Assembly: GCA_963457665.1 (NCBI GenBank)
Contig: OY735231.1
Location: 41,220,524 to 41,284,523 of the forward strand
DNA: 64,000 nucleotides
Direction: 5' to 3'
From: Thysanoteuthis rhombus
Taxonomy: Eukaryota > Mollusca > Cephalopoda > Oegopsida > Thysanoteuthidae
The notes under the pieces were generated by a model. It was given only the letters and a program-made list of their open reading frames with translations. It was not told the origin of the DNA and did no database searches. Shown piece after piece: positions 1-64,000 of this stretch. Within the stretch, counting starts at the first letter, position 1. Each line of letters starts with the position of its first letter. A program made the translations under genes and the position numbers.

Positions 1-1
1 C

Positions 2-477
2 CAATGCCGGAGTTAGATTGTGCGGGGCCTTAAATTTATAAAAATACTCATAAATATTAGAGCTCATGATTTTTTACATATATAGCAAAGTATTTTTTTT
101 TGTTCGGTGTACAACCAGATTATACAAGAAATACATCTGATACTCAAATAATACCAACTTTTTCGTTTTGATTTTGTGTGCGGTGGCTATGAGTTCAGTT
201 TCGAATACCTTCGTATCTATGCGTATAACATTGATACTACACACCCATCAATTACTGTAATAAAATGATGTTCTGAATTCGTAATATTTTGCTAAAATCT
301 TGGAATATAAACATCCAGTCGTACACAAATGTTGTAGACAGTGTAGAACTATTATAATAGAGAAAGTACAGAATCGCTGAATCAGACTTGATTGCTTGAA
401 AACATTTAGTTTGGGGCCCTTGAAAATGCGGGGTCTGTGGCTAATACTACTTAGGCTACATAGTTAAACCGGCACTG
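2..477. mobile_element. Candidate non-autonomous hAT-type DNA element
   Basis: The left edge begins CAATGCCGGAGTTA and the complement of the right edge begins CAGTGCCGGTTTAA. These are imperfect terminal inverted repeats of the CAGTGCCGG type seen in many hAT elements. GGGGCC-like words lie just inside both ends. The interior is AT-rich and has no transposase reading frame, so it would be a non-autonomous copy. The left flank lies outside the window, so the expected 8-bp target duplication cannot be checked. Confidence 0.4.
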
Positions 478-1190
478 ACTATCGGAAATCGATATGAAAG
501 CCCCTCCCCCCCCAATCGATCGGCACATACAAAGATAGAAAACTTTTTCAGAGACTCACCTGTTGCAGTTTCTCCTTATTTATCTCCTTCGCTGCTTCCG
601 TAAGATTTTCATTCACAAGATCGAAATTGAAATCCGATACTTATTTCTGATTCATATCGATCTAATTTCTTTGGGAAAAAAATCTGCACCGGATACAATT
701 CTTAGGACTTGAATTATAAATATAAATTCCTTTTTCGAGTAAAAAGTATATATATTTTCAATGTTAATATCTTCACTTCTTTATTTGTACCGCATGTGCG
801 AATGCGGGCAAAGAAAGTGTGTGTTGTATACTGCAACGAACGATAGCAATTCTTCCTTTTGGTATTTTCCTCTGGTGTCTATAAAATCTTTCTTTTTTTT
901 TTTTCCACTGTCGGTTTTGTAAGGTTGCTGTAGTTCAACTCCGGAGCGTCATGAAGATGACGCACTGAACGGGAAAAGGATATAGGAACGTTAACAGCTC
1001 TGTGATGAGAGCTGACAATCGTAGTGGGAGCGGTAGGGTTTGCTTCTCGTCGTGTATATGTCAGTGCTTGGCGCACAGCAGCCAAGTTGCCTGCCTGGCT
1101 GACTGACTGGCGACGAGCTAGTGAAGGAGTTGTCGTTCTATCGGCCGCCGTTGGATGAACGGTGGGAACGAGCTGCTGTGAAAAAAACAC
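478..1190. other. Non-coding stretch, nothing recognised
   Basis: AT-rich single-copy-looking sequence with a short run of C residues. Open frames here are short and biased. No domain, splice-bounded exon or RNA gene was seen. Confidence 0.5.
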
Positions 1191-1195
1191 ACCAT

Positions 1196-1392
1196 GTGGA
1201 TGCACACACACACACGCGCACACACATACATACGAATGCAGGCATGCAAATCTGGATATCTTGCATCTTTTCCATCTTCTTCTATGCACACACGAATACA
1301 CACACTCATGTACACACTCAAATACATACACGCCTACAAATCAGGAACTCTGAATGTTTCCCTCTTTCTTTTTGTTTTCTCGAGCCTACACA

Positions 1393-1427
<35 letters not shown>
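1196..1427. repeat. CA-rich low complexity followed by (CT)n
   Basis: Interrupted (CA)n with CACACG and TACA variants is followed at 1395-1427 by a clean (CT)n tract. Histidine/threonine-rich and serine/leucine-rich frames through it are artefacts of the dinucleotide repeats. Confidence 0.85.
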
Positions 1428-1430
<3 letters not shown>

Positions 1431-1870
1431 TATCTATCGTTCTTCATTCTGCTATTCCAAACCATTCTTTTGTTCTCTTCTCATTCTTTAATTTATGTTG
1501 CTCGCAGCCAGGTCAGTCACAGAGTTCGGAGTTAGGAAACGGGTGCCTGTCGCTTGCATTATCGAACGTGGTGTAGAGATCGGTCGCCTCCCTGCTCGTA
1601 AGTTCCATCCATGCACACTGAAGATTTTGAGAATGGTACTCAATGCCTCTCTGCTAAGCGCTCATCCTAGAGAGTAGGATTGAGGACGCCTTGAAAGGAA
1701 TGAGCTCCGCCAGATTATCTCGTCCGTGAAAAACAGGGTGCCCGAATGACACAGTGCAGAGAACGGAGTCCTTACACTGACTTACTGGTACAAGGAAGGA
1801 TAGGATATACGAATATATTTAGGACTGTTTTGCTATTGAAAACAGGACAGATTTTTAGTAACAGTTACAA
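1428..1870. other. Non-coding stretch, nothing recognised
   Basis: More balanced in base composition than its surroundings. One short frame (about 60 codons) has no recognisable domain. Confidence 0.4.
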
Positions 1871-1874
1871 GAAT

Positions 1875-2037
1875 TACATCATCATCAACATCAATATCAT
1901 CATTAACATCACCGTCATCATTAACATCAACATCATCATCTTTTTTAGCGTCTGTCGTTGGACATATGCCATCCCAAGATTCACCAGACCTCGTTGGAGT
2001 CGCGGCCCATTTTCCTGAACTCGTCGAGACGTCAACA
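1875..2037 (-). mobile_element. RTE-type LINE, 3' end (part 1 of a split copy)
   Basis: Read on the minus strand, this is the last ~160 bp of the RTE-like LINE that recurs through the window. It holds the coding end with the GTCCAACGACAGACG-type motif, then a GAT/AAT-rich tail (written here as ATCATCATCAACATC). Short GAT-repeat tails at the 3' end are characteristic of RTE-clade LINEs. The upstream part of the same copy resumes at 2462, beyond an inserted SINE block. Confidence 0.65.
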
Positions 2038-2038
2038 T

Positions 2039-2039
<1 letters not shown>

Positions 2040-2074
<35 letters not shown>

Positions 2075-2427
2075 TACACTGAAGAGATGTAATACATCGA
2101 AACAGCTGCGGATGACACAATAATTAATGCTCCTCTATTCAGGGTTGAGCACTCTTTAAGTGAGGTAACTCATCCACTGTAAGCTTATGCAATGCTCTTC
2201 TATAGGAATTGAGCACTCTGGTGGATGAGGGATTTCTGCGTAATTTGAATATATCGCTTTAATTCAGCCTTATTGCCTGTCCAGTTCCGTAGTCCAGAGG
2301 TAGGATATCGGCCTCCGGGTCTGAAGAGAAAGTTTCAATTCTGCCTTGCGGTACTGGATGGGATAATGGAAAGTCCATAGCCACATTGAAGAGATGTAAT
2401 ACATCGAAACAGCTGTCTGTGGATGAC

Positions 2428-2460
<33 letters not shown>
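2040..2460 (+). mobile_element. tRNA-derived SINE, partly dimeric, with (TA)n tail, inserted in a LINE
   Basis: The block opens with (TA)n (2040-2072). A 5'-truncated SINE tail (GAAGAGATGTAATACATCGA) follows, then a longer copy from about 2120 to 2430 that ends in the same tail and a (TA)n tract (2431-2460). The longer copy has a tRNA-like head near 2285-2350: an A-box-like AGTCCAGAGGTAGGATATC and a B-box-like AGTTTCAATTCTGCC. A GAGCACTCT-containing segment is duplicated upstream of the head (near 2145 and 2210). Related copies lie at 41062-41342 and, on the minus strand, 46603-47190. It separates two pieces of one RTE LINE, so it arrived after that LINE. Confidence 0.65.
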
Positions 2461-2461
<1 letters not shown>

Positions 2462-2462
<1 letters not shown>

Positions 2463-2600
2463 TGCATATGATCCACATTGCGAGTCATGATGCCCAGCGG
2501 TTGTCTAGCATTCTTACGACATGGCCGGCCCATTACCATTTGAGTTCTTATAGATTTTATGATTACCCTGACTTCTGTTCTTTTTCTTTTGTGTTCATCA
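2462..2600 (-). mobile_element. RTE-type LINE fragment (part 2 of a split copy)
   Basis: On the minus strand this encodes the W-A-G-H-V-A-R-like segment that ends RTE-type ORFs (here complementary to GACATGGCCGGCCCATTACC), followed by the H-D-S-Q-C-G segment. It sits just upstream, in LINE order, of the piece at 1875-2037. The two are parts of one insertion separated by a SINE. Confidence 0.6.
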
Positions 2601-2759
2601 TGAAAATCACCCAAGTGTAATTTGCCTATTATATTTCTTCTACCTTCGGTAACGATGGAAAGTGATCAATGTCACCTCGGCCCTTGAGATGTAAACGAAT
2701 TTCGACCTAGAGATGAATAGTTCTTATACCTATTCATACGAAACTCTTGACCAAAATTA

Positions 2760-3110
2760 TCTCCATAACTGTCAAAATAAATTTCTTTAGTTTACAAGTT
2801 AGTCCAGCATGCTGGCTGTCTATGTATGTATCTTGTGTACTGACCACACCTATGGAACTAGAGGGCTGAAATCCTCTGCATATACTCTTTATTATACCTA
2901 CAAAAAACAGTTTTTTAAACTGCCCCAGTTTTTAATTTGATGTAAGTATATGCTAAACTGATCCCTTATTTTGCGTCCAGCAGCATTCCCGTGTGTTTTT
3001 GAAAATTCAAACATATTTGGTGATCACTGCCCAACAAAAAGTAGAAGAGGTAACATTCATCATTTGTCCTTTTTTTCTTGCCTCTCCACAGCTTTTATTT
3101 ATAATCATTT
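2760..3110 (-). repeat. Dispersed repeat family A, diverged copy
   Basis: Minus-strand copy of the commonest dispersed repeat in the window. Landmarks are the AACTGTCAA-type right end near 2768, a GGCTGTCTATGTATGTA segment, the TATGCTAAACTGATCCC segment near 2950, and GTGATCACTGCCCAACAAAA near 3020. The family looks non-coding. Confidence 0.6.
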
Positions 3111-3164
3111 TTTTTTCGTTTTGTTCCGAACACTCTCCGCCCTGTTTCTGTCTTTTACCTCTGT

Positions 3165-3862
3165 TAGAAACCATCAAGGAGAACTGTCGGCATCGATTTC
3201 CACAGTTCTCAAGTTGTTTTGACTGGTTATTTATGGATGTACCTCTCACGCGTGTAGGCATCCGTTGCAGTTTCCGGGGAAGGGGTGCAGACTGATATAT
3301 TCTGGGGGGGGTGAGGATACTCAAAGGCCAGGGGATATATTCGATTGTAGAAGACGAAAGAATGTCTAAACTGTGACTTGTTCTAAGCTATCACAATCCA
3401 TAGTGACCCTTTTGATACTCGTCGTCTATATGAGTTCCCAGCTTCCAAACCAACTCGCCTCGTTAGGAAGGCCTGATCCAAGGCGGGGGTGGCAAATGAA
3501 CGTTTTGACCCCAGTCAGACGCCCACAATCACGCATACAGGCAGCACCGATGGTTAGAGGGCTGAAAATTGAATTTAAAAAAACGTTTTTTTCTTCTCTA
3601 TTCTCTACCACCCATTCATAAACACTTTCTTGAAACTCCTCTGGAATAGGTTTTTGGGGGTGGGTTCTATTTGCAATGAAAGTTTATGCTAAATTGGTCT
3701 CAAGTTTGTATCTGGCAAGACTCTTTTAGTGATTATTACTGAAAGGCGAGAGAAGTAAATTATTGATTGATGACACTATTTTTCAAATTTTTAATTGATT
3801 GCCCCCAACTCGGTACGCAACTAAAAACGTTGGTCACGTGACGGTTTCTAATGAGTGACAAA
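3165..3862 (-). repeat. Dispersed repeat family A, longer copy
   Basis: Begins TTAGAAACCATCAAGG (right terminus in the family's orientation) and ends GTCACGTGACGGTTTCTAAT, the complement of the family's left terminus. It is about 700 bp instead of the usual 400-480, and the central part (3290-3520) is not shared with other copies. It may be an internal insertion or two copies fused. Confidence 0.6.
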
Positions 3863-4381
3863 CCAAACATTTTTTTTGGGGGGGGGGTATCCAAAACTAC
3901 TCACTTTTCTGTTTCTATCTTCCTCCTCAGTTGTACATTCTCTTTTTTTAATTTCCAGATTTAATTATTTTTTTGTCTTTCAGATCTCACAATGTAGTTT
4001 CTCCCTCTTTCATCTGCTAACCCAGTGGTTCTTGACCTTTTTTGCTCTCTGAACCATTCCGACATCTCAAAAGATTACTCACTATAAAAAGTAATCTAAT
4101 AATATATCATATGGCAGAAAACATACATCATATATTCCTGAATACTAAAGAATTTTCCTTTCGTTAACACTACTCGTCTCGAGTGGATACATACCCGTGA
4201 GAAAAACTTCTTTATAAAAGAAAAAAAATACTCAAATATGAGCATTAATGTACTTCTAAAGTCTTTGTAATTTCTTTATCGTTTGTTGCATGGGAAAATC
4301 CGAGATGGTACTTAGCATTGACAGTGTGGAAATGAAACGATCGAGAAAAAATGTTTCTTACATCTCAAATCATTTTTATTA

Positions 4382-4383
<2 letters not shown>
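3863..4383. other. Non-coding stretch
   Basis: AT-rich. The only landmark is CAGTGGTTCTTGACC at 4023, which resembles a single hAT-type terminus; no partner end was found. Confidence 0.4.

Positions 4384-4452
<69 letters not shown>
4384..4452. repeat. (TA)n microsatellite
   Basis: About 69 bp of uninterrupted TA. The tyrosine/isoleucine frames through it are not genes. Confidence 0.95.
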
Positions 4453-4454
<2 letters not shown>

Positions 4455-6420
4455 TGTATAGTGGTAGTAATTTGACAATGGGGTAGTGAACGATTTGAGA
4501 AAAGGTGTGTTGCATCTATAAAAATGTATATTATGAAGATAAGATTTATATGGCACTACTGCAGCAAATGCAGTTCTCATATCTCCGGATAATATGCTAA
4601 ACTGGGGACAAAACTCAGCAAGTCAGTGCAAGTCGTTATCGAAGAGGTAAGAGGGTATCCTTGAGTAGGAGGAGGTCAACCTGAGGTGTTCTCGGCACAC
4701 AGTCTGGGTCAGATGGAAAAGATGATATGTCTGTGCTTTGGTTCTAGTCTGGATTGATAAGTTTGGTCCTGAGTGGTTGTATTGATGAAATGGGCGTCTT
4801 CCATGTCTATCCTGGTGTGTCCATGTGTGATTTCTTCATCTGGCTCTGTGTATGTGTATGTTAGTGTGTACGTGAGCCCAATGTGGTAGCTTGTAATTAG
4901 TATTTTTGTCTATGCGTATTTTCTTCTCTCTTTTCGATGTTTATTCGTGTTTTCTCCTGCCATGCGCAAGTGACCAGTGTGTCTCTATGTGCCCTCGTCC
5001 TTAAAGGGATCAGTGAGTGTTTGTGTGATAAGTATTTGTGTCTGACCATGTGCGTTTGCCTCTTTAAGGGACAGAGTGTATTATCCAATTCCTCGAGTTT
5101 GTGAATGACCATCTTCGATTTTGATTTGCTTTTATTTCGAAATTAGTGCAATCAGTGTTGTTGCTAGTTAGAATCGTCAGTATCTTTGGAACATCGTTTT
5201 GCATCCAGGTATGAGCTGCCCTGATGCATTTACGTGTTATGAAGTCTTATATTTGTTTGATCAGGCTGGCTTTGAGTGGGTTAAAGTATTACTTGTATTT
5301 ATTTTTCTATCTAATTATCATCAATTTTTAGGGCACTCTGATATTCATACACTCCTTTTTGAGGGGTCTATAGTCTTATCATGGTGAAGTTTGTTGCAAT
5401 TATGGCTTCGTATCACGTAACACTAGCCGAGAGAGGGAGCTTTTGTGCACTTATTTAACTAGATCGCTAATAGGTGCTGAGATGCTGGTAGTGATTTGCA
5501 TATTCAGTTTTCTTCCGTTAGAGCTGAAGTTGGAGGTGGTTGAGTTTGTAATTAGTCTGATTTGCATCATGACAATTTTTTCATTCTTTTTATTTTGTTC
5601 TATTCAACTGACGCTATTATTAAAATGTGAAATTAATGTATTTGCTACAGTTTTTCTGCATTGCAATCTGTTTCTGAAGACGCCAATGATCTAATGTCTA
5701 ATATGATACATCAATACAACCCCCCATTGAACAAACCAATCACATAAAACTAGTAATTTACTACAAAAATTTTAAAACGTCTAACCTTGTTATTAATAAC
5801 AACGGTTGCTGACAAAGACCAGTATTAACCAAACTAATTTCGTATAATTATTTGCATGACTTTTAGGGCAACCTTTCTCCCATTCACCACCTTCGAATAC
5901 ACGTATTGTACATACTGCTACTACTACATTGTGTAGACGTCTAACCTTCCTTCTTCTGATCAGTTTGCAATTAAGACACATTTAAAGAAACATGCACAAA
6001 TTCATAACACCGATGCGCTAAATTATGGTCATCAACACTCAAATACTCTGCTAATTCAATTGCTGAAAATGACTCGTCATAAAAACCAAACCCTTTGTAA
6101 GATCACTTGAGGACATGGCCAGAAAGTTTTTCTAGTGTTTAATAACTAGTAGCATCTCATAAAGGGATTAAGATCGTCCATCACGATAAAAACATTTACA
6201 TTGAAAAAATCCTCGTATTCACTTCCACTACTTCATGTTGTTGATAAAGACTTACAAATCAGTTGAAAGCAAGCACTCGGTCTAAATTAATATTCGGTCA
6301 ATTTTTACATCAGTTTAACCCAGAAAGTCGTTCTCTTGTAAGAAATCAGCCAAAATTGCTGAAAAAGATAAAATGACATTCCTTGTTAGTCGTGTTCCAC
6401 CAAACTTGCATAAATGAATG
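4453..6420. other. Non-coding stretch, nothing recognised
   Basis: GT-rich between 4790 and 5090. There, two similar segments containing CTTTAAGGGA or CCTTAAAGGGA lie about 65 bp apart, suggesting a small local duplication. The remainder is AT-rich. Frames up to about 80 codons show hydrophobic composition but no recognisable domain. Confidence 0.4.
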
Positions 6421-6421
6421 A

Positions 6422-8950
6422 TTGTTGTCCAATTATTTTTTATATGGAAAGTCTAGTAAGTCCCGACAGGATAATGCCGTTGTCACCAGCAGTACAGAAG
6501 TAGGAACGCCTTCTTCCGAAATGGCAAATGGGATTCACTTGGCTGAAGATTTTATGGTGGCTTTTTGCGGGGTATCATCATGTAAAGATATATTAATCAC
6601 AACGAAAGAATATAAATCCAACGTAATTAACAAAATACATCCAGTTATAAACTATTCTGGCGAAAATTCGTCACTTAAGTCGCAAAATCTTCATCAGTCA
6701 TCTTGTGAAAACTGTAATTTACAACACGTCGGTAAAACTGCACTCTCCCGGAATGAACGTATGGATACACATAGAACTAGTACTGAGGGTTATGAACATA
6801 TAATTGACGAGAGAGGTATGCACCAATTCATCTTTTTTCAATTCCCTAGCCTGATGTGGAGATCACCCTGCTTGTTCTCATATAAATATGAATAATAGAG
6901 AATCGGCTATTTCGTGTGAAGATCTATTTTTTCCCGAAGTCTAAAAGTGTATAAATGATGATTTTCCTGGATCTTTCAATTACTTTAGGAAACTTCTGAA
7001 TCAAAGAAAATAGATATTGAAAGATAAAGTTTTTAAAATAATGTTACAACAATCTGAATTGATATATAAGATAACAATATTACATCAGTTCTTCGGATAT
7101 ATATCAGATATGATTGACACAAAATTATGTAAACCACCAATCAAGAAAGAGAAAAGTATATCTAGTAATGTTTGCATCATTTTTTCAATGAAAATAAAGG
7201 ACTTGGTGATATAAATTTGTCTAAACTCTTCAGTCACAAGGAAATGTTAGAAACTCCATCGAGTGAATTAAGAAAGGAAGAAAATAGACACATAGATTAG
7301 GACCAGCAATACGAAATAATGTTTTAAATTATATATTAAAAGTAAAAACTCTTAGTATAAGTAAAGATAAAGAAATTAATACTCCAAAATGTGAGTGCCA
7401 GGCCTTGTGATTATGTGAGAAAAATCTTGGCCACATATCAACTGGTTAACTAAAGATTTAAAAAAAAACTCTTAGAAGGGAAAACACAAATGGTCCGAAT
7501 CACAGAGAACCAGAGTTTAAATTATAGTAAGTGTTTAAATGAGATAAAAAAAAAACTCTAGATATTTTTATTTCATCTATGTCAAATGAATATCAAATAA
7601 TAGAATCAACGTTCAACTGATGGAAAGAAAAGGTACTCAGATTTCAAGTGGAAAAATCCAACTGGTGAAATGCTTTAAACACACTCAAGAACGAGTCGAG
7701 CATGAGTATTAGCATATCTCTTGCAACTTCGAGATAAATTGATTATAGTTACGATTGAAAAAGCGGCAAATAATATGGCATTTATAAGTGAAAAATATTA
7801 TATGCAAACGATAGTGCCTGCTATAAGTTTAATAAGACCACCATTATCTGCGTATGAAGTATCTACTTGTGACTGTGATAATATCAAATTTAATGACATG
7901 GTATGTGAAAATTTATGACTTGAAATAAATGAAAAAATACAAAAGTTACCAATTTTGTATTGGATACCATTTAAGGTATCCAATACGTAATTGGTAACAT
8001 AAAGATCGAATAGACGCTCGCTTTATTGTAGCCTCTAGAGCTTTTAGTACTATACCTCTTTGCAAAGATATTTGGAAAGTTTTTAATTTGATATATGATC
8101 AAATACAGAAATTCCCTAATAAAAGTAAAATTCTACAGTAATCTAAATCACTTTTAGGGAAAATGATTCTTTGCTCTTGAAGAAAAATTGGATATTATAG
8201 ATACCCATAAAGGGGCTAAATCTATCTCAACCTACGATTTTATTACTCTTTAATGAAACATTCCTCATGAACTGCTCATCATAGAATTAAATGAAATAAT
8301 ATACTTGGCATTTGTAGGAGGAAATAGTAGATATATTGGGATCATAAAATCTAAAGTTTTCCAGTATAAAACGAAAAAGGGCAAAACTTACTTTACGTGC
8401 TCTTCCCTTAAGGCGATTGTTAGTCATCTTATTCGGGAATGTTACTTTAAAATAGGAAATATAATATTCCATCAAATCAAAGACATCCCTATGGGAATTG
8501 GTCCTGTACATTACTGAGCTAATTTGTATCAACATTGACATGAACATATATTCCTTTCGTCTTTAATTAGAACTAATTTGAACGAGCTGGTTCATTTCTA
8601 GGCTGTACCCATTTTATAGATGATCTATTTTCTCCTATTGATAGAGGAGAATTCGGAAATCGGATAGTAATCTATACTTTAAGGATCTTGGAATAAAGTA
8701 TACACATCACGTGTGAACGTAACGGAATGCGAAGAACATTCTTGGATTCTTATATCGAAGATAGAGTGTATGTCTATTAGTTATTTGTTAAACAAGACTC
8801 ATTTCGGTTCCGTAAAGTACGTATACCAAAGCAAATAGTATTCCTTATCATCTATTTTACGAGACTGTATTATCAGGATATTTGAGAATAGCTAGAACTA
8901 CTCTTGGATTTATTGATCTTTTTCAGAAAATTGCTTATACATATGATAAT
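6422..8950 (+). mobile_element. Decayed Penelope-like retroelement with upstream GIY-YIG domain (Naiad-like)
   Basis: The 5' part has an open frame at 6422-6895. Near residues 95-117 it reads C-E-N-C, then H-V-G-K-T, R-N-E-R and a histidine, matching the Y-V-G-K-T...R-x-N-x-R...H core of GIY-YIG nucleases. Further downstream come reverse-transcriptase landmarks in order: a K-A-A-N-N-M-A-F-I stretch near 7750, a P-I-L-Y-W-I-P stretch near 7955, C-Y-F-K-I-G-N and I-P-M-G near 8440-8500, F-I-D-D-L near 8615 and L-R-I-A-R-T-T-L near 8885. Penelope-like elements pair an RT with GIY-YIG. Having the nuclease upstream of the RT fits the permuted Naiad/Chlamys clade. The copy is old and broken many times. 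Confidence 0.6.
7945..7998. repeat. Long near-perfect palindrome (hairpin)
   Basis: Arms GTTACCAATT/AATTGGTAAC and GTATTGGATACC/GGTATCCAATAC pair around a 6-base loop, with one 2-base internal mismatch: 22 base pairs in 54 bases. It lies inside the Penelope-like element at its P-I-L-Y-W-I-P segment, so one arm is probably a local inverted duplication of the other. Confidence 0.85.
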
Positions 8951-10013
8951 TGTTAAGATGTTGTATTAGAAAGCATATTCCAACCGACACTGGGGTTAAC
9001 AGAGTAGTAAATCGAACAGTTGAATACGTAAACAAATGAAGAAAATGAGCATCGTGCTGGACTCGAACCTGCGTAGTACTGCACGATGTCCATTCTCTCA
9101 AATCAGTTGCGTGGGCAGCTGTTCAATTTGCTATTTTGTTAACACTACTACTGGACGATATATGTTTATGAAAAATTTACAATAATTATTGCATTTAGTC
9201 GGATATAAACTGTCCAGTCGAAGGATTTTTTCTTTTTTGAATTTCATTATATTTTACTTTGTATTTTTTGTACCTAACATAGCTATTTTTTTACAGAATT
9301 TATATAGCTATTTTCCATAGAAACATGGTAAAGGCGGGTCAAACTAATAAGACTTCATGTTTTTAATTTTCTGAACGCATATATCAGACAATCAATGGTC
9401 CAAATAAATGGAATAGATTCGTACAATAAAATATATGACTTTGAATTAACAAAATAAGCAACACACATCGAATATAGATAAATAGGAAAATGAAATACTG
9501 TTGCATGGTCCACGTAAACAGACTCATACAATTTTATCCAGAACAACTAATCGAATAATTGAATAACATTAAATAAAATTAAATATAATGTAAATAACTA
9601 TAGACGATTGAAAGTCAAACTGAATATATTACAAGTATCTTGAATTGAATACTAAAGTTAAATACAAGAGCAGAGGTTGTGTCTAATCAACAAGGCTATG
9701 GGAAGCCATGGAATATGACTGTACTGTTTTTAATCCCCCAGACAGGTCAATAGTTAGACAACTGATGATATCCACCATAATATTTAACATACGTCATTGG
9801 AAGCTAAATATAAACAACGATATCAAATCTTTATATTCTGTGGATAGCAGAAAATATTCGAGCATAGTACATTAACAGGGATCAGAAAGTAACTGACTTG
9901 CACGATATGACATAATAGATTTATTTGAGAGATTGTTTGTATCAAAATTATGAAATTTCTCATGAAAATTTTTTTTAGCTGAAATGAATAACTTGGGTGT
10001 AATCATTCATATG

Positions 10014-10016
<3 letters not shown>
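8951..10016. other. Non-coding stretch with a tRNA-like scrap and a short dispersed repeat
   Basis: Near 9056-9080, read on the minus strand, GGTTCGAGTCC is a good tRNA B box, but no matching acceptor stem or A box is in place. At 9697-9780 there is a segment (ACAACTGATGATATCC) related to 10540-10640 (ACAACTGATGATCCCA). Nothing else was recognised. Confidence 0.35.
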
Positions 10017-10089
<73 letters not shown>

Positions 10090-10130
10090 CTGTGTGTGTG
10101 TGTGTCTGTGTGTGTCTGTGTCTGTGTGAG
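10017..10130. repeat. (TA)n followed by (TG)n/(TGTC)n
   Basis: About 58 bp of TA pass directly into TG and TGTGTC repeats. It is a compound microsatellite. Confidence 0.95.
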
Positions 10131-10194
10131 ATTGGGTTATAATGAGGTCCCAGAAAAAATATTGCGAGCTAAATGCAAAAATCATCGGTTAAAA

Positions 10195-10290
10195 CCAATG
10201 CTGACATTTTTTGTGGCCGTTTCGGTTGACATCTTTTGAGAAGCAAATGGTGCTAGATCGGGTGAATAGGGGAGGTTGTAAAAAGCAATG
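10195..10290 (-). pseudogene. Possible mariner-type transposase fragment
   Basis: On the minus strand a short frame reads L-P-Y-S-P-D-L-A-P, which matches the P-P-Y-S-P-D-L-A-P motif carrying the last catalytic aspartate of mariner-family transposases. The fragment is under 100 bp; no ends or other transposase blocks were found around it. Confidence 0.35.
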
Positions 10291-10317
10291 GTCAGTAAGA
10301 GATTTTTTACTGACCAT
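10288..10317. repeat. Perfect 11-bp inverted repeat
   Basis: ATGGTCAGTAA and its exact complement are separated by 8 bases, next to the putative mariner fragment. No U-run follows to suggest a terminator. Confidence 0.8.
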
Positions 10318-10849
10318 CGGTCTTTACGGACACTAAAATGTTTTTGCGTTCCCCTGCAACTGTAACTAAGAGCACAGCCATGATACAATGCATTATACGC
10401 AACTGGGGCAACCTACGTAATTACGCCCTGTTTCAAAGAATTAATACGTGGTATAAAATAATGACAATATACAATAGATGTAAAACCTTGTTTAAAATGA
10501 CAAACTTCATGCATGACATAAATTATGTAATAAGAACGGGAAGTGGTGTTTGATCAACACTGCTGGGATGTGATGTTGATATGACCGTTTTGTTTTTAAA
10601 ATCCCTGAAACAGCTACATGGTAAACAACTGATGATCCCAACGAGAGACAATTTATAGATTATACTATAACAACAAAGTATAGGTAAAACGGGGAGAAAA
10701 AAAATGAAGAAAATTACATAAATTGTATAGGCAGATATTGGGAAATAGGTGATTGGATTTACACAAGAAATCTTTCGAAAAAAGGTAAGGTTTTGGTGCT
10801 TAAAGCTGTAAAGCTTTGTAGACTATATATATATGTGTGTGTGCGTCTG

Positions 10850-10893
<44 letters not shown>

Positions 10894-11690
10894 AAGACAG
10901 ACAGATAGATAGACAGAGAGGGAGAGAGAGAAGAAAGAAGTAAAGGATGCTAACACGTTTACTTAAACTACTTTAGTCGAGTATTTACTGTACAAAATTA
11001 ATTTCTTCGCTCGGTGTAAGAGATTCAGCGAATCTGAACGTGTTGCTGTTTTTTTTATACTTCTTAAGCAAGTTCTTATATTGCTCACACGTATTCAATG
11101 AAATTCATGTCATTGGAAGTGGTTTGATGCAGCATCTAAGAATTGCACTAATCTTGATTCAGAAAAAAAAGAGGCTATGGAAAAAAACTACGGATTTATC
11201 GTTCATCTCAATTGCCAATTTATTCCTCTTCGTAATATAACTCTTGTTTAAAATCGGCTCCCTCCTGGCATTTCATCCATAATAATTAACTTGATGAAAA
11301 TACTTTCTTGCTGCTCTTGGGCTAATTGGAAATTTTTCAGTTGATTCTGAAGCTTTCAAACGAGGGTTGTTCTCAGCATAAAATTAAGAATGTTTATTTA
11401 CTACCTGCATGTCTCTGTATAATACTCTGATGTTGTGTACCGCACTATTTAAAAACTGAGCATTTGCAGTGAGAGAAATACTGGTTAAATGTACCCAAAT
11501 GATGAAACATTTTGAAAACCAGATAAAAATTGTATTTTAATCTGAGAACCCAACTTATATATATCAATATATGTACAAAAAAATGTGATGATCGGCAATT
11601 CAACCATCATTTTGAATCAGACTCTTATGAATATTTTTATTCCTGTAATTAATCTTTGATCTTGTTTAGTTTTATACACAGAAATATTGA
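10318..11690. other. Non-coding stretch with compound microsatellite
   Basis: Contains a TA/GA/GACA compound microsatellite at about 10825-10935. The rest is AT-rich with no recognised domain or RNA. Confidence 0.4.
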
Positions 11691-11694
11691 ACAT

Positions 11695-12105
11695 AAACAA
11701 AGTCTGCTTTGTCGCTCAGTAGAAACCGTCACGCGATTAATTCAGAGATTCATAAAACGAAATGAATACTGCTCCCGTTTTTTGCTGGAAAGTGATCACT
11801 GAAAAATTCGAATTTTCGAGGAGCAAACGTGAATGCTGCAAGACAAATTTAGCCTAAACTTACACTGCAAATTGGAACTCCTCATTCAAAACCCATTAAA
11901 GGAAGGAATTGCTCCCAAAACAAAAACAAAACATTTGTTCTAGACGTAAAAAGGAGTAAAAGTTTGAAATTCCAAACCTGTAAACACATCTGTGCGTATT
12001 GTATGAGCGATTTATACATACTTAGCCAGACAGACCAACTCAAAAACTGAAGAAAACATTGCTGACAGTGCTGGTTACAGTTTTGTTCGACGGTTTCAAG
12101 TAATG
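11695..12105 (+). repeat. Dispersed repeat family A
   Basis: Starts GCTCAGTAGAAACCGTCACG and ends with the ACTGAAGAAAAC...GACAGT...GACGGTTTCAA right terminus. Internal landmarks are GTGATCACTGAAAAATTC, TTTAGCCTAAACTTACACTG and a CCAGACAGACCAACT segment. Confidence 0.7.
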
Positions 12106-12164
12106 AGATGATGATGATATCTGGCCCAATCTAAGCCAGAAGGCCTCAGAAGAAGGAGAAAGAA

Positions 12165-12445
12165 ATGTGTCACCAAGTGAATTACACTATTTCTGCAGAC
12201 GACACAGAGTAAAATTGAATCAATCTAAAAAACTGGACAAATACTCTGATCTTGTGAGAGAATTGTTCAACAGGAAAGTGACACTCTTGCCCATCAACAG
12301 TTGCTTTCAGCTGAGCAAAAAGGCTAGAAACCAGGAAACCCGAGGAAGGATCGAAGACCATTGAGACGATAGCTTAACTGAAAGCTGCTGGAAGACTGTG
12401 GAGAGTGCTTGAGTATTGAGGAGACTTGTCATCATATGATATCCA
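12165..12445 (+). pseudogene. Possible C-terminal remnant of an RLE-type LINE
   Basis: A 65-codon frame contains K-K-L-D-K-Y-S-D-L-V-R-E-L, similar to the K-R-E-K-Y-Q-D-L-A-R-E-L segment that follows the endonuclease of the R4-type LINE at 52540-55297. About 150 bp further on, another frame gives G-R-L-W-R-V-L-E-Y, like G-T-A-R-I-L-G-K-V-L-E-I at that element's C-terminus. The order and spacing fit, but no endonuclease aspartates are visible and the match is by eye. Confidence 0.3.
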
Positions 12446-13059
12446 GTGTGAACCGCTAGTTACTACTTGTGTCATAGTTAAATGAGTGCAAAAATCATAA
12501 ACTTACGGACAGATTACCGAATGAACGTTGGAGAAATGAAAAAAAATTCTAGAACTCCCGTTGTGAGTTTATGAGATTAAAGAATAACTTGTGCAGACAT
12601 GGTTCCAAAAGTACATGTTTGAAAGGGCCTGGACTAAGTGTGTAGAGCAGCCTGCAATTATTGCGATATGAAATAATTCTCCGTCAATCATACGAAGCTA
12701 TGGCTTCGAAGTATTTCCATTACTTCTCTTTATAGTTGTCAATTTAGATGTATTATACCTAAATTTAGATGATTCTAACGAGCAGAAATCAAGGGAGATA
12801 AAATACATAAACTATGAAGAAAGATCAGAAGTTTTTTACTAATGTTTTCATTAGATTTCTCCTGAACCGCTGAACAACAACAAAAAAAACACACTCGATG
12901 CTGCAATGCCTTGTGGGCTGATCCATATATCAGTCGAACAATGGCCAGTCGTTGAGTTATCACAGTGTACACACACACTTGAATTGAGAGGTGATAATTG
13001 TTGGCATAACTATTGAAGTATTAGAGACTGAAGGGAATAATTGAATCAGTTACTTTGGC
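12446..13059. other. Non-coding stretch, nothing recognised
   Basis: AT-rich, short frames only. Confidence 0.4.
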
Positions 13060-13352
13060 TTCTTTCTCTCTCGGAAGACAATGGAGCATGCGTAAAGTAT
13101 TCGTCTGTGATTGATCTGCTGCGCCCGTTGTGACTGAGCGGTCCGATTCCCGGGCGACCAAATCTGCTGCTGCTTTTGTAAGTTTTGTCTACCCCCGCCT
13201 TCATCTGTGCTCTCTTTAAACTTCCTACCGGTTCTCTTACCTATTCTTGCTTGTCTGGACACCTACCTTGATGGCAAGTCTCCATCTGATGCAACAGACT
13301 CCCAGCCTGCCTTGTTGATGTTGCCATCTCTGAATGAAATGAATGAATGATT
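13060..13352 (+). mobile_element. Candidate tRNA-related SINE with collapsed tRNA-like head
   Basis: At 13121-13160 GCGCCCG and CGGGCGA could form an acceptor-like stem. Between them are GACTGAGCGGT (A-box-like) and GGTCCGATTCCC (B-box-like), and CCA follows. The tRNA-like unit is only 40 bases long, as if the D-loop-to-anticodon part were deleted. A pyrimidine-rich body follows, ending in a GAATGAATGAATGA tail. The tail and head suggest a SINE, but no second copy is in the window. Confidence 0.4.
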
Positions 13353-13930
13353 TATAAATAGCAGCAATGCAAAGTATGGAATTCGATGTAGCAAGGGAAA
13401 TAACTATGTGTCTATCAGCTTTGAAAAATAGATCTTCTATCTAAATCTATCTTTTTAAAAAAAACAAAAAAACACCAGCACAAGATTTAAGCAATGTTGG
13501 TTCAAAATGACCATCGAGACAAAAAAAAAATACACTTTTTGTAAATAGAAAGAAAACTTTTTCTAGATTGTACCTAGGGGTGTTTGCATGCAAGTTTTCA
13601 AGGATGTTGCCCCCATAATGGAATACCTACCCACAGGTGATCAAAGAAAGAAGAATCTAGAATCCTCTTGAAAGATTGGTCGGGCGATTTGTGAGGTTGT
13701 AGTGATTTGATAACCCTTAGAACAGAAACTGGATAAAAAAAACAATTCAGTGATTGATACTATCACATTGTTCTGCCAATATTCTGCGTGCACCGCTTTT
13801 GTGTTTTGGACATGTGCATAATCTTCAGCAGCGACAGACTTTTAGCGTCTAGAGTGCAATCTACGGATGTGAGGTAAATTTTGAAATATTGGAAAAGTAT
13901 TGAAAACTTGGAAATTTTCCTTTCAATATG
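13353..13930. other. Non-coding stretch, nothing recognised
   Basis: Contains A-rich runs near 13450 and 13520. No domain, repeat copy or RNA gene was recognised. Confidence 0.4.
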
Positions 13931-13934
13931 TTAC

Positions 13935-14270
13935 AATCATCATCAGCCGTTTAGCATTCGTTTTTGGACATAAAGATTCTCCAAAAATTCTCCAGACCTC
14001 TCTATCGTGGAGTCAATACTTCCGGACTCGTTCTAGATCGTAACTCCATCATTTATTTTCATTGCATTTGATCTTCCAGGATTCACATTGTGAGTCGTGG
14101 TGTTCAGCGGTTGTCAGCTATTCTTGCTACATGTATAGCCCATTGTCATTTGAATTTTTTAACGGTTTCTTCGATATTTCTGACGCTTGTTTATTTTCTA
14201 CAATAATATGTTGTCTTGTCATTTCTCCATGCACCTGAACTCTTCCCAGCCTGCCTTAAAATGTTTTAAA
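13935..14270 (-). mobile_element. RTE-type LINE, 3' end
   Basis: Minus-strand copy of the LINE 3' end. From right to left come the W-A-G-H-x-x-R segment (complement near 14130), the ACTCACAATGTGAATCC segment, the CCAAAAACGAATGCT analogue of GTCCAACGACGGACG, and a GATGATGATTG tail. It is 5'-truncated like the other copies. No intact frame remains. Confidence 0.65.
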
Positions 14271-14589
14271 GTTGCTGCAAATCGCTGTCCATCAGATAAT
14301 ACCAAAATTATGAAGTATGACTGTATTTTTTACTTTGTGAACCAAATTTTCGAAAAATAAACATTTCTTAAAAATATTTGATAAATATCCGTGACAGAAA
14401 GAAAACTAACACCACAGATACAGTAACTTGAACTTGCATATCTAGTAAGCTATTTAACTCTCAAAGTTTCTGAAAAATACCTTGATAGGTAATTATAGGG
14501 TGCATTGCACTTCTTGTTATGCCTTAGTAGCAAGGAAATGCAGTAAGATTTTTGAAATGTCAAATAGAAATTCTGTGAGCACAAAGCGA

Positions 14590-14985
14590 AACAAAACAAA
14601 ACAGGTCTGGTTAGTTACTCAACAGAAAATGTCTTGAGATAAATGTCTTTTGGCATCATGCTATAGAGTGATCAATGAATAAGTCATCTCTCTGCATTTT
14701 GATTGACAGTGAGCACTACAAGAGCCTGAATTTTCAAACAACTGCAAGATACAAACTAAGTTATCAATTAGCTTAAATTTACATTGTAAATAAAATTCAT
14801 CCCCAATAAAAAAGGTGAATTAAAAATGAAATTTAAAAAATGTTTTTTTAGACATAATAATGAGTAAATGTTCCATTGATGTGACCTGTATGCTCGATGT
14901 ATACAGACAGCCAGTCAGAGGAACTTAAAAACTGAAGAAACCTCTGTTGAAAGTTCTAGTTGACTTTTTCTGATAAAATGATTGC
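14590..14985 (+). repeat. Dispersed repeat family A
   Basis: Starts ACAGGTCTGGTTAGTTACTC and ends with ACTGAAGAAACCTCTGTTGA plus GACTTTTTCTGATA. It has the usual order of family A landmarks. Confidence 0.75.
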
Positions 14986-15097
14986 TAGCAGAAATAAAGA
15001 GATGAGTAAATTAATGAGATCAAAAACTTATTGCCAACCGAACGTCCATAAATTCCACGGGAAAGGATAAGTAATAAAAGGAAGAAAATGATTTGAG

Positions 15098-15510
15098 ACC
15101 GGTCTGATTAGTCAATCAATAGAAACTGACACCAACATCTTTTGGGGGCATGTCATGAGGGGGAGATCAATTCAAAAATTGTAAAAAGCAGTTTCACTTC
15201 TATGTAAGTTATTTCATACGCCTTCACAAAAAGTCTGAATTTTGAAAAAAAAATCAAGTGGACATAGACAAAGGATCAATTTAGCATAAACTGAACCCCC
15301 CTCACACACACACATAAACACACACATACACACACTAAAAACCTATTTGGTGGGATTTTTTTTTAAATTTCGTCGGCATATTAATGTGTAAATTATGCAG
15401 CCTGTACGTATGATACATGCACAGTCAGCAAAACCAGCTCAAAAACTGAGGAAACCTGTTGATAATTCTGATGATAGCTTTGACTGACGGTTCCGAATAA
15501 ATACATTACC
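15098..15510 (+). repeat. Dispersed repeat family A
   Basis: Starts ACCGGTCTGATTAGTCAATC and ends GACTGACGGTTCCGAATAA. It includes a CA-rich tract near 15305-15335, in the place where other copies have CCCCAA-rich sequence. Confidence 0.75.
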
Positions 15511-15534
15511 AGCTCTCTAGCTCCACGAGTTCAG

Positions 15535-15625
15535 CCAATACGTGTGACTCATAGCCAACCAACTTGAAAACTGAAGAAAACTGTGTTGACAGTTTTGGTT
15601 GATGGTTTCAAAAGACAATTGCTTT
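15535..15625 (+). repeat. Dispersed repeat family A, right end only
   Basis: CAACTTGAAAACTGAAGAAA followed by TTGACAGTTTTGGTTGATGG: the right terminus of the family, placed just after a full copy. Confidence 0.7.
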
Positions 15626-15699
15626 GCCAACACAGAGTGTCATAAAAAAGACGAATAGGATATAAGTATAAATATTATAGTCATTTAATTGAATTTGTC

Positions 15700-17395
<1,696 letters not shown>

Positions 17396-17929
17396 TTTCT
17401 TGCAGGTACAGTTACCCTTAATCAACTGAATGATTCTAACAATCAAATGCCTAGAAATATAGATCAGTATTAAAAGGACATTTGTAGTCAAGTAATCATA
17501 CACAAAAAAAACACCACATGACAAATCCATAAGAGAAAATGAGGGCAAATTTTGACTCAAAGCAATCCTTAAGATATGATATAAGTATTTGGTTTTTAAG
17601 CCTTGACAAGGCAACCAGTCAAAGAGAAGGACAACTTAGATTCTAAAACAGGGAGTGGTGCCCCCTTAAGGCAGTTTGGTGCCAAATTTGACGTCATTTT
17701 GACGAGCTGATGCCAAACTTATCACTCTCTCTTTTTCTCTGGACTACATCAGCCATGCCGAGGAGGGGGAATTCTGGCGGCTGAGCAACTAATGAACTTC
17801 ATACACTTCACCCAGACATGCACACCGTAAATATGGGACGTTTCATTGTCTATACAGGCTATCAATTGGGTATTTTGAAGAGTAAGTAGTAACTTGAAAT
17901 TACCATCAGATCACAGATTATTAATGATA
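17396..17929. other. Non-coding stretch; may include the 5' part of the hAT relic
   Basis: No confident domain. The region from 17640 onwards is more GC-balanced and could be the diverged upstream part of the transposase relic that follows. Confidence 0.35.
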
Positions 17930-18645
17930 TTACTTTGGTGATGAAATATCAGGATGTCACATAAAAGGTCTAAAGAGGCAACATCGATCAACTACGTGAA
18001 GATATCTTAAAAATGAGTGAGAAATAGAATGATATACTTGGAAGTACGCGGCATGTGCCAATCAATATTCTTGCACGAGATTTTGCAACTCACATGGGGT
18101 CCTTAACGCAAAAGGATACCGAAAATTACTTCAGGGCAAATGTGTTCTTCATCATAATTGAATTTGTCATCGATGGCCTTTAACGTCGCTCTCCCTGTCA
18201 GGAACACTTGTAGACGTTTTGATTTTTGTAGCACTCCAAGCTAATCAGTCTCAACTGTGATTCTCAAGTCATATTCTAAGTGACATTCAGAATGGCGTGT
18301 TTCTTTTTAACATCATTTTTCATGTGAATTTCAGATTTAATGCTGTGTTACCGAAGAAATTTTATGGCCATGTATTGAGCTTGAGAATAGGCAGTGTTTT
18401 CCCAAATGCCCTCGGCGCATTGCGCATTTTTCTGTTTCAACCGGCAACAATGGCTTCTAACGAGAAGAGCTTCTGTGTCCTAAAATGAATTAAGTCATAC
18501 CCTCGGTCCACAATGGGACAATAACGTTTCAGTTGACGGACCATTTTAAACATTAACAGTGACACAACAGAATTGATCGATTCTACTGGAGTATTTGATC
18601 GATTTGCGCAAAGAAAAACCACGGAAAGCATCCCTGAATGTTAAG
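17930..18645 (+). pseudogene. hAT-family transposase relic (C-terminal dimerisation domain)
   Basis: From about 18390 the plus strand encodes F-P-N-A-L-G-A-L-R-I-F-L, then P-A-T-M-A-S-N-E-K-S-F-C-V-L-K, and in a neighbouring frame S-Y-P-R-S-T-M-G-Q. This is the signature of the hAT C-terminal dimerisation domain, as in ZMYM1-like and other domesticated or free hAT transposases (A-L-R-I-x-L...P-V-T-V-A-x-x-E-R-S-F-S-x-L-K...L-R-S-T-M). A trailing F-D-R-F-A-Q-R-K-T-T segment also fits the domain's end. Upstream sequence to about 17930 has scattered compatible codons but is badly degraded, with several stops and frame changes. No terminal repeats were identified. It is a dead remnant. Confidence 0.6.
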
Positions 18646-19075
18646 AAGTGGTGACGATTTCTTTGAATCACCAAATACATTATAAACATGAATGTATTAT
18701 TGCATTTACTAATTCTTTTTGTAGTACTTTTTCTATTGTCTTATACACTTTGAAGAAGATTGCTTTTCATTAGCTTCAATCATAAATCCTTTTAGTTCTT
18801 TTATTCTTTTCTTTTACTTATGAATACATCGTGTATACTACTCGTATACTATACGTACATGTACATTCTCGCTCATAAATAAATTCATTCCAATCCATTT
18901 AAAAGAAAAATTTCTCAACCAAACATACCTGGATTTCACCTGTTCTTCTAAAGCATTATGTAATAAAAACTATCATTGGGTATTATTTATTACCTTACTT
19001 TACAAAATTAAAACTCTTTGGCCAAAGATATAAGTATAATACGATCCAAAAATGAATATAATCCTACCGAAAAAG
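18646..19075. other. Non-coding stretch, nothing recognised
   Basis: AT-rich; may include the 5' non-coding end of the Tc1-like copy that follows. Confidence 0.4.
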
Positions 19076-19079
19076 TTTA

Positions 19080-19720
19080 TTGAAATTAACACATGGTGCT
19101 ACAGCCTTTATTTTCTGAGCACAACAGAGTTTACTCAGGATAACAAGAATAAAATGTTTTGGGGCAGCGTATTGTGGTCAGATGAAACAAATATCAAGCC
19201 ATGTACATTTGATTGTATCAAACACGTTTAGTGTCGACATGAAGAAGCGTACTGAGCCCAGATGATATCATTTGGTATCACCAGTAAAGCGTGGTGGTGG
19301 AAACGTCATAGTCTGAGGTTGTATGAGGTCTAATGGCACAGGTGGGCTGCAATTCACCGACGGGATCACGATGCTGAAAGTTGCCACAATATATTGAAAG
19401 AAAACTTGTGGTCTCCACTCAGACACGTTGAAAGAAGAGTATTGTTTCAGCACAACAATGCTCCAAAACACTCAGCTAAAAAAAACAGCGTTTCTAAAGA
19501 GGCAAAATGCAAAAGTGTTCGATTGGACTTGCTTGTGGTCAGTTTCAAACCCGATTCACCAGAAGTAGAAGAACGTTGACTATCTAACAAGACGGGTTTC
19601 AAAGAATCCATATTACGGCTGAAGGAAAACATTACAGTGGTTGTTTGTGGAAATCTAGTGAAGACAATAGGGTTGAGACTACAAGCAGTAATAGAAATTA
19701 AGGGCTGTTACATCAGATAT
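19080..19720 (+). pseudogene. Tc1-like transposase relic
   Basis: Reading across frames, the plus strand gives F-W-G-S-V-L-W-S-D-E-T-N (first catalytic aspartate block), G-G-G-N-V-I-V, G-C-M and N-G-T-G-G-L-Q-F-T-D-G, then F-Q-H-N-N-A-P-K-H-S-A-K. The last matches the Q-x-D-N-D-P-K-H-T block, but the second catalytic aspartate is replaced by asparagine. A degraded S-P-D-x-N-P-I-E-like block follows at about 19550. At least two frame changes and a stop are needed to follow it. No flanking inverted repeats were recognised, and the N-terminal DNA-binding domain is missing or unrecognisable. Confidence 0.75.
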
Positions 19721-20511
19721 GTTTGGACTGCTATATATTCATATTGTTGATTACAGTCCCAATGCTGTAGGGTTATAAATAATTCCTGATGATGCTCCAT
19801 TAGAAATAATAAAATTCTGGTATATTTGCTTTGGAAGAAAATTGACTCTTTTTAGATTAATGATTGGTACTAATCAATCGATGGCGTCCTTATTTGTGTG
19901 TAATACTGCATATACTCCAACATAATCCTATATATATCAATGACTGATTACAAAAATACTTGATGTGCAGCCTGAAATGGGGGCATCATTTCCTATTCCT
20001 AGGTCTATTACCAGCTTTGCACATGCCTAGAAAACTGTAATCTCTTGATACCACTCAGTGATTAGGTCCTTTAAGCTCAATCTATTTGTGCATCCAATGG
20101 ATCAAGCATTTCAAATATCCTATGTCGTGTAAGCAGTAGCTATCGTTGTATAACCATACTAATATCCCCCTAAATACAATAAAGCTGCTCTTACCAACAA
20201 ACATTGAATGATACTAATGTTAAAAGATCATTACACCCCTTTACCGTGATGTCACCTTCTTCCTCATGATGCAGTATTAAATTTATTCTTTAACTGAACA
20301 CATGCGTGTCTTGTCTTGTCTCTACCGTCCATTATCATTGAATCACGAATCATCGATACACTTTCCATCAACGTAAAAAATTGTTAATAAAGAGCCTTTG
20401 GACATGTTCTGTTTTCAACAAAACTGAACACAATCATCTCGACCTTTGTCGACCTCAGTAGCATATATCGAGTTCGTGACGAGGCCAAATAAAAAAATCA
20501 TTTATTGCTCT
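19721..20511. other. Non-coding stretch, nothing recognised
   Basis: Moderately AT-rich with no coding signal; the right end of the Tc1-like copy probably falls within the first 150 bases. Confidence 0.4.
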
Positions 20512-20953
20512 ACAGTGCGGTGTCTCAGAACATTTTCATTCGCGACTCCTTTTGATGAGACCAGATATTTCGCAACCCTTTACTTGCTGTTATGAAAGCA
20601 ATAGGTATGAAGACAAAATGGTTTGAAGCGCACTCGAAATGCACAACCACTCATATATAATTAGTTTTCAGTTGTAATATGATTGTGAAAACATAAAAAA
20701 CAAATAAAGACTAAAAGGTTTTACGGTGTTTATGATGTGAAAAAATGAACTAGTTTTTTTTAATACTAAAACGTAACAATTTTTTTTCTTAGATTAGTGA
20801 ATAGCAGCTAGTCATTTAACAATAAGCATGAAAAAATGTATTCTGTGAAGAAATTTTGAAAAAAAATAGTTATTTTAGTCTCCAAAAAGAGTTTTTAAAA
20901 TATTTTTCCGATCCCCGTTAATCTTCATGCGACCCATACTTTGAGAACAAAGC
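20512..20953. mobile_element. hAT-type MITE
   Basis: Left end CAGTGCGGTGTCTCAGAACA; the complement of the right end is CTGCTTTGTTCTCAAAGTAT followed by GGGTCGC. CTCA(G/A)A near both ends, with C-G-C-G-A-C-T-C-C and T-G-C-G-A-C-C-C internally, resembles the CAGTGGTTCTCAAA...GGGTCGCGACCCC termini common in non-autonomous hAT elements. The interior (about 440 bp) is A/T-rich and non-coding. A clear 8-bp target duplication could not be read. Confidence 0.45.
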
Positions 20954-21760
20954 AGAAAACGCTTCAATCGATCGCATAACACGAATTTCTGATAATAATT
21001 AAACGTTCATTGTATTTGAGTATATTTCAGAAAATCGATTCTCTATAAATGATATAAAATATACTCGTCTTTGTGCTCTTTGAAATATTTGCAATATTTT
21101 TATTATGGCATTGAGTTTTAACTTTCAATTCTTAATATTCTATAAACCGCAGCTATAACGAAGTAATTGATTTAACGTACAGTTTTTCATGGTAAAATAA
21201 TTCATACAGCTATAATATAGGAAATAACGACCCATTTTACCCTACTTATCTGGGATTACTAAGTTTTGACTGTGGCATTATTGTTTCCATTAAATTAAAT
21301 TTTGATTCAATCAAAACTATGCGTATATTTATTTTCCGTAAAGAAAAACAAAAAACCCCGTCGAAGATAAACAATATAGCACATGACATTTCACGCTCAA
21401 CGAGGGGAGGGCCCTCTTTCACCCAAATCTTCCAGAATAATCTAACTTGGGTGCCTTAGATCGTTATCCAACTTTCAAGTTCTTTCTTATTCACGTGTTC
21501 GTCGCATTTATCGAACTTTGTTCGGTAATTCCGATGTCAGTTCGGATGGATCCACGAATTGGTTAAAGCTGGAATTTGTTATATCGAAGCTCTTTATAGA
21601 AAAATACGTGTCGAAAAATACTTTTGTTTTAATCAACCAAAGTAAGTTTTATCACTGAGATCGATCCAAATGTTAATGTTAAATTTGGCCTCTATTTCGT
21701 TTTTGGCAATGTTCACGTTTATTTGTTGTTGTTTTGTATGTTTTTTTTTAACTAATACCC
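20954..21760. other. Non-coding stretch, nothing recognised
   Basis: AT-rich sequence without repeats shared elsewhere in the window. Confidence 0.4.
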
Positions 21761-21764
21761 TTAG

Positions 21765-21905
21765 TTCCGAAAGGCAATAGAATCAATTGATCCCTTGATC
21801 ACCTCTTTTTCCAATTTTTCAATTGATCTCCCCCAACGCATGTGACCAGAAGACATTGATCACTTGATAGTTTCTATTTAGTGACTATCCGACTCAATTT
21901 CTCTG
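21765..21905 (-). repeat. Dispersed repeat family A, left-end fragment
   Basis: Complement of the family's left part: TTGATCACCTCTTTTTCCAA, ATTGATCTCCCCCAACGC and GATAGTTTCTATTTAGTGAC. Confidence 0.6.
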
Positions 21906-22081
21906 CTGTTCTGTCAACAAAAACCCATTTCACTTGAATTTTCCATAGATTATTCATACATAAATCTGACATTTACACTTTCCCGGTTTGTCAAATAAGA
22001 AAGATAACTCAATTTCATGAAAGCATAAAAGTAGTTATTTTAATTATTTGAGCCATATTCAAACATCCATTCTCACATTCC
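21906..22081. other. Non-coding spacer
   Basis: Nothing recognised between the family A fragment and the microsatellite. Confidence 0.4.
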
Positions 22082-22126
22082 CCATATCTATATCTATATC
22101 TATATCTATATCTATCTATCTATCTA

Positions 22127-22188
<62 letters not shown>

Positions 22189-22205
22189 TATACATACATA
22201 TATAT
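22082..22205. repeat. (TATC)n/(TA)n compound microsatellite
   Basis: TATATC repeats give way to TATC, then TA, then TATACA variants, over about 120 bp. Confidence 0.95.
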
Positions 22206-23130
22206 CACTTTTATTTCTAATTATCGAGGTGTGGAAAAGGTTACAGGTGCGAATGTAATTACATTCACGCCTTTAAATCATATTTTCTGACATTTATTTT
22301 GGGTTTGTCTGTAGATACGTAAAGATATGGGAATTCTCATCTGACAAAACTGGCTGCTGCACGGTCAAGGGTAATTGTGTTGATTATCTAAACCAGATTC
22401 AAACATTCACACACACGTGCGCATACACGTACACATATTGGTTCACAACTCTGTGTTTTGTGAAGATTGAGGATTGTTTCAGTTATCCTTCTTTTTTACG
22501 GAAGAAAAATAAGGCCAACTCCAGTTTTGAAGTTTAAGAAAAGCGTAAATTGTCTGAGTAGTGTGCGTGCATGAGTGATATACCAGAGGTTATGGCATAG
22601 TCATTGTTGCACTGGAAGCTTCAGGGCACTGACATTTCAAAATTGTCACCAATTATTTGACATCAAGTTTTTCTTTAGTTCTTAATCAGAGTTTCCCGAT
22701 TTGGCCAGAAGATGAGATAATTTTATTTCTATCTCAAAGACTTACTCAATCCAAGCATTGTATTTGCGTCCAATTTGAAAATCGTGTTAATCTGAAGGAA
22801 GAGGTTCAGTACCAGTCTTTTTGTTCAGGTATTGAGCCCCAAGTAAGTCTCTGAAATAGAATTCGGATTATCTTGTCTTTTTTGGCTAAACCTGGAAATC
22901 CTGCTCCTGATATTGTGCATCGATTAGTATACGTAGTTCCCGAAGATATAAGAGAATAGCATTCCAAGGGAAAATTAGGAATCACCTACATCTACCCATT
23001 CTATTTTTTATCTCGTAAAATGAGCGGGGGGGTAGAATGAAGTTACCCAGATGAAAATACTACGAGTATGGTCTGAACCATGAATTTATGACATGAAAAA
23101 GCATGAAAATAAACTAATGGACCAATTGGA
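22206..23130. other. Non-coding stretch, nothing recognised
   Basis: Contains a short CA-rich run near 22410. Frames up to 65 codons have no recognised domain. Confidence 0.4.
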
Positions 23131-24655
<1,525 letters not shown>

Positions 24656-24659
24656 AATA

Positions 24660-25005
24660 CTGTCAAGGGGTCTGTTGACTCAATAGAAATGGTCACTCAA
24701 TAGAAACGGCCACTTGACCAACAGCATGCAGACTTAATCAAAAATAGGTCAGAGTTGTGATCAATGAATAAGTTACTTCTTTCGCCTTTTGTTGGATCAA
24801 TGAAAGGTGTAATTGAATTTTTTTAAATCCGGGACCAATTAAGTATGAACTTGTAATCGAACCCCCAATAAAAAATTTAAAATGATCCTTCAGCACTCTA
24901 GCCTTGTACTGACACATACATATATAGCCAGCAAGACCAACTTGAAAACTGAAGAAACTCGTTTTGACAGTTTAGGCGATAGTTGTTTGACAGTTCCTAA
25001 GAATG
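24660..25005 (+). repeat. Dispersed repeat family A
   Basis: The left end is duplicated here: ACTCAATAGAAATGGTCACT is followed at once by a second CAATAGAAACGGCCACTTGA. The right end is ACTTGAAAACTGAAGAAACT with TTGACAGTTC. Confidence 0.7.
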
Positions 25006-25454
25006 ATAATAAAACCATAATTCCATCAAAACCAAGCTGGAACTATTTAACTGTAAAAAAATTCAAATGCTCTATTTAGTTCTGTGATGACTTCCACTTG
25101 ACAAAATATTTTCTATAAAATATTTTTTCTTCAAATACATGCTGTCAAAATTGGCAATAAATAAAAATAATAGAAATAAAACAACATGAAAGTTTCATTT
25201 CCGAATTAGAAATTGAAACAACATACATGCATACATGGTCAGCCAGACCAACTTAAAAACTGATAGAAACTTATGTTGACAGTCTTGGTGACAGTTTAAG
25301 TTTAAATTACAAGCTCTTGTCAAATCGAGTATGAATAAAATAATAATTTGCATCAAAAACTGCAAATAAGCAGTGTAGAAAATGAAAAACCAAAACACAA
25401 TTATATTGAAGGACAAAATATTTTTTAAAGTTCAAAATATGATCTCTTCCGTGT
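25006..25454 (+). repeat. Family A right-end fragment in AT-rich spacer
   Basis: At 25235-25305: CAGCCAGACCAACTTAAAAA, then GAAACTTATGTTGACAGTCT and a further GACAGTTT. This is the right end only. The rest of the stretch is AT-rich and unrecognised. Confidence 0.6.
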
Positions 25455-25835
25455 TATTAGAAGCCACCAACCAGAACTGTCAACAACATGGTATCGCACA
25501 TTGACGATGCATCAATGGGTTTAGAGTACTGAACACTCAAACCTTCCTTCTTATCATGTGTACAAGTTTTTTTCACTTTAAAAACCCTCCTGATAGCTTT
25601 TTAGTAGGGAGCTCAATTTGCAATCTAAGCTTATGCTGAATTGGTCCCTAGTTTATGCCCGGCAATCTTTACACCTGTTTGTTCTTCAGCGATCACGGCC
25701 CAACAAAATGCAGGAGGAGTAACCAATACATTTGATTTTTTTTAATTGATCATCTCTAACGTGACATCCTGCCAAAAGACTTTGGTCATATGACAGTTTC
25801 TATCGAGTGTCTATTTCAATTGATCATTTTATCTG
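25455..25835 (-). repeat. Dispersed repeat family A
   Basis: Minus-strand copy running from TTAGAAGCCACCAACCAGAA to ATATGACAGTTTCTATCGAG, with the TATGCTGAATTGGTCCC and GCGATCACGGCCCAACAAAA landmarks. Confidence 0.75.
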
Positions 25836-26019
25836 CTTTCCATTTACCTGTAAATTCAGGACACTTTTCCATCTACGAACTTAATTGGGGTGTCAGGGTA
25901 CAGAATGCAGGTGTTTTGTCTTCTTGCTTGACTGTAGCATGTCATCGATAGAGATTGAAAAGAAGCAGCGTAGCTCGTCTCGCTAAAAAAGATTCAATTC
26001 AGCAAACCTGTTGAAAGTC

Positions 26020-26485
26020 GAATAAAAACAGGTCTGTTTAGTTGCTCAATAGAAGCTACCGCGTGATTCATGTCTTTTGAAAGCATTTGGTTTCGGGGGT
26101 GATCAATTAAAAATTTTGGAAATTGAGTGATCAATGAATAGATTACATTTCTCGCATTATGCTGGGCAATGATCACGAAAAAAGTAAAATTTTCAGAAGG
26201 AAAATAAAAGGTGTGACAGCTGTTGGATACTAACTAAAAGAGAAATTTAGCATAAAATTACAATACAAATTGGACCTTCGAAATAAAAACCGTTGTAGTT
26301 CAGGGGACACAAAACAGAAAAGAATAAATGTTTGAATTTTCAGTCCTCTAATTTCATTGGTCTGATCTGTACGTGCGATACATACATGTTTACATACATA
26401 CCCAGCCAGCCAGCCAGCCAGACCAACTGAAAGACTGAAGAAACCTCTACTGACAGTTTTTAACGGTTGACAGTCCCAATACAAA
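26020..26485 (+). repeat. Dispersed repeat family A, best full copy
   Basis: Runs from AACAGGTCTGTTTAGTTGCT to TTGACAGTCCCAATAC. In order it shows the TAGAAGCTACC left terminus, two GTGATCAAT segments, GGCAATGATCACGAAAAAAG, TTTAGCATAAAATTACAATA, a TACATACA run, a (CAGC)n stretch, and the ACTGAAGAAACC right terminus. Its 465 bp are about the family's normal length. No reading frame is shared with other copies. Confidence 0.8.
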
Positions 26486-26604
26486 AACAAAACACTATAG
26501 GAACACTATTACTGATTCGTGTTCTTCGTTTTCATTATTTAAATCTATTGTTATCAGATCTCGTATTGCGAATTTTGACAGCTTTTGTTAGTATATGCAT
26601 GCTA

Positions 26605-26705
26605 CACATATACTTAGTCAGCTAAACCAGCTTGAAAACTGAAGGAACCCATGTTGACAGTTTTGCAGACAATTTTTTGATGGAAAGCTTCTCAAAACAC
26701 GGAGA
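26605..26705 (+). repeat. Dispersed repeat family A, right end only
   Basis: TACTTAGTCAGCTAAACCAG, CTTGAAAACTGAAGGAACCC and TGTTGACAGTTTTGC in the family's right-end order. Confidence 0.65.
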
Positions 26706-26869
26706 AGATCAGGTTTTGAACTTTAAAAAAACATTTCCTAATGTAATCGTGGGTTGGCTTTCTTTTTTTCCACTCTGTTTATTTAAATCATTTGGTAGAC
26801 AGCATTTATGTTTTTTCATCATCTTTTTTTCATTTATACTCGATTCGACAAGGACCTACTTGCAATGAA

Positions 26870-27345
26870 AAACCATTAAACAAAACTGTCGATATAGGTT
26901 TCTTTCAGTTTTCAAGTTGGTTTGGCTATGCATACCTGTATGTATGTTTTCATATATGTATGCATGTATGCATGTGTGCGTCTGAGTATGTACATATGTA
27001 TGTATATATGTATGCATGTATGTATACATCATGCTTACAGGCCCCTTCAATTGAGTTGGGGCGCTGAAAATCAATTTTTTGTTGTTTTTTTACACGCACA
27101 CCACTCCGCTAAATACATTTTAGAGGGGGAATCAGGGTTCAGTTTGATGTTCAGGTTTATGCTACATTGATCCCATTGTTTTTCGTTTTTATTAGGGGGG
27201 GGAATTATTTTTTAGTAATCACTGCCAAACAAAAGGCAAGAGAAGTAACTGTTTCATTGTTTACGGTTTTTTTCAAATTTTTATTTGATCACCCTATGCT
27301 GCAAAAAGATGTTGATGACATGACAGTTTCTATTGTGTAACTAAC
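26870..27345 (-). repeat. Dispersed repeat family A
   Basis: Minus-strand copy from AAAACTGTCGATATAGGTTT to ACAGTTTCTATTGTGTAACT. The TACATACA run has grown into a TGTATG microsatellite (26930-27030). Together with the plus copy at 26020-26485 it forms a large inverted repeat. Confidence 0.75.
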
Positions 27346-28160
27346 CAGAACCTTTTCTATTTTCGTTTAAGTTAAATAGAATTTACCCTTCATTTATCTG
27401 TGATCTGTAAGAATAGAACAATTGCTAATAATTCGTTTCTTTGTAGAACGTTGTAGAACGGAGAACAGAATCGATCGTAAGATAAAATACTTTGCTTATC
27501 CAGGGTTTTATAACGTTAGCTACATAATATCCAATTTTAGCAATACGGCTACTTCTGTTTCACTTTGAGAACAAAAATGACTGACAACAGATGATTTTTA
27601 GGGGATTTTGATTATGGTAATGACATATTGTTTGGTGTTACAGATGGGTAAAGTGTAAGTTAGAAGTAGTTTGCTTGTTTTTAAAAATGCTTATTTGATA
27701 TTCATATAATTTTTTGAATCAATTGATGCATTTGATTTATCCTGATTGTTATGAAAAAAAGACGTCATTTTGACTTCTTTTTTTTCATCTCAATTATAGA
27801 GTTGTCATTCTCGTTCTAAGATATTGATATGCAAATAACTTTATGAAACTAACAACTGAAAAATAATCATTTTGCATTGAATATGAGTCATGGTCGACGC
27901 CGAGTAGCACATTGTATTATTGAACCCGATGAAATACTTTCAAGCAATTCAATATCTGACGATTAACCGATCACTTTATAATAAGTTTTTTCTAGAAAAA
28001 AGTGGATAAGGGTGACCACCAATAGCACTATAAAATACATCGTAACTATAATTGTAAAACTAAAAAGAAAAAAAAACATATAGCTGAAGTTAAAGGGAGG
28101 TATTTTATAGCTAACCGTTTCTAAAACATCTAACGAGCAAAGATAACCAACTGCATACAG
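27346..28160. other. Non-coding stretch, nothing recognised
   Basis: AT-rich sequence, no shared repeats seen. Confidence 0.4.
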
Positions 28161-28162
28161 TA

Positions 28163-28575
28163 ACAGGTCTGGTTAGTCACTCAATAAAAGCCGTCACGTA
28201 AGCAAGGTTTTTTGGCAACATGTCATACTGGGGTGATCAATTAAAGAATTGGAAATACGGGTGATCAATGAACAAGTTACTTCACTCGTTTTCCGTTCGG
28301 TAATGATCATTACGTTGAAAAAAAGGATGACCCAAAATGGTGATCAATTAAGCATTAACGTACAATGCAAATCAACCCCATATTAAGAAAACCTATTTAG
28401 GGGTTGGATATTCAAAACGCAAAAAACGTTTTTTTCTAGACATGATAAGGTGTGAATGCTGAAATTCTAAACCATCACCGCAGCCTATACACATGATACA
28501 GAAATACAGCAGGCCAACTTAAGAAACTTCTCTTGACAGATTTGGTGACAGTTTTGTCTGACTGTTTCTAATAAT
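28163..28575 (+). repeat. Dispersed repeat family A
   Basis: Runs from ACAGGTCTGGTTAGTCACTC to TGACTGTTTCTAATAATAAT; all landmarks are in order and the copy is about 410 bp long. Confidence 0.75.
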
Positions 28576-28779
28576 AATAAATCTATAACTCGACATAATT
28601 CAGAATATCTTTAAAAATCAATTAGTAAAATTATCGTGAAATTAAACATTCAATGTAAAGTTAGAGAAATCAAAAACAAAATTGATCGTAAAATAAGACA
28701 GTACCTACAATGATAATAGTAAAAGTGTACATGAAGCAAAATTAAGCCAAAAATATTTAACAGACGGCGCTGGTTTGGG

Positions 28780-30205
28780 TTTTCCAAATAGTGTGCAGTT
28801 TATTTCACGCATAGAATAATAAACGTCATCGTTGATCGACTGCAGCAACCTTTTCATTATGGAGAATGCAGACCCTTAAAAAGTTTTTAGAGAAAACGCA
28901 CATTAAGTCATAATAATCTTGAAAAAAAGCTACATCAATTAATTTTTAGCCTTCCTGCTTCCAAGCTGGGTCTTCCTTTCTTTTGTATTGTCCGTCTCGG
29001 CTTCAGATTCAGTATGAACTTTTGTACTGGTTTTCGCATCGTTCAAGACAAAGAAGTACCATTTTAGATCTTGCTTTCCATAACAACAATTAATTGAATT
29101 TAGATTTAAATCGGTTATATAGATTAATGCCTTTCCTAAACAAGGGTGAAAAACTTACAGTTTAAAATAGATATCGATAGTTTTCATCCGTTGAAAGTTA
29201 TACGAACTTTATTGCACTCGAGAGGGGAAACAGTGAGTGTGAAATGCATCCGATGAATATCCAAAAGTTCATTTCAACACCCTTATTCAGTTCTAGAATT
29301 TGGATCAGAGATTTCTGATTCTTGAACATAATATTTTGATGTTCAATCTCGTTTCAATATCTTTTTTTTATTTTAGAATTTTGAAAAATATTTTGTCTAC
29401 ATTCTATCAATCCCGAATCTGAATAAGGATGACAAAATAAACGTTTAGAAATGTATTTGATACATTGTATCCCACTGTTGGTATATGTTCTGACTATGTA
29501 AAATTTACAATGTTAAATAAGAATTCATAGTATGTATCTGTTGAGTGTTATAAGAATTCTATTATACGAGGGAGGAAATAAGCAAGACACCCGTACCTAA
29601 AACCATTTCCTGATTCATACATTACATCTACTATTTTTCCTTACAATTTCGCTGAACGATATAATTCAACATTGAGAACGTTCGATATGTTACCTGTCAT
29701 TTCGATCTGTTTCTTCTCTTCCACGATTCAATACAGAATATTCAGTGGAGTTAAAACGAAAATTTTTATATATTTCAGGCTTTATACACACGTACGTTCA
29801 TGAATACTTACATATACGTGCTTTGAAAAAGTGAATCACCATAGCTTACAAGTGTGCCACCACTGATCATTTTAACGAATCATCCAAAATTATCTTTAAA
29901 AATAGATCCTTCATCTAAAATTATCTTTATAAATCGATTTTAGACATGGGCAGTTCAGCTTCCAGTGGCCTCCGTTCTGTCTTTACAGACGATGGAAAAA
30001 TACTGGATTCACGAAAAAATCGTTCACGTTTTTTGCAATTATCAGATATCAACATTAGAATCTTAACACTTACATTTCGTTTGTTTCGCTTAGGTTAAGC
30101 TTACAGAAATTCCAGGGTGACCAGTCGTCATAATCTCTCGGTCTCTCTGATGTAGTTCAGAGGAAAGCTGAGAGCGAAACATCTGGCATATCATATCTAT
30201 AAAAC
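28780..30205. repeat. Segmental duplication array, unit 0a
   Basis: The first recognisable copy of a non-coding unit that recurs at 30290, 33000 and 39410. Shared landmarks: CGTCATCGTTGATCGACTG, TATGGAGAATGCAGACCC, the CGCATCGTTCAAGACAAAGA block, CTTTATTGCACTCGAGAG, AAAAGTTCATTTCAACACCC, and near 29970 a TCTGTCTTTACAGACGATGG block that reappears near 36840 and 43115. Strongly diverged from the others, so the oldest or least constrained copy. Confidence 0.6.
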
Positions 30206-30289
30206 AGAAATTTTATATAGAAAAAAAGTATTAAAAAAGAGGTTAGTTTACTTTCTCTTGATATTTTTTTGTTAATTTTGGTTCGGCAA

Positions 30290-30687
30290 TTGATTCTTCT
30301 CGGCTCTGAAAAGGTGATGCTGAAACAGCAGCTCTGATACTCTGGTGCTGAAACAACGGCGTTGAAGTGGAATCACTGAGTTGCGTTCGAGTGGTCTTTC
30401 CTGATCTTATGTAGCTTTCTTTCTCTCATAACATAACAACTGTCATCGGTTATCGATTGTCAACAATAAACCAATTTATCATCGATACTGATACGCATTG
30501 AGAGCTTTCAAGAGAAAACACACAATAAGCCATAATAGCAGAAGATCTTTTTTTGAATGCTCCAATGTGTTTTGATTGTTTTTCTATTCAATCCAGCCCA
30601 GTTTGTGTTTTTCAATGTATTCTCTCTCTGTTTCTGTCTCTGTCTGTCCGTCTGTCTGTCCGTCTGTCTGTCTGTCTGTCTGTCTGT

Positions 30688-30728
<41 letters not shown>

Positions 30729-31495
30729 CCCAAGCGTTGCTACTATCTGCTTCAAATTCACTATTTCATTTCTCACTTGTTTCGCATCGTTTAAGACAAG
30801 GAAACACCATTTGGGATTTTGCTTCCCGAAGCAACTGGGAGTATATAACTCAAAATTCATCGGCTTTTTTATCATTTTCGTTTTGGAAAACTGTCTGGAC
30901 GATTTAATTGTAGATAGTTAAATAAAAAGCCATGGGAGAAGGGGGGAAAACGTTGGAAGCATTAAACTCTAATATCTTGCATATGATAACGATTAATGAG
31001 ATATAACATCGGTTACTTAGATTAATGATTTTCTCAGTCAAAGGTGCAAAACGTAGAGTTTTAAATAGATGGTCTTTATCTCATAAGAGTTATAAGAACT
31101 TTATTGCACTCGAGAGAGAATACAGTCTGAGCAAAATGTACCTGTTATATATCGAAATGTTTATTTTAGCATCCTTCAAAATTGACATAACATGGATCAG
31201 AGATATTTTTTTTTATTTTTGCACATAAATGCACGTACAATCCTGTTCCCAAACTTTTTGCTATTTTAGGAATTTTCAAATCTTTGGTCAACATACTTTC
31301 AATAGTAAAGTTGTATAAGGATGGTAAGATGATTTTTTTCAAGATGTTCCCGATACTTTTTTCACTAGCTGTAGATCAGTGTCTCTTAGTCGATCACGTA
31401 AAACTCACAATATTAAATATTCATTGTTTGTACTTGGTGAGCATTATGAGAACTCTATTGCACTAATAGAAGAATAGTGTCCTATTTTTTTTCAA
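30290..31495. repeat. Segmental duplication array, unit 0b
   Basis: Homologous to the start of the later units: CGGCTCTGAAAAGG..., CATAACATAACAACTGTCAT, GAAAACACACAATAAGCCAT, TTTTGATTGTTTTTCTATTC, TTTCGCATCGTTTAAGACAA and CTTTATTGCACTCGAGAGAG. It carries a local expansion of CTGT/(CT)n and a C-run (30620-30725), which makes arginine/glutamate-rich and serine/leucine-rich open frames that are not genes. Confidence 0.65.
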
Positions 31496-32230
31496 TAGGC
31501 ATTAATTCCGTGGCAGCCGAGATCGTATCTCCCTGGCAAAGATTGGTCTTTTGATTATTTCAACTACAGAACAGAACAGAATTGTTGATCTGTACTAATA
31601 ACAATTCAGTCAAATTGTAAAAATGTCTTCTGCTGCCGTAATTAAACGGAACAAAAAACCCTATGTTACTCTGATCAAAGAGACATGGCATGTAAACACT
31701 TGACACAATTTTCTTCCTTTGATGAATACTTCAAAAAGAGAATCACAGATTTTGCAAAATGTAGATTTTTAGAATTATATGTCACCTCGTTCAAAGCAAT
31801 AAAATTAAAGAAAACACACTTCTCTATCTATTTGAATCGTGTTTTTCCTAACGATTTCCATCTCAGACTGGTAATTACTAGAAACGAGAACGCTGCCTTC
31901 ATTCTTTAGCTCAACCAACCAGCCAAATAAGCCACATATTCTTTTTTCTTCCAGTGTCAGCGCGTATGTACCCCTGAGTTTAGGGGTGCTTTTGAGCATA
32001 TTTCAGCGGCTACAACCTTGATTTCACCACTAAGCAACCTGAAAAAGTTTGTGTTTTTTTTTTTCAAAAAATCTGCATTTTGAGTCTCTGTCATCATTTT
32101 GGGACTAACAGTGCCCGAATCATGTGCTCGTATTTTTTTCTAATTTTTAATGATAATTTTTTATAAAGGATCTATTTCTTCTGGATAATTTAACTAATCA
32201 GAGGTGGTATATGCATGGTTCTATAGATAT
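31496..32230. other. Non-coding stretch with a small unplaced frame
   Basis: A 74-codon plus-strand frame at 31685-31909 (M-A-C-K-H-L-T...) shows no recognised domain and no counterpart in the other duplication units. The remainder is unremarkable AT-rich DNA. Confidence 0.3.
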
Positions 32231-32249
32231 TTACTAATGCAAGGGACAC

Positions 32250-32273
32250 AAACACACACACACATATATTTAT

Positions 32274-32338
<65 letters not shown>
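32250..32338. repeat. (CA)n/(TA)n compound microsatellite
   Basis: CACACA runs then about 45 bp of TA, immediately upstream of a LINE fragment. Confidence 0.95.
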
Positions 32339-32341
<3 letters not shown>

Positions 32342-32342
<1 letters not shown>

Positions 32343-32878
32343 TGCTTGCCCTGAGATGATCTTCCAATGTGTACAAGCAAGAAAGTTGGTCTTCACATGA
32401 GCTTCAGTAAAACAAATGCCATGTGAAAAAAACATGTTGAGGTCAAAGATAAAATAATAAGAATCAAAAACACAGAGCTGAGGAAAGTAGGCCATTACAT
32501 CTACCTACGACAGTAAATGTCTTTGGATTACTCAAAAGAAGAAGAAAGAAGACGAGAAATCATTCCAGGTCGGCAAAGCTTTCAGTAAGTCAAGCTCAAA
32601 CTTTAAAAACAAGAAAATCCAATTAGAAGCGTCAATAACCAAAGAATTTCCCGATAGTCACCTCTGCAGCTAAAACATGGAACCGAAACAAAAGATTGAC
32701 TCTATAATTGAGAATGTGCCTAGAAGAAAATCATGCTCAACAGCACGTGGAGAGATCACAATTTTACACAGTATATTAGAAAACCAATGGAAGTGGATCC
32801 CTAGAGATGTTATACAAAACCCTGGCCGACAAAAAAGGCTGCTGCTGCTGCTGATGGTTCATTTATTAAAATGATGTA
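32342..32878 (+). mobile_element. RTE-type LINE, 5'-truncated fragment
   Basis: Encodes, across frames, V-G-L-H-M-S-F-S-K-T-N-A-M (RT palm, compare K-V-G-L-H-M-N-F-S-K-T-K-I-M at 37030), Y-I-Y-L-R-Q, then an A-E-T-W-N-like block and a W-K-W-I-P-R-D segment. It ends in (CTG)n/GATGG. Its position relative to the following duplication unit is the same as that of the LINE at 38515-39140 relative to unit 2, so both probably descend from one insertion copied with the unit. Confidence 0.65.
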
Positions 32879-32959
32879 AACCCTTGCGTACGTCTACCAA
32901 ATGTTGATTGGTATATAAGACTCCCAAATATTCAACTCAAGTCTATAAAAAAAATCATG

Positions 32960-34325
32960 CTAAAAAAGATTGTTTATTTTTTGTTGACCATTAAGTATAG
33001 AAGTTTTATTCCAGGAATAAAGAATAATTCGTTTCGGCGCTGAAACGACGTCGCTGAAATTTCTATAGTACAGAAATAGCGGTACCGCAATGGCATCGCT
33101 GAGAAAGCAGCACTGGATTAGTTCTTCCTTATCTTCAGTTTGTAGCCTCATTCACTCCTAACATAACAACCGTCATCGATTATCGATTGTTAGCCATAAA
33201 TCATTTTTGTTATGGTGAATGCAGACCCTTTTTAGAGGAAACACACAATAAACCATAATGGCAGAAGACGTTATTTTTTTTTTTTTTTTCCTAATCTACA
33301 CCAATTTGTTTTGATCGTTTCTTATTGAATCCAGCTGGGCTTACACTCTTCCACTTATTCTCTTTCTTTCAACCTTTCTGTATCTTTCGTTTGTCGTCTC
33401 TCATTCTCAATCCCCAGTGTTACTTATCTCTGCTTCAAATTTAGTATTCAATTTCTCACTGCATTTGCATCGCTTAAAACAAGGAAGCACCATTTTGGAT
33501 CTTGCTTTTTTTCTACCAATAGGGAGTGAAACTCTAATCTTTGAAAGAAAATTCATTTTTTCTTCTTTTTTTTAAAGAATTGTCTAGACTATTTAATGGG
33601 AGATAGTTAAATGAAAAAACGTATACTTATTACAACAGAACAGTGGAAAAATCGAAAGTATCAAATTTTGATATTCTGCACATGATAATGATTAATGAGA
33701 TATAAAATGGAGTTGGTTACTTTGATCAATGTGTTCTTTAGTCAAGAGTGTAAAACACATAATAGATATCTGTAGTTTTTATCCAGTGAGAGTTATAGAA
33801 ACTGCTTAGCTTTCGAGATGTAATACAGTGAGTACAAAATGTATATGATACATATCGAAAAGTTCATTATAACACCTTGTCACATTTCAAAATTGACAAA
33901 ATGTGGACGGAATATTTTTGATTTTTGTATATATTTCAATGTTCGATGTTTCAAATTTTCGGTCTACATTCTGTCGATTGTAAAGGATGTGATAATGAAC
34001 CTTTTGAAATGTAACAGATACTTTTCGTACTAACTATATACAATATCAAAAAAGTAATTTTTACATGCTTTTAAACCTTCAAAATTGAAAGAATTAGGAC
34101 CATGGATTTCTGATTTGGGAACTAATTTTTCAACGCCTACTCCTGTTTGTCAAAATGAACTTTCCTTATATGAACAAATTTGGTTTTCTGTAATTGTGCT
34201 TGTGTGCATACCTGACTATGTTTAAAAAAGCAACGTAAAAAAATAAACTTGACATCAGCAGAAGCACTATTAACAACAATTTATACTATGTGTAAGAGCA
34301 GTAACAGGCAAGAACCAGTTGATTT
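32960..34325. repeat. Segmental duplication array, unit 1, left half
   Basis: Opens with TTTATTCCAGGAATAAAGAA and TTTCGGCGCTGAAACGACG. From 33115 to about 33465 it is nearly identical to 39540-39890, while flanking parts of the same two units are clearly more diverged. Further landmarks are TAATGGGAGATAGTTAAAT, GTCAAGAGTGTAAAACACA and AAAAGTTCATTATAACACC. Non-coding. Confidence 0.8.
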
Positions 34326-34334
34326 ATTTTAATC

Positions 34335-35245
34335 AGATAAATTATTGAACGTGATGTCTATCAGTTGGTGGCCATTCTTGCAACATGACTAGCCTATTGT
34401 ATTTTGAGTTTCCTACTGGGTTCTATGAGTTCTGGGATTCCTATTTTCTACGTAATATACTGTGCCGTCTTGCAGCCTGTCTATGTGGTGTTGAGCATGA
34501 TTCTCTTATGTGCAAGTGGCATGATTCTCAATTCGACGGTCAGTCTCTTGGTTATGTTCCATGCTTCAGCTCTATAAGTGATTATCGGGAGGTTGCATTG
34601 GTTGTATACCCTCCTTTTTTGAACCTGATGGGATTTTCTTGTTCTCGAAAAATCACTCTAAGTTGAGCAAGCTCAACCTAGAGTGATTTTTCACTTGATT
34701 TGATCTTTTTTTTTTTTTTAGGATTCATGGAGATTTGTTGTCTTGAGTAAACATTTACTTTGCTTTACGTTTTTGATTTTGATCGATGTGTGTTCATTTC
34801 CGACCTGTTTGTCGAGCATGACCTTTGTTTTCCTGAGGTTCATGTGAAGGCCTACTTTCTTGCTTTCTTTGTTCAGTTCTTTATTTGGATATGCTGAAGA
34901 TTCTCTGCTAAAAGTACGATGTCATCAGCAAATCTGAAGCTACTCTGGAATTAGCCGTCTACTTTCCTAGTATAGGTTTATGAAAATCATCTTGAGACAG
35001 GCTGTAAAAAGTTTAAGTCAATTGCGATTACCTTGTCTTACCCCTTTTTGAAGCTGGAAGAGCTCTGAGTTTTCATAAAGCGGCTGTTGTGACAGGAAAT
35101 ATGTTCCAATACTTTGACATTGTAGAGTGATAGCATCAATGGCCTCGAGTCAAAAGTCTTCTTGAAGTCTTTAAATGCTGCTGCGAATGGAATTTCATAT
35201 TCTACTGTTCCCTCACTTAGTTGGCTGAAAAACATTAAAAACATA
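34335..35245 (-). mobile_element. RTE-type LINE fragment covering the RT core
   Basis: On the minus strand, from high to low coordinates: a D-F-K-K-T-F-D-S block (RT motif A, A-F-V-D-F-x-K-A-F-D in intact elements), L-Q-K-G-V-R-Q-G-N (motif B, G-V-R-Q-G-D), L-F-T-A-C-L, a degraded F-A-D-D region, K-V-G-L-H-M-N-L-R-K-T-K-V-M, and a C-I-L/A-E-A-W-N-like segment. It has more of the RT than any other RTE copy here, and it is in the opposite orientation to its neighbours. Several stops and frame changes are present, and the 3' tail is missing. At 34655-34697 the sequence GAAAAATCACTCTAAGTTGA is followed by TCAACCTAGAGTGATTTTTC, a palindromic junction inside the element. Confidence 0.7.
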
Positions 35246-35329
35246 ATTTTGAAAAAAAAACCATCAGAATCCTGTAGAGTCTTTATCTTATTTCCACAGG
35301 AAACGTCTTAAATAAAGTGAAAAAATCTA

Positions 35330-36960
35330 ATCTAGATGTTTTTTATAAACCTGTCAGAATGAAGTTTCCAAAAGCTCCAAAAATTGTCTTTTTAAAAAAA
35401 ACCATGATGCTTTTAAGGAGGGGCTAGTTGTGTACTGTTACCAATTTTCAAGTCTGTAGACAAAATAGTATGGCCATGAGCGCTGTAACTCACAGACACA
35501 CACACATGAAAAGAGATAAAACCCTTCGCCAATGTTGGTGGTTGCAATGTTTCAAAAGTTATGTACCTAGAAATTTCTTTCATTTTTATGAAAATTTTTA
35601 CTTTGGTCAGTACTTATTGTGAAATGACTCAATGCTATTCAATAATTTTATGGAAATGAATTTTGTTCCTGTCTCATTTCATTTTTTTACTTAGTATTTT
35701 TCTATAATAAACAGTAAATACTGCAAATCATATTTTGTAATCTTTTAGGGGGGGGGCTGTAATTTTTGTTTATGTTCAATAACAGTTAGGTTATGACTAA
35801 AGAGGATTTGTATTAATGTCTATTGCTTTTATAACCCTGAGGGGCATTGATAACATTTTCGCATCGATCGAGAATGAAAAAGATTGAAATGACCTGTTGT
35901 AAACCTTTTTTTTCTTTTATATTCATCTTAATTTTCAAGTTGATTTTTAAATTATGATTTATGCAACCAATAAAAGCAAAAAAAATGTATAAAAAATTTG
36001 TTTCCTGAAGTAATTTTCGTTCGGAGACGCTATTTACAATGCAACTATAAAGTTTGAAGTAAAGGTAACTAGAAGCCTACTTTTGTCTACCGTACGATCG
36101 TCCAAAATCATTTTCTAAAAAAATGTATTTGAATTAAAAATGAAAAATCCCTGATGACCAGGTTGATCATTACAATTACAACGTGACCCGACAAAAAATT
36201 GTCTTCTTCAAAAACTAACATTGTCCAAAACGTAATCAAGGTCTTATCGCTCGAAAACATCATAAAATTCCTCTGAATAAACTTATACAGTTTTAAAGTT
36301 TTAGTGGTTAAACGAATGTTAACATTTTCAAATACAACTTAAAGTGGGGTCGTGAAACACTAAGTTTACAAAGCAAATCAGAAGTAAATAATAAACTCAT
36401 ATTGTAATTAATCTTATTTTCCGATTTGTCATGTTGTGCCCAAATGATTTATTTAAAAAAACACACCCTCCATTTTGCAGAAGTGTGCTTGAGCCTGCCA
36501 AAGGGTGCAACAGCCATGTCAAGAATTGGTCTCACTATCTGCCTGTTGCTGGACTCAATACACTAAAACATTGTTTTCTGTTCGCGCCACCTATGCCCAA
36601 TAGAGAGTTGCGTTAAAAGATATATATCAAAAAACAGATTTTCGGTCTGTATTGTCAGATTTTCAGCCACTTTCCTAGACAAAACTGCGATCCCTGTAAG
36701 TATCGCATAAATATGTGTGCATGCATGTGTAAATAAACCCGAGTATTTGCCACTGAACGATACTTAAAAAGCTAATCTCTCCGTCTATTATTGCAGCCTT
36801 ATTCCTGACTAGAACTGTTAAGCTTTTAATGGGCATCGTTCTGTCTTCACAGAAGATAGAAAGAAACTAAATTCATGAAAAAATCGTTCACGTTCAAGTA
36901 ATTATCAGACGGAGAAGGAAAAACCTTAGGGAAGACATGATTTAAACTGATAAATGCGTT
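35330..36960. repeat. Segmental duplication array, unit 1, middle
   Basis: Collinear with 41390-43220: shared AATAAACAGTAAATACTGCA/AATGAACAGTAAACACTGCA, TCTATTGCTTTTATAACCCT, CGCATAAATATGTGTGCATG and the TCTGTCTTCACAGAAGAT block near 36840. The AAATTTTCAAGTCTGTAGAC segment near 35445 also has relatives near 51520. Frames such as 36431-36616 are not conserved between units. Confidence 0.7.
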
Positions 36961-37708
36961 TATCGCCCTCTTCGCAGAGAACCTACACGACCACCAACTA
37001 ATGATAGATGAACTAAATGAAGAGTTCAAGAAAGTCGGCCTACATATGAACTTCAGCAAGACGAAGATCATGTGCAACAACCGCATTGGAGATAAAAACA
37101 CTGAGATCAAAATCGATGACACAGAACTGGAGGAAGTAGATCCCTACATCTACTTCGGAAAACAAATCTCCATGAGACCCTCAAAAGAAAAAGAAATCAA
37201 GTGAAGAATCACACAAAGAATGCAAGCCTTTGGCAAAGCAAGCTCAACCTTCAAAAATAAGATCCCATTAACCCTAAAAGGAAGGGTATATAACCAATGC
37301 ATCCTCCCAATAGTCACTTAAGGAGCTGAAACATGAAACCTAGCAAAGAGACCGATCTGCAAATTGAGAACTATGCAACGTGCACATGAAAGAATAAAGC
37401 TGGGCCTCACATGGAGAGACCGCAAGACAGTACAGTACACCTGGGAAAAGACAAGAATCAAGGAAATCTCTATTAAAAATCTCAAATGACAGTGGGCTGG
37501 CCATGTTGCAAGAATAGCGGACAACCGATGGACATCGTGACTCACAACATGGATCCCCTGAGATCACATGCGCAACCGAGGCTGACAGAATATTAGATGG
37601 AGGGACGAGCTAGACAAATTTAGAAAATACTGGCTCTGCGACGCCAATGATAGAGAAGTGTAGCGAATCCTGGGGAACATCTATGTCCAACGACGGACGT
37701 TAAAAGAC

Positions 37709-37740
<32 letters not shown>
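36961..37740 (+). mobile_element. RTE-type LINE, 5'-truncated copy with 3' GAT tail
   Basis: Starts inside the RT palm (A-L-F-A-E-N-L-H-D), then M-I-D-E-L-N-E-E-F-K-K-V-G-L-H-M, F-S-K-T-K-I-M-C-N and Y-I-Y-F-G-K-Q-I-S-M, followed by N-Q-C-I-L-P-I-V-T, T-M-Q-R-A-H-E-R-I, L-T-W-R-D-R-K, W-A-G-H-V-A-R, and an R-R-T-L-K-D end. A (GAT)n tail follows (37708-37740). Stops within it are mostly TGA or TAG where CGA or TGG would be expected, as from CpG decay. The least degraded RTE copy in the window. The site lies within a duplicated unit whose later copy lacks it (43218-43300). Confidence 0.85.
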
Positions 37741-38512
37741 CACTTATTTCCAGTGGGCTAAGCGTTTGGAAATCCTGGGATGCCCTGTCGTCATAATCCC
37801 CTTTCTCTACGTCGCTGATAGAGAGCTATATAACTAAACGTCTAGCCCTAAAGAAGCTCATCGGTTTGGAATCAGAGCTTGGTTAACTTCCCAAGGCTGG
37901 AGAACCAAATCTGCCCTTTCCTTTTCTGAAAGGCTGGAAAGAGATGGGTACGAGACATTCCAAAAAGCATTTCTACAGAGTGAATATCAACACTCCCGAC
38001 TGGAATTTGACTCAGGTCGACGATTCCCTCATCGACACCGTTACTGCCACAGTAATTACACAAAAATTCAATTTATGTATTCATGAAGGAATTGTAATAT
38101 AGTAATTGCCAGTCTGGAACGAGAATTATTAGGAAAAACACTATTTAAACTGATAAGGGAGTGTGTTTTCCTTAATTAGTTGTATTAATTTGAACTGGTT
38201 GACATTCAATTCTTAAAATCAACACGTCTAAATCTGTCTCCTTTTTTTGAAGCTCTCATTGAAGTGAAAAATATGTCAATAGTTTACGTGACAAGTCTCT
38301 TTGATGAGAGCAACATTGAGTCTTTCGTTTCGCTTAATTACGACAGAATGCACTTTCGCCATTTGATTGAATAGATCTGGATGGATATCAGTAATTCTAT
38401 TCTGTAATTAGATGAGCAATCTCTGCTAGGAGAGATGAGATCTCGACTGCAACAGAATTAATGCTGATGGAAAAAATTTTGGGACAAGTTATTCATTGAA
38501 AGGTACATCTGG
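37741..38512. repeat. Segmental duplication array, unit 1, right part
   Basis: Collinear with 43300-43985: CACTTATTTCCAGTGGGCTA/CACTTACTTCGATGGGGCAA, the TCGTCATAATCCCCTTTC block, AGGAATTTGAACTC-type words, ATTGCCAGTCTGGAACGAGA/ATTACCAGTCTGAGAAGGAT, and TTAGGAAAAACA...TTAAACTGATAA. Non-coding. Confidence 0.75.
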
Positions 38513-38514
38513 AG

Positions 38515-39140
38515 GTAGGCTAGTTGCCTGTCGCAAAGTGATCTTCCAGTGGGTACAAGCAAGAAACGTGGTTTTTGCAAGAACTGCCGTAAAACAAATG
38601 CTGACCAGAATCGAAAAAGCATACCCGAAGAAAGTCTACTTAGGGCAAGGAGTCTTCAATGAAATCTCCAAAAGCAGAAGAGAGACAAATAATCATTGAA
38701 GGTTTGCAAAGCTTTCCATTGATCAAACTCGAATATCAAGAACAAAAACATCAAATTGGTCTCAAACAGACGAGTTAACAACCAATGCATCCTATGCAGC
38801 TGAAAGATGAAACTAAACAAAAAGATTGACCCACAAGCTGGCCCTCAAGCTGAGAGTCACACAATGTGCACAAGAGAGAATTATTGTCGATATTACATAG
38901 AAAGATCACTAAACAGCACAAAATATTAGAAAACAAACGGAGAGAATCCTCCAGGATCATTCATGGAACCGTGACCGACATAAAATAGCGTGACGGACTT
39001 GACAAGATCAGATGGTGTGATTAACTCAACAAGTTCTAAGAGTATCGACAATTCCCATGATAGAGAGGTCTGGAAAATTTTGAAAATGATTTATGTCCAA
39101 CGACGGATGGTAAAAAGCTGCTGCAAATGATGATTTATTC
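38515..39140 (+). mobile_element. RTE-type LINE, decayed fragment
   Basis: Begins GTGATCTTCCAGTGGGTACA, matching GATGATCTTCCAATGTGTAC at 32355. It ends TTATGTCCAACGACGGATGG, AAATGATGATT, the RTE 3' end. In between are an N-N-Q-C-I-L block and degenerate coding sequence. It is probably the duplicated counterpart of the copy at 32342-32878. Confidence 0.65.
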
Positions 39141-39199
39141 ATTAGAATGAAATAAATCCTTGCATATTTCTCACAAATGTTGATGAGTAAGTGACATGA

Positions 39200-41040
39200 C
39201 TACCAACCAAACTTCTTTAGATATATGTTAGTTTTTACCCCTTTATATATGGAGACGACTGCCTTTTTGGTTTTTGTTGTTTCATTTTTTGTTCTTGTTC
39301 TTATTATGATAGGAAAACAGTCAACTCAAATATATTTCACTCATATCTAGACAAACAATTGTGTTAAAGAGAAACATTACAAAAAAAATTTTTTCGCTGA
39401 CAATTAAAAATGAAAGTTTTGTTCCGGGAATGATCCTAAAGAACGCTTCTTTTCGACACTGAAACGTCAGCACACATCAACAGCACTGGATTTACCTTAG
39501 CGCTGGAATAGCAGCACCGAAAAGGTAGAATGAACAGCGCTTGATTAGTTCTTCCTTATCTTCAGTGTGTAGCCTCATTCACTCCTAACATAACAACCGT
39601 CATCGATTATCGATTGTTAGCCATAAATCATTTTTGTTATGGTGAATGCAGACCCTTTTCAGAGGAAACACACAATAAACCATAATGGCAGGAGACGTTG
39701 TATTTTTTTGTTTTTTTTTTCTAATCTACACCAATTTGTTTTGATCGTTTCTTATTGAATCCAGCTGGGCTTACACTCTTCCACTTATTCTCTTTCTTTC
39801 AACCTTTCTGTATCTTTCGTTTGTCGTCTCTCATTCTCAATCCCCAGTGTTACTTATCTCTGCTTCAAATTCAGTATTCAATTTCTCACTGCATTTGCAT
39901 CGTTTGAAACAAAGAAGCACCATTTTGGACCTTGCTTTCTTTCTAGCAACAGGGAGTGAAAGAAAATTCAATTTTTGTATTATTTCCTTTTTAAAATCTG
40001 TCTAGACTATTTAATGGGAAAGAGTTCAATAAGGAAACCACCTATACTTATACGGAACAGTGGAAAAGTAGGAAGCATTAAACACTGATATCCTGCATAT
40101 GATAACGAGATATAAAATTGAGACGGTTACCAAGATTAATGTGTTTTTTAGTCAAGAGTGCAAAACACACAATAAATATCTCAAGTTTTTATCTGGTGTG
40201 AGTTTTAGGAACCATATCGCATTTTAGATGTAATACAGTGAGAGCAAAATGTATATGATACTGATCGAAAAGTTCATTATAACACCCTGACACGTTTCAA
40301 AATTAACAGAGCGTGAACAAAAGATTTTTGATTTTTGTACGTAATATATCAGTGTTCGATGCAGTTCCAATAATTTTGTATCTTTTCAAGTCCTTGGTCT
40401 TTAATCTGTCAATTGTAAAGGATGTTAAAATGAATCCGTTGAATAACAATGGATGCTTTTTGCACTAAGTTTATACAATATCAAAAAGGTAATTTTAACA
40501 TCCTTATACACCTTCAGCATTGATAAAACTTGGACCAAAGATTTTTTTTCATACTAACGTTTCAATGCTAAGCCCTACTTCGATATTTTCTTTCGATTTT
40601 AGGATTTATTTCCAGTCGTTAGTCAACATTTTTTCGATTTTGGAATTGTATATCGATGTCAAAATGATCCTTTTGAAATATTTAGGGTACATTTTGCACT
40701 CATTACACATCTATGTCTCTTTTGATCAAATAAGTAAAACTTATAACGTTAAATAGATATTCATAGTTTATATTTGTTGAGCATTATGAGAACACGAGGG
40801 AAAGAATAAGTAAGACTTCCGAACAAAAAATATTTCATGCTTCTCACAATACATATACTATTGTTCTTTATGATTTTTCTGAATGATACAATTTCACGTC
40901 AAAATTGAGCTACGTGTCATCTCGGTCAGTTTCTCATCTTCCTCGATTCAAAATAAATATTGAGTGGAGTTAAAATGAAGATTTTACATATTTAAGGATT
41001 CAAACGCACATACGTTTATGAACATTCAAACATCACACAC
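39200..41040. repeat. Segmental duplication array, unit 2, left half
   Basis: Homologous to 32960-34325 with the near-identical patch at 39540-39890. Downstream, TAATGGGAAAGAGTTCAATA, GTCAAGAGTGCAAAACACAC and AAAAGTTCATTATAACACCC align with unit 1; TTGAGCATTATGAGAACACG near 40780 aligns with unit 0b. No conserved frame. Confidence 0.8.
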
Positions 41041-41044
41041 ACAC

Positions 41045-41304
41045 ACATATATATATATATATGATCTTCCATAGGAATAGAGCACTCTGGTGGATGAGGG
41101 ATTTCTGTGTAAATAAAATATAACGCTTAAATTCAGCCTCACTCACTGTCCAGTTCCGTAGTCCAGCGGTAGGATATCGGCCTGTGTGTCTGAAGTGAAG
41201 GTTTCAACTCTCCCTCGCGGTACTGGATTAGATAAAATAATGGAAAGTCAATAGCCACACTGAAGAAATGTAATACATCGAAACTGCTGTCTGTGGATGA
41301 CACA

Positions 41305-41342
<38 letters not shown>
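41045..41342 (+). mobile_element. tRNA-derived SINE with (TA)n tail
   Basis: Flanked by (TA)n on both sides. The head has AGTCCAGCGGTAGGATATC (A-box-like) and AGGTTTCAACTCTCCC (B-box-like), the tail GAAGAAATGTAATACATCGA and ATGACACAAT, then (TA)n. It is collinear with 2200-2460, so the same family. It lies inside duplication unit 2 and has no counterpart in unit 1, so it arrived after the duplication. Confidence 0.75.
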
Positions 41343-41345
<3 letters not shown>

Positions 41346-41389
41346 GGGGGGGAGAATAAGCCGATTTATTTTTATCAGATTAAGTATTG

Positions 41390-43990
41390 TAAACCACTGC
41401 TTCTCAAACTAAAGCTTGTGACACCCTTCTGCGGATCGCACGGAGCTTATTAGAATTTGCTGGAATATGAAGGACTCGTCAGTACGATTAATAGTTGAAC
41501 AACCATGACGTCAAACTTTGAAGTCAATGTAGAAAAAATCCCATCGAAGAAGGAGTATGGTCAGAATTGATTATAGCCACGATATTCCCAACATTTCCCC
41601 ACCCAAAAACTTTTTTCAAAAAATCAAAGAATGTATTCTGGAAGGGGTGTAATGGGGTGCCATTTCCAATTTTAACATCTATAAACAGCATGGCTAGGAG
41701 TGTTGTAAAACACACATACATACGCATATAAAAAAGGATATAACTTTTGCCACCTTTGGTTGCTACGGTGGTTCAATTTTCATGAGACTGTTTTTTTTTT
41801 TTTGTGAAAATACTACTCCTATTGATATCTATTGTGGAATTTCTCAATTTTACTCAATAATTTTAAGAATTTAAATTTCATTTTCTTACATTTTAGTAAA
41901 AGAAATCGAAGCATCTTCGATAATGAACAGTAAACACTGCAAATAATATTTTGGAAATTTTTTTTTTCGGGCAGGTGATCTGTGTCTATGTTCAGTAAAA
42001 GTAAGATTTTATCTGAATACTAATTGTATAAGTGTCTATTACTTTTATAACACTGAGGACGGGAAATCAATAAAAAAAAAATTCATATTTGACTACTGTT
42101 TGCCTTCATCTAAATTTTTCATTGTTTATTTTTACCAGTAAAAGCAAAAGAGAAAAAAAACGACTAGAAATTTGTTTCCAATGAATTTTCTTTCAGGGGT
42201 TGCTATTTACGATGTTAAGATCGCTCAACTAGAGACTTTCCGTACATAGTACAACCATCTAATATCATCATTAAAAAAAAATACTGAAATTCATCTTTAT
42301 CAATTAAAAATGAAAAAAACGAATATCAAAGTCAGCATTACAGCGACTAGAATGCTCCCCTGCTCTTATAGAAAAACTATGATCCTCCATAACTGACATT
42401 TCCCAAAGCGTAACCGAAGTTTTATCGATTGGAACCAATAAAATATCCTCTGAGAAATAAAATCTCGTACAGTTTTCCGCTTTTAGTGGTTGAACAAATG
42501 TTAAACATTTTCGAATACAACTTAACTCTGGGTGTGAATCGACGACTTTCAGTAAACAAAGACGATAAATAATAAACCCTTGAGGTAAAAAATCTTCTTT
42601 TTTTTTTTCCATCTGTTGTGTTTCGTACAGAGAAATATATTAAAGAACATACTTTTACTGTGCGTGACCCTGCCAAAGGTTGTGCAACACCAATGTCGAG
42701 AATCGATATTTATATCTGACCATTACTAAACTCAGTACGCTCGAACATTTTGGAGCTCTTGTCATCCCCAAACAAACCCGATTGCGTTGTGTAAAAAGAC
42801 ATTTGTTAAAGAACAGATTTTATGTCCGTGCAGTCAGATTTTTCTATCATTTTCCTTGAGCAACGCTCTGATTCTCGGTAGATATTACATAAATATGTGT
42901 ATGCATATATGTGTATGTATATATGTATATGTGTGTGTGTTTGCTGTTGTGTAAATGCACTAATTCTCGGTACATATTACATAAATATGTGTGCGTATAT
43001 GTGTGTGTGAGTAAATGAACCCGAATATTTTCCAGTGAACGATAGTTAACAGGCTAATCCCTCTATTATTGCTGCCTCATTCCAGACTTAGACAAAGATT
43101 TCAATGGCCTCTTTTCTGTCTCTACAGACGATGGAATGACGCAGGATTCATGAAAATATCGCTCATGTTTCGAGTAATTATCAGACTAAGGAGGATAACA
43201 TTGAGGAAGACACAATTTAAACAAATAAGTGCGTTTGTTTATACAATCAGTTATATCGATTTGAACTGGACGATATTCAGTCATAAACAGCTAAATTTCA
43301 CTTACTTCGATGGGGCAAAACGTGCAAAAATCCTGTGATGCTCAATCGTGATAATTTCACCTCTTTCCCTTGTTGATGTAGTCCAGAGGAAACGAGCTTT
43401 ACGTCTGGCGTCAACCTGGATTTAGGAGTTACTCGAAGGACGTCGAACTGGAAGCCAAACCACCTCAAGGGGGCTCTGCTCCTTTTTTTCGAATTACAGT
43501 TGCCCCTCTCCCTGATTTCTCGAGGCTAAAGAGCCCAATCTGCGCGGGTATTTTCCCGTTCGCTGGTAAAAGAGAAAATATGGATCCAAGACTTTCCTAA
43601 GTGCATTCGGGAAAAGACAGTATAAATAGCCCTTCCAGGAGTTTGAACTCGGGGCACCAAATCATTGTCCGTTCTCTTACCGTTACACCAATTGCACAAA
43701 TATGCAATATATCAAGGAAAAAATTGTTTACGTTTCAAGCAATTACCAGTCTGAGAAGGATATTGTTAGGAAAAACAGGATTCAAACAGAGAGCGAAATG
43801 TGTTTTCTCAAATTAGTTATATTGATTTTAACCGGGTGACATTCAATTCTACAAATGTACATTCTGATTATTGTATGTTTCTGTTTTTGAAGCATTCATA
43901 GAAGTAAGAGAAATGTATCAAGAGTTTACATGTGGGTCTTTTGTTTCGTCAAATTACTACAGAAGACATTTTTTTACAATCTGAGTAAGA
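41390..43990. repeat. Segmental duplication array, unit 2, right part
   Basis: Collinear with 35330-38510 except for the LINE in unit 1. Near 43220-43300 the sequence runs straight through the region where unit 1 carries a LINE. The start AACCACTGCTTCTCAAACTA near 41395 resembles a hAT terminus. The interior shows AATGAACAGTAAACACTGCA, ATATTACATAAATATGTGTG and the TCTGTCTCTACAGACGATGG block. Non-coding. Confidence 0.7.
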
Positions 43991-43994
43991 ATCG

Positions 43995-44475
43995 ACGATT
44001 CTGTTCTGTGGTTGAAATAATCAGAAGAGAAAGAAGGACATACAACCAATGCATTATATGTAGAGCTGAAGGATGGAACCTAACCAAAAGGTTGTCCGTC
44101 AAATTGAGAAGTTTTTGGTAAGAACTACAAAACATGCACAAGAAAGAATCATACTCAAGATCACATGGAGAGACTACAAGACAGCCCAGTATATTGGAAG
44201 GAAAGCTGGGGTGGGATACATCCTAGAATCCATCAGAAAACTAAAATGTCAATAGGCCGATGATGTTGCAAGAATGTCAGACAACCATTGGACATCATGA
44301 CGGACAACAAGGATCTCTAGAGATCATGTGCATAAGTGTAGCTGGCTAAAAACAAGATGGTGTGACGAACTAGACGAGTCCAGAAAGTATTGGCCCTACG
44401 AGGCCCAAGATCGGGGAGTCTAGCGAATTTCGGGGAACGTGTACGTCTAATAATGATGATGATTGTGTTGATGAT
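43995..44475 (+). mobile_element. RTE-type LINE, 3' fragment
   Basis: Encodes T-Y-N-Q-C-I-I-C-R-A-E-G-W-N-L-T-K-R, then K-H-A-Q-E-R-I-I-L-K-I-T-W-R-D-Y-K-T, the A-D-D-V-A-R-M-S-D-N-H-W-T version of the W-A-G-H-V-A-R segment, and a GATGATGATTG tail. 5'-truncated near the end of the RT. It lies at the right edge of duplication unit 2, as comparable LINE pieces do for units 0 and 1. Confidence 0.75.
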
Positions 44476-44627
44476 CCGTTAGAGACATCTGATTCCCATT
44501 CATTTCTTGTCGCTTACTGGTAGAGGGCTCGGTGGTGGGCTTTTGTTTTTTCGTCATTGAGCATAGTTTAAAGATCGGTGTCCTCCAAGATGATTGATGG
44601 TATCACCATGAGATAATATCAATAGGA
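44476..44627. other. Short spacer, nothing recognised
   Basis: Lies between the LINE tail and the 5S-like relic. Confidence 0.4.
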
Positions 44628-44715
44628 CTGAAAACTGCTATCTGTGTTTGATATACCCAGTTTGTCATCCATCCAGGCACAGACTAGGCTCGACATTGCT
44701 TAACTTCGGTGATCG
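44628..44715 (-). pseudogene. 5S-rRNA-derived relic (internal and 3' part)
   Basis: On the minus strand: CGATCACCGAAGTTAAGCAA, TGTCGAGCC, then CTGGATGGATGAC. This is the conserved 5S internal control region and the GGATGGGTGACC segment, with a few substitutions. The first third of 5S is missing. It may be a 5S pseudogene or the head of a 5S-derived SINE (SINE3 class). Confidence 0.7.
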
Positions 44716-46105
44716 TAAATCTTTTTCGGAAAATTTCTAATCAATCTTTTTTTTAGAGCAGTACATTTATGTAGCAATAGAAAAAAATAAAAATTTGAAA
44801 TATTTTTCACTTCAAAGTATATATAATGTATTTGAAATAAATCATATCTTATTCATTTACATAAATATCCCCAAATAGAAAAGATGCAAAACGTTTGGCA
44901 TAATCAAATGGCATATTCAAATAATCAAATATATTTTTCGAAGAATTTTTTTGATAATTTCCTTGAAATTTCTTGAAATTTAACTTGGTTTCATAGTCAG
45001 AGTTCCAGCAAGTTCCACAAATAAACTACATTCCTAGAAAAGCACTGAAGACATATTCTAGAAGCATTTCGCTGATGTTCGTAGAAAGATCTTTTAAGAA
45101 TGATATACAAATATAAAACTTTTTGCTGCTTATGTTATTCCTAGCATTTTATGTTATATTAAACAGACTAATTTTGCTTTTTTTTAATCTCAAACTTATT
45201 TTTTTTAAATGATAGGACATAAAGTCTTAAGAGTTTTCACTGGGTGATCTTCATTGTTCTATCAATTGTGTAAATCAACCATTAGGATAAATGTGCAAAT
45301 AGAATCAAAAGAAATGTGACCAATTTGGAGGTTTCTTTTTACAATTTTTCAATTTTAAAAGTCATTCACAAATTCGAAAAGAACGTCTTCATTGGACTCC
45401 TAAATCTGTAAAAATAGAAAGAAACATAAATTTGGCAAGAATACATTTGGAAATTCATTAAATTGTCAAACTATGGTCCTGTTGGAATTTCATTAGCCTT
45501 CTGACCTTTCAGCAGCGTGCCCTAAAATGAAATGTCACATTCCAAGGAGACATCTGACAAAACTGAACATCTACTTAATTCTTCATGTTTTTGTTTTTTT
45601 TTTTTTGTTTGTTTTATTTTATTTATTTTTTTTTTTGTTCGTATTTACTTCCCAAAATCATTTTATTGATAAAATGTTTAACCGGTTTGGAAGATTCTAT
45701 TTATTATTATGCATATTTATTTACTGTTTACAAAGATCTCTGTTTGCGAAGACAAGCCATTCATCCATTCATACTCGTGTGTAGATCAAGTTTTGAAAAC
45801 CTAATTTTCCAGGTGAAAATTGGATGTCGACCTACATATGAGTAATTAGTCAGGTTGAAATTCAATTATAATGAGAAGTACTGTGAAAAAAACCTTGATT
45901 TCAAAAAGAATACCGTTGATAATTCTGTGATCATAAATCGAAGGTTGTCCTTTACACGAAATACGCTCATACTATGTAGGGTTTTTTCTATATTTCACCT
46001 TTTTTTTTTTTTTTGATAAATTTTTATCTGCAACTGTTGATGTGGGATAAATTTTGATTCTTCATTGAACTTACACTCAAACACAACCATCCAATTTCTT
46101 TCTGT
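44716..46105. other. Non-coding stretch, nothing recognised
   Basis: Very AT-rich. T-runs near 45595 and 46005 create phenylalanine-rich frames with no gene character. Confidence 0.4.
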
Positions 46106-46109
46106 CTAT

Positions 46110-46171
<62 letters not shown>
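46106..46171. repeat. (CT)n microsatellite
   Basis: About 60 bp of uninterrupted CT. Confidence 0.95.
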
Positions 46172-46173
<2 letters not shown>

Positions 46174-46599
46174 ATGAATCTAAAATATACGTGAGAGGTG
46201 TGTTTGTGTGTTCGTTTTTCACGCTAAAAAGTAAGTAGACATAGGTGTAGTCCAAAAATCTGTCTTCCCTTTTCAATGAACCTGAGGAAGCTTTTAAAAC
46301 AAAAAGTTGGTTTTAGAGAAGGGTGGGAGGTTCTATTCACAACGAAACTATAATGCATGAATGAAACCTACTTTTCACCCATATACATATCTTCTTTTTT
46401 ATATAGGTTCATACATGATTGTTCCAGGGGTGAAAAGTAATGGTAGAAGCACTCTTTAAGGGGTCAAAGTTGAGAGAGACCTGCCCTCAAATCCAAATTA
46501 AATTTCCAAAAATTTAGATAAAAACATTTTACAGTGGTATTCTACTTATAATTTAGCTATAAGGCAGAACTGGGCGCTTACTTTCCGTTCAAAATGTGG

Positions 46600-46602
<3 letters not shown>
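46172..46602. other. Spacer with a weak copy of the duplication-unit sequence
   Basis: Near 46330-46380, TTCTATTCACAACGAAACTA and CCTACTTTTCACCC resemble GCTATTTACAATGCAACTA and CCTACTTTTGTCTACC near 36030. The duplicated unit may therefore contain a dispersed repeat. Confidence 0.35.
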
Positions 46603-46657
<55 letters not shown>

Positions 46658-46965
46658 AATTGATAATTGTATAATCCAAAGACTGCTGTTTTATTGCGTT
46701 ACAACTCTTCAGTGTGGTTATAGACTATCCAGTATCTTTTCCAGTACTGCTAGGTAAGGTCAGAACCACCGCTTCAGACCCAGAGGTAGATGCTCTGCCC
46801 CTGCCCTATGCAAAGCTGGACGGTCAGTAGGACCGAATAAAACGATATATTCACTTATGCAGAATTCCTCATCTACCAGAGTGCTCCTTTTAAGAGTTAG
46901 AAGAGCATTGCTTTGTACCTTATAGTAGACAAGTGCCCTACATAAAATTGCTAAACCCAAAAGAA
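46603..46965 (-). mobile_element. tRNA-derived SINE with (TA)n tail
   Basis: Minus-strand copy of the same SINE family. From high to low coordinates: AATGCTCTTCTAACTC, GAGCACTCTGGTAGATGAGG, a head with GGGCAGGGGCAGAGCATCTA and GTGGTTCTGACCTT, TACTGGATAGTCTATAACCA, GAAGAGTTGTAACGCAATAA, then a (TA)n tail (46603-46654). About 310 bp without the tail. Confidence 0.75.
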
Positions 46966-46979
46966 GCGAGCGTCAATTA

Positions 46980-47190
46980 TACTAATAATTGATAATTGTG
47001 TCATCCAGAGACACCTGTTTCGTTGTATTACAACTCTTCACTTTGGCTATAGACTATCCAATATCCCTTCCAATATTGCTAGGGAGGGTCTAAAAGGTCG
47101 TTCAATTATTGACCGTGATGGCTAATACCGGGAATCGAACGTGGATTCTTCTGCACATGAGGCAAATGTGCTAACCTTTACATCTGCGTT
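46980..47190 (-). mobile_element. tRNA-derived SINE sharing the tail but with a different tRNA-like head
   Basis: On the minus strand the head reads AAAGGTTAGCACATTTGCC (A-box-like) and ACGTTCGATTCCCGG (a near-canonical B box). It is followed by GGATAGTCTATAGCCAAAGT, GAAGAGTTGTAATACAACGA and GATGACACAAT. The body and tail match the neighbouring SINE, but the tRNA-like part does not, and no (TA)n tail follows. Confidence 0.7.
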
Positions 47191-48419
47191 TTATTTCCTT
47201 TATATTCTCTTCTGATATAAGGAGGTAAGATTTTATATACCATAAATTAACTTCCTAGGTAAAATATTTTCTAATCCTGTGACATTAATCGAGGACTGGC
47301 CGTTCAACCAGAAGCTTCAATCGTTCCTCGAATGCTTTAACCGAGCTCAAAGTTATTCATGTATGTTTTTCACTTCATAAACCATTTCTTCAATAAAGAA
47401 TCAGGGCATCTCCTGTAAGTGTAGTATTTTACGGATTTCTTTCATTTAAGAACACCTTTGTTGTGATTGAATAGCGAATCTAGTTGTAGGATCCCGTAGG
47501 GTTTAAATAGCGACAAAGGCAGACTTGATGGAGAAGATGTAATTCTGCTTAAGTTTTCTTTATTTTTCTTTTCATGTAGACAATTTGGAAGATCACTGGG
47601 TTATCACGTAAATGCAATGCTTTTAGGATGACAACAATGTGATTGTTTTTCATGTTAAGCGAGTAGAGGTGAAACGTGAAAGTCGAAATAGCTTCTTCAT
47701 CTACCAAACTGCCTTTGGCGATTCCCCGAAATTCTGTCCTCTGACTGCAGTGACCTCGAAGAGGGAGAGGAATTGGTCGGCTCCAAATATCCTACCCTAG
47801 GAAAAGAGAAAGGACTTAGCATCTACCTTTAATCAGTTCAAGATTACCCCTTCCCGAATGTTTCCCGGATAATGACTTTTTAATTGCCATTTTGGAGTGA
47901 CTTGCTAATGGGACTTTAATTTATATCCCAGGCGATAATGGCCAACGTTGATTGTTTTGTTGGATATTTTCTCCTACCTATGAGCTCCATTCATCATTTC
48001 CGTGAATCGTAGACTAGTTGTTCAAATAACTGACATATAACCGAGCCTTCACAAGCGCTTTTGGATGATAAAAGGACTATGAATTTGATAATCTTGCTCG
48101 TACTAAAATGCTAAACATTCGTTTCTACGCACCCACACATATGTACTCATGTTAACACACACGGTGTATCTGTGGTGCATACACCGTCAGTGCAGGCAAA
48201 ATGCAATTGCTAAACATTTCATTACTGGAGGAACACGTCCCTAACAAGAACATTCTGGTGCGAGCAGGATTATCAAGATTTTAAACCTTTATACATCCAA
48301 AGGCACTTGTGACGGTCAATCAATTGCGTATAATACGGAAGAATACGTGTTGTATGGTGAATTTTCAAGGCAACATCAAGCCGGCAGCCTGGGAGACTGT
48401 GGCTGCCCAGTCATAACAA
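47191..48419. other. Non-repetitive stretch, no gene recognised
   Basis: More balanced composition than most of the window and no transposon relatives seen. No exon could be supported. It is a place where an unrecognised host regulatory element or untranslated region could lie. Confidence 0.35.
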
Positions 48420-48911
48420 GTGCTGGAGATCAATCATAGGCTAACATTTGACGCACGTTCCATTGACTTACAAGTCAAAGGGAGGCCAACAATAAACGAA
48501 TTTTTTCGGACGATTGAAGTCCTGCTGAGAGGACGTTTCGGCGTTTCCCAAAAAAACTCGTTCACTGTTGGTGTCCTCCTTCTGAATCAGAAAACAATTA
48601 TGCATGCACTACAGGTTTGCCTAAGATTGACCTGCCGTGAGTGTGCAGCCCAAATCTCGAACGTTGTTGCAGTTTTTGCAGGTGTATTCTGTACCCATCT
48701 CAGTGCTGTCACTGCCCTCTTTCAACTGTGCTCTCCCCTCTTCCCAATTGACCTCTTTTCTCTATTCTGCGACCTTTTTAAGGTGTACTATCCGAATCCG
48801 AAAGTGGTAAACAGAAATGTTTCCGCCAAAAAAAGCAACTCATATAAACCTCTTCAAAACAACAGACAACATCTAAACAATTTATTTTCATGCGTTCACG
48901 TTGAACGCTGA
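48420..48911 (+). CDS. Unrecognised 163-codon open frame
   Basis: The longest frame in the window that is not explained by a repeat or transposon. The first codons (M-L-E-I-N-H-R-L-T-F-D-A-R-S) and the basic C-terminus (K-K-S-N-S-Y-K-P-L) are polar. Residues about 88-125 are hydrophobic and rich in cysteine, phenylalanine and leucine (A-V-F-A-G-V-F-C-T-H-L...L-F-S-L-F-C-D-L-F). No family motif, signal peptide with a cleavage site, or second exon was recognised. Base composition resembles its surroundings. It could be a chance frame, a fragment of an unknown gene or a decayed element; function cannot be proposed. Confidence 0.15.
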   Translation: MLEINHRLTFDARSIDLQVKGRPTINEFFRTIEVLLRGRFGVSQKNSFTVGVLLLNQKTIMHALQVCLRLTCRECAAQISNVVAVFAGVFCTHLSAVTALFQLCSPLFPIDLFSLFCDLFKVYYPNPKVVNRNVSAKKSNSYKPLQNNRQHLNNLFSCVHVER

Positions 48912-49204
48912 AGATCAATAGCTTTTTAGGCTATCTTCCTTCCTTTTTCCCAGCAATAGGTGTGAAGCAAGAGTAATTCTTTGTTCAAAATACAAAATGC
49001 CACAAGCGAACAGCAAGCAAATAAAAAAGTATCTTGTGAAAGAAGACCAACAAGAAAAAAACATGATAGGTTCATTTCATACATTAGCTCTGTTCCTATG
49101 AAACCACCTCTCACTCAAAAGCCAAGCGATATTTCTATTGCTCGATACTACATGTATGATAAACATGGCAACAAGCCCGTTGGTACATTTTAGTATTTAC
49201 CTTA

Positions 49205-49600
49205 TTCGATGAAACATTATAAATCATTAGTATCGGAAACCGTGATCCAAAACTGTCAATATGGGTTTCTTCAGTATTTGAGCCGAACTGGATGGCTGGT
49301 TAGCTGGCTGACTGGCTATATATGCATTATGCGTACTGGCAGCACAAGTTACGAATCTAAACATTCATTCCTCATTACGTTCGGGACCCACCATCATCTA
49401 AATAGGTTCTGAGTGGGTAGGTTCAATTCGTAATGCAAGTTTATTCTCGCTCGTGTCTGGCAGTATTTACAGTTGTTTTCAAAAAAAGCTTTTTAGTGAT
49501 CACTGTCCGATGAAAAGCGAGAAAAATAACTAACTATGAATTCATCGATCAACTATTTTTCTGATTTTTAATGTAATTGAATTTAGCACCCTCAACGTGG
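49205..49600 (-). repeat. Dispersed repeat family A
   Basis: Minus-strand copy with AAAACTGTCAATATGGGTTT, a GGCTGGTTAGCTGGCTGACT stretch, GTGATCACTGTCCGATGAAA and a degraded left end near 49590. Confidence 0.7.
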
Positions 49601-49840
49601 CACAGAAAATAGCGGTTATGGTAAGCATTGGAATTCCCCCCTGGCAAAACATTTGAAATGGTGACACGTTCCTTTCAGATAACTTCAGTATAATAGCAAT
49701 CTGATGTTATCTTCACTCATCAAGAATAGAATGGTAATCTCTCAGTTATGATTCATTGATCAATTTCTTGTCCCTTGCAGCTAGGCAAATCAAAAAGTTC
49801 TAGGAGATGAGATTAGGGGGATTTTCTATAACATCCACTG
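49601..49840. other. Spacer, nothing recognised
   Basis: Unremarkable AT-rich sequence. Confidence 0.4.
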
Positions 49841-50077
49841 CAGTGTTGCCAATTTAGCACCTTTTTGCACTAAATGTAGCGCGTTTTTAATTGTTACAGT
49901 TCGAAAATACCTAAATTAGCGAAGTGATTTTGACCATTTTGGCAATTTAGTTACCATATTAAGCATCTTTTTGGCACGTATTTACCATTTGGGGAATTTT
50001 TTGCTATTTTCTTTTTGTGCTTTTAGCATTTTTGCCAATCAAACTAGCGCAAAATATTTTTTGTGTTGGCAACACTG
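49841..50077. mobile_element. 237-bp MITE with perfect 12-bp terminal inverted repeats
   Basis: CAGTGTTGCCAA at the left and its exact complement TTGGCAACACTG at the right. The interior consists of repeated GCxxTTTTTG/TTTAGCA-like words, is AT-rich and non-coding. CAGTGTTGCCA-type ends are known from hAT-like non-autonomous elements. Flanks ATCCACTG and ATCCCAAA share only the first four bases, so an 8-bp target duplication is not clear. Confidence 0.7.
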
Positions 50078-50087
50078 ATCCCAAACT

Positions 50088-50160
50088 GCTTACGACAAGG
50101 ACAGCCATCTTGATATAGATCAGGATCGATGTTGCTCAACTTCGGTGATCGTACGAATAC
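50088..50160 (-). pseudogene. 5S-rRNA-derived relic
   Basis: Minus strand: GTACGATCACCGAAGTTGAG, CAACATCGATCCTGATCTA, then AAGATGGCTGTCC. It retains the 5S internal control region with substitutions and lies 10 bp from the 237-bp MITE. Confidence 0.65.
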
Positions 50161-51350
50161 GCGTCCAACAAACCTAGCTTATGATTTCTAAGTATAGAAA
50201 TTGAAATTAAGCATCTAATTAGTGTGTTTATGTATCATTAGTATTGATTCGTTCGGAAAATAATGACCGTATTTCTGTTGACGGTTTTAGTTGCGTTCAT
50301 GAAGAACTCTCTTATCGAGCGTTACCAGATGGTTCGATGTCATCAGTAAGCCAATATCGGTGACATTTCTCTGAAAGATTCATATGAACGTTTTCTGACC
50401 TTTTGATCTTTGAATTTTATTGAAAAGAGCACCTTTTTTATCATTGAAAGGAGCCATATTTGTTGGTACAATATACTATAGAAATGCTGAAAGAAATAAC
50501 TAAAAGTTGGTGTCTTGAATCAGTCATTATTTTCCCAGCAACCAGATATATTGCTGATAGATTTATTAAGGATTATTATTTAGGCAAGAGTTTATTGATA
50601 TACTTGTTTATCTGGTAGAGATTTGATCTTTTGTGAAGCTTCGAAAATCAAATTTCGAATCTTGGGTATTTACAATTGATCAGTTGAATTGGAGTTGTCT
50701 ATTGCCATTAAACACAAGGGGAATTATCGATCACATCCACCCATATGTGCTGTGTTGGGGGTGATCAATTAAAAATTGGGAAAAAAGGTGATCAATAAAT
50801 TGAATATCTGCCTCACGTCTCACTTAATTCTCAAATTCAAAGCTATTCCAATAACTGTGTTGGGTAGGTGTCTGCCATAAAACTTATATAAACTCCTTTC
50901 CTGGCCAAAATTGATAACCTTGCTTTGCCTCTATCTTGCAACAAGTCTGATGAACCACTGAGAAACAATTATCAACATTTATATGCAAGCATGTTTTGTA
51001 TCTTTGTGGTTAGTTTCCATGTACAAAAACTGAAATAGAGCCTTGCCATCACAGTCAACAGTAAGACAACCGTAGCGTCAAAATTAGAATTCTTGGAAAA
51101 AAATAATTTGAAGAATATATATGGTCGGGTGAATTCTATTTATGACATTAGAGTCTACCTCTGGAAAACATCTAAAATACAGCGAAAGCATTTACAAACA
51201 ATCCAGAGAATCTAGATGCAATTGATAGACGCGTCGAAATGAAGCTCCCAGTAGACAAAAAAGCTTATTTTTCAAAATTAGAAAAATAAAAGAAATTTAG
51301 AAGGGGTTAAATGTTGCAAACAGATCTCTAATGTAAACTTTATATGGAGA
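50161..51350. other. Non-coding stretch with a scrap of family A
   Basis: At 50755-50815 TTGGGGGTGATCAATTAAAA and AAAAGGTGATCAATAAATT match the left half of family A. Otherwise nothing was recognised. Confidence 0.4.
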
Positions 51351-51354
51351 TGCC

Positions 51355-51500
51355 TATGGAGGCATTTTTATTGGCGTTACCCTTGAGAAGAATTGGTCTT
51401 GAACACCATTGGACGTTAACGTTGGAGTTCTTGGTGCATTTTGTCAATTACCTGGAAATGTTTCTTTGCGATGATAGTTTTGCCAGGATTCAAAAGGATC
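51355..51500 (-). pseudogene. mariner transposase fragment
   Basis: On the minus strand: L-N-P-G-K-T-I-I-A-K-K-H-F-Q-V-I-D-K-M-H-Q-E-L-Q-type coding, which matches the mariner L-N-P-G-E-T-I-x-A-x-x-Y-x-x-x-L-x-x-M-H-R-K-L block. The same block is present in the fuller copy at 55559-56777. Only about 150 bp is recognisable and no terminal repeats were found, so it is a second, older copy. Confidence 0.6.
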
Positions 51501-52045
51501 AAATTTTTAAATCACCAAGTCCGTCGACAAAACTGTATGGCCGGGGGCGTTGAAACACACAAACACAGGCACATGTATAAAGAAAGAAAAAAGATAGAAA
51601 TTTAGCTTTGGTGGCCACGGTTGTCAAATACAAAACAGTGGAATAAAGCGTCTGAATTCCATACGTGACAGCAATTCACATTAAGATTCATTGTACATAA
51701 AGGCATTGTACAGATATTCATTGAAGTCCAATTTACACCAGCGTGTACTGTTTGTTTACAAAAAAAAAAACGATTACACCATGAGAGGAAAAAAAGGTAT
51801 ACATAGGAGGAATTGAATACGGTTTATTGTTAAAAAAAAAAACATTTAAAAAATGTTCGAAAAAACATTGCTGAAAACTTTGAATCACCTAAACTAACGC
51901 ATACAAAAGTATATAATGAATCGGGAGAATATTTGGTGATGGAAATCAATAACCATACAATTTCCTCTCATCTCAGCAGGTAATGTATGGAATGGACTTA
52001 GAGGTAACAAGCAACCGGAGTGGCGTCAACCTAAACTGCATTTTC
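51501..52045. other. Non-coding stretch
   Basis: The first 120 bases (CAAGTCCGTCGACAAAACTG, CGTTGAAACACACAAACACA) are related to the segment at 35445-35510 of the duplication array. The rest is AT-rich with A-runs. Confidence 0.4.
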
Positions 52046-52150
52046 GTTTATGGGACCTAGTATTCCTAAGTGGTCACCCATCTTGGTACTAATCAGGCTT
52101 AACGTTGCTTAACCTCAGTGTTTGTACGAGAACCGATGTATTCAACGTGA
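52046..52150 (-). pseudogene. 5S-rRNA-derived relic, longest copy
   Basis: Minus strand: CACGTTGAATACATCGGTTC, TCGTACAAACACTGAGGTTA, AGCAACGTTAAGCCTGATTA, GTACCAAGATGGGTGACCAC, TTAGGAATACTAGGT. About 105 of the ~120 bases of 5S rRNA are covered in order. CCGATCACCGAA has become CAAACACTGAGG, so it is unlikely to fold or function. Confidence 0.75.
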
Positions 52151-52484
52151 TATGACTATAAAGCCGGCGTTGCAGAAATGGTTTAAGAGGATTCAGCAAT
52201 TTGGAAATGCAAAATTCTATAAAGAATCAATAGTCTGCAAATTTATAGATTACAGATAAAAATCGAATCGAGTTGAAAGTAAACTTTATCTTAAATAATC
52301 TTCATCATAAATGTTGGAAATAGTTATGGCTTATAAAACTAAGCATTTAATAAGTATTATCTTGAAACTTAAATATTTACTTTTACTTTTGAAATGTGTT
52401 TCTCTTGTAGCGTTCGCAAATGAAAAGAAATCAAATCTTGAATTGAATTTTCTACAAAAGCACCTATAATGGAATAAATGTGTT

Positions 52485-52487
<3 letters not shown>
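52151..52487. other. Non-coding spacer
   Basis: Nothing recognised. Confidence 0.4.

Positions 52488-52536
<49 letters not shown>
52488..52536. repeat. (TTA)n tract at the 3' side of the LINE
   Basis: About 16 triplets of TTA, equal to (TAA)n on the element's strand. With the tract at 55298-55369 it flanks the LINE on both sides. Confidence 0.95.
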
Positions 52537-52542
52537 CATTTG

Positions 52543-52722
52543 CAATCTCACACCAGTTGCCTGGTGGTAACCGCTGGAATTTGAGTGACAGCAAGTCTCC
52601 TCAAGTCTCCAGCCCTCCTCTCCTAGTACTCATAGGTCGCAGTAATACTGCAATTTACAGTTTCACGCCGGTTGCTCAGTGGTTATCGCTGGAGGCTGAG
52701 TGACAATAAGTCTCCTCAGGTC
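52543..52722 (-). repeat. Duplicated segment in the LINE 3' UTR
   Basis: Two related ~70-bp copies (52543-52607 and 52651-52722, about 115 bp apart). Each reads, on the element strand, GAGGAGACTT...TGTCACTCA...CCAGCG...TAACCAC...CAACtGGtGTGA or a close variant. The outer one abuts the (TAA)n tract. On the plus strand the inner copy has GGTTGCTCAGTGGTTATCGC, which resembles an RNA polymerase III A box, but no B box was found. Confidence 0.75.
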
Positions 52723-52780
52723 TTCAGCTAACGTCTCTCTCTTTCACCTATCATGTCAGGGCTACAATTCGTTGCAGTCC

Positions 52781-55297
52781 TTATATCTCTAGCACCTTCC
52801 CCAGTATCCGTGCAGTTCCCAGGAGTGCTGTGGTCTGTGCGGTCTCATTCCTTCCCCTAATCCTGATCTCCTCCAGTCCCACCCTTAGCGTTTTGGGGAC
52901 GTACTTCCTTAATTCTCTTGCTAGGTCCTGGTATTTTTCCCGTTTTTCACTCTCCTTCTTTTTCACTCTATGGTCTGCAGGTACCGCCACATCTACCATT
53001 TGGCACGCCTTCCTTTTTTTGTCTACTATTACGAAGTCCGGTCTTCTTGCCTGGATGAGGTGGTCAGTTTGGATGTCAAAGTCCAAGAGTAGTTTGTGGT
53101 TGTCATTCTCCAGGACTGCCTCTGGTTTGTGCTGATATCACTTTTCCACCTGGTTAAATCCCATTTGTTTACTTAGTTCCCAGTGTATCATCGTTGCTAC
53201 TCTATCGTGTCTATGCTTATACCCCTTCTTGGCGAGTTGACTACATTCACTAGTTATGTGGTTTACTGTCTCATCTCTTTCACCGCACATGCGGCATTTG
53301 CTGTCTGTCTGTGTTCTGTCGATTTTGCTTTTATGTAGTTTGTCCTTATGCTTTTGTTTTGGGCTGCCATGATGAGCGATTCTGTTTCTCTCTTAAGGTT
53401 CCCCTTTCGTAACCACGTCCATGATTTCTCGTCTGCTATATCTTGTATCTGTCTTTTAAACTCGCCGTACAATTTTTTCCCTTCCCATCTTTCTTTTCTT
53501 GTTTGCTGTACTGTTCCATTGTTTTCTACTTTATTGCTTGTTGCACTATCTCTCGCACTCTTTATGATTTCTTCACTATTTGTTTGCACATATCTTTCTA
53601 GGACTATTTTAGCTCTCTGGACACAATCCTCTATGCTGATGAGCCCCCTGCCACCTTCTTTTCTCTTAACGTATAGTCTATCTGTATCATCTCTAGGGTG
53701 TAATGCTTTATGCATCGTCATAAGTTTCCTTGTTCGCCTATCCATTGATTGGAGCTCTTCCTTTGTCCATCCTAGGAATGGTCCTGTATACCTAACTACT
53801 GACACAGCCCAGGTGTTCATTCCTTTTATTAGATTTCTGCTGTTTAATTTGGTTTCTAATATTTTCCTTATCCTTCTGAGGTATTTTCTCTTTATTTTTT
53901 CCTTCATCTCATCCCGTTTTATCGTGTCACATTCAAGGATACCTAGGTACTTGTATCGGTCTTGTGCGGTCAATGCCCTAATCTTGCTGTTGTCTGGGAG
54001 TTCAATTCCCTCAGTCATTGAAAGCCTTCCTTTGTGCATCACCATGATTGCGCATTTTTCTATTCCAAACTCCATTCCTATGTCCTCACTATATTCCCTC
54101 ACTTCGTTGAACAGAGTCTCAAGCTCTCCCCTGTTTTTTGCGAACAATTTTATATCATCCATGTACATTAGGTGGTTGACCTTTCCTTTTGTTTTAGAGA
54201 AATGGTATCCTTTGCTGTTTTCCAGGATTCTGTTGAGCGGTATCATTGTTAGAACAAATAATAGTGGGGACAACGAGTCTCCTTGGAAGATTCCCCTTTT
54301 TATCCCTACCTCGGCTAGTTTGTCCCCTGCGGCTGTCAAATCTACTTTCCAGTCTTCCATCGAATTACCAATGAATTTAACCACCGGTTCGCTAATTTTG
54401 AACATTCTAAGGCATTCGAGTATCCAGCTATGTGGAATCATATCGTACGCTTTTTTGTAATCTATCCATCCCATTGCGATATTCTTTCTCCTTTTCCTCA
54501 CTTCTCTTAAGATCATCTGGTCTATGTAGAGTAAATCATTTGGCCCTTTGGTTCCTATCCTACACCCTTTCTGTTCTTCTGGTAGTAGTCCCCTTCTATC
54601 CATTGACATGTATATTCTCTCAGCTATTTGCCCGGTCAGGATTTTCCACATAAGTGGTAAGCACGTGATTGGTCTATAGTTGCTTGCTATGATCCCCTTT
54701 TCTGGGTCTTTTTGGATGAGGGTGGTTCTGCCTTTAGTCATCCATTCTGGTGCCTTGCCTTCGTTTAGACAATTTTGGAGTAGGTGAGTGAGTCTGCCGT
54801 GTAACGTGGTGAATTTTTTGAACCAATACCCATGGATCCCGTCGGGACCCGGTGCTTTCCAGTTGGCTACTTTCCAAAGAGTATGTTTCAATGTGGTTTC
54901 TTTCAGTACTGTTGGTTCTCCCTTGTCTATATCTTCTAGTTCTTTTCTCATGTTTCCTAACCATTGCGGTGTTACGTTGTGTCTTTTTGGGTGCCCCCAT
55001 ATGCTATTCCAATAGTTCTTGGCCTCTGTGGCATCTGGTTTCATGTCCTGCCTTCTTACCCCATTTAAATCTTGGTAAAACTTTTTCTCATTGTTTTCGA
55101 ATGTGCGGTTTTGTGTGTATTGGGCTGTTCTTAGTCTGTATCTTTTCAGTCTTGCCTCTTTAGCTAATCTCTTCTGGTGTAACTCTTCGACTACTGTTGG
55201 GATACCTTTTTGCGTTACCTTGTATTTGTTATAAAGTCTTACTCGTGGTCTGTCTGTGTGTGGTGTATTTCTTAGCAGCACTTCATCTCTCTGTATA
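52781..55297 (-). pseudogene. RT/endonuclease ORF of the R4/Dong-like LINE
   Basis: The main open frame covers the RT (codons 52-728 of a frame whose first 51 codons come from flanking DNA and an asparagine run made by the TAA repeat). Landmarks: K-A-P-G-P-D-G-I-H-G (about 198-207), N-Y-R-P-I-T-C-L (257-264), D-Y-K-K-A-Y-D (motif A, 330-336), G-I-F-Q-G-D-S-L-S-P (motif B, 386-395), Y-M-D-D (429-432), and a thumb with R-K-L-M-T-M-H-K-A-L-H-P-R. A 1-base loss in an A-run near 53325 shifts the frame. The next frame gives C-R-M-C-G-E-R-D-E-T-V-N-H-I-T-S-E-C, a CX2CX8HX4C knuckle. A TGA near 53140, probably from TGG, interrupts it. Then R-P-D-F-V-I-V-D...D (PD-x14-D) with K-R-E-K-Y-Q-D-L marks the endonuclease. 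The protein ends K-V-L-E-I. Confidence 0.85.
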
Positions 55298-55310
55298 TTA
55301 CTATTATTAC

Positions 55311-55368
<58 letters not shown>

Positions 55369-55369
55369 T
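55298..55369. repeat. (ATT)n tract at the 5' side of the LINE
   Basis: About 24 triplets with two ATTACT interruptions next to the element, equal to (AAT)n on the element's strand. Confidence 0.95.
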
Positions 55370-55558
55370 GTTTTATAAAAATGCCTCAATGGGCATCTGC
55401 ATACAAAGTTTACATTTAAGATTAAAAAAAATACAACGTTAAAATTCACATCAATTCAAGTTATAACAATGTATGTAACTTGAGAAAAATATCACACGCG
55501 TATCATTACAGAGAGACATTTACCAGGGAGATTTTGAACGTTAATTTTTTCCTAATAA
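55370..55558. other. Spacer between the LINE and the mariner copy
   Basis: Nothing recognised. Confidence 0.4.
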
Positions 55559-56777
55559 TAGGTGGGTGCAAAAATTTTTGCTGTTTTACATTATCAAATT
55601 TTAAGTGGTATATCTCAGCTTTGAAAAAAAGCCAATAATCGAAATAAGAACATAAAGAAAATACACATTTCTGGCAACTACAAACAATTCAATCTATTCA
55701 GAAAACGATGAACTCTGGGATCCTGAAACTAAGTCATTTTGATCTGCTGCTTAGGTGTCGAAGATTTAACTTTGTAGGAAGAAGTCGAAGTGTTTGGAAA
55801 GAATTGTAGTCGGTCAGTGAGAAGTATGATAAGTAAGCTGGATGAGGCAGTGCTTCGTAGCATTGATTGTTCAATTTCTGCGGTTGGGTGTTGTCATAGA
55901 GAAAAACTGGTCTTTTTCCATAGACCAATATTGGATGTAAATATTGCAGTTCTTGGTGCATTTTTCGATCTCCAGGAAAAAAATTTTTACGTTGATGGTT
56001 TCGCCAGGATTCAAGAGGTTGTAGAAGATCATCCCACTTGCCGACCACCAAACTCCGACCATTAATCGCTTTTAATGCAGGTTTCCTTTAAGGAAGAGCT
56101 TTGGTTTTTCCACCTCAGTACAGCCACTTCCCGGAACGCTTTCGATTGTTGTAAGGAAACCATTTTACAGCCTCGTTTTGATTTTCCAATTTCGTGCAAA
56201 TGTCTTACAATAGTTGAATGGTTGACATTTTGCTTTTCTGTAAACCCACAAGTTACTTTTCGTGGGCAATCCAAAATGACTTTCAAGTGAAGGTCGTCAA
56301 TCATAAAAGGACATCCGCGAAAAAAATTTTGAAACAGAAATGAGAATCTCGGGGCGAACCCTAAGACTCTCATCTATGTTTCAAAATGTTTGGACGTTCT
56401 TTGGCCTCAGCAAATATCTGGTCAATATTGCGTCTATCAGAGAAGGACTTCCACTAGCCTCCTTATTTTAAGCTTTCGTTTCTGCTTCGAAATTTTCGGA
56501 CGCTCGTTTACCTTACAAAATTCCTGGTAGATATCGTCAGCAGTTTTTTGCTGCTCTCAGTTGCGTTTTAGACTCGAAAAAATTGCTCGAAATTTACTTT
56601 TTCACATCTTTGATTTCACAACCTGAAATAAATAAGAATAATTTATGAAGACTGAACGTTCAGCTTAAATGAATTTAAAAGTATATCACATGAACATGGT
56701 TAAATAATTGTCTACTCCAAAATAGGCATATACATTTAGAAAAACAAAAACCGTAATTATTTTTGTACCAACCTAAT
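55559..56777 (-). mobile_element. mariner-family DNA transposon, both ends present
   Basis: The left end is TAGGTGGGTGCAAAAATTTT and the complement of the right end is TTAGGTTGGTACAAAAATAA. Both match the TTAGGTTGGTGCAAAAGTAATTGCGG terminal repeats of Hsmar1-like mariners. Each end abuts TA, the mariner target dinucleotide. The 1.22-kb length is close to that of intact mariners (about 1.3 kb). It lies only 190 bp from the (TAA)n-flanked LINE. Confidence 0.85.
55734..56640 (-). pseudogene. mariner transposase, broken
   Basis: The N-terminal part near 56560-56590 gives T-Q-L-R-A-A-K, like the helix-turn-helix T-A-A-x-A-A region. At 56062-56373 comes E-K-Q-N-V-N-H-S-T-I-V-R-H-L-H-E-I-G-K, matching the L-x-V-S-H-S-T-V-x-R-H-L-x-x-I-G-K linker. 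At 55734-56062 are V-W-W-S-A-S-G-M-I-F-Y-N-L-L-N-P-G-E-T-I, then V-Y-G-K-R-P-V-F-L-Y-D-N-T-Q-P (block of the second catalytic aspartate, D-N-A-R-P) and Y-E-A-L-P-H-P-A-Y-L-S-Y-F-S-L-T-D-Y, the degraded L-P-H-P-P-Y-S-P-D-L-S-P-T-D-Y block in which the last catalytic D is lost. Several frame changes and stops separate these blocks, so it is not functional. Confidence 0.8.
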
Positions 56778-57650
56778 ATATGTTTCAGCTGATAACTCCC
56801 AGGCGTGTCTAATGATTCAATCTTCCTTCCCAGATGATTTAGATCTAGTCATCTTATTCTAAAGTTAGCTATTCTTGTATTATTTTTTCACCGAAAATGG
56901 TAAACTATTCCAGTATTTCAGAATTCTTGGAGAGAAAAAATAAGTTTGCGTTGACGACTATTATTGCAATAGACCTAAAAAGTAAATTTCCTGTTCTATC
57001 TGACTTATCAAACATTTCACTTGATGCTTTATTTTCTATGGTGAAGGGAATTGCTTCTGTTTTATTTTATTCATATCAAATTCTAAATTCTACTTTGACT
57101 TCCTCAGATCTGACTTTTTGAGTCTTCTTCTGCTATTTTATATTCATTCGTTTTAATCATTAGGGAATTGATATATAATCTAACAGAATAATCAAAAGTG
57201 CATTGTTTTATTCGAAACTCTATTTGAACTAACCTCTTGTTATAATACGGTGAATGTGTTGGTTAGCGTAGACAGCGTGAACATTTTTTTAAAATGCTGC
57301 ATGAACAAAAATGAGGACATAAAACTGTTATTTGTGCTTCTTACTTACCAGTGGATTGTTTAGCTCAATAATAAGAGCAGCGTCACAACTTCGATTTTTA
57401 TTTCTTTGATTATTTATTCTATTTACGCTGTCTAGGTCAATTGACATATTCGCCGAGTAATAACGGTGGGTCAGTTCAAATAGTGTTTCAAATAAGATAA
57501 CAGATTTATAACCATTCGATCCAACTAATAATATTACATTATCTGCAAATATTTCCAGACCTGATGCCATAAGATCATTAGCAAGCGATTTCCAAAAAAT
57601 ACAACAGATCTCCATTAAATCCCTGAAAGGCGAAGGTTAAGTTTAGACAA
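56778..57650. other. Non-coding stretch with two unplaced frames
   Basis: A 74-codon plus frame (56897-57121) and a 95-codon minus frame (57328-57615) have ordinary amino-acid composition but no recognised domain. They could be chance frames or unrecognised exons. No splice-site pair was convincing. Confidence 0.3.
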
Positions 57651-57654
57651 AAAA

Positions 57655-57955
57655 GCTTTTAGTAAAGCAAGCTCAAACCTCAAGAAGAAAATCTCATTAG
57701 TCCTGAAAAGAAAGGTATACAACCAATGCATCTTCCCGATAGTCACAAACATGGACCTTAACCAAAAAATTGACCCTCAAATTAGGAACCATGCTATCTG
57801 CACGGGGAAGAACTGTGCTCAACATCATTTAGTTAAATTACAAGGTAGTATAATATATGATAGAAACAATAATAGTCACAGACATAGAAATATCCATTAG
57901 AAAATGGGCTGGTCATGTTTCGACGATAACTGACCACTGCTGGACATCACAAGAA
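57655..57955 (+). mobile_element. RTE-type LINE, short fragment
   Basis: S-K-A-S-S-N-L-K-K-K-I-S-L-V-L-K-R-K-V-Y, then N-Q-C-I-F-P-I-V-T and a W-A-G-H-V-S segment near 57905, in RTE order. It stops before the 3' end, where a family A copy begins. Confidence 0.7.
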
Positions 57956-57964
57956 ACATCAACT

Positions 57965-58400
57965 AAAACTATCATCCTAACTGTTAACATTGGTTTCTTT
58001 AGTTTCAAAGTAGGTCTGACTGTCTGACTGTCTGACTGGCTGATTGGCTATTTATGCATGTAAATACATACGTATGTATCACAAGTCAAGGCTGCATCAC
58101 TGGAGTAAAATCGCTAACAAATTAAACAGTTACTCCTTATTATGTCTACAAAAATCGTTTCTTTTTTGTTCTTGTTTAATGGAAATCCCTTTCAAAACAG
58201 ATTTAATCTGGGATGGATGTCAATATTCAGTCCCCAGTTTGTGCCCGGTTGCATTCACATTTTTTATGTTTTTTTTGAAACTCAACCTTTTTGATGATCC
58301 AAAATGAGACAAGAGAAGTAACCTTTTCATTGAGTACATCTATTCCAAATTTTTCATTGATCCCCCCCCCAATACAGTACGGTGGTTTTTATCATTATTC
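57965..58400 (-). repeat. Dispersed repeat family A
   Basis: Minus-strand copy starting CCTAACTGTTAACATTGGTT, with a (GACTGTCT)n run (58018-58042), CAGTCCCCAGTTTGTGCCCG, and a C-run near 58362. It abuts the end of an RTE fragment. Confidence 0.7.
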
Positions 58401-58514
58401 ACTTTACGTTATGTTTGTACACAGCTGTCCGTCTGTCATGACTTTCTGCCCTGAAGATGATAGTTATATATATGAGAGCTTTCATGTTGCAATAATAGTG
58501 AAGACCTGATATCG

Positions 58515-58521
<7 letters not shown>
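58401..58521. other. Spacer
   Basis: Nothing recognised. Confidence 0.4.

Positions 58522-58577
<56 letters not shown>
58522..58577. repeat. (TA)n/(TG)n compound microsatellite
   Basis: About 26 bp of TA followed by about 30 bp of TG. Alternating cysteine/valine frames are artefacts. Confidence 0.95.
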
Positions 58578-59310
58578 CGTCAACTTTTATGACAAGGGTA
58601 AACTGGAAGATAAGGAAAGCAAATATGCACAAGATTTTAGTCAATCATATAGCCTTGAAGGGACAGTTTTATCCTTTTTTTATATGCATAAGTGTTTGGG
58701 TCATCAAGTGCTCTTGGCCATACCATTTTGTCCACATACTTGAAACTTGACATCAGTACTCAACCAAACGCTTCAAAAAAATTTTTTTTTTAATTTTCAG
58801 AGTTTTTTCACCTTTTTATACCTTTCTCCGAATAGAATTAGTTCTAACCATATAAATTTTCTGATGAAAATTTCCACATGACTTCAAATTTTGACGTCGT
58901 TCAATCATTTACTGTGATGACAGGTTGTCTACTATTGTAAACACGGGTAGAATATTCCAAGATTAATGATGATCACAAAAAGTGTTTTACGTGATAACAA
59001 TATCAATCTTGATAAGAATTTTGCCGTCAGAGGATCATAAGAGATAAATGAATTTCGAAGTTCGAGAAAAAAAATTACGGTTGTAAACAGATTAAACTTT
59101 GAAAAAAAAACCCTGACAGCTTCAGGGTCAAACTTCTCTCCAACTTCTATTCCGACTGGAGACGATTTTTGCAACTTTTGTATAGCATATCATAAATAAA
59201 GATTATCTTAAAGATATATTTTTATAAATGTATTTATCTATTAGAATGAAGAAAGCCACCTCAAGTATGATACATTTTCGTTAATATATAAGATTTGTCA
59301 ATTCAGCAAG
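58578..59310. other. Non-coding stretch, nothing recognised
   Basis: AT-rich with A/T runs. Confidence 0.4.
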
Positions 59311-59311
59311 A

Positions 59312-59380
59312 ACGGTAGGTCAGCTTCCTGGCAATCAATTGGTCATGAATTTGAATCATGGAAGGGGAATGTAGGTTTTG
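59312..59380 (+). other. Possible tRNA-like SINE head
   Basis: GGTAGGTCAGCTTCCTGGCA resembles an A box and GAATTTGAATCATGG a B box, about 35 bases apart. No cloverleaf can be drawn and no second copy is in the window. Confidence 0.25.
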
Positions 59381-60685
59381 CATATAAGGTCACCCCCCTC
59401 ATTTTGGTGAGGATTGCTCTTGTTGTTTTCATTACGATGAGAAAAGATAGATAACTGTGTACTTTGTATTTGAAAAGGATAATTTGCTTCATCCGTCAGA
59501 GGAAATATTTGCATAACTTGATCGGCAGGCTGGACTCGTAAGTTTTGGTTGTCTGTCAGTCTAGGAGTGGACAATCACTGATAGAAAAAAAGTGTTCGTA
59601 TCCTCACCCTGGATGATGGCTCAACTGTATTATGGATGGACAGAAAATGAGGCTCATGATGCAGTTGGCTGTCAACCCTGGCTCCATTTCGACACCTCTA
59701 CTAGCTAAACTGATGCTTTCATTTGGATTATGATCGGCAAGCCTAAGGCAGGAATTCTGTTGACTGAGCATCCCAGGATGTCCATACAACTTATTCTGAT
59801 TTACGCCCCTGAGAGATCACATCATTAGTCTAATCCTTGGTGCACGCTTCATTGTCTTCCGAGACGGAGAGTGACCAACTTGTGTCTAGTTAATTAATTT
59901 GTTGCACGTTTGAAAGTCGATCGAAAGATCAGATTTTCAGATGATATAGATCTTGGTAAACGTGCCTTTTACAGCATCATATGATAGAACCAAGAACAGC
60001 TGAATCAGTGTATGTATAAACAATTCTATGTGCTGGTTTGTTTGTTTGTTTGTTTGTTTGTTTGTCACGCCATATAAGCCACTTAAATGTAAGCATAGCC
60101 TATGAAGGTTTAATATGCATACTCAATGGACTTGAGAGAATGTTTTAAAATAATTTTTTTTTTGATTTTTGAAAGAAATATCATGATGATGATTATAAAT
60201 AGAGTATTGAATTCTAGGTGTAAATATTATAATAACATTTTGCAAATTTGAAAGCTTTATTTTTTGTTCTACTTCGTGAATATTTAATCCAGCGAACACG
60301 AGCACTTCGTCTGGTATAATTAAAAACTACGTTATTAATGATGTATAATCTATACAATTTTTCTTATTGTTGTAACCTGGTGAGACAGTGTTTATGTGAA
60401 TCCAGTCAAAAAATCAGAACGACTTTTCTTGTAAATTCCAATTTCTTTAAGTACACTGTACAACCTTTTTAGAAACTGCTTTTCTTCTTTACGGTATTAG
60501 TGTCATTTTCTAAATGATTATTTCTAAAGAGTATTGTAACTAGCTTAGCTTATTGATTTTTCTGGAACAGGTTTCATGTTTAATACTTATCTCTAGTGTC
60601 CAGTAGTCATTTTAGATTTTCACATGACTTCCAAATGTTTTTGACGAATTCACTTTTTCTAAACATACTATTCCATTAAATAGAT
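59381..60685. other. Non-coding stretch with (TTTG)n
   Basis: A (TTTG)n tract lies at 60037-60063. The rest includes moderately GC-rich sequence (59600-59830) with no recognised domain. Confidence 0.4.
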
Positions 60686-60689
60686 TATT

Positions 60690-61165
60690 GCATATCCATT
60701 CTCTCATATCCAGCTTGGCTCTTTTTCTCATTTCTAGTTAGTTTCCCCTGTCTCCTGTTCTTCGTGTAATTTCTTTTTTTTTCATGCGTTTTCTTCAACC
60801 TTTTCAGCTTCTTCCCAAAAGCAAATACCTGTATCCAGTGTTCTAGTTATGTCGTCCAATATGAACATACTTACATTCATCCAGATGGAATTCCAAAAGC
60901 TACGTTTTATTCCAATGCTTTGATTTATTTAGATATCTGTGTGGTGTGTCCATATTCTCCTTGGTTTTGATCAAGTTCAATATCTTAATGTCACCTGTAG
61001 AAAATTCGACGATATCCGTTATGTCATTAATAAATAGAACAAATAAGAGGGGCCCAATTATTTCTTGCAGAGACCCTGATGTTTCTTTGCGGTACTTTGA
61101 TATTGTCAAGTATTCTCTTCTTTTCCGAGCAGGACAATGATAATCTGAAATGTAAGTATTTTCTT
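60690..61165 (-). mobile_element. CR1/Jockey-type LINE reverse-transcriptase fragment
   Basis: Minus strand, from high to low: Y-R-K-E-T-S-G-S-L-Q-E-I-I-G-P-L-L-F-V-L-F-I-N-D-I, the degraded G-V-P-Q-G-S-x-L-G-P-L-L-F-x-x-F-I-N-D-I motif B. Next is F-S-T-G-D-I-K-I-L in the F-A-D-D-x-K position, with one aspartate lost, then L-N-K-S-K-H-W-N-K-T. In another frame F-H-L-D-E-C-K-Y-V-H-I-G follows. A second LINE lineage, distinct from the RTE and R4-like copies. One 94-codon frame is still open. Confidence 0.7.
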
Positions 61166-62262
61166 TTAACCCATTTTCAATCATGGCAAGAGAAGCAATT
61201 ACACATGAATATCACTATCCACATCACAAAACCAAAGTTCGAAAACAATAATAGCCATTTTCTATATTTTTGGCGCATAAACAATAAGAAAATAACACTA
61301 CCCAGGAACAAAAATCGCATTTAATGCGTTTTCTCGTACACGATTGTCTTTAACAATGAAATCCTATGACGGTCCAGAGGGGATCATCATGCAGCATCTA
61401 CATGTCAACCATAAGTCCTAGAAACAGGTTGCATTAGAGAAGGTCAGTTCACTGATTGTGGTCATGGATCATGTGCTTTTGCAATGTCTGCCCAATGACC
61501 AAATATATCGTTGTAGACCCTCTTTGGGGATGTCCGAATCTTTAGTTACGAACCTATACCTGAGATCAGACTGGGAGAAAAGCACCATTGCGGGAAAAGG
61601 AGAGATTTTAGGACCCAAGAGAGGTGCTTGGCTCATTGAAGCATATAGGGGGATTTATTACTGTATATTTTTATACAGATAGAAATGCAGTAGGTGAATT
61701 ACTATTCATTAGGGTTTTTGAGGGTTTTAGATTTGGAATCCAACACCACACCATCTCCCTCTGCTATGCCCCCTCACCTCTTTACATTGGCCTTGGTTCA
61801 GACCAACTCGTTCCCAGGACTTATCATTGATCTGTAGATGCTGTGAAACATCCAGATGAGACAATTTTATGTATTGCTTCTGCAGTAATCCTTGCCAATC
61901 GGACATTAAAAGTGCTTTATGTAAAAAAAAAATCTATGATAAGATCTGGGGCCGGTGAAACCGTCTGACAAGATGAAAAGAGCCATACAATACGATGAGA
62001 AAAAAATGTAATAGAAAATGATACACATTTTTGATAAAAACGTCAAGAGCCAAAAAAAATATTTAGTTGCAATGAATAAGTGAGGAATAGCTCGGCATAT
62101 GTTTCTTTCATTCGGTGATTTATTGCGTATCAGCTGCTCTGAGGGGATGACTTGCAGTTCATTATATCTTTTTTTTAATATCAGAAGTAATGATTTTGGA
62201 GCATTCAAAGATACAAAAGAGTCGATATATGACGAGATTCAATAAAATTTCTACCAATCATC
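61166..62262. other. Unrecognised stretch
   Basis: From 61370 to 61900 the sequence is less AT-rich and has two overlapping frames of about 70 codons (61458-61682, 61624-61830) without a recognised domain. No repeat relatives in the window. Confidence 0.3.
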
Positions 62263-62490
62263 GTGACCAACCGGTGGAGCGTTCGTCTGGTTCGGTAGGT
62301 CGTGGGTCAATCCACCGACTTTAAAATGCTTCTCTGTGAAACACCGTGATCGAGTAATTTCTTCCCAAGGCAAAGGAGTCAAGGCGAAATCACGTTGGAT
62401 ACACCAGGTGTCGTAAGGTCAATGGAGTTAAGCAACATCTAGCCTCGTCGGTACTTAAATTGGTGACCATTGGAGAATACCATGTAAATA
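62263..62490 (+). mobile_element. Candidate composite tRNA-like plus 5S-like SINE
   Basis: At 62268-62322 GACCAACCGGTGGAGCGTTC (A-box-like) and CGTGGGTCAATCCACCG (B-box-like) form a tRNA-like head. From 62382 the sequence follows 5S rRNA: CACGTTGGATACACCAGGTG, GGAGTTAAGCAACATCTAGC, GGTACTTAAATTGGTGACCA and GGAGAATACCATGT. Both parts are in the same orientation about 60 bp apart. It may be one composite SINE or two neighbouring pseudogenes. Confidence 0.55.
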
Positions 62491-63530
62491 AAAAGAAGCT
62501 TTGACTGGCCTGGTGGGTACTTAACTATGGAATATTGATGAAGGTTTAAGCGAAGAACAACGATACATATATAGTGTGTTCTCTTGACTGCGATAGTTGG
62601 ATTTTTCTTACATAGGCAGTTCTTCAAGCCCTGGTACGTGGCATGGTTTCAAAAGTATATCTTTCTTAAAGCACTTCCCACTTGAAAGATTTGTGCAAAA
62701 CAATCTTCTTACCCCTATTTTTACTATTTAAATTTGTGTTGGACTAAAGTAAACAATATACGTTAATCCATCTACATCTATAATAATTAGCAATGTGCAT
62801 TTTCCATCCGTCACACTTACGTCATCAGTGACGTCTGGTGACGTAACGTAGCAGAAATATAATTTAATTTTACGTTAAACTCAAAGTCGTATCTTTACTG
62901 AATTTTACCCTTGGATATGCTGAATATTCAAAAAATACTGAACATGAATGAGAAAATGCTACTAAACATAATCTTTATGACGTTTTATAAATACAACACA
63001 ATTGAAAATTACTAAATGATGGCTGTCATCTTTTTACAGTGAAGGGTAAATTAGTTTGCCTTATGATCATCAACGTGTCCGTCCGTTCTGAAAATAGGGA
63101 CCTAATACTGGAACGGACAGGAATAGAAGAACGATTCTTAGATTCCAGTTGCATTTCAAAGACCGTGACATGGTAGAAAAGCAGGTAGCAAAGAGTAGAT
63201 AGTAAGCCCCCAAAAGTTGCTAAAGCAGAACGGCTGAACTTGGCCACCTAGAAAAAAAGAAAGGTCAGAAAATAAAATGAAGTAGAATTAAACCTACTTT
63301 CGAATGCCTGTGAGAGGATCATTTGGTTCGATGCCTCATCAGGCGAATCCTATGATCTTTTTCAGGTTTTACATTACTTAAGATTTCCAACCCGGCTACA
63401 CCGTAAGCAAAGTCAGGGAAATTTGATTAGTAGACCTAAATCGAAATATGATTGCCGAATAACTGAGGGAAAATTGAAAGAGCGTACCTTGAGCATTGAT
63501 AGAGTTAAAATTTTAATCATAAATTAGTCT
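62491..63530. other. Non-coding stretch, nothing recognised
   Basis: AT-rich, with GTGACGT words near 62815-62845 (ACGTCATCAGTGACGTCTGG and TGACGTAACGTA). No gene signal. Confidence 0.4.
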
Positions 63531-63534
63531 TCAA

Positions 63535-63885
63535 ACTGATACGGCTTGAGAAGATCGTGTATAACATTACATGGGGAAATCACCAGACAGCACATCATGT
63601 TATAGAAGAAACACAGATTAGAGATATCATCGCAAACCATGAGAAAACACAAATGGCAATAGGCTGGACATGTTATAAGAATGTCAGACAACATCTGAAT
63701 ATTACATCTCGCAATGTGGGTCCCCAGAGATCATATACGAAATTATGACCGTCAAAATATAAGATGGCACGACGATTTAGGCAAGCTCAGAGGGAATTAC
63801 ATTGTGGCGCCCGTGGTCGAGTGGTTTGACGAATTCTAGAGAAGTCTATGCCTAAAGATTGGAGATGATGATTATGATGATGTCT
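63535..63885 (+). mobile_element. RTE-type LINE, 3' fragment
   Basis: I-V-Y-N-I-T-W-G-N-H-Q-T-A-H-H-V, R-D-I-I-A-N-H-E-K-T-Q-M-A-I-G-W-T-C-Y-K-N-V-R-Q (compare W-R-D-x-K-T and W-A-G-H-V-A-R-M-x-D-N), then a degraded CCTAAAGATTGGAGATGATG end with a GAT-rich tail. Confidence 0.65.
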
Positions 63886-64000
63886 TTACTTATAGAGATC
63901 TTATCGCTTTACTCACGAACGTACATAGATAAGTACATTAACTTAAGCAACCACACGCGTACACGTACAAAATCCAAGTAATCGCCTTCTACAGACATCA

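Follow-up and report, generated by a model that had tools for sequence, protein, structure and literature searches.

The minus-strand LINE at about positions 52541 to 55293 of the window, by which we mean the whole 64-kb stretch of DNA analysed here, is with a probability of roughly 85% a dead, 5'-truncated element of the R4/Dong type with a restriction-like endonuclease (RLE) that has been inserted into a (TAA)n microsatellite. Its family inserts mostly into TAA tracts, as is supported by the flanks of other copies in the same genome, and copies adjoin head to tail across shared TAA tracts. TAA targeting is already known for the clade and the clustering is what this genome adds. In a narrow literature search, no title or abstract opening was found that reports self-nesting or TAA-specific strings.

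Anatomy and state of the window copy

The first-pass annotation had placed the element between two TAA tracts, and both the coordinates and the flanks were borne out by TRF (Table 1). Pure TAA-type runs of more than 12 bp occur in the window only in these two tracts, and the next-longest run is a single one of 12 bp at position 28569. The tract that borders the element upstream is interpreted as the portion of the target lying before the insertion. It cannot be an element-encoded end because the window copy is 5'-truncated, and the same applies to other 5'-truncated copies. The description of the element as an RLE-type LINE with YMDD, CCHC and PD-x14-D motifs was likewise upheld, by the Pfam match of the reverse transcriptase and by the motifs read in the translations.

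Table 1. Features of the LINE and its flanks (window coordinates)
Feature	Position	Strand	Evidence
(TAA)n tract on the element's 5' side	55296..55368	-	73 bp; TRF period 3, 24.3 copies
5'-truncated ORF with reverse transcriptase, YMDD	53263..55293	-	Open frame; Pfam RVT_1, E 2.1e-27
Continuation after frameshift: linker and CCHC zinc knuckle, C-x2-C-x8-H-x4-C	53138..53392	-	Translation; zf-RVT
Restriction-like endonuclease segment, PD-x14-D	52781..53137	-	Translation compared with copy L014
3' UTR with two tandem hairpin units (52653-52737, then 52538-52622)	52541..52780	-	75% identical direct repeat, spacing 115
(TAA)n tract directly 3' of the element	52487..52540	-	TRF period 3

The zf-RVT match of the knuckle lies below the curated Pfam cut-off (24.9 vs 27.5 bits, E 3.3e-05). 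The endonuclease segment had no family match in Pfam or the PDB, a phmmer search with it gave PDB hits only at chance level and a structure model built without an alignment was poor (mean pLDDT 37.3). The closest solved proteins by sequence are those of the R2 retrotransposon (E 7.7e-23), followed by human LINE-1 (E 1.9e-17). In the 3' UTR, the two hairpins folded together gave a z-score of -2.58, with 4 of 200 shuffles being as good, and folded singly they gave -2.24 and -0.97. The hairpin pair recurs in other copies of the family with matched changes in the stems, and it may be a recognition site for the reverse transcriptase. The 3' UTR was also considered as possibly tRNA-like, which was rejected since ARAGORN found no tRNA in the window.

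The window copy is a dead, 5'-truncated LINE. Its frame carries a frameshift at about 53263-53392, and an in-frame TGA at 53138-53140 ends the segment that follows. The endonuclease segment is about 50 bp shorter than in the relatives, the deletion lying after the PD-x14-D motif. Moreover, when aligned with the longer copy L026, in which the frame is open from position 3158, the window copy starts only at position 4212, so that the 5' UTR is missing along with as many as about 350 codons of the N-terminus. The near-complete reading frame ascribed to the element in the annotation does not withstand these defects. Nor does the claim that it is the youngest element in the window fit the comparison within its own family: over about 1,450 bases, the divergence of the window copy from the majority sequence of 21 copies is 2.0%, which is the second highest value (range 0.5-2.5%), a rank that holds among near relatives only since the 21 copies were picked for their likeness to the window copy.

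Two further observations were made in the window. On the plus strand at 12193-12428, the decayed 3' end of a related LINE has left weak traces in colinear order (blastn, 71% over 72 bases, E 0.012; tblastn, 62% over 21 aa, E 0.002). A 5S rRNA match of full length (52045-52163, minus strand, 73.7 bits) is separated by about 320 bp from the TAA tract at the 3' end of the LINE, and it could represent a gene, a pseudogene or a 5S-derived SINE.

TAA tracts at the borders of the copies

The flank tabulation proposed in the annotation was carried out in the assembly holding the window (2.73 Gb, 514 contigs). A query with the reverse transcriptase gave 6,628 first-look candidates, 40 of which were scored and 20 of these taken, the window copy included. 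A query with the 3' UTR gave 4,213 candidates. After the scoring of 40, 30 loci were extracted, and the window copy was again among them. The sample thus comprises 49 distinct copies, 20 from the first query and 29 from the second. With a tract defined as a TAA run of 9 bp or more in the sense orientation of the element, within windows of 52 bases, TAA follows the 3' end in 44 of the 49 copies, precedes the 5' end in 31 of the 47 copies with a visible 5' end and is present on both sides in 28 of these 47. Without correcting the ends of the internally deleted copies L015 and L023, the counts are 43, 30 and 27, respectively. As a background, a TAA run was nearby at 11 of 8,701 positions sampled in the window outside the element (46-base windows). 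The tracts are also polar: TAA on the complementary strand was found in the 5' flank of a single copy of the 47 (L027), which has a sense tract as well.

The 5' ends of the copies fall at many different truncation points and truncated copies still have a 5' tract, which indicates that this tract belongs to the target. The targeting of TAA that had been suggested from the window copy is thus supported. The 5' TAA tract of at least 9 bp is absent in 16 of the 47 copies, and the specificity is therefore strong and not strict. Six of these 16 copies start directly at the 3' part of another copy, as judged by eye (L024, L032, L036, L039, L043, L048). Furthermore, 3' tracts are commoner than 5' tracts, so part of the tail may derive from the element RNA. 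Other trinucleotide tracts (AAC, CAT, GTT) border some copies (L018, L022, L038 and L057), and in L038 an (AAC)n tract precedes (AAT)n after the 3' end. The target may tolerate other A-rich triplets.

The 5' junctions were analysed in 29 copies with a nearby 5' tract, L014, L015, L023, L026, L038 and L049 having been excluded beforehand. In 20 of the 29 copies the join is clean and in the remaining 9 there are intervening bases. At least one base is shared with the TAA tract in 18 of the 20 clean joins, while 56% would be expected for random truncation points (p 0.0013). The mean number of shared bases is 2.6 vs 0.9, a value that is raised by two long cases (L047 and L051).

The insertion process would be target-primed reverse transcription. 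The TTA strand of a TAA tract would be nicked by a protein that has a Myb-like domain at its N-terminus and an endonuclease at its C-terminus, and the nicked strand would then serve as primer for the reverse transcription of the element RNA, starting at the (UAA)n end. Synthesis would often stop early, leaving 5'-truncated copies, and the 5' end would be closed onto the remaining TAA with the aid of one or a few matching bases.

Head-to-tail strings and a possible supply of landing sites

Counted by hand, 23 of the 49 copies abut another copy, at 27 junctions that are all on the same strand. The 3' end of another copy lies just upstream in 14 copies and another truncated copy lies just downstream in 13. 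For instance, L033 is a string of four copies with different 5' ends and TAA between them. The window copy has no abutting neighbour. In total, 33 additional 3' UTRs were found in 24 of the 49 loci and 32 of them are on the same strand. Apparent neighbours of L015 and L023 were rejected as separate copies because they are internal deletions of one copy, and the downstream neighbour of L028 was rejected since it is a 5'-UTR-like array and is left out of the 13.

Two tests that depend less on the choice of copies were made with exact 3' ends and with long TAA tracts. Exact matches to the 3' end with (AAT)3 directly after it number 6,013 in the assembly (2,959 on one strand and 3,054 on the other). 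Taking the first 100 such ends listed for contig C1, 11 pairs of consecutive ends are no more than 3 kb apart, while 0.73 would be expected. All 11 of these pairs are on the same strand, as compared with 37 of 85 pairs more than 20 kb apart, and of the 14 pairs within 20 kb among the same 100 ends two are on opposite strands. The motif (AAT)12 gave 381,051 overlapping matches, which corresponds to very roughly 69,000 TAA tracts of at least 36 bp, if 18 tracts per 100 listed matches are typical. A tract sample from one end of one contig, consisting of 14 stretches of 351-431 bases that cover 15 of the 18 tracts, contained element sequence in 7 of the 14 stretches, in the expected polarity in all 7, as compared with 1 of 162 tiles of the window used as a control. 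Because the match in L065 is weak (E 1.3e-4 over 37 bases), a strict count gives 6 of 14. L064 was rejected as a stretch bordering a copy because its match is to locus flanks only. On contig C1, between 0.86 and 2.88 Mb, 17 of the first 18 listed long TAA tracts are on the plus strand, with few in the first 1.6 Mb, which could be an effect of the listing or real clustering by strand.

Insertions leave TAA at the 3' end and usually also at the 5' border, and older copies would thereby supply sites for younger ones, giving rise to head-to-tail strings of differently truncated copies. Accordingly, the family may grow its own target with its copy number, as insertions leave TAA borders on which later copies land in the same orientation, a reading that we consider to have about an even chance of being correct. 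If it is true, the microsatellite is less a pre-existing safe harbour than a habitat that is built and kept by the element, and a large share of the long TAA tracts of the genome (half of the sampled stretches) now borders it. Microsatellites had been proposed in the annotation as safe landing sites; many of the sampled copies have come to lie next to members of their own family. Stacking in their own target arrays is a feature of the telomere-specific TRAS and SART elements, which are also site-specific LINEs and differ from the present family in the type of endonuclease and in the target.

The strings could also be products of single events, in which the reverse transcriptase switches from the RNA being copied to the (UAA)n end of another one, or in which a copy is later duplicated in tandem. 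Either event would also produce copies arranged head to tail with TAA in between. In L054 two copies are joined without intervening TAA, and in some cases (L010, L021, L025, L042, L054) the neighbours resemble the reference to about the same degree. However, in 16 of the 23 clustered copies the similarity of a neighbour to the L026 reference falls at least 5 percentage points below that of the primary copy (assessed by hand), and 21 of the 33 neighbouring 3' UTRs are at most 84.5% identical to the reference, compared with 94-98% for the primaries. Moreover, the neighbours differ in their 5' truncation points, as is seen in the L033 string. The insertion of younger copies at the TAA borders of older ones fits the lower similarity of the neighbours better, and an origin of the strings in single events is unlikely.

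It is less probable still that TAA is not a target at all and that the (UAA)n end of the RNA makes the tail, the tracts having grown by slippage after insertion into AT-rich DNA. The excess of 3' over 5' tracts would agree with this, as would the long 3' tracts of several copies that have no 5' TAA (L037, L049, L052, L058). However, a 3' tail does not account for 5' tracts of fixed polarity at arbitrary truncation points, and the strict same-strand clustering calls for a polar target.

The genome offers a large natural experiment in one assembly, with about 6,000 exact young 3' ends and very roughly 69,000 long TAA tracts, in which strand polarity, junction microhomology and clustering can all be measured. 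It permits a direct test of whether microsatellite-targeting LINEs avoid doing harm through insertion into neutral repeats or through insertion into their own copies. It can also be asked whether LINEs that target microsatellites are creators of the microsatellites that they use.

Relatives and placement of the family

The family contains longer copies, L026 and L014, and in the latter the order of reverse transcriptase, CCHC knuckle and endonuclease is the same as in the window copy. The 5' UTR of L026 contains a tandem repeat of 96 bp at 564-2771 (23 copies, 98% matches), of which L014 has one unit. In the N-terminal frame of L026, a Myb-like stretch and no CCHH or CxxC zinc finger were seen by eye. 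A Pfam search gave no match in this N-terminus, and its structure model, built without an alignment, was poor (mean pLDDT 38.7). Outside this genome, no relatives were found in phages or plasmids, and none of the 18 and 72 pattern matches in viral_contigs and genome_contigs, respectively, was confirmed.

Judged by its architecture and its target, the element most likely belongs to the TAA-specific Dong group, in line with the R4/Dong affinity proposed at first pass. In excerpts of PMC7998251, R4/Dong elements are described as having a Myb-like N-terminus and no zinc fingers, and TAA targeting is on record for Dong-like elements of ostracods, insects, molluscs and cnidarians. The family has in common with Dong of Bombyx mori and with Dong-like elements that it is an RLE-type LINE with a (TAA)n target and, as judged by eye in L026, probably a Myb-like N-terminus without zinc fingers (PMC7998251). 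Dong is also reported to adjoin TAA repeats (PMC3774820, in part). Unlike Dong and Dong-like elements, the present family shows strong head-to-tail clustering and, in one copy, a 5' UTR built of the 96-bp repeat. An HDV-like ribozyme has been reported at the 5' end of R4 and Dong (PMC3774820, in part), whereas no match up to E 1 was obtained in L011, L014, L023, L026 and L028, the true 5' ends of which may be missing. Like this family, the Dong-R4 LINEs of Octopus and other coleoid cephalopods are described as abundant and recently active (excerpts of PMC13282606 and PMC8967140).

R2, to which the nearest solved structures belong, shares with the family the order of reverse transcriptase, CCHC knuckle and RLE as well as the knuckle spacing, which is given as CX2-3CX7-8HX4C (PMC5678591, in part). 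It differs in its 28S rRNA target and its N-terminal zinc fingers; here the flanks are TAA. Membership in a different RLE clade (NeSL, Hero or R2-like) with convergence on TAA is very improbable: the R2 structures would speak for it, and the R4/Dong placement is drawn from architecture and target, but the Myb-like stretch read by eye in L026, where no CCHH or CxxC was seen, follows the R4/Dong pattern and the TAA target is that reported for Dong-like elements (PMC7998251, in part).

Tandem units of about 570 and 710 bp, which resemble the 5' UTR of the element and contain TAA tracts, lie downstream of L028 (7059-8003) and L026 (7050-8002). It is possible that 5' UTR arrays of the L028/L026 type also serve as landing sites.
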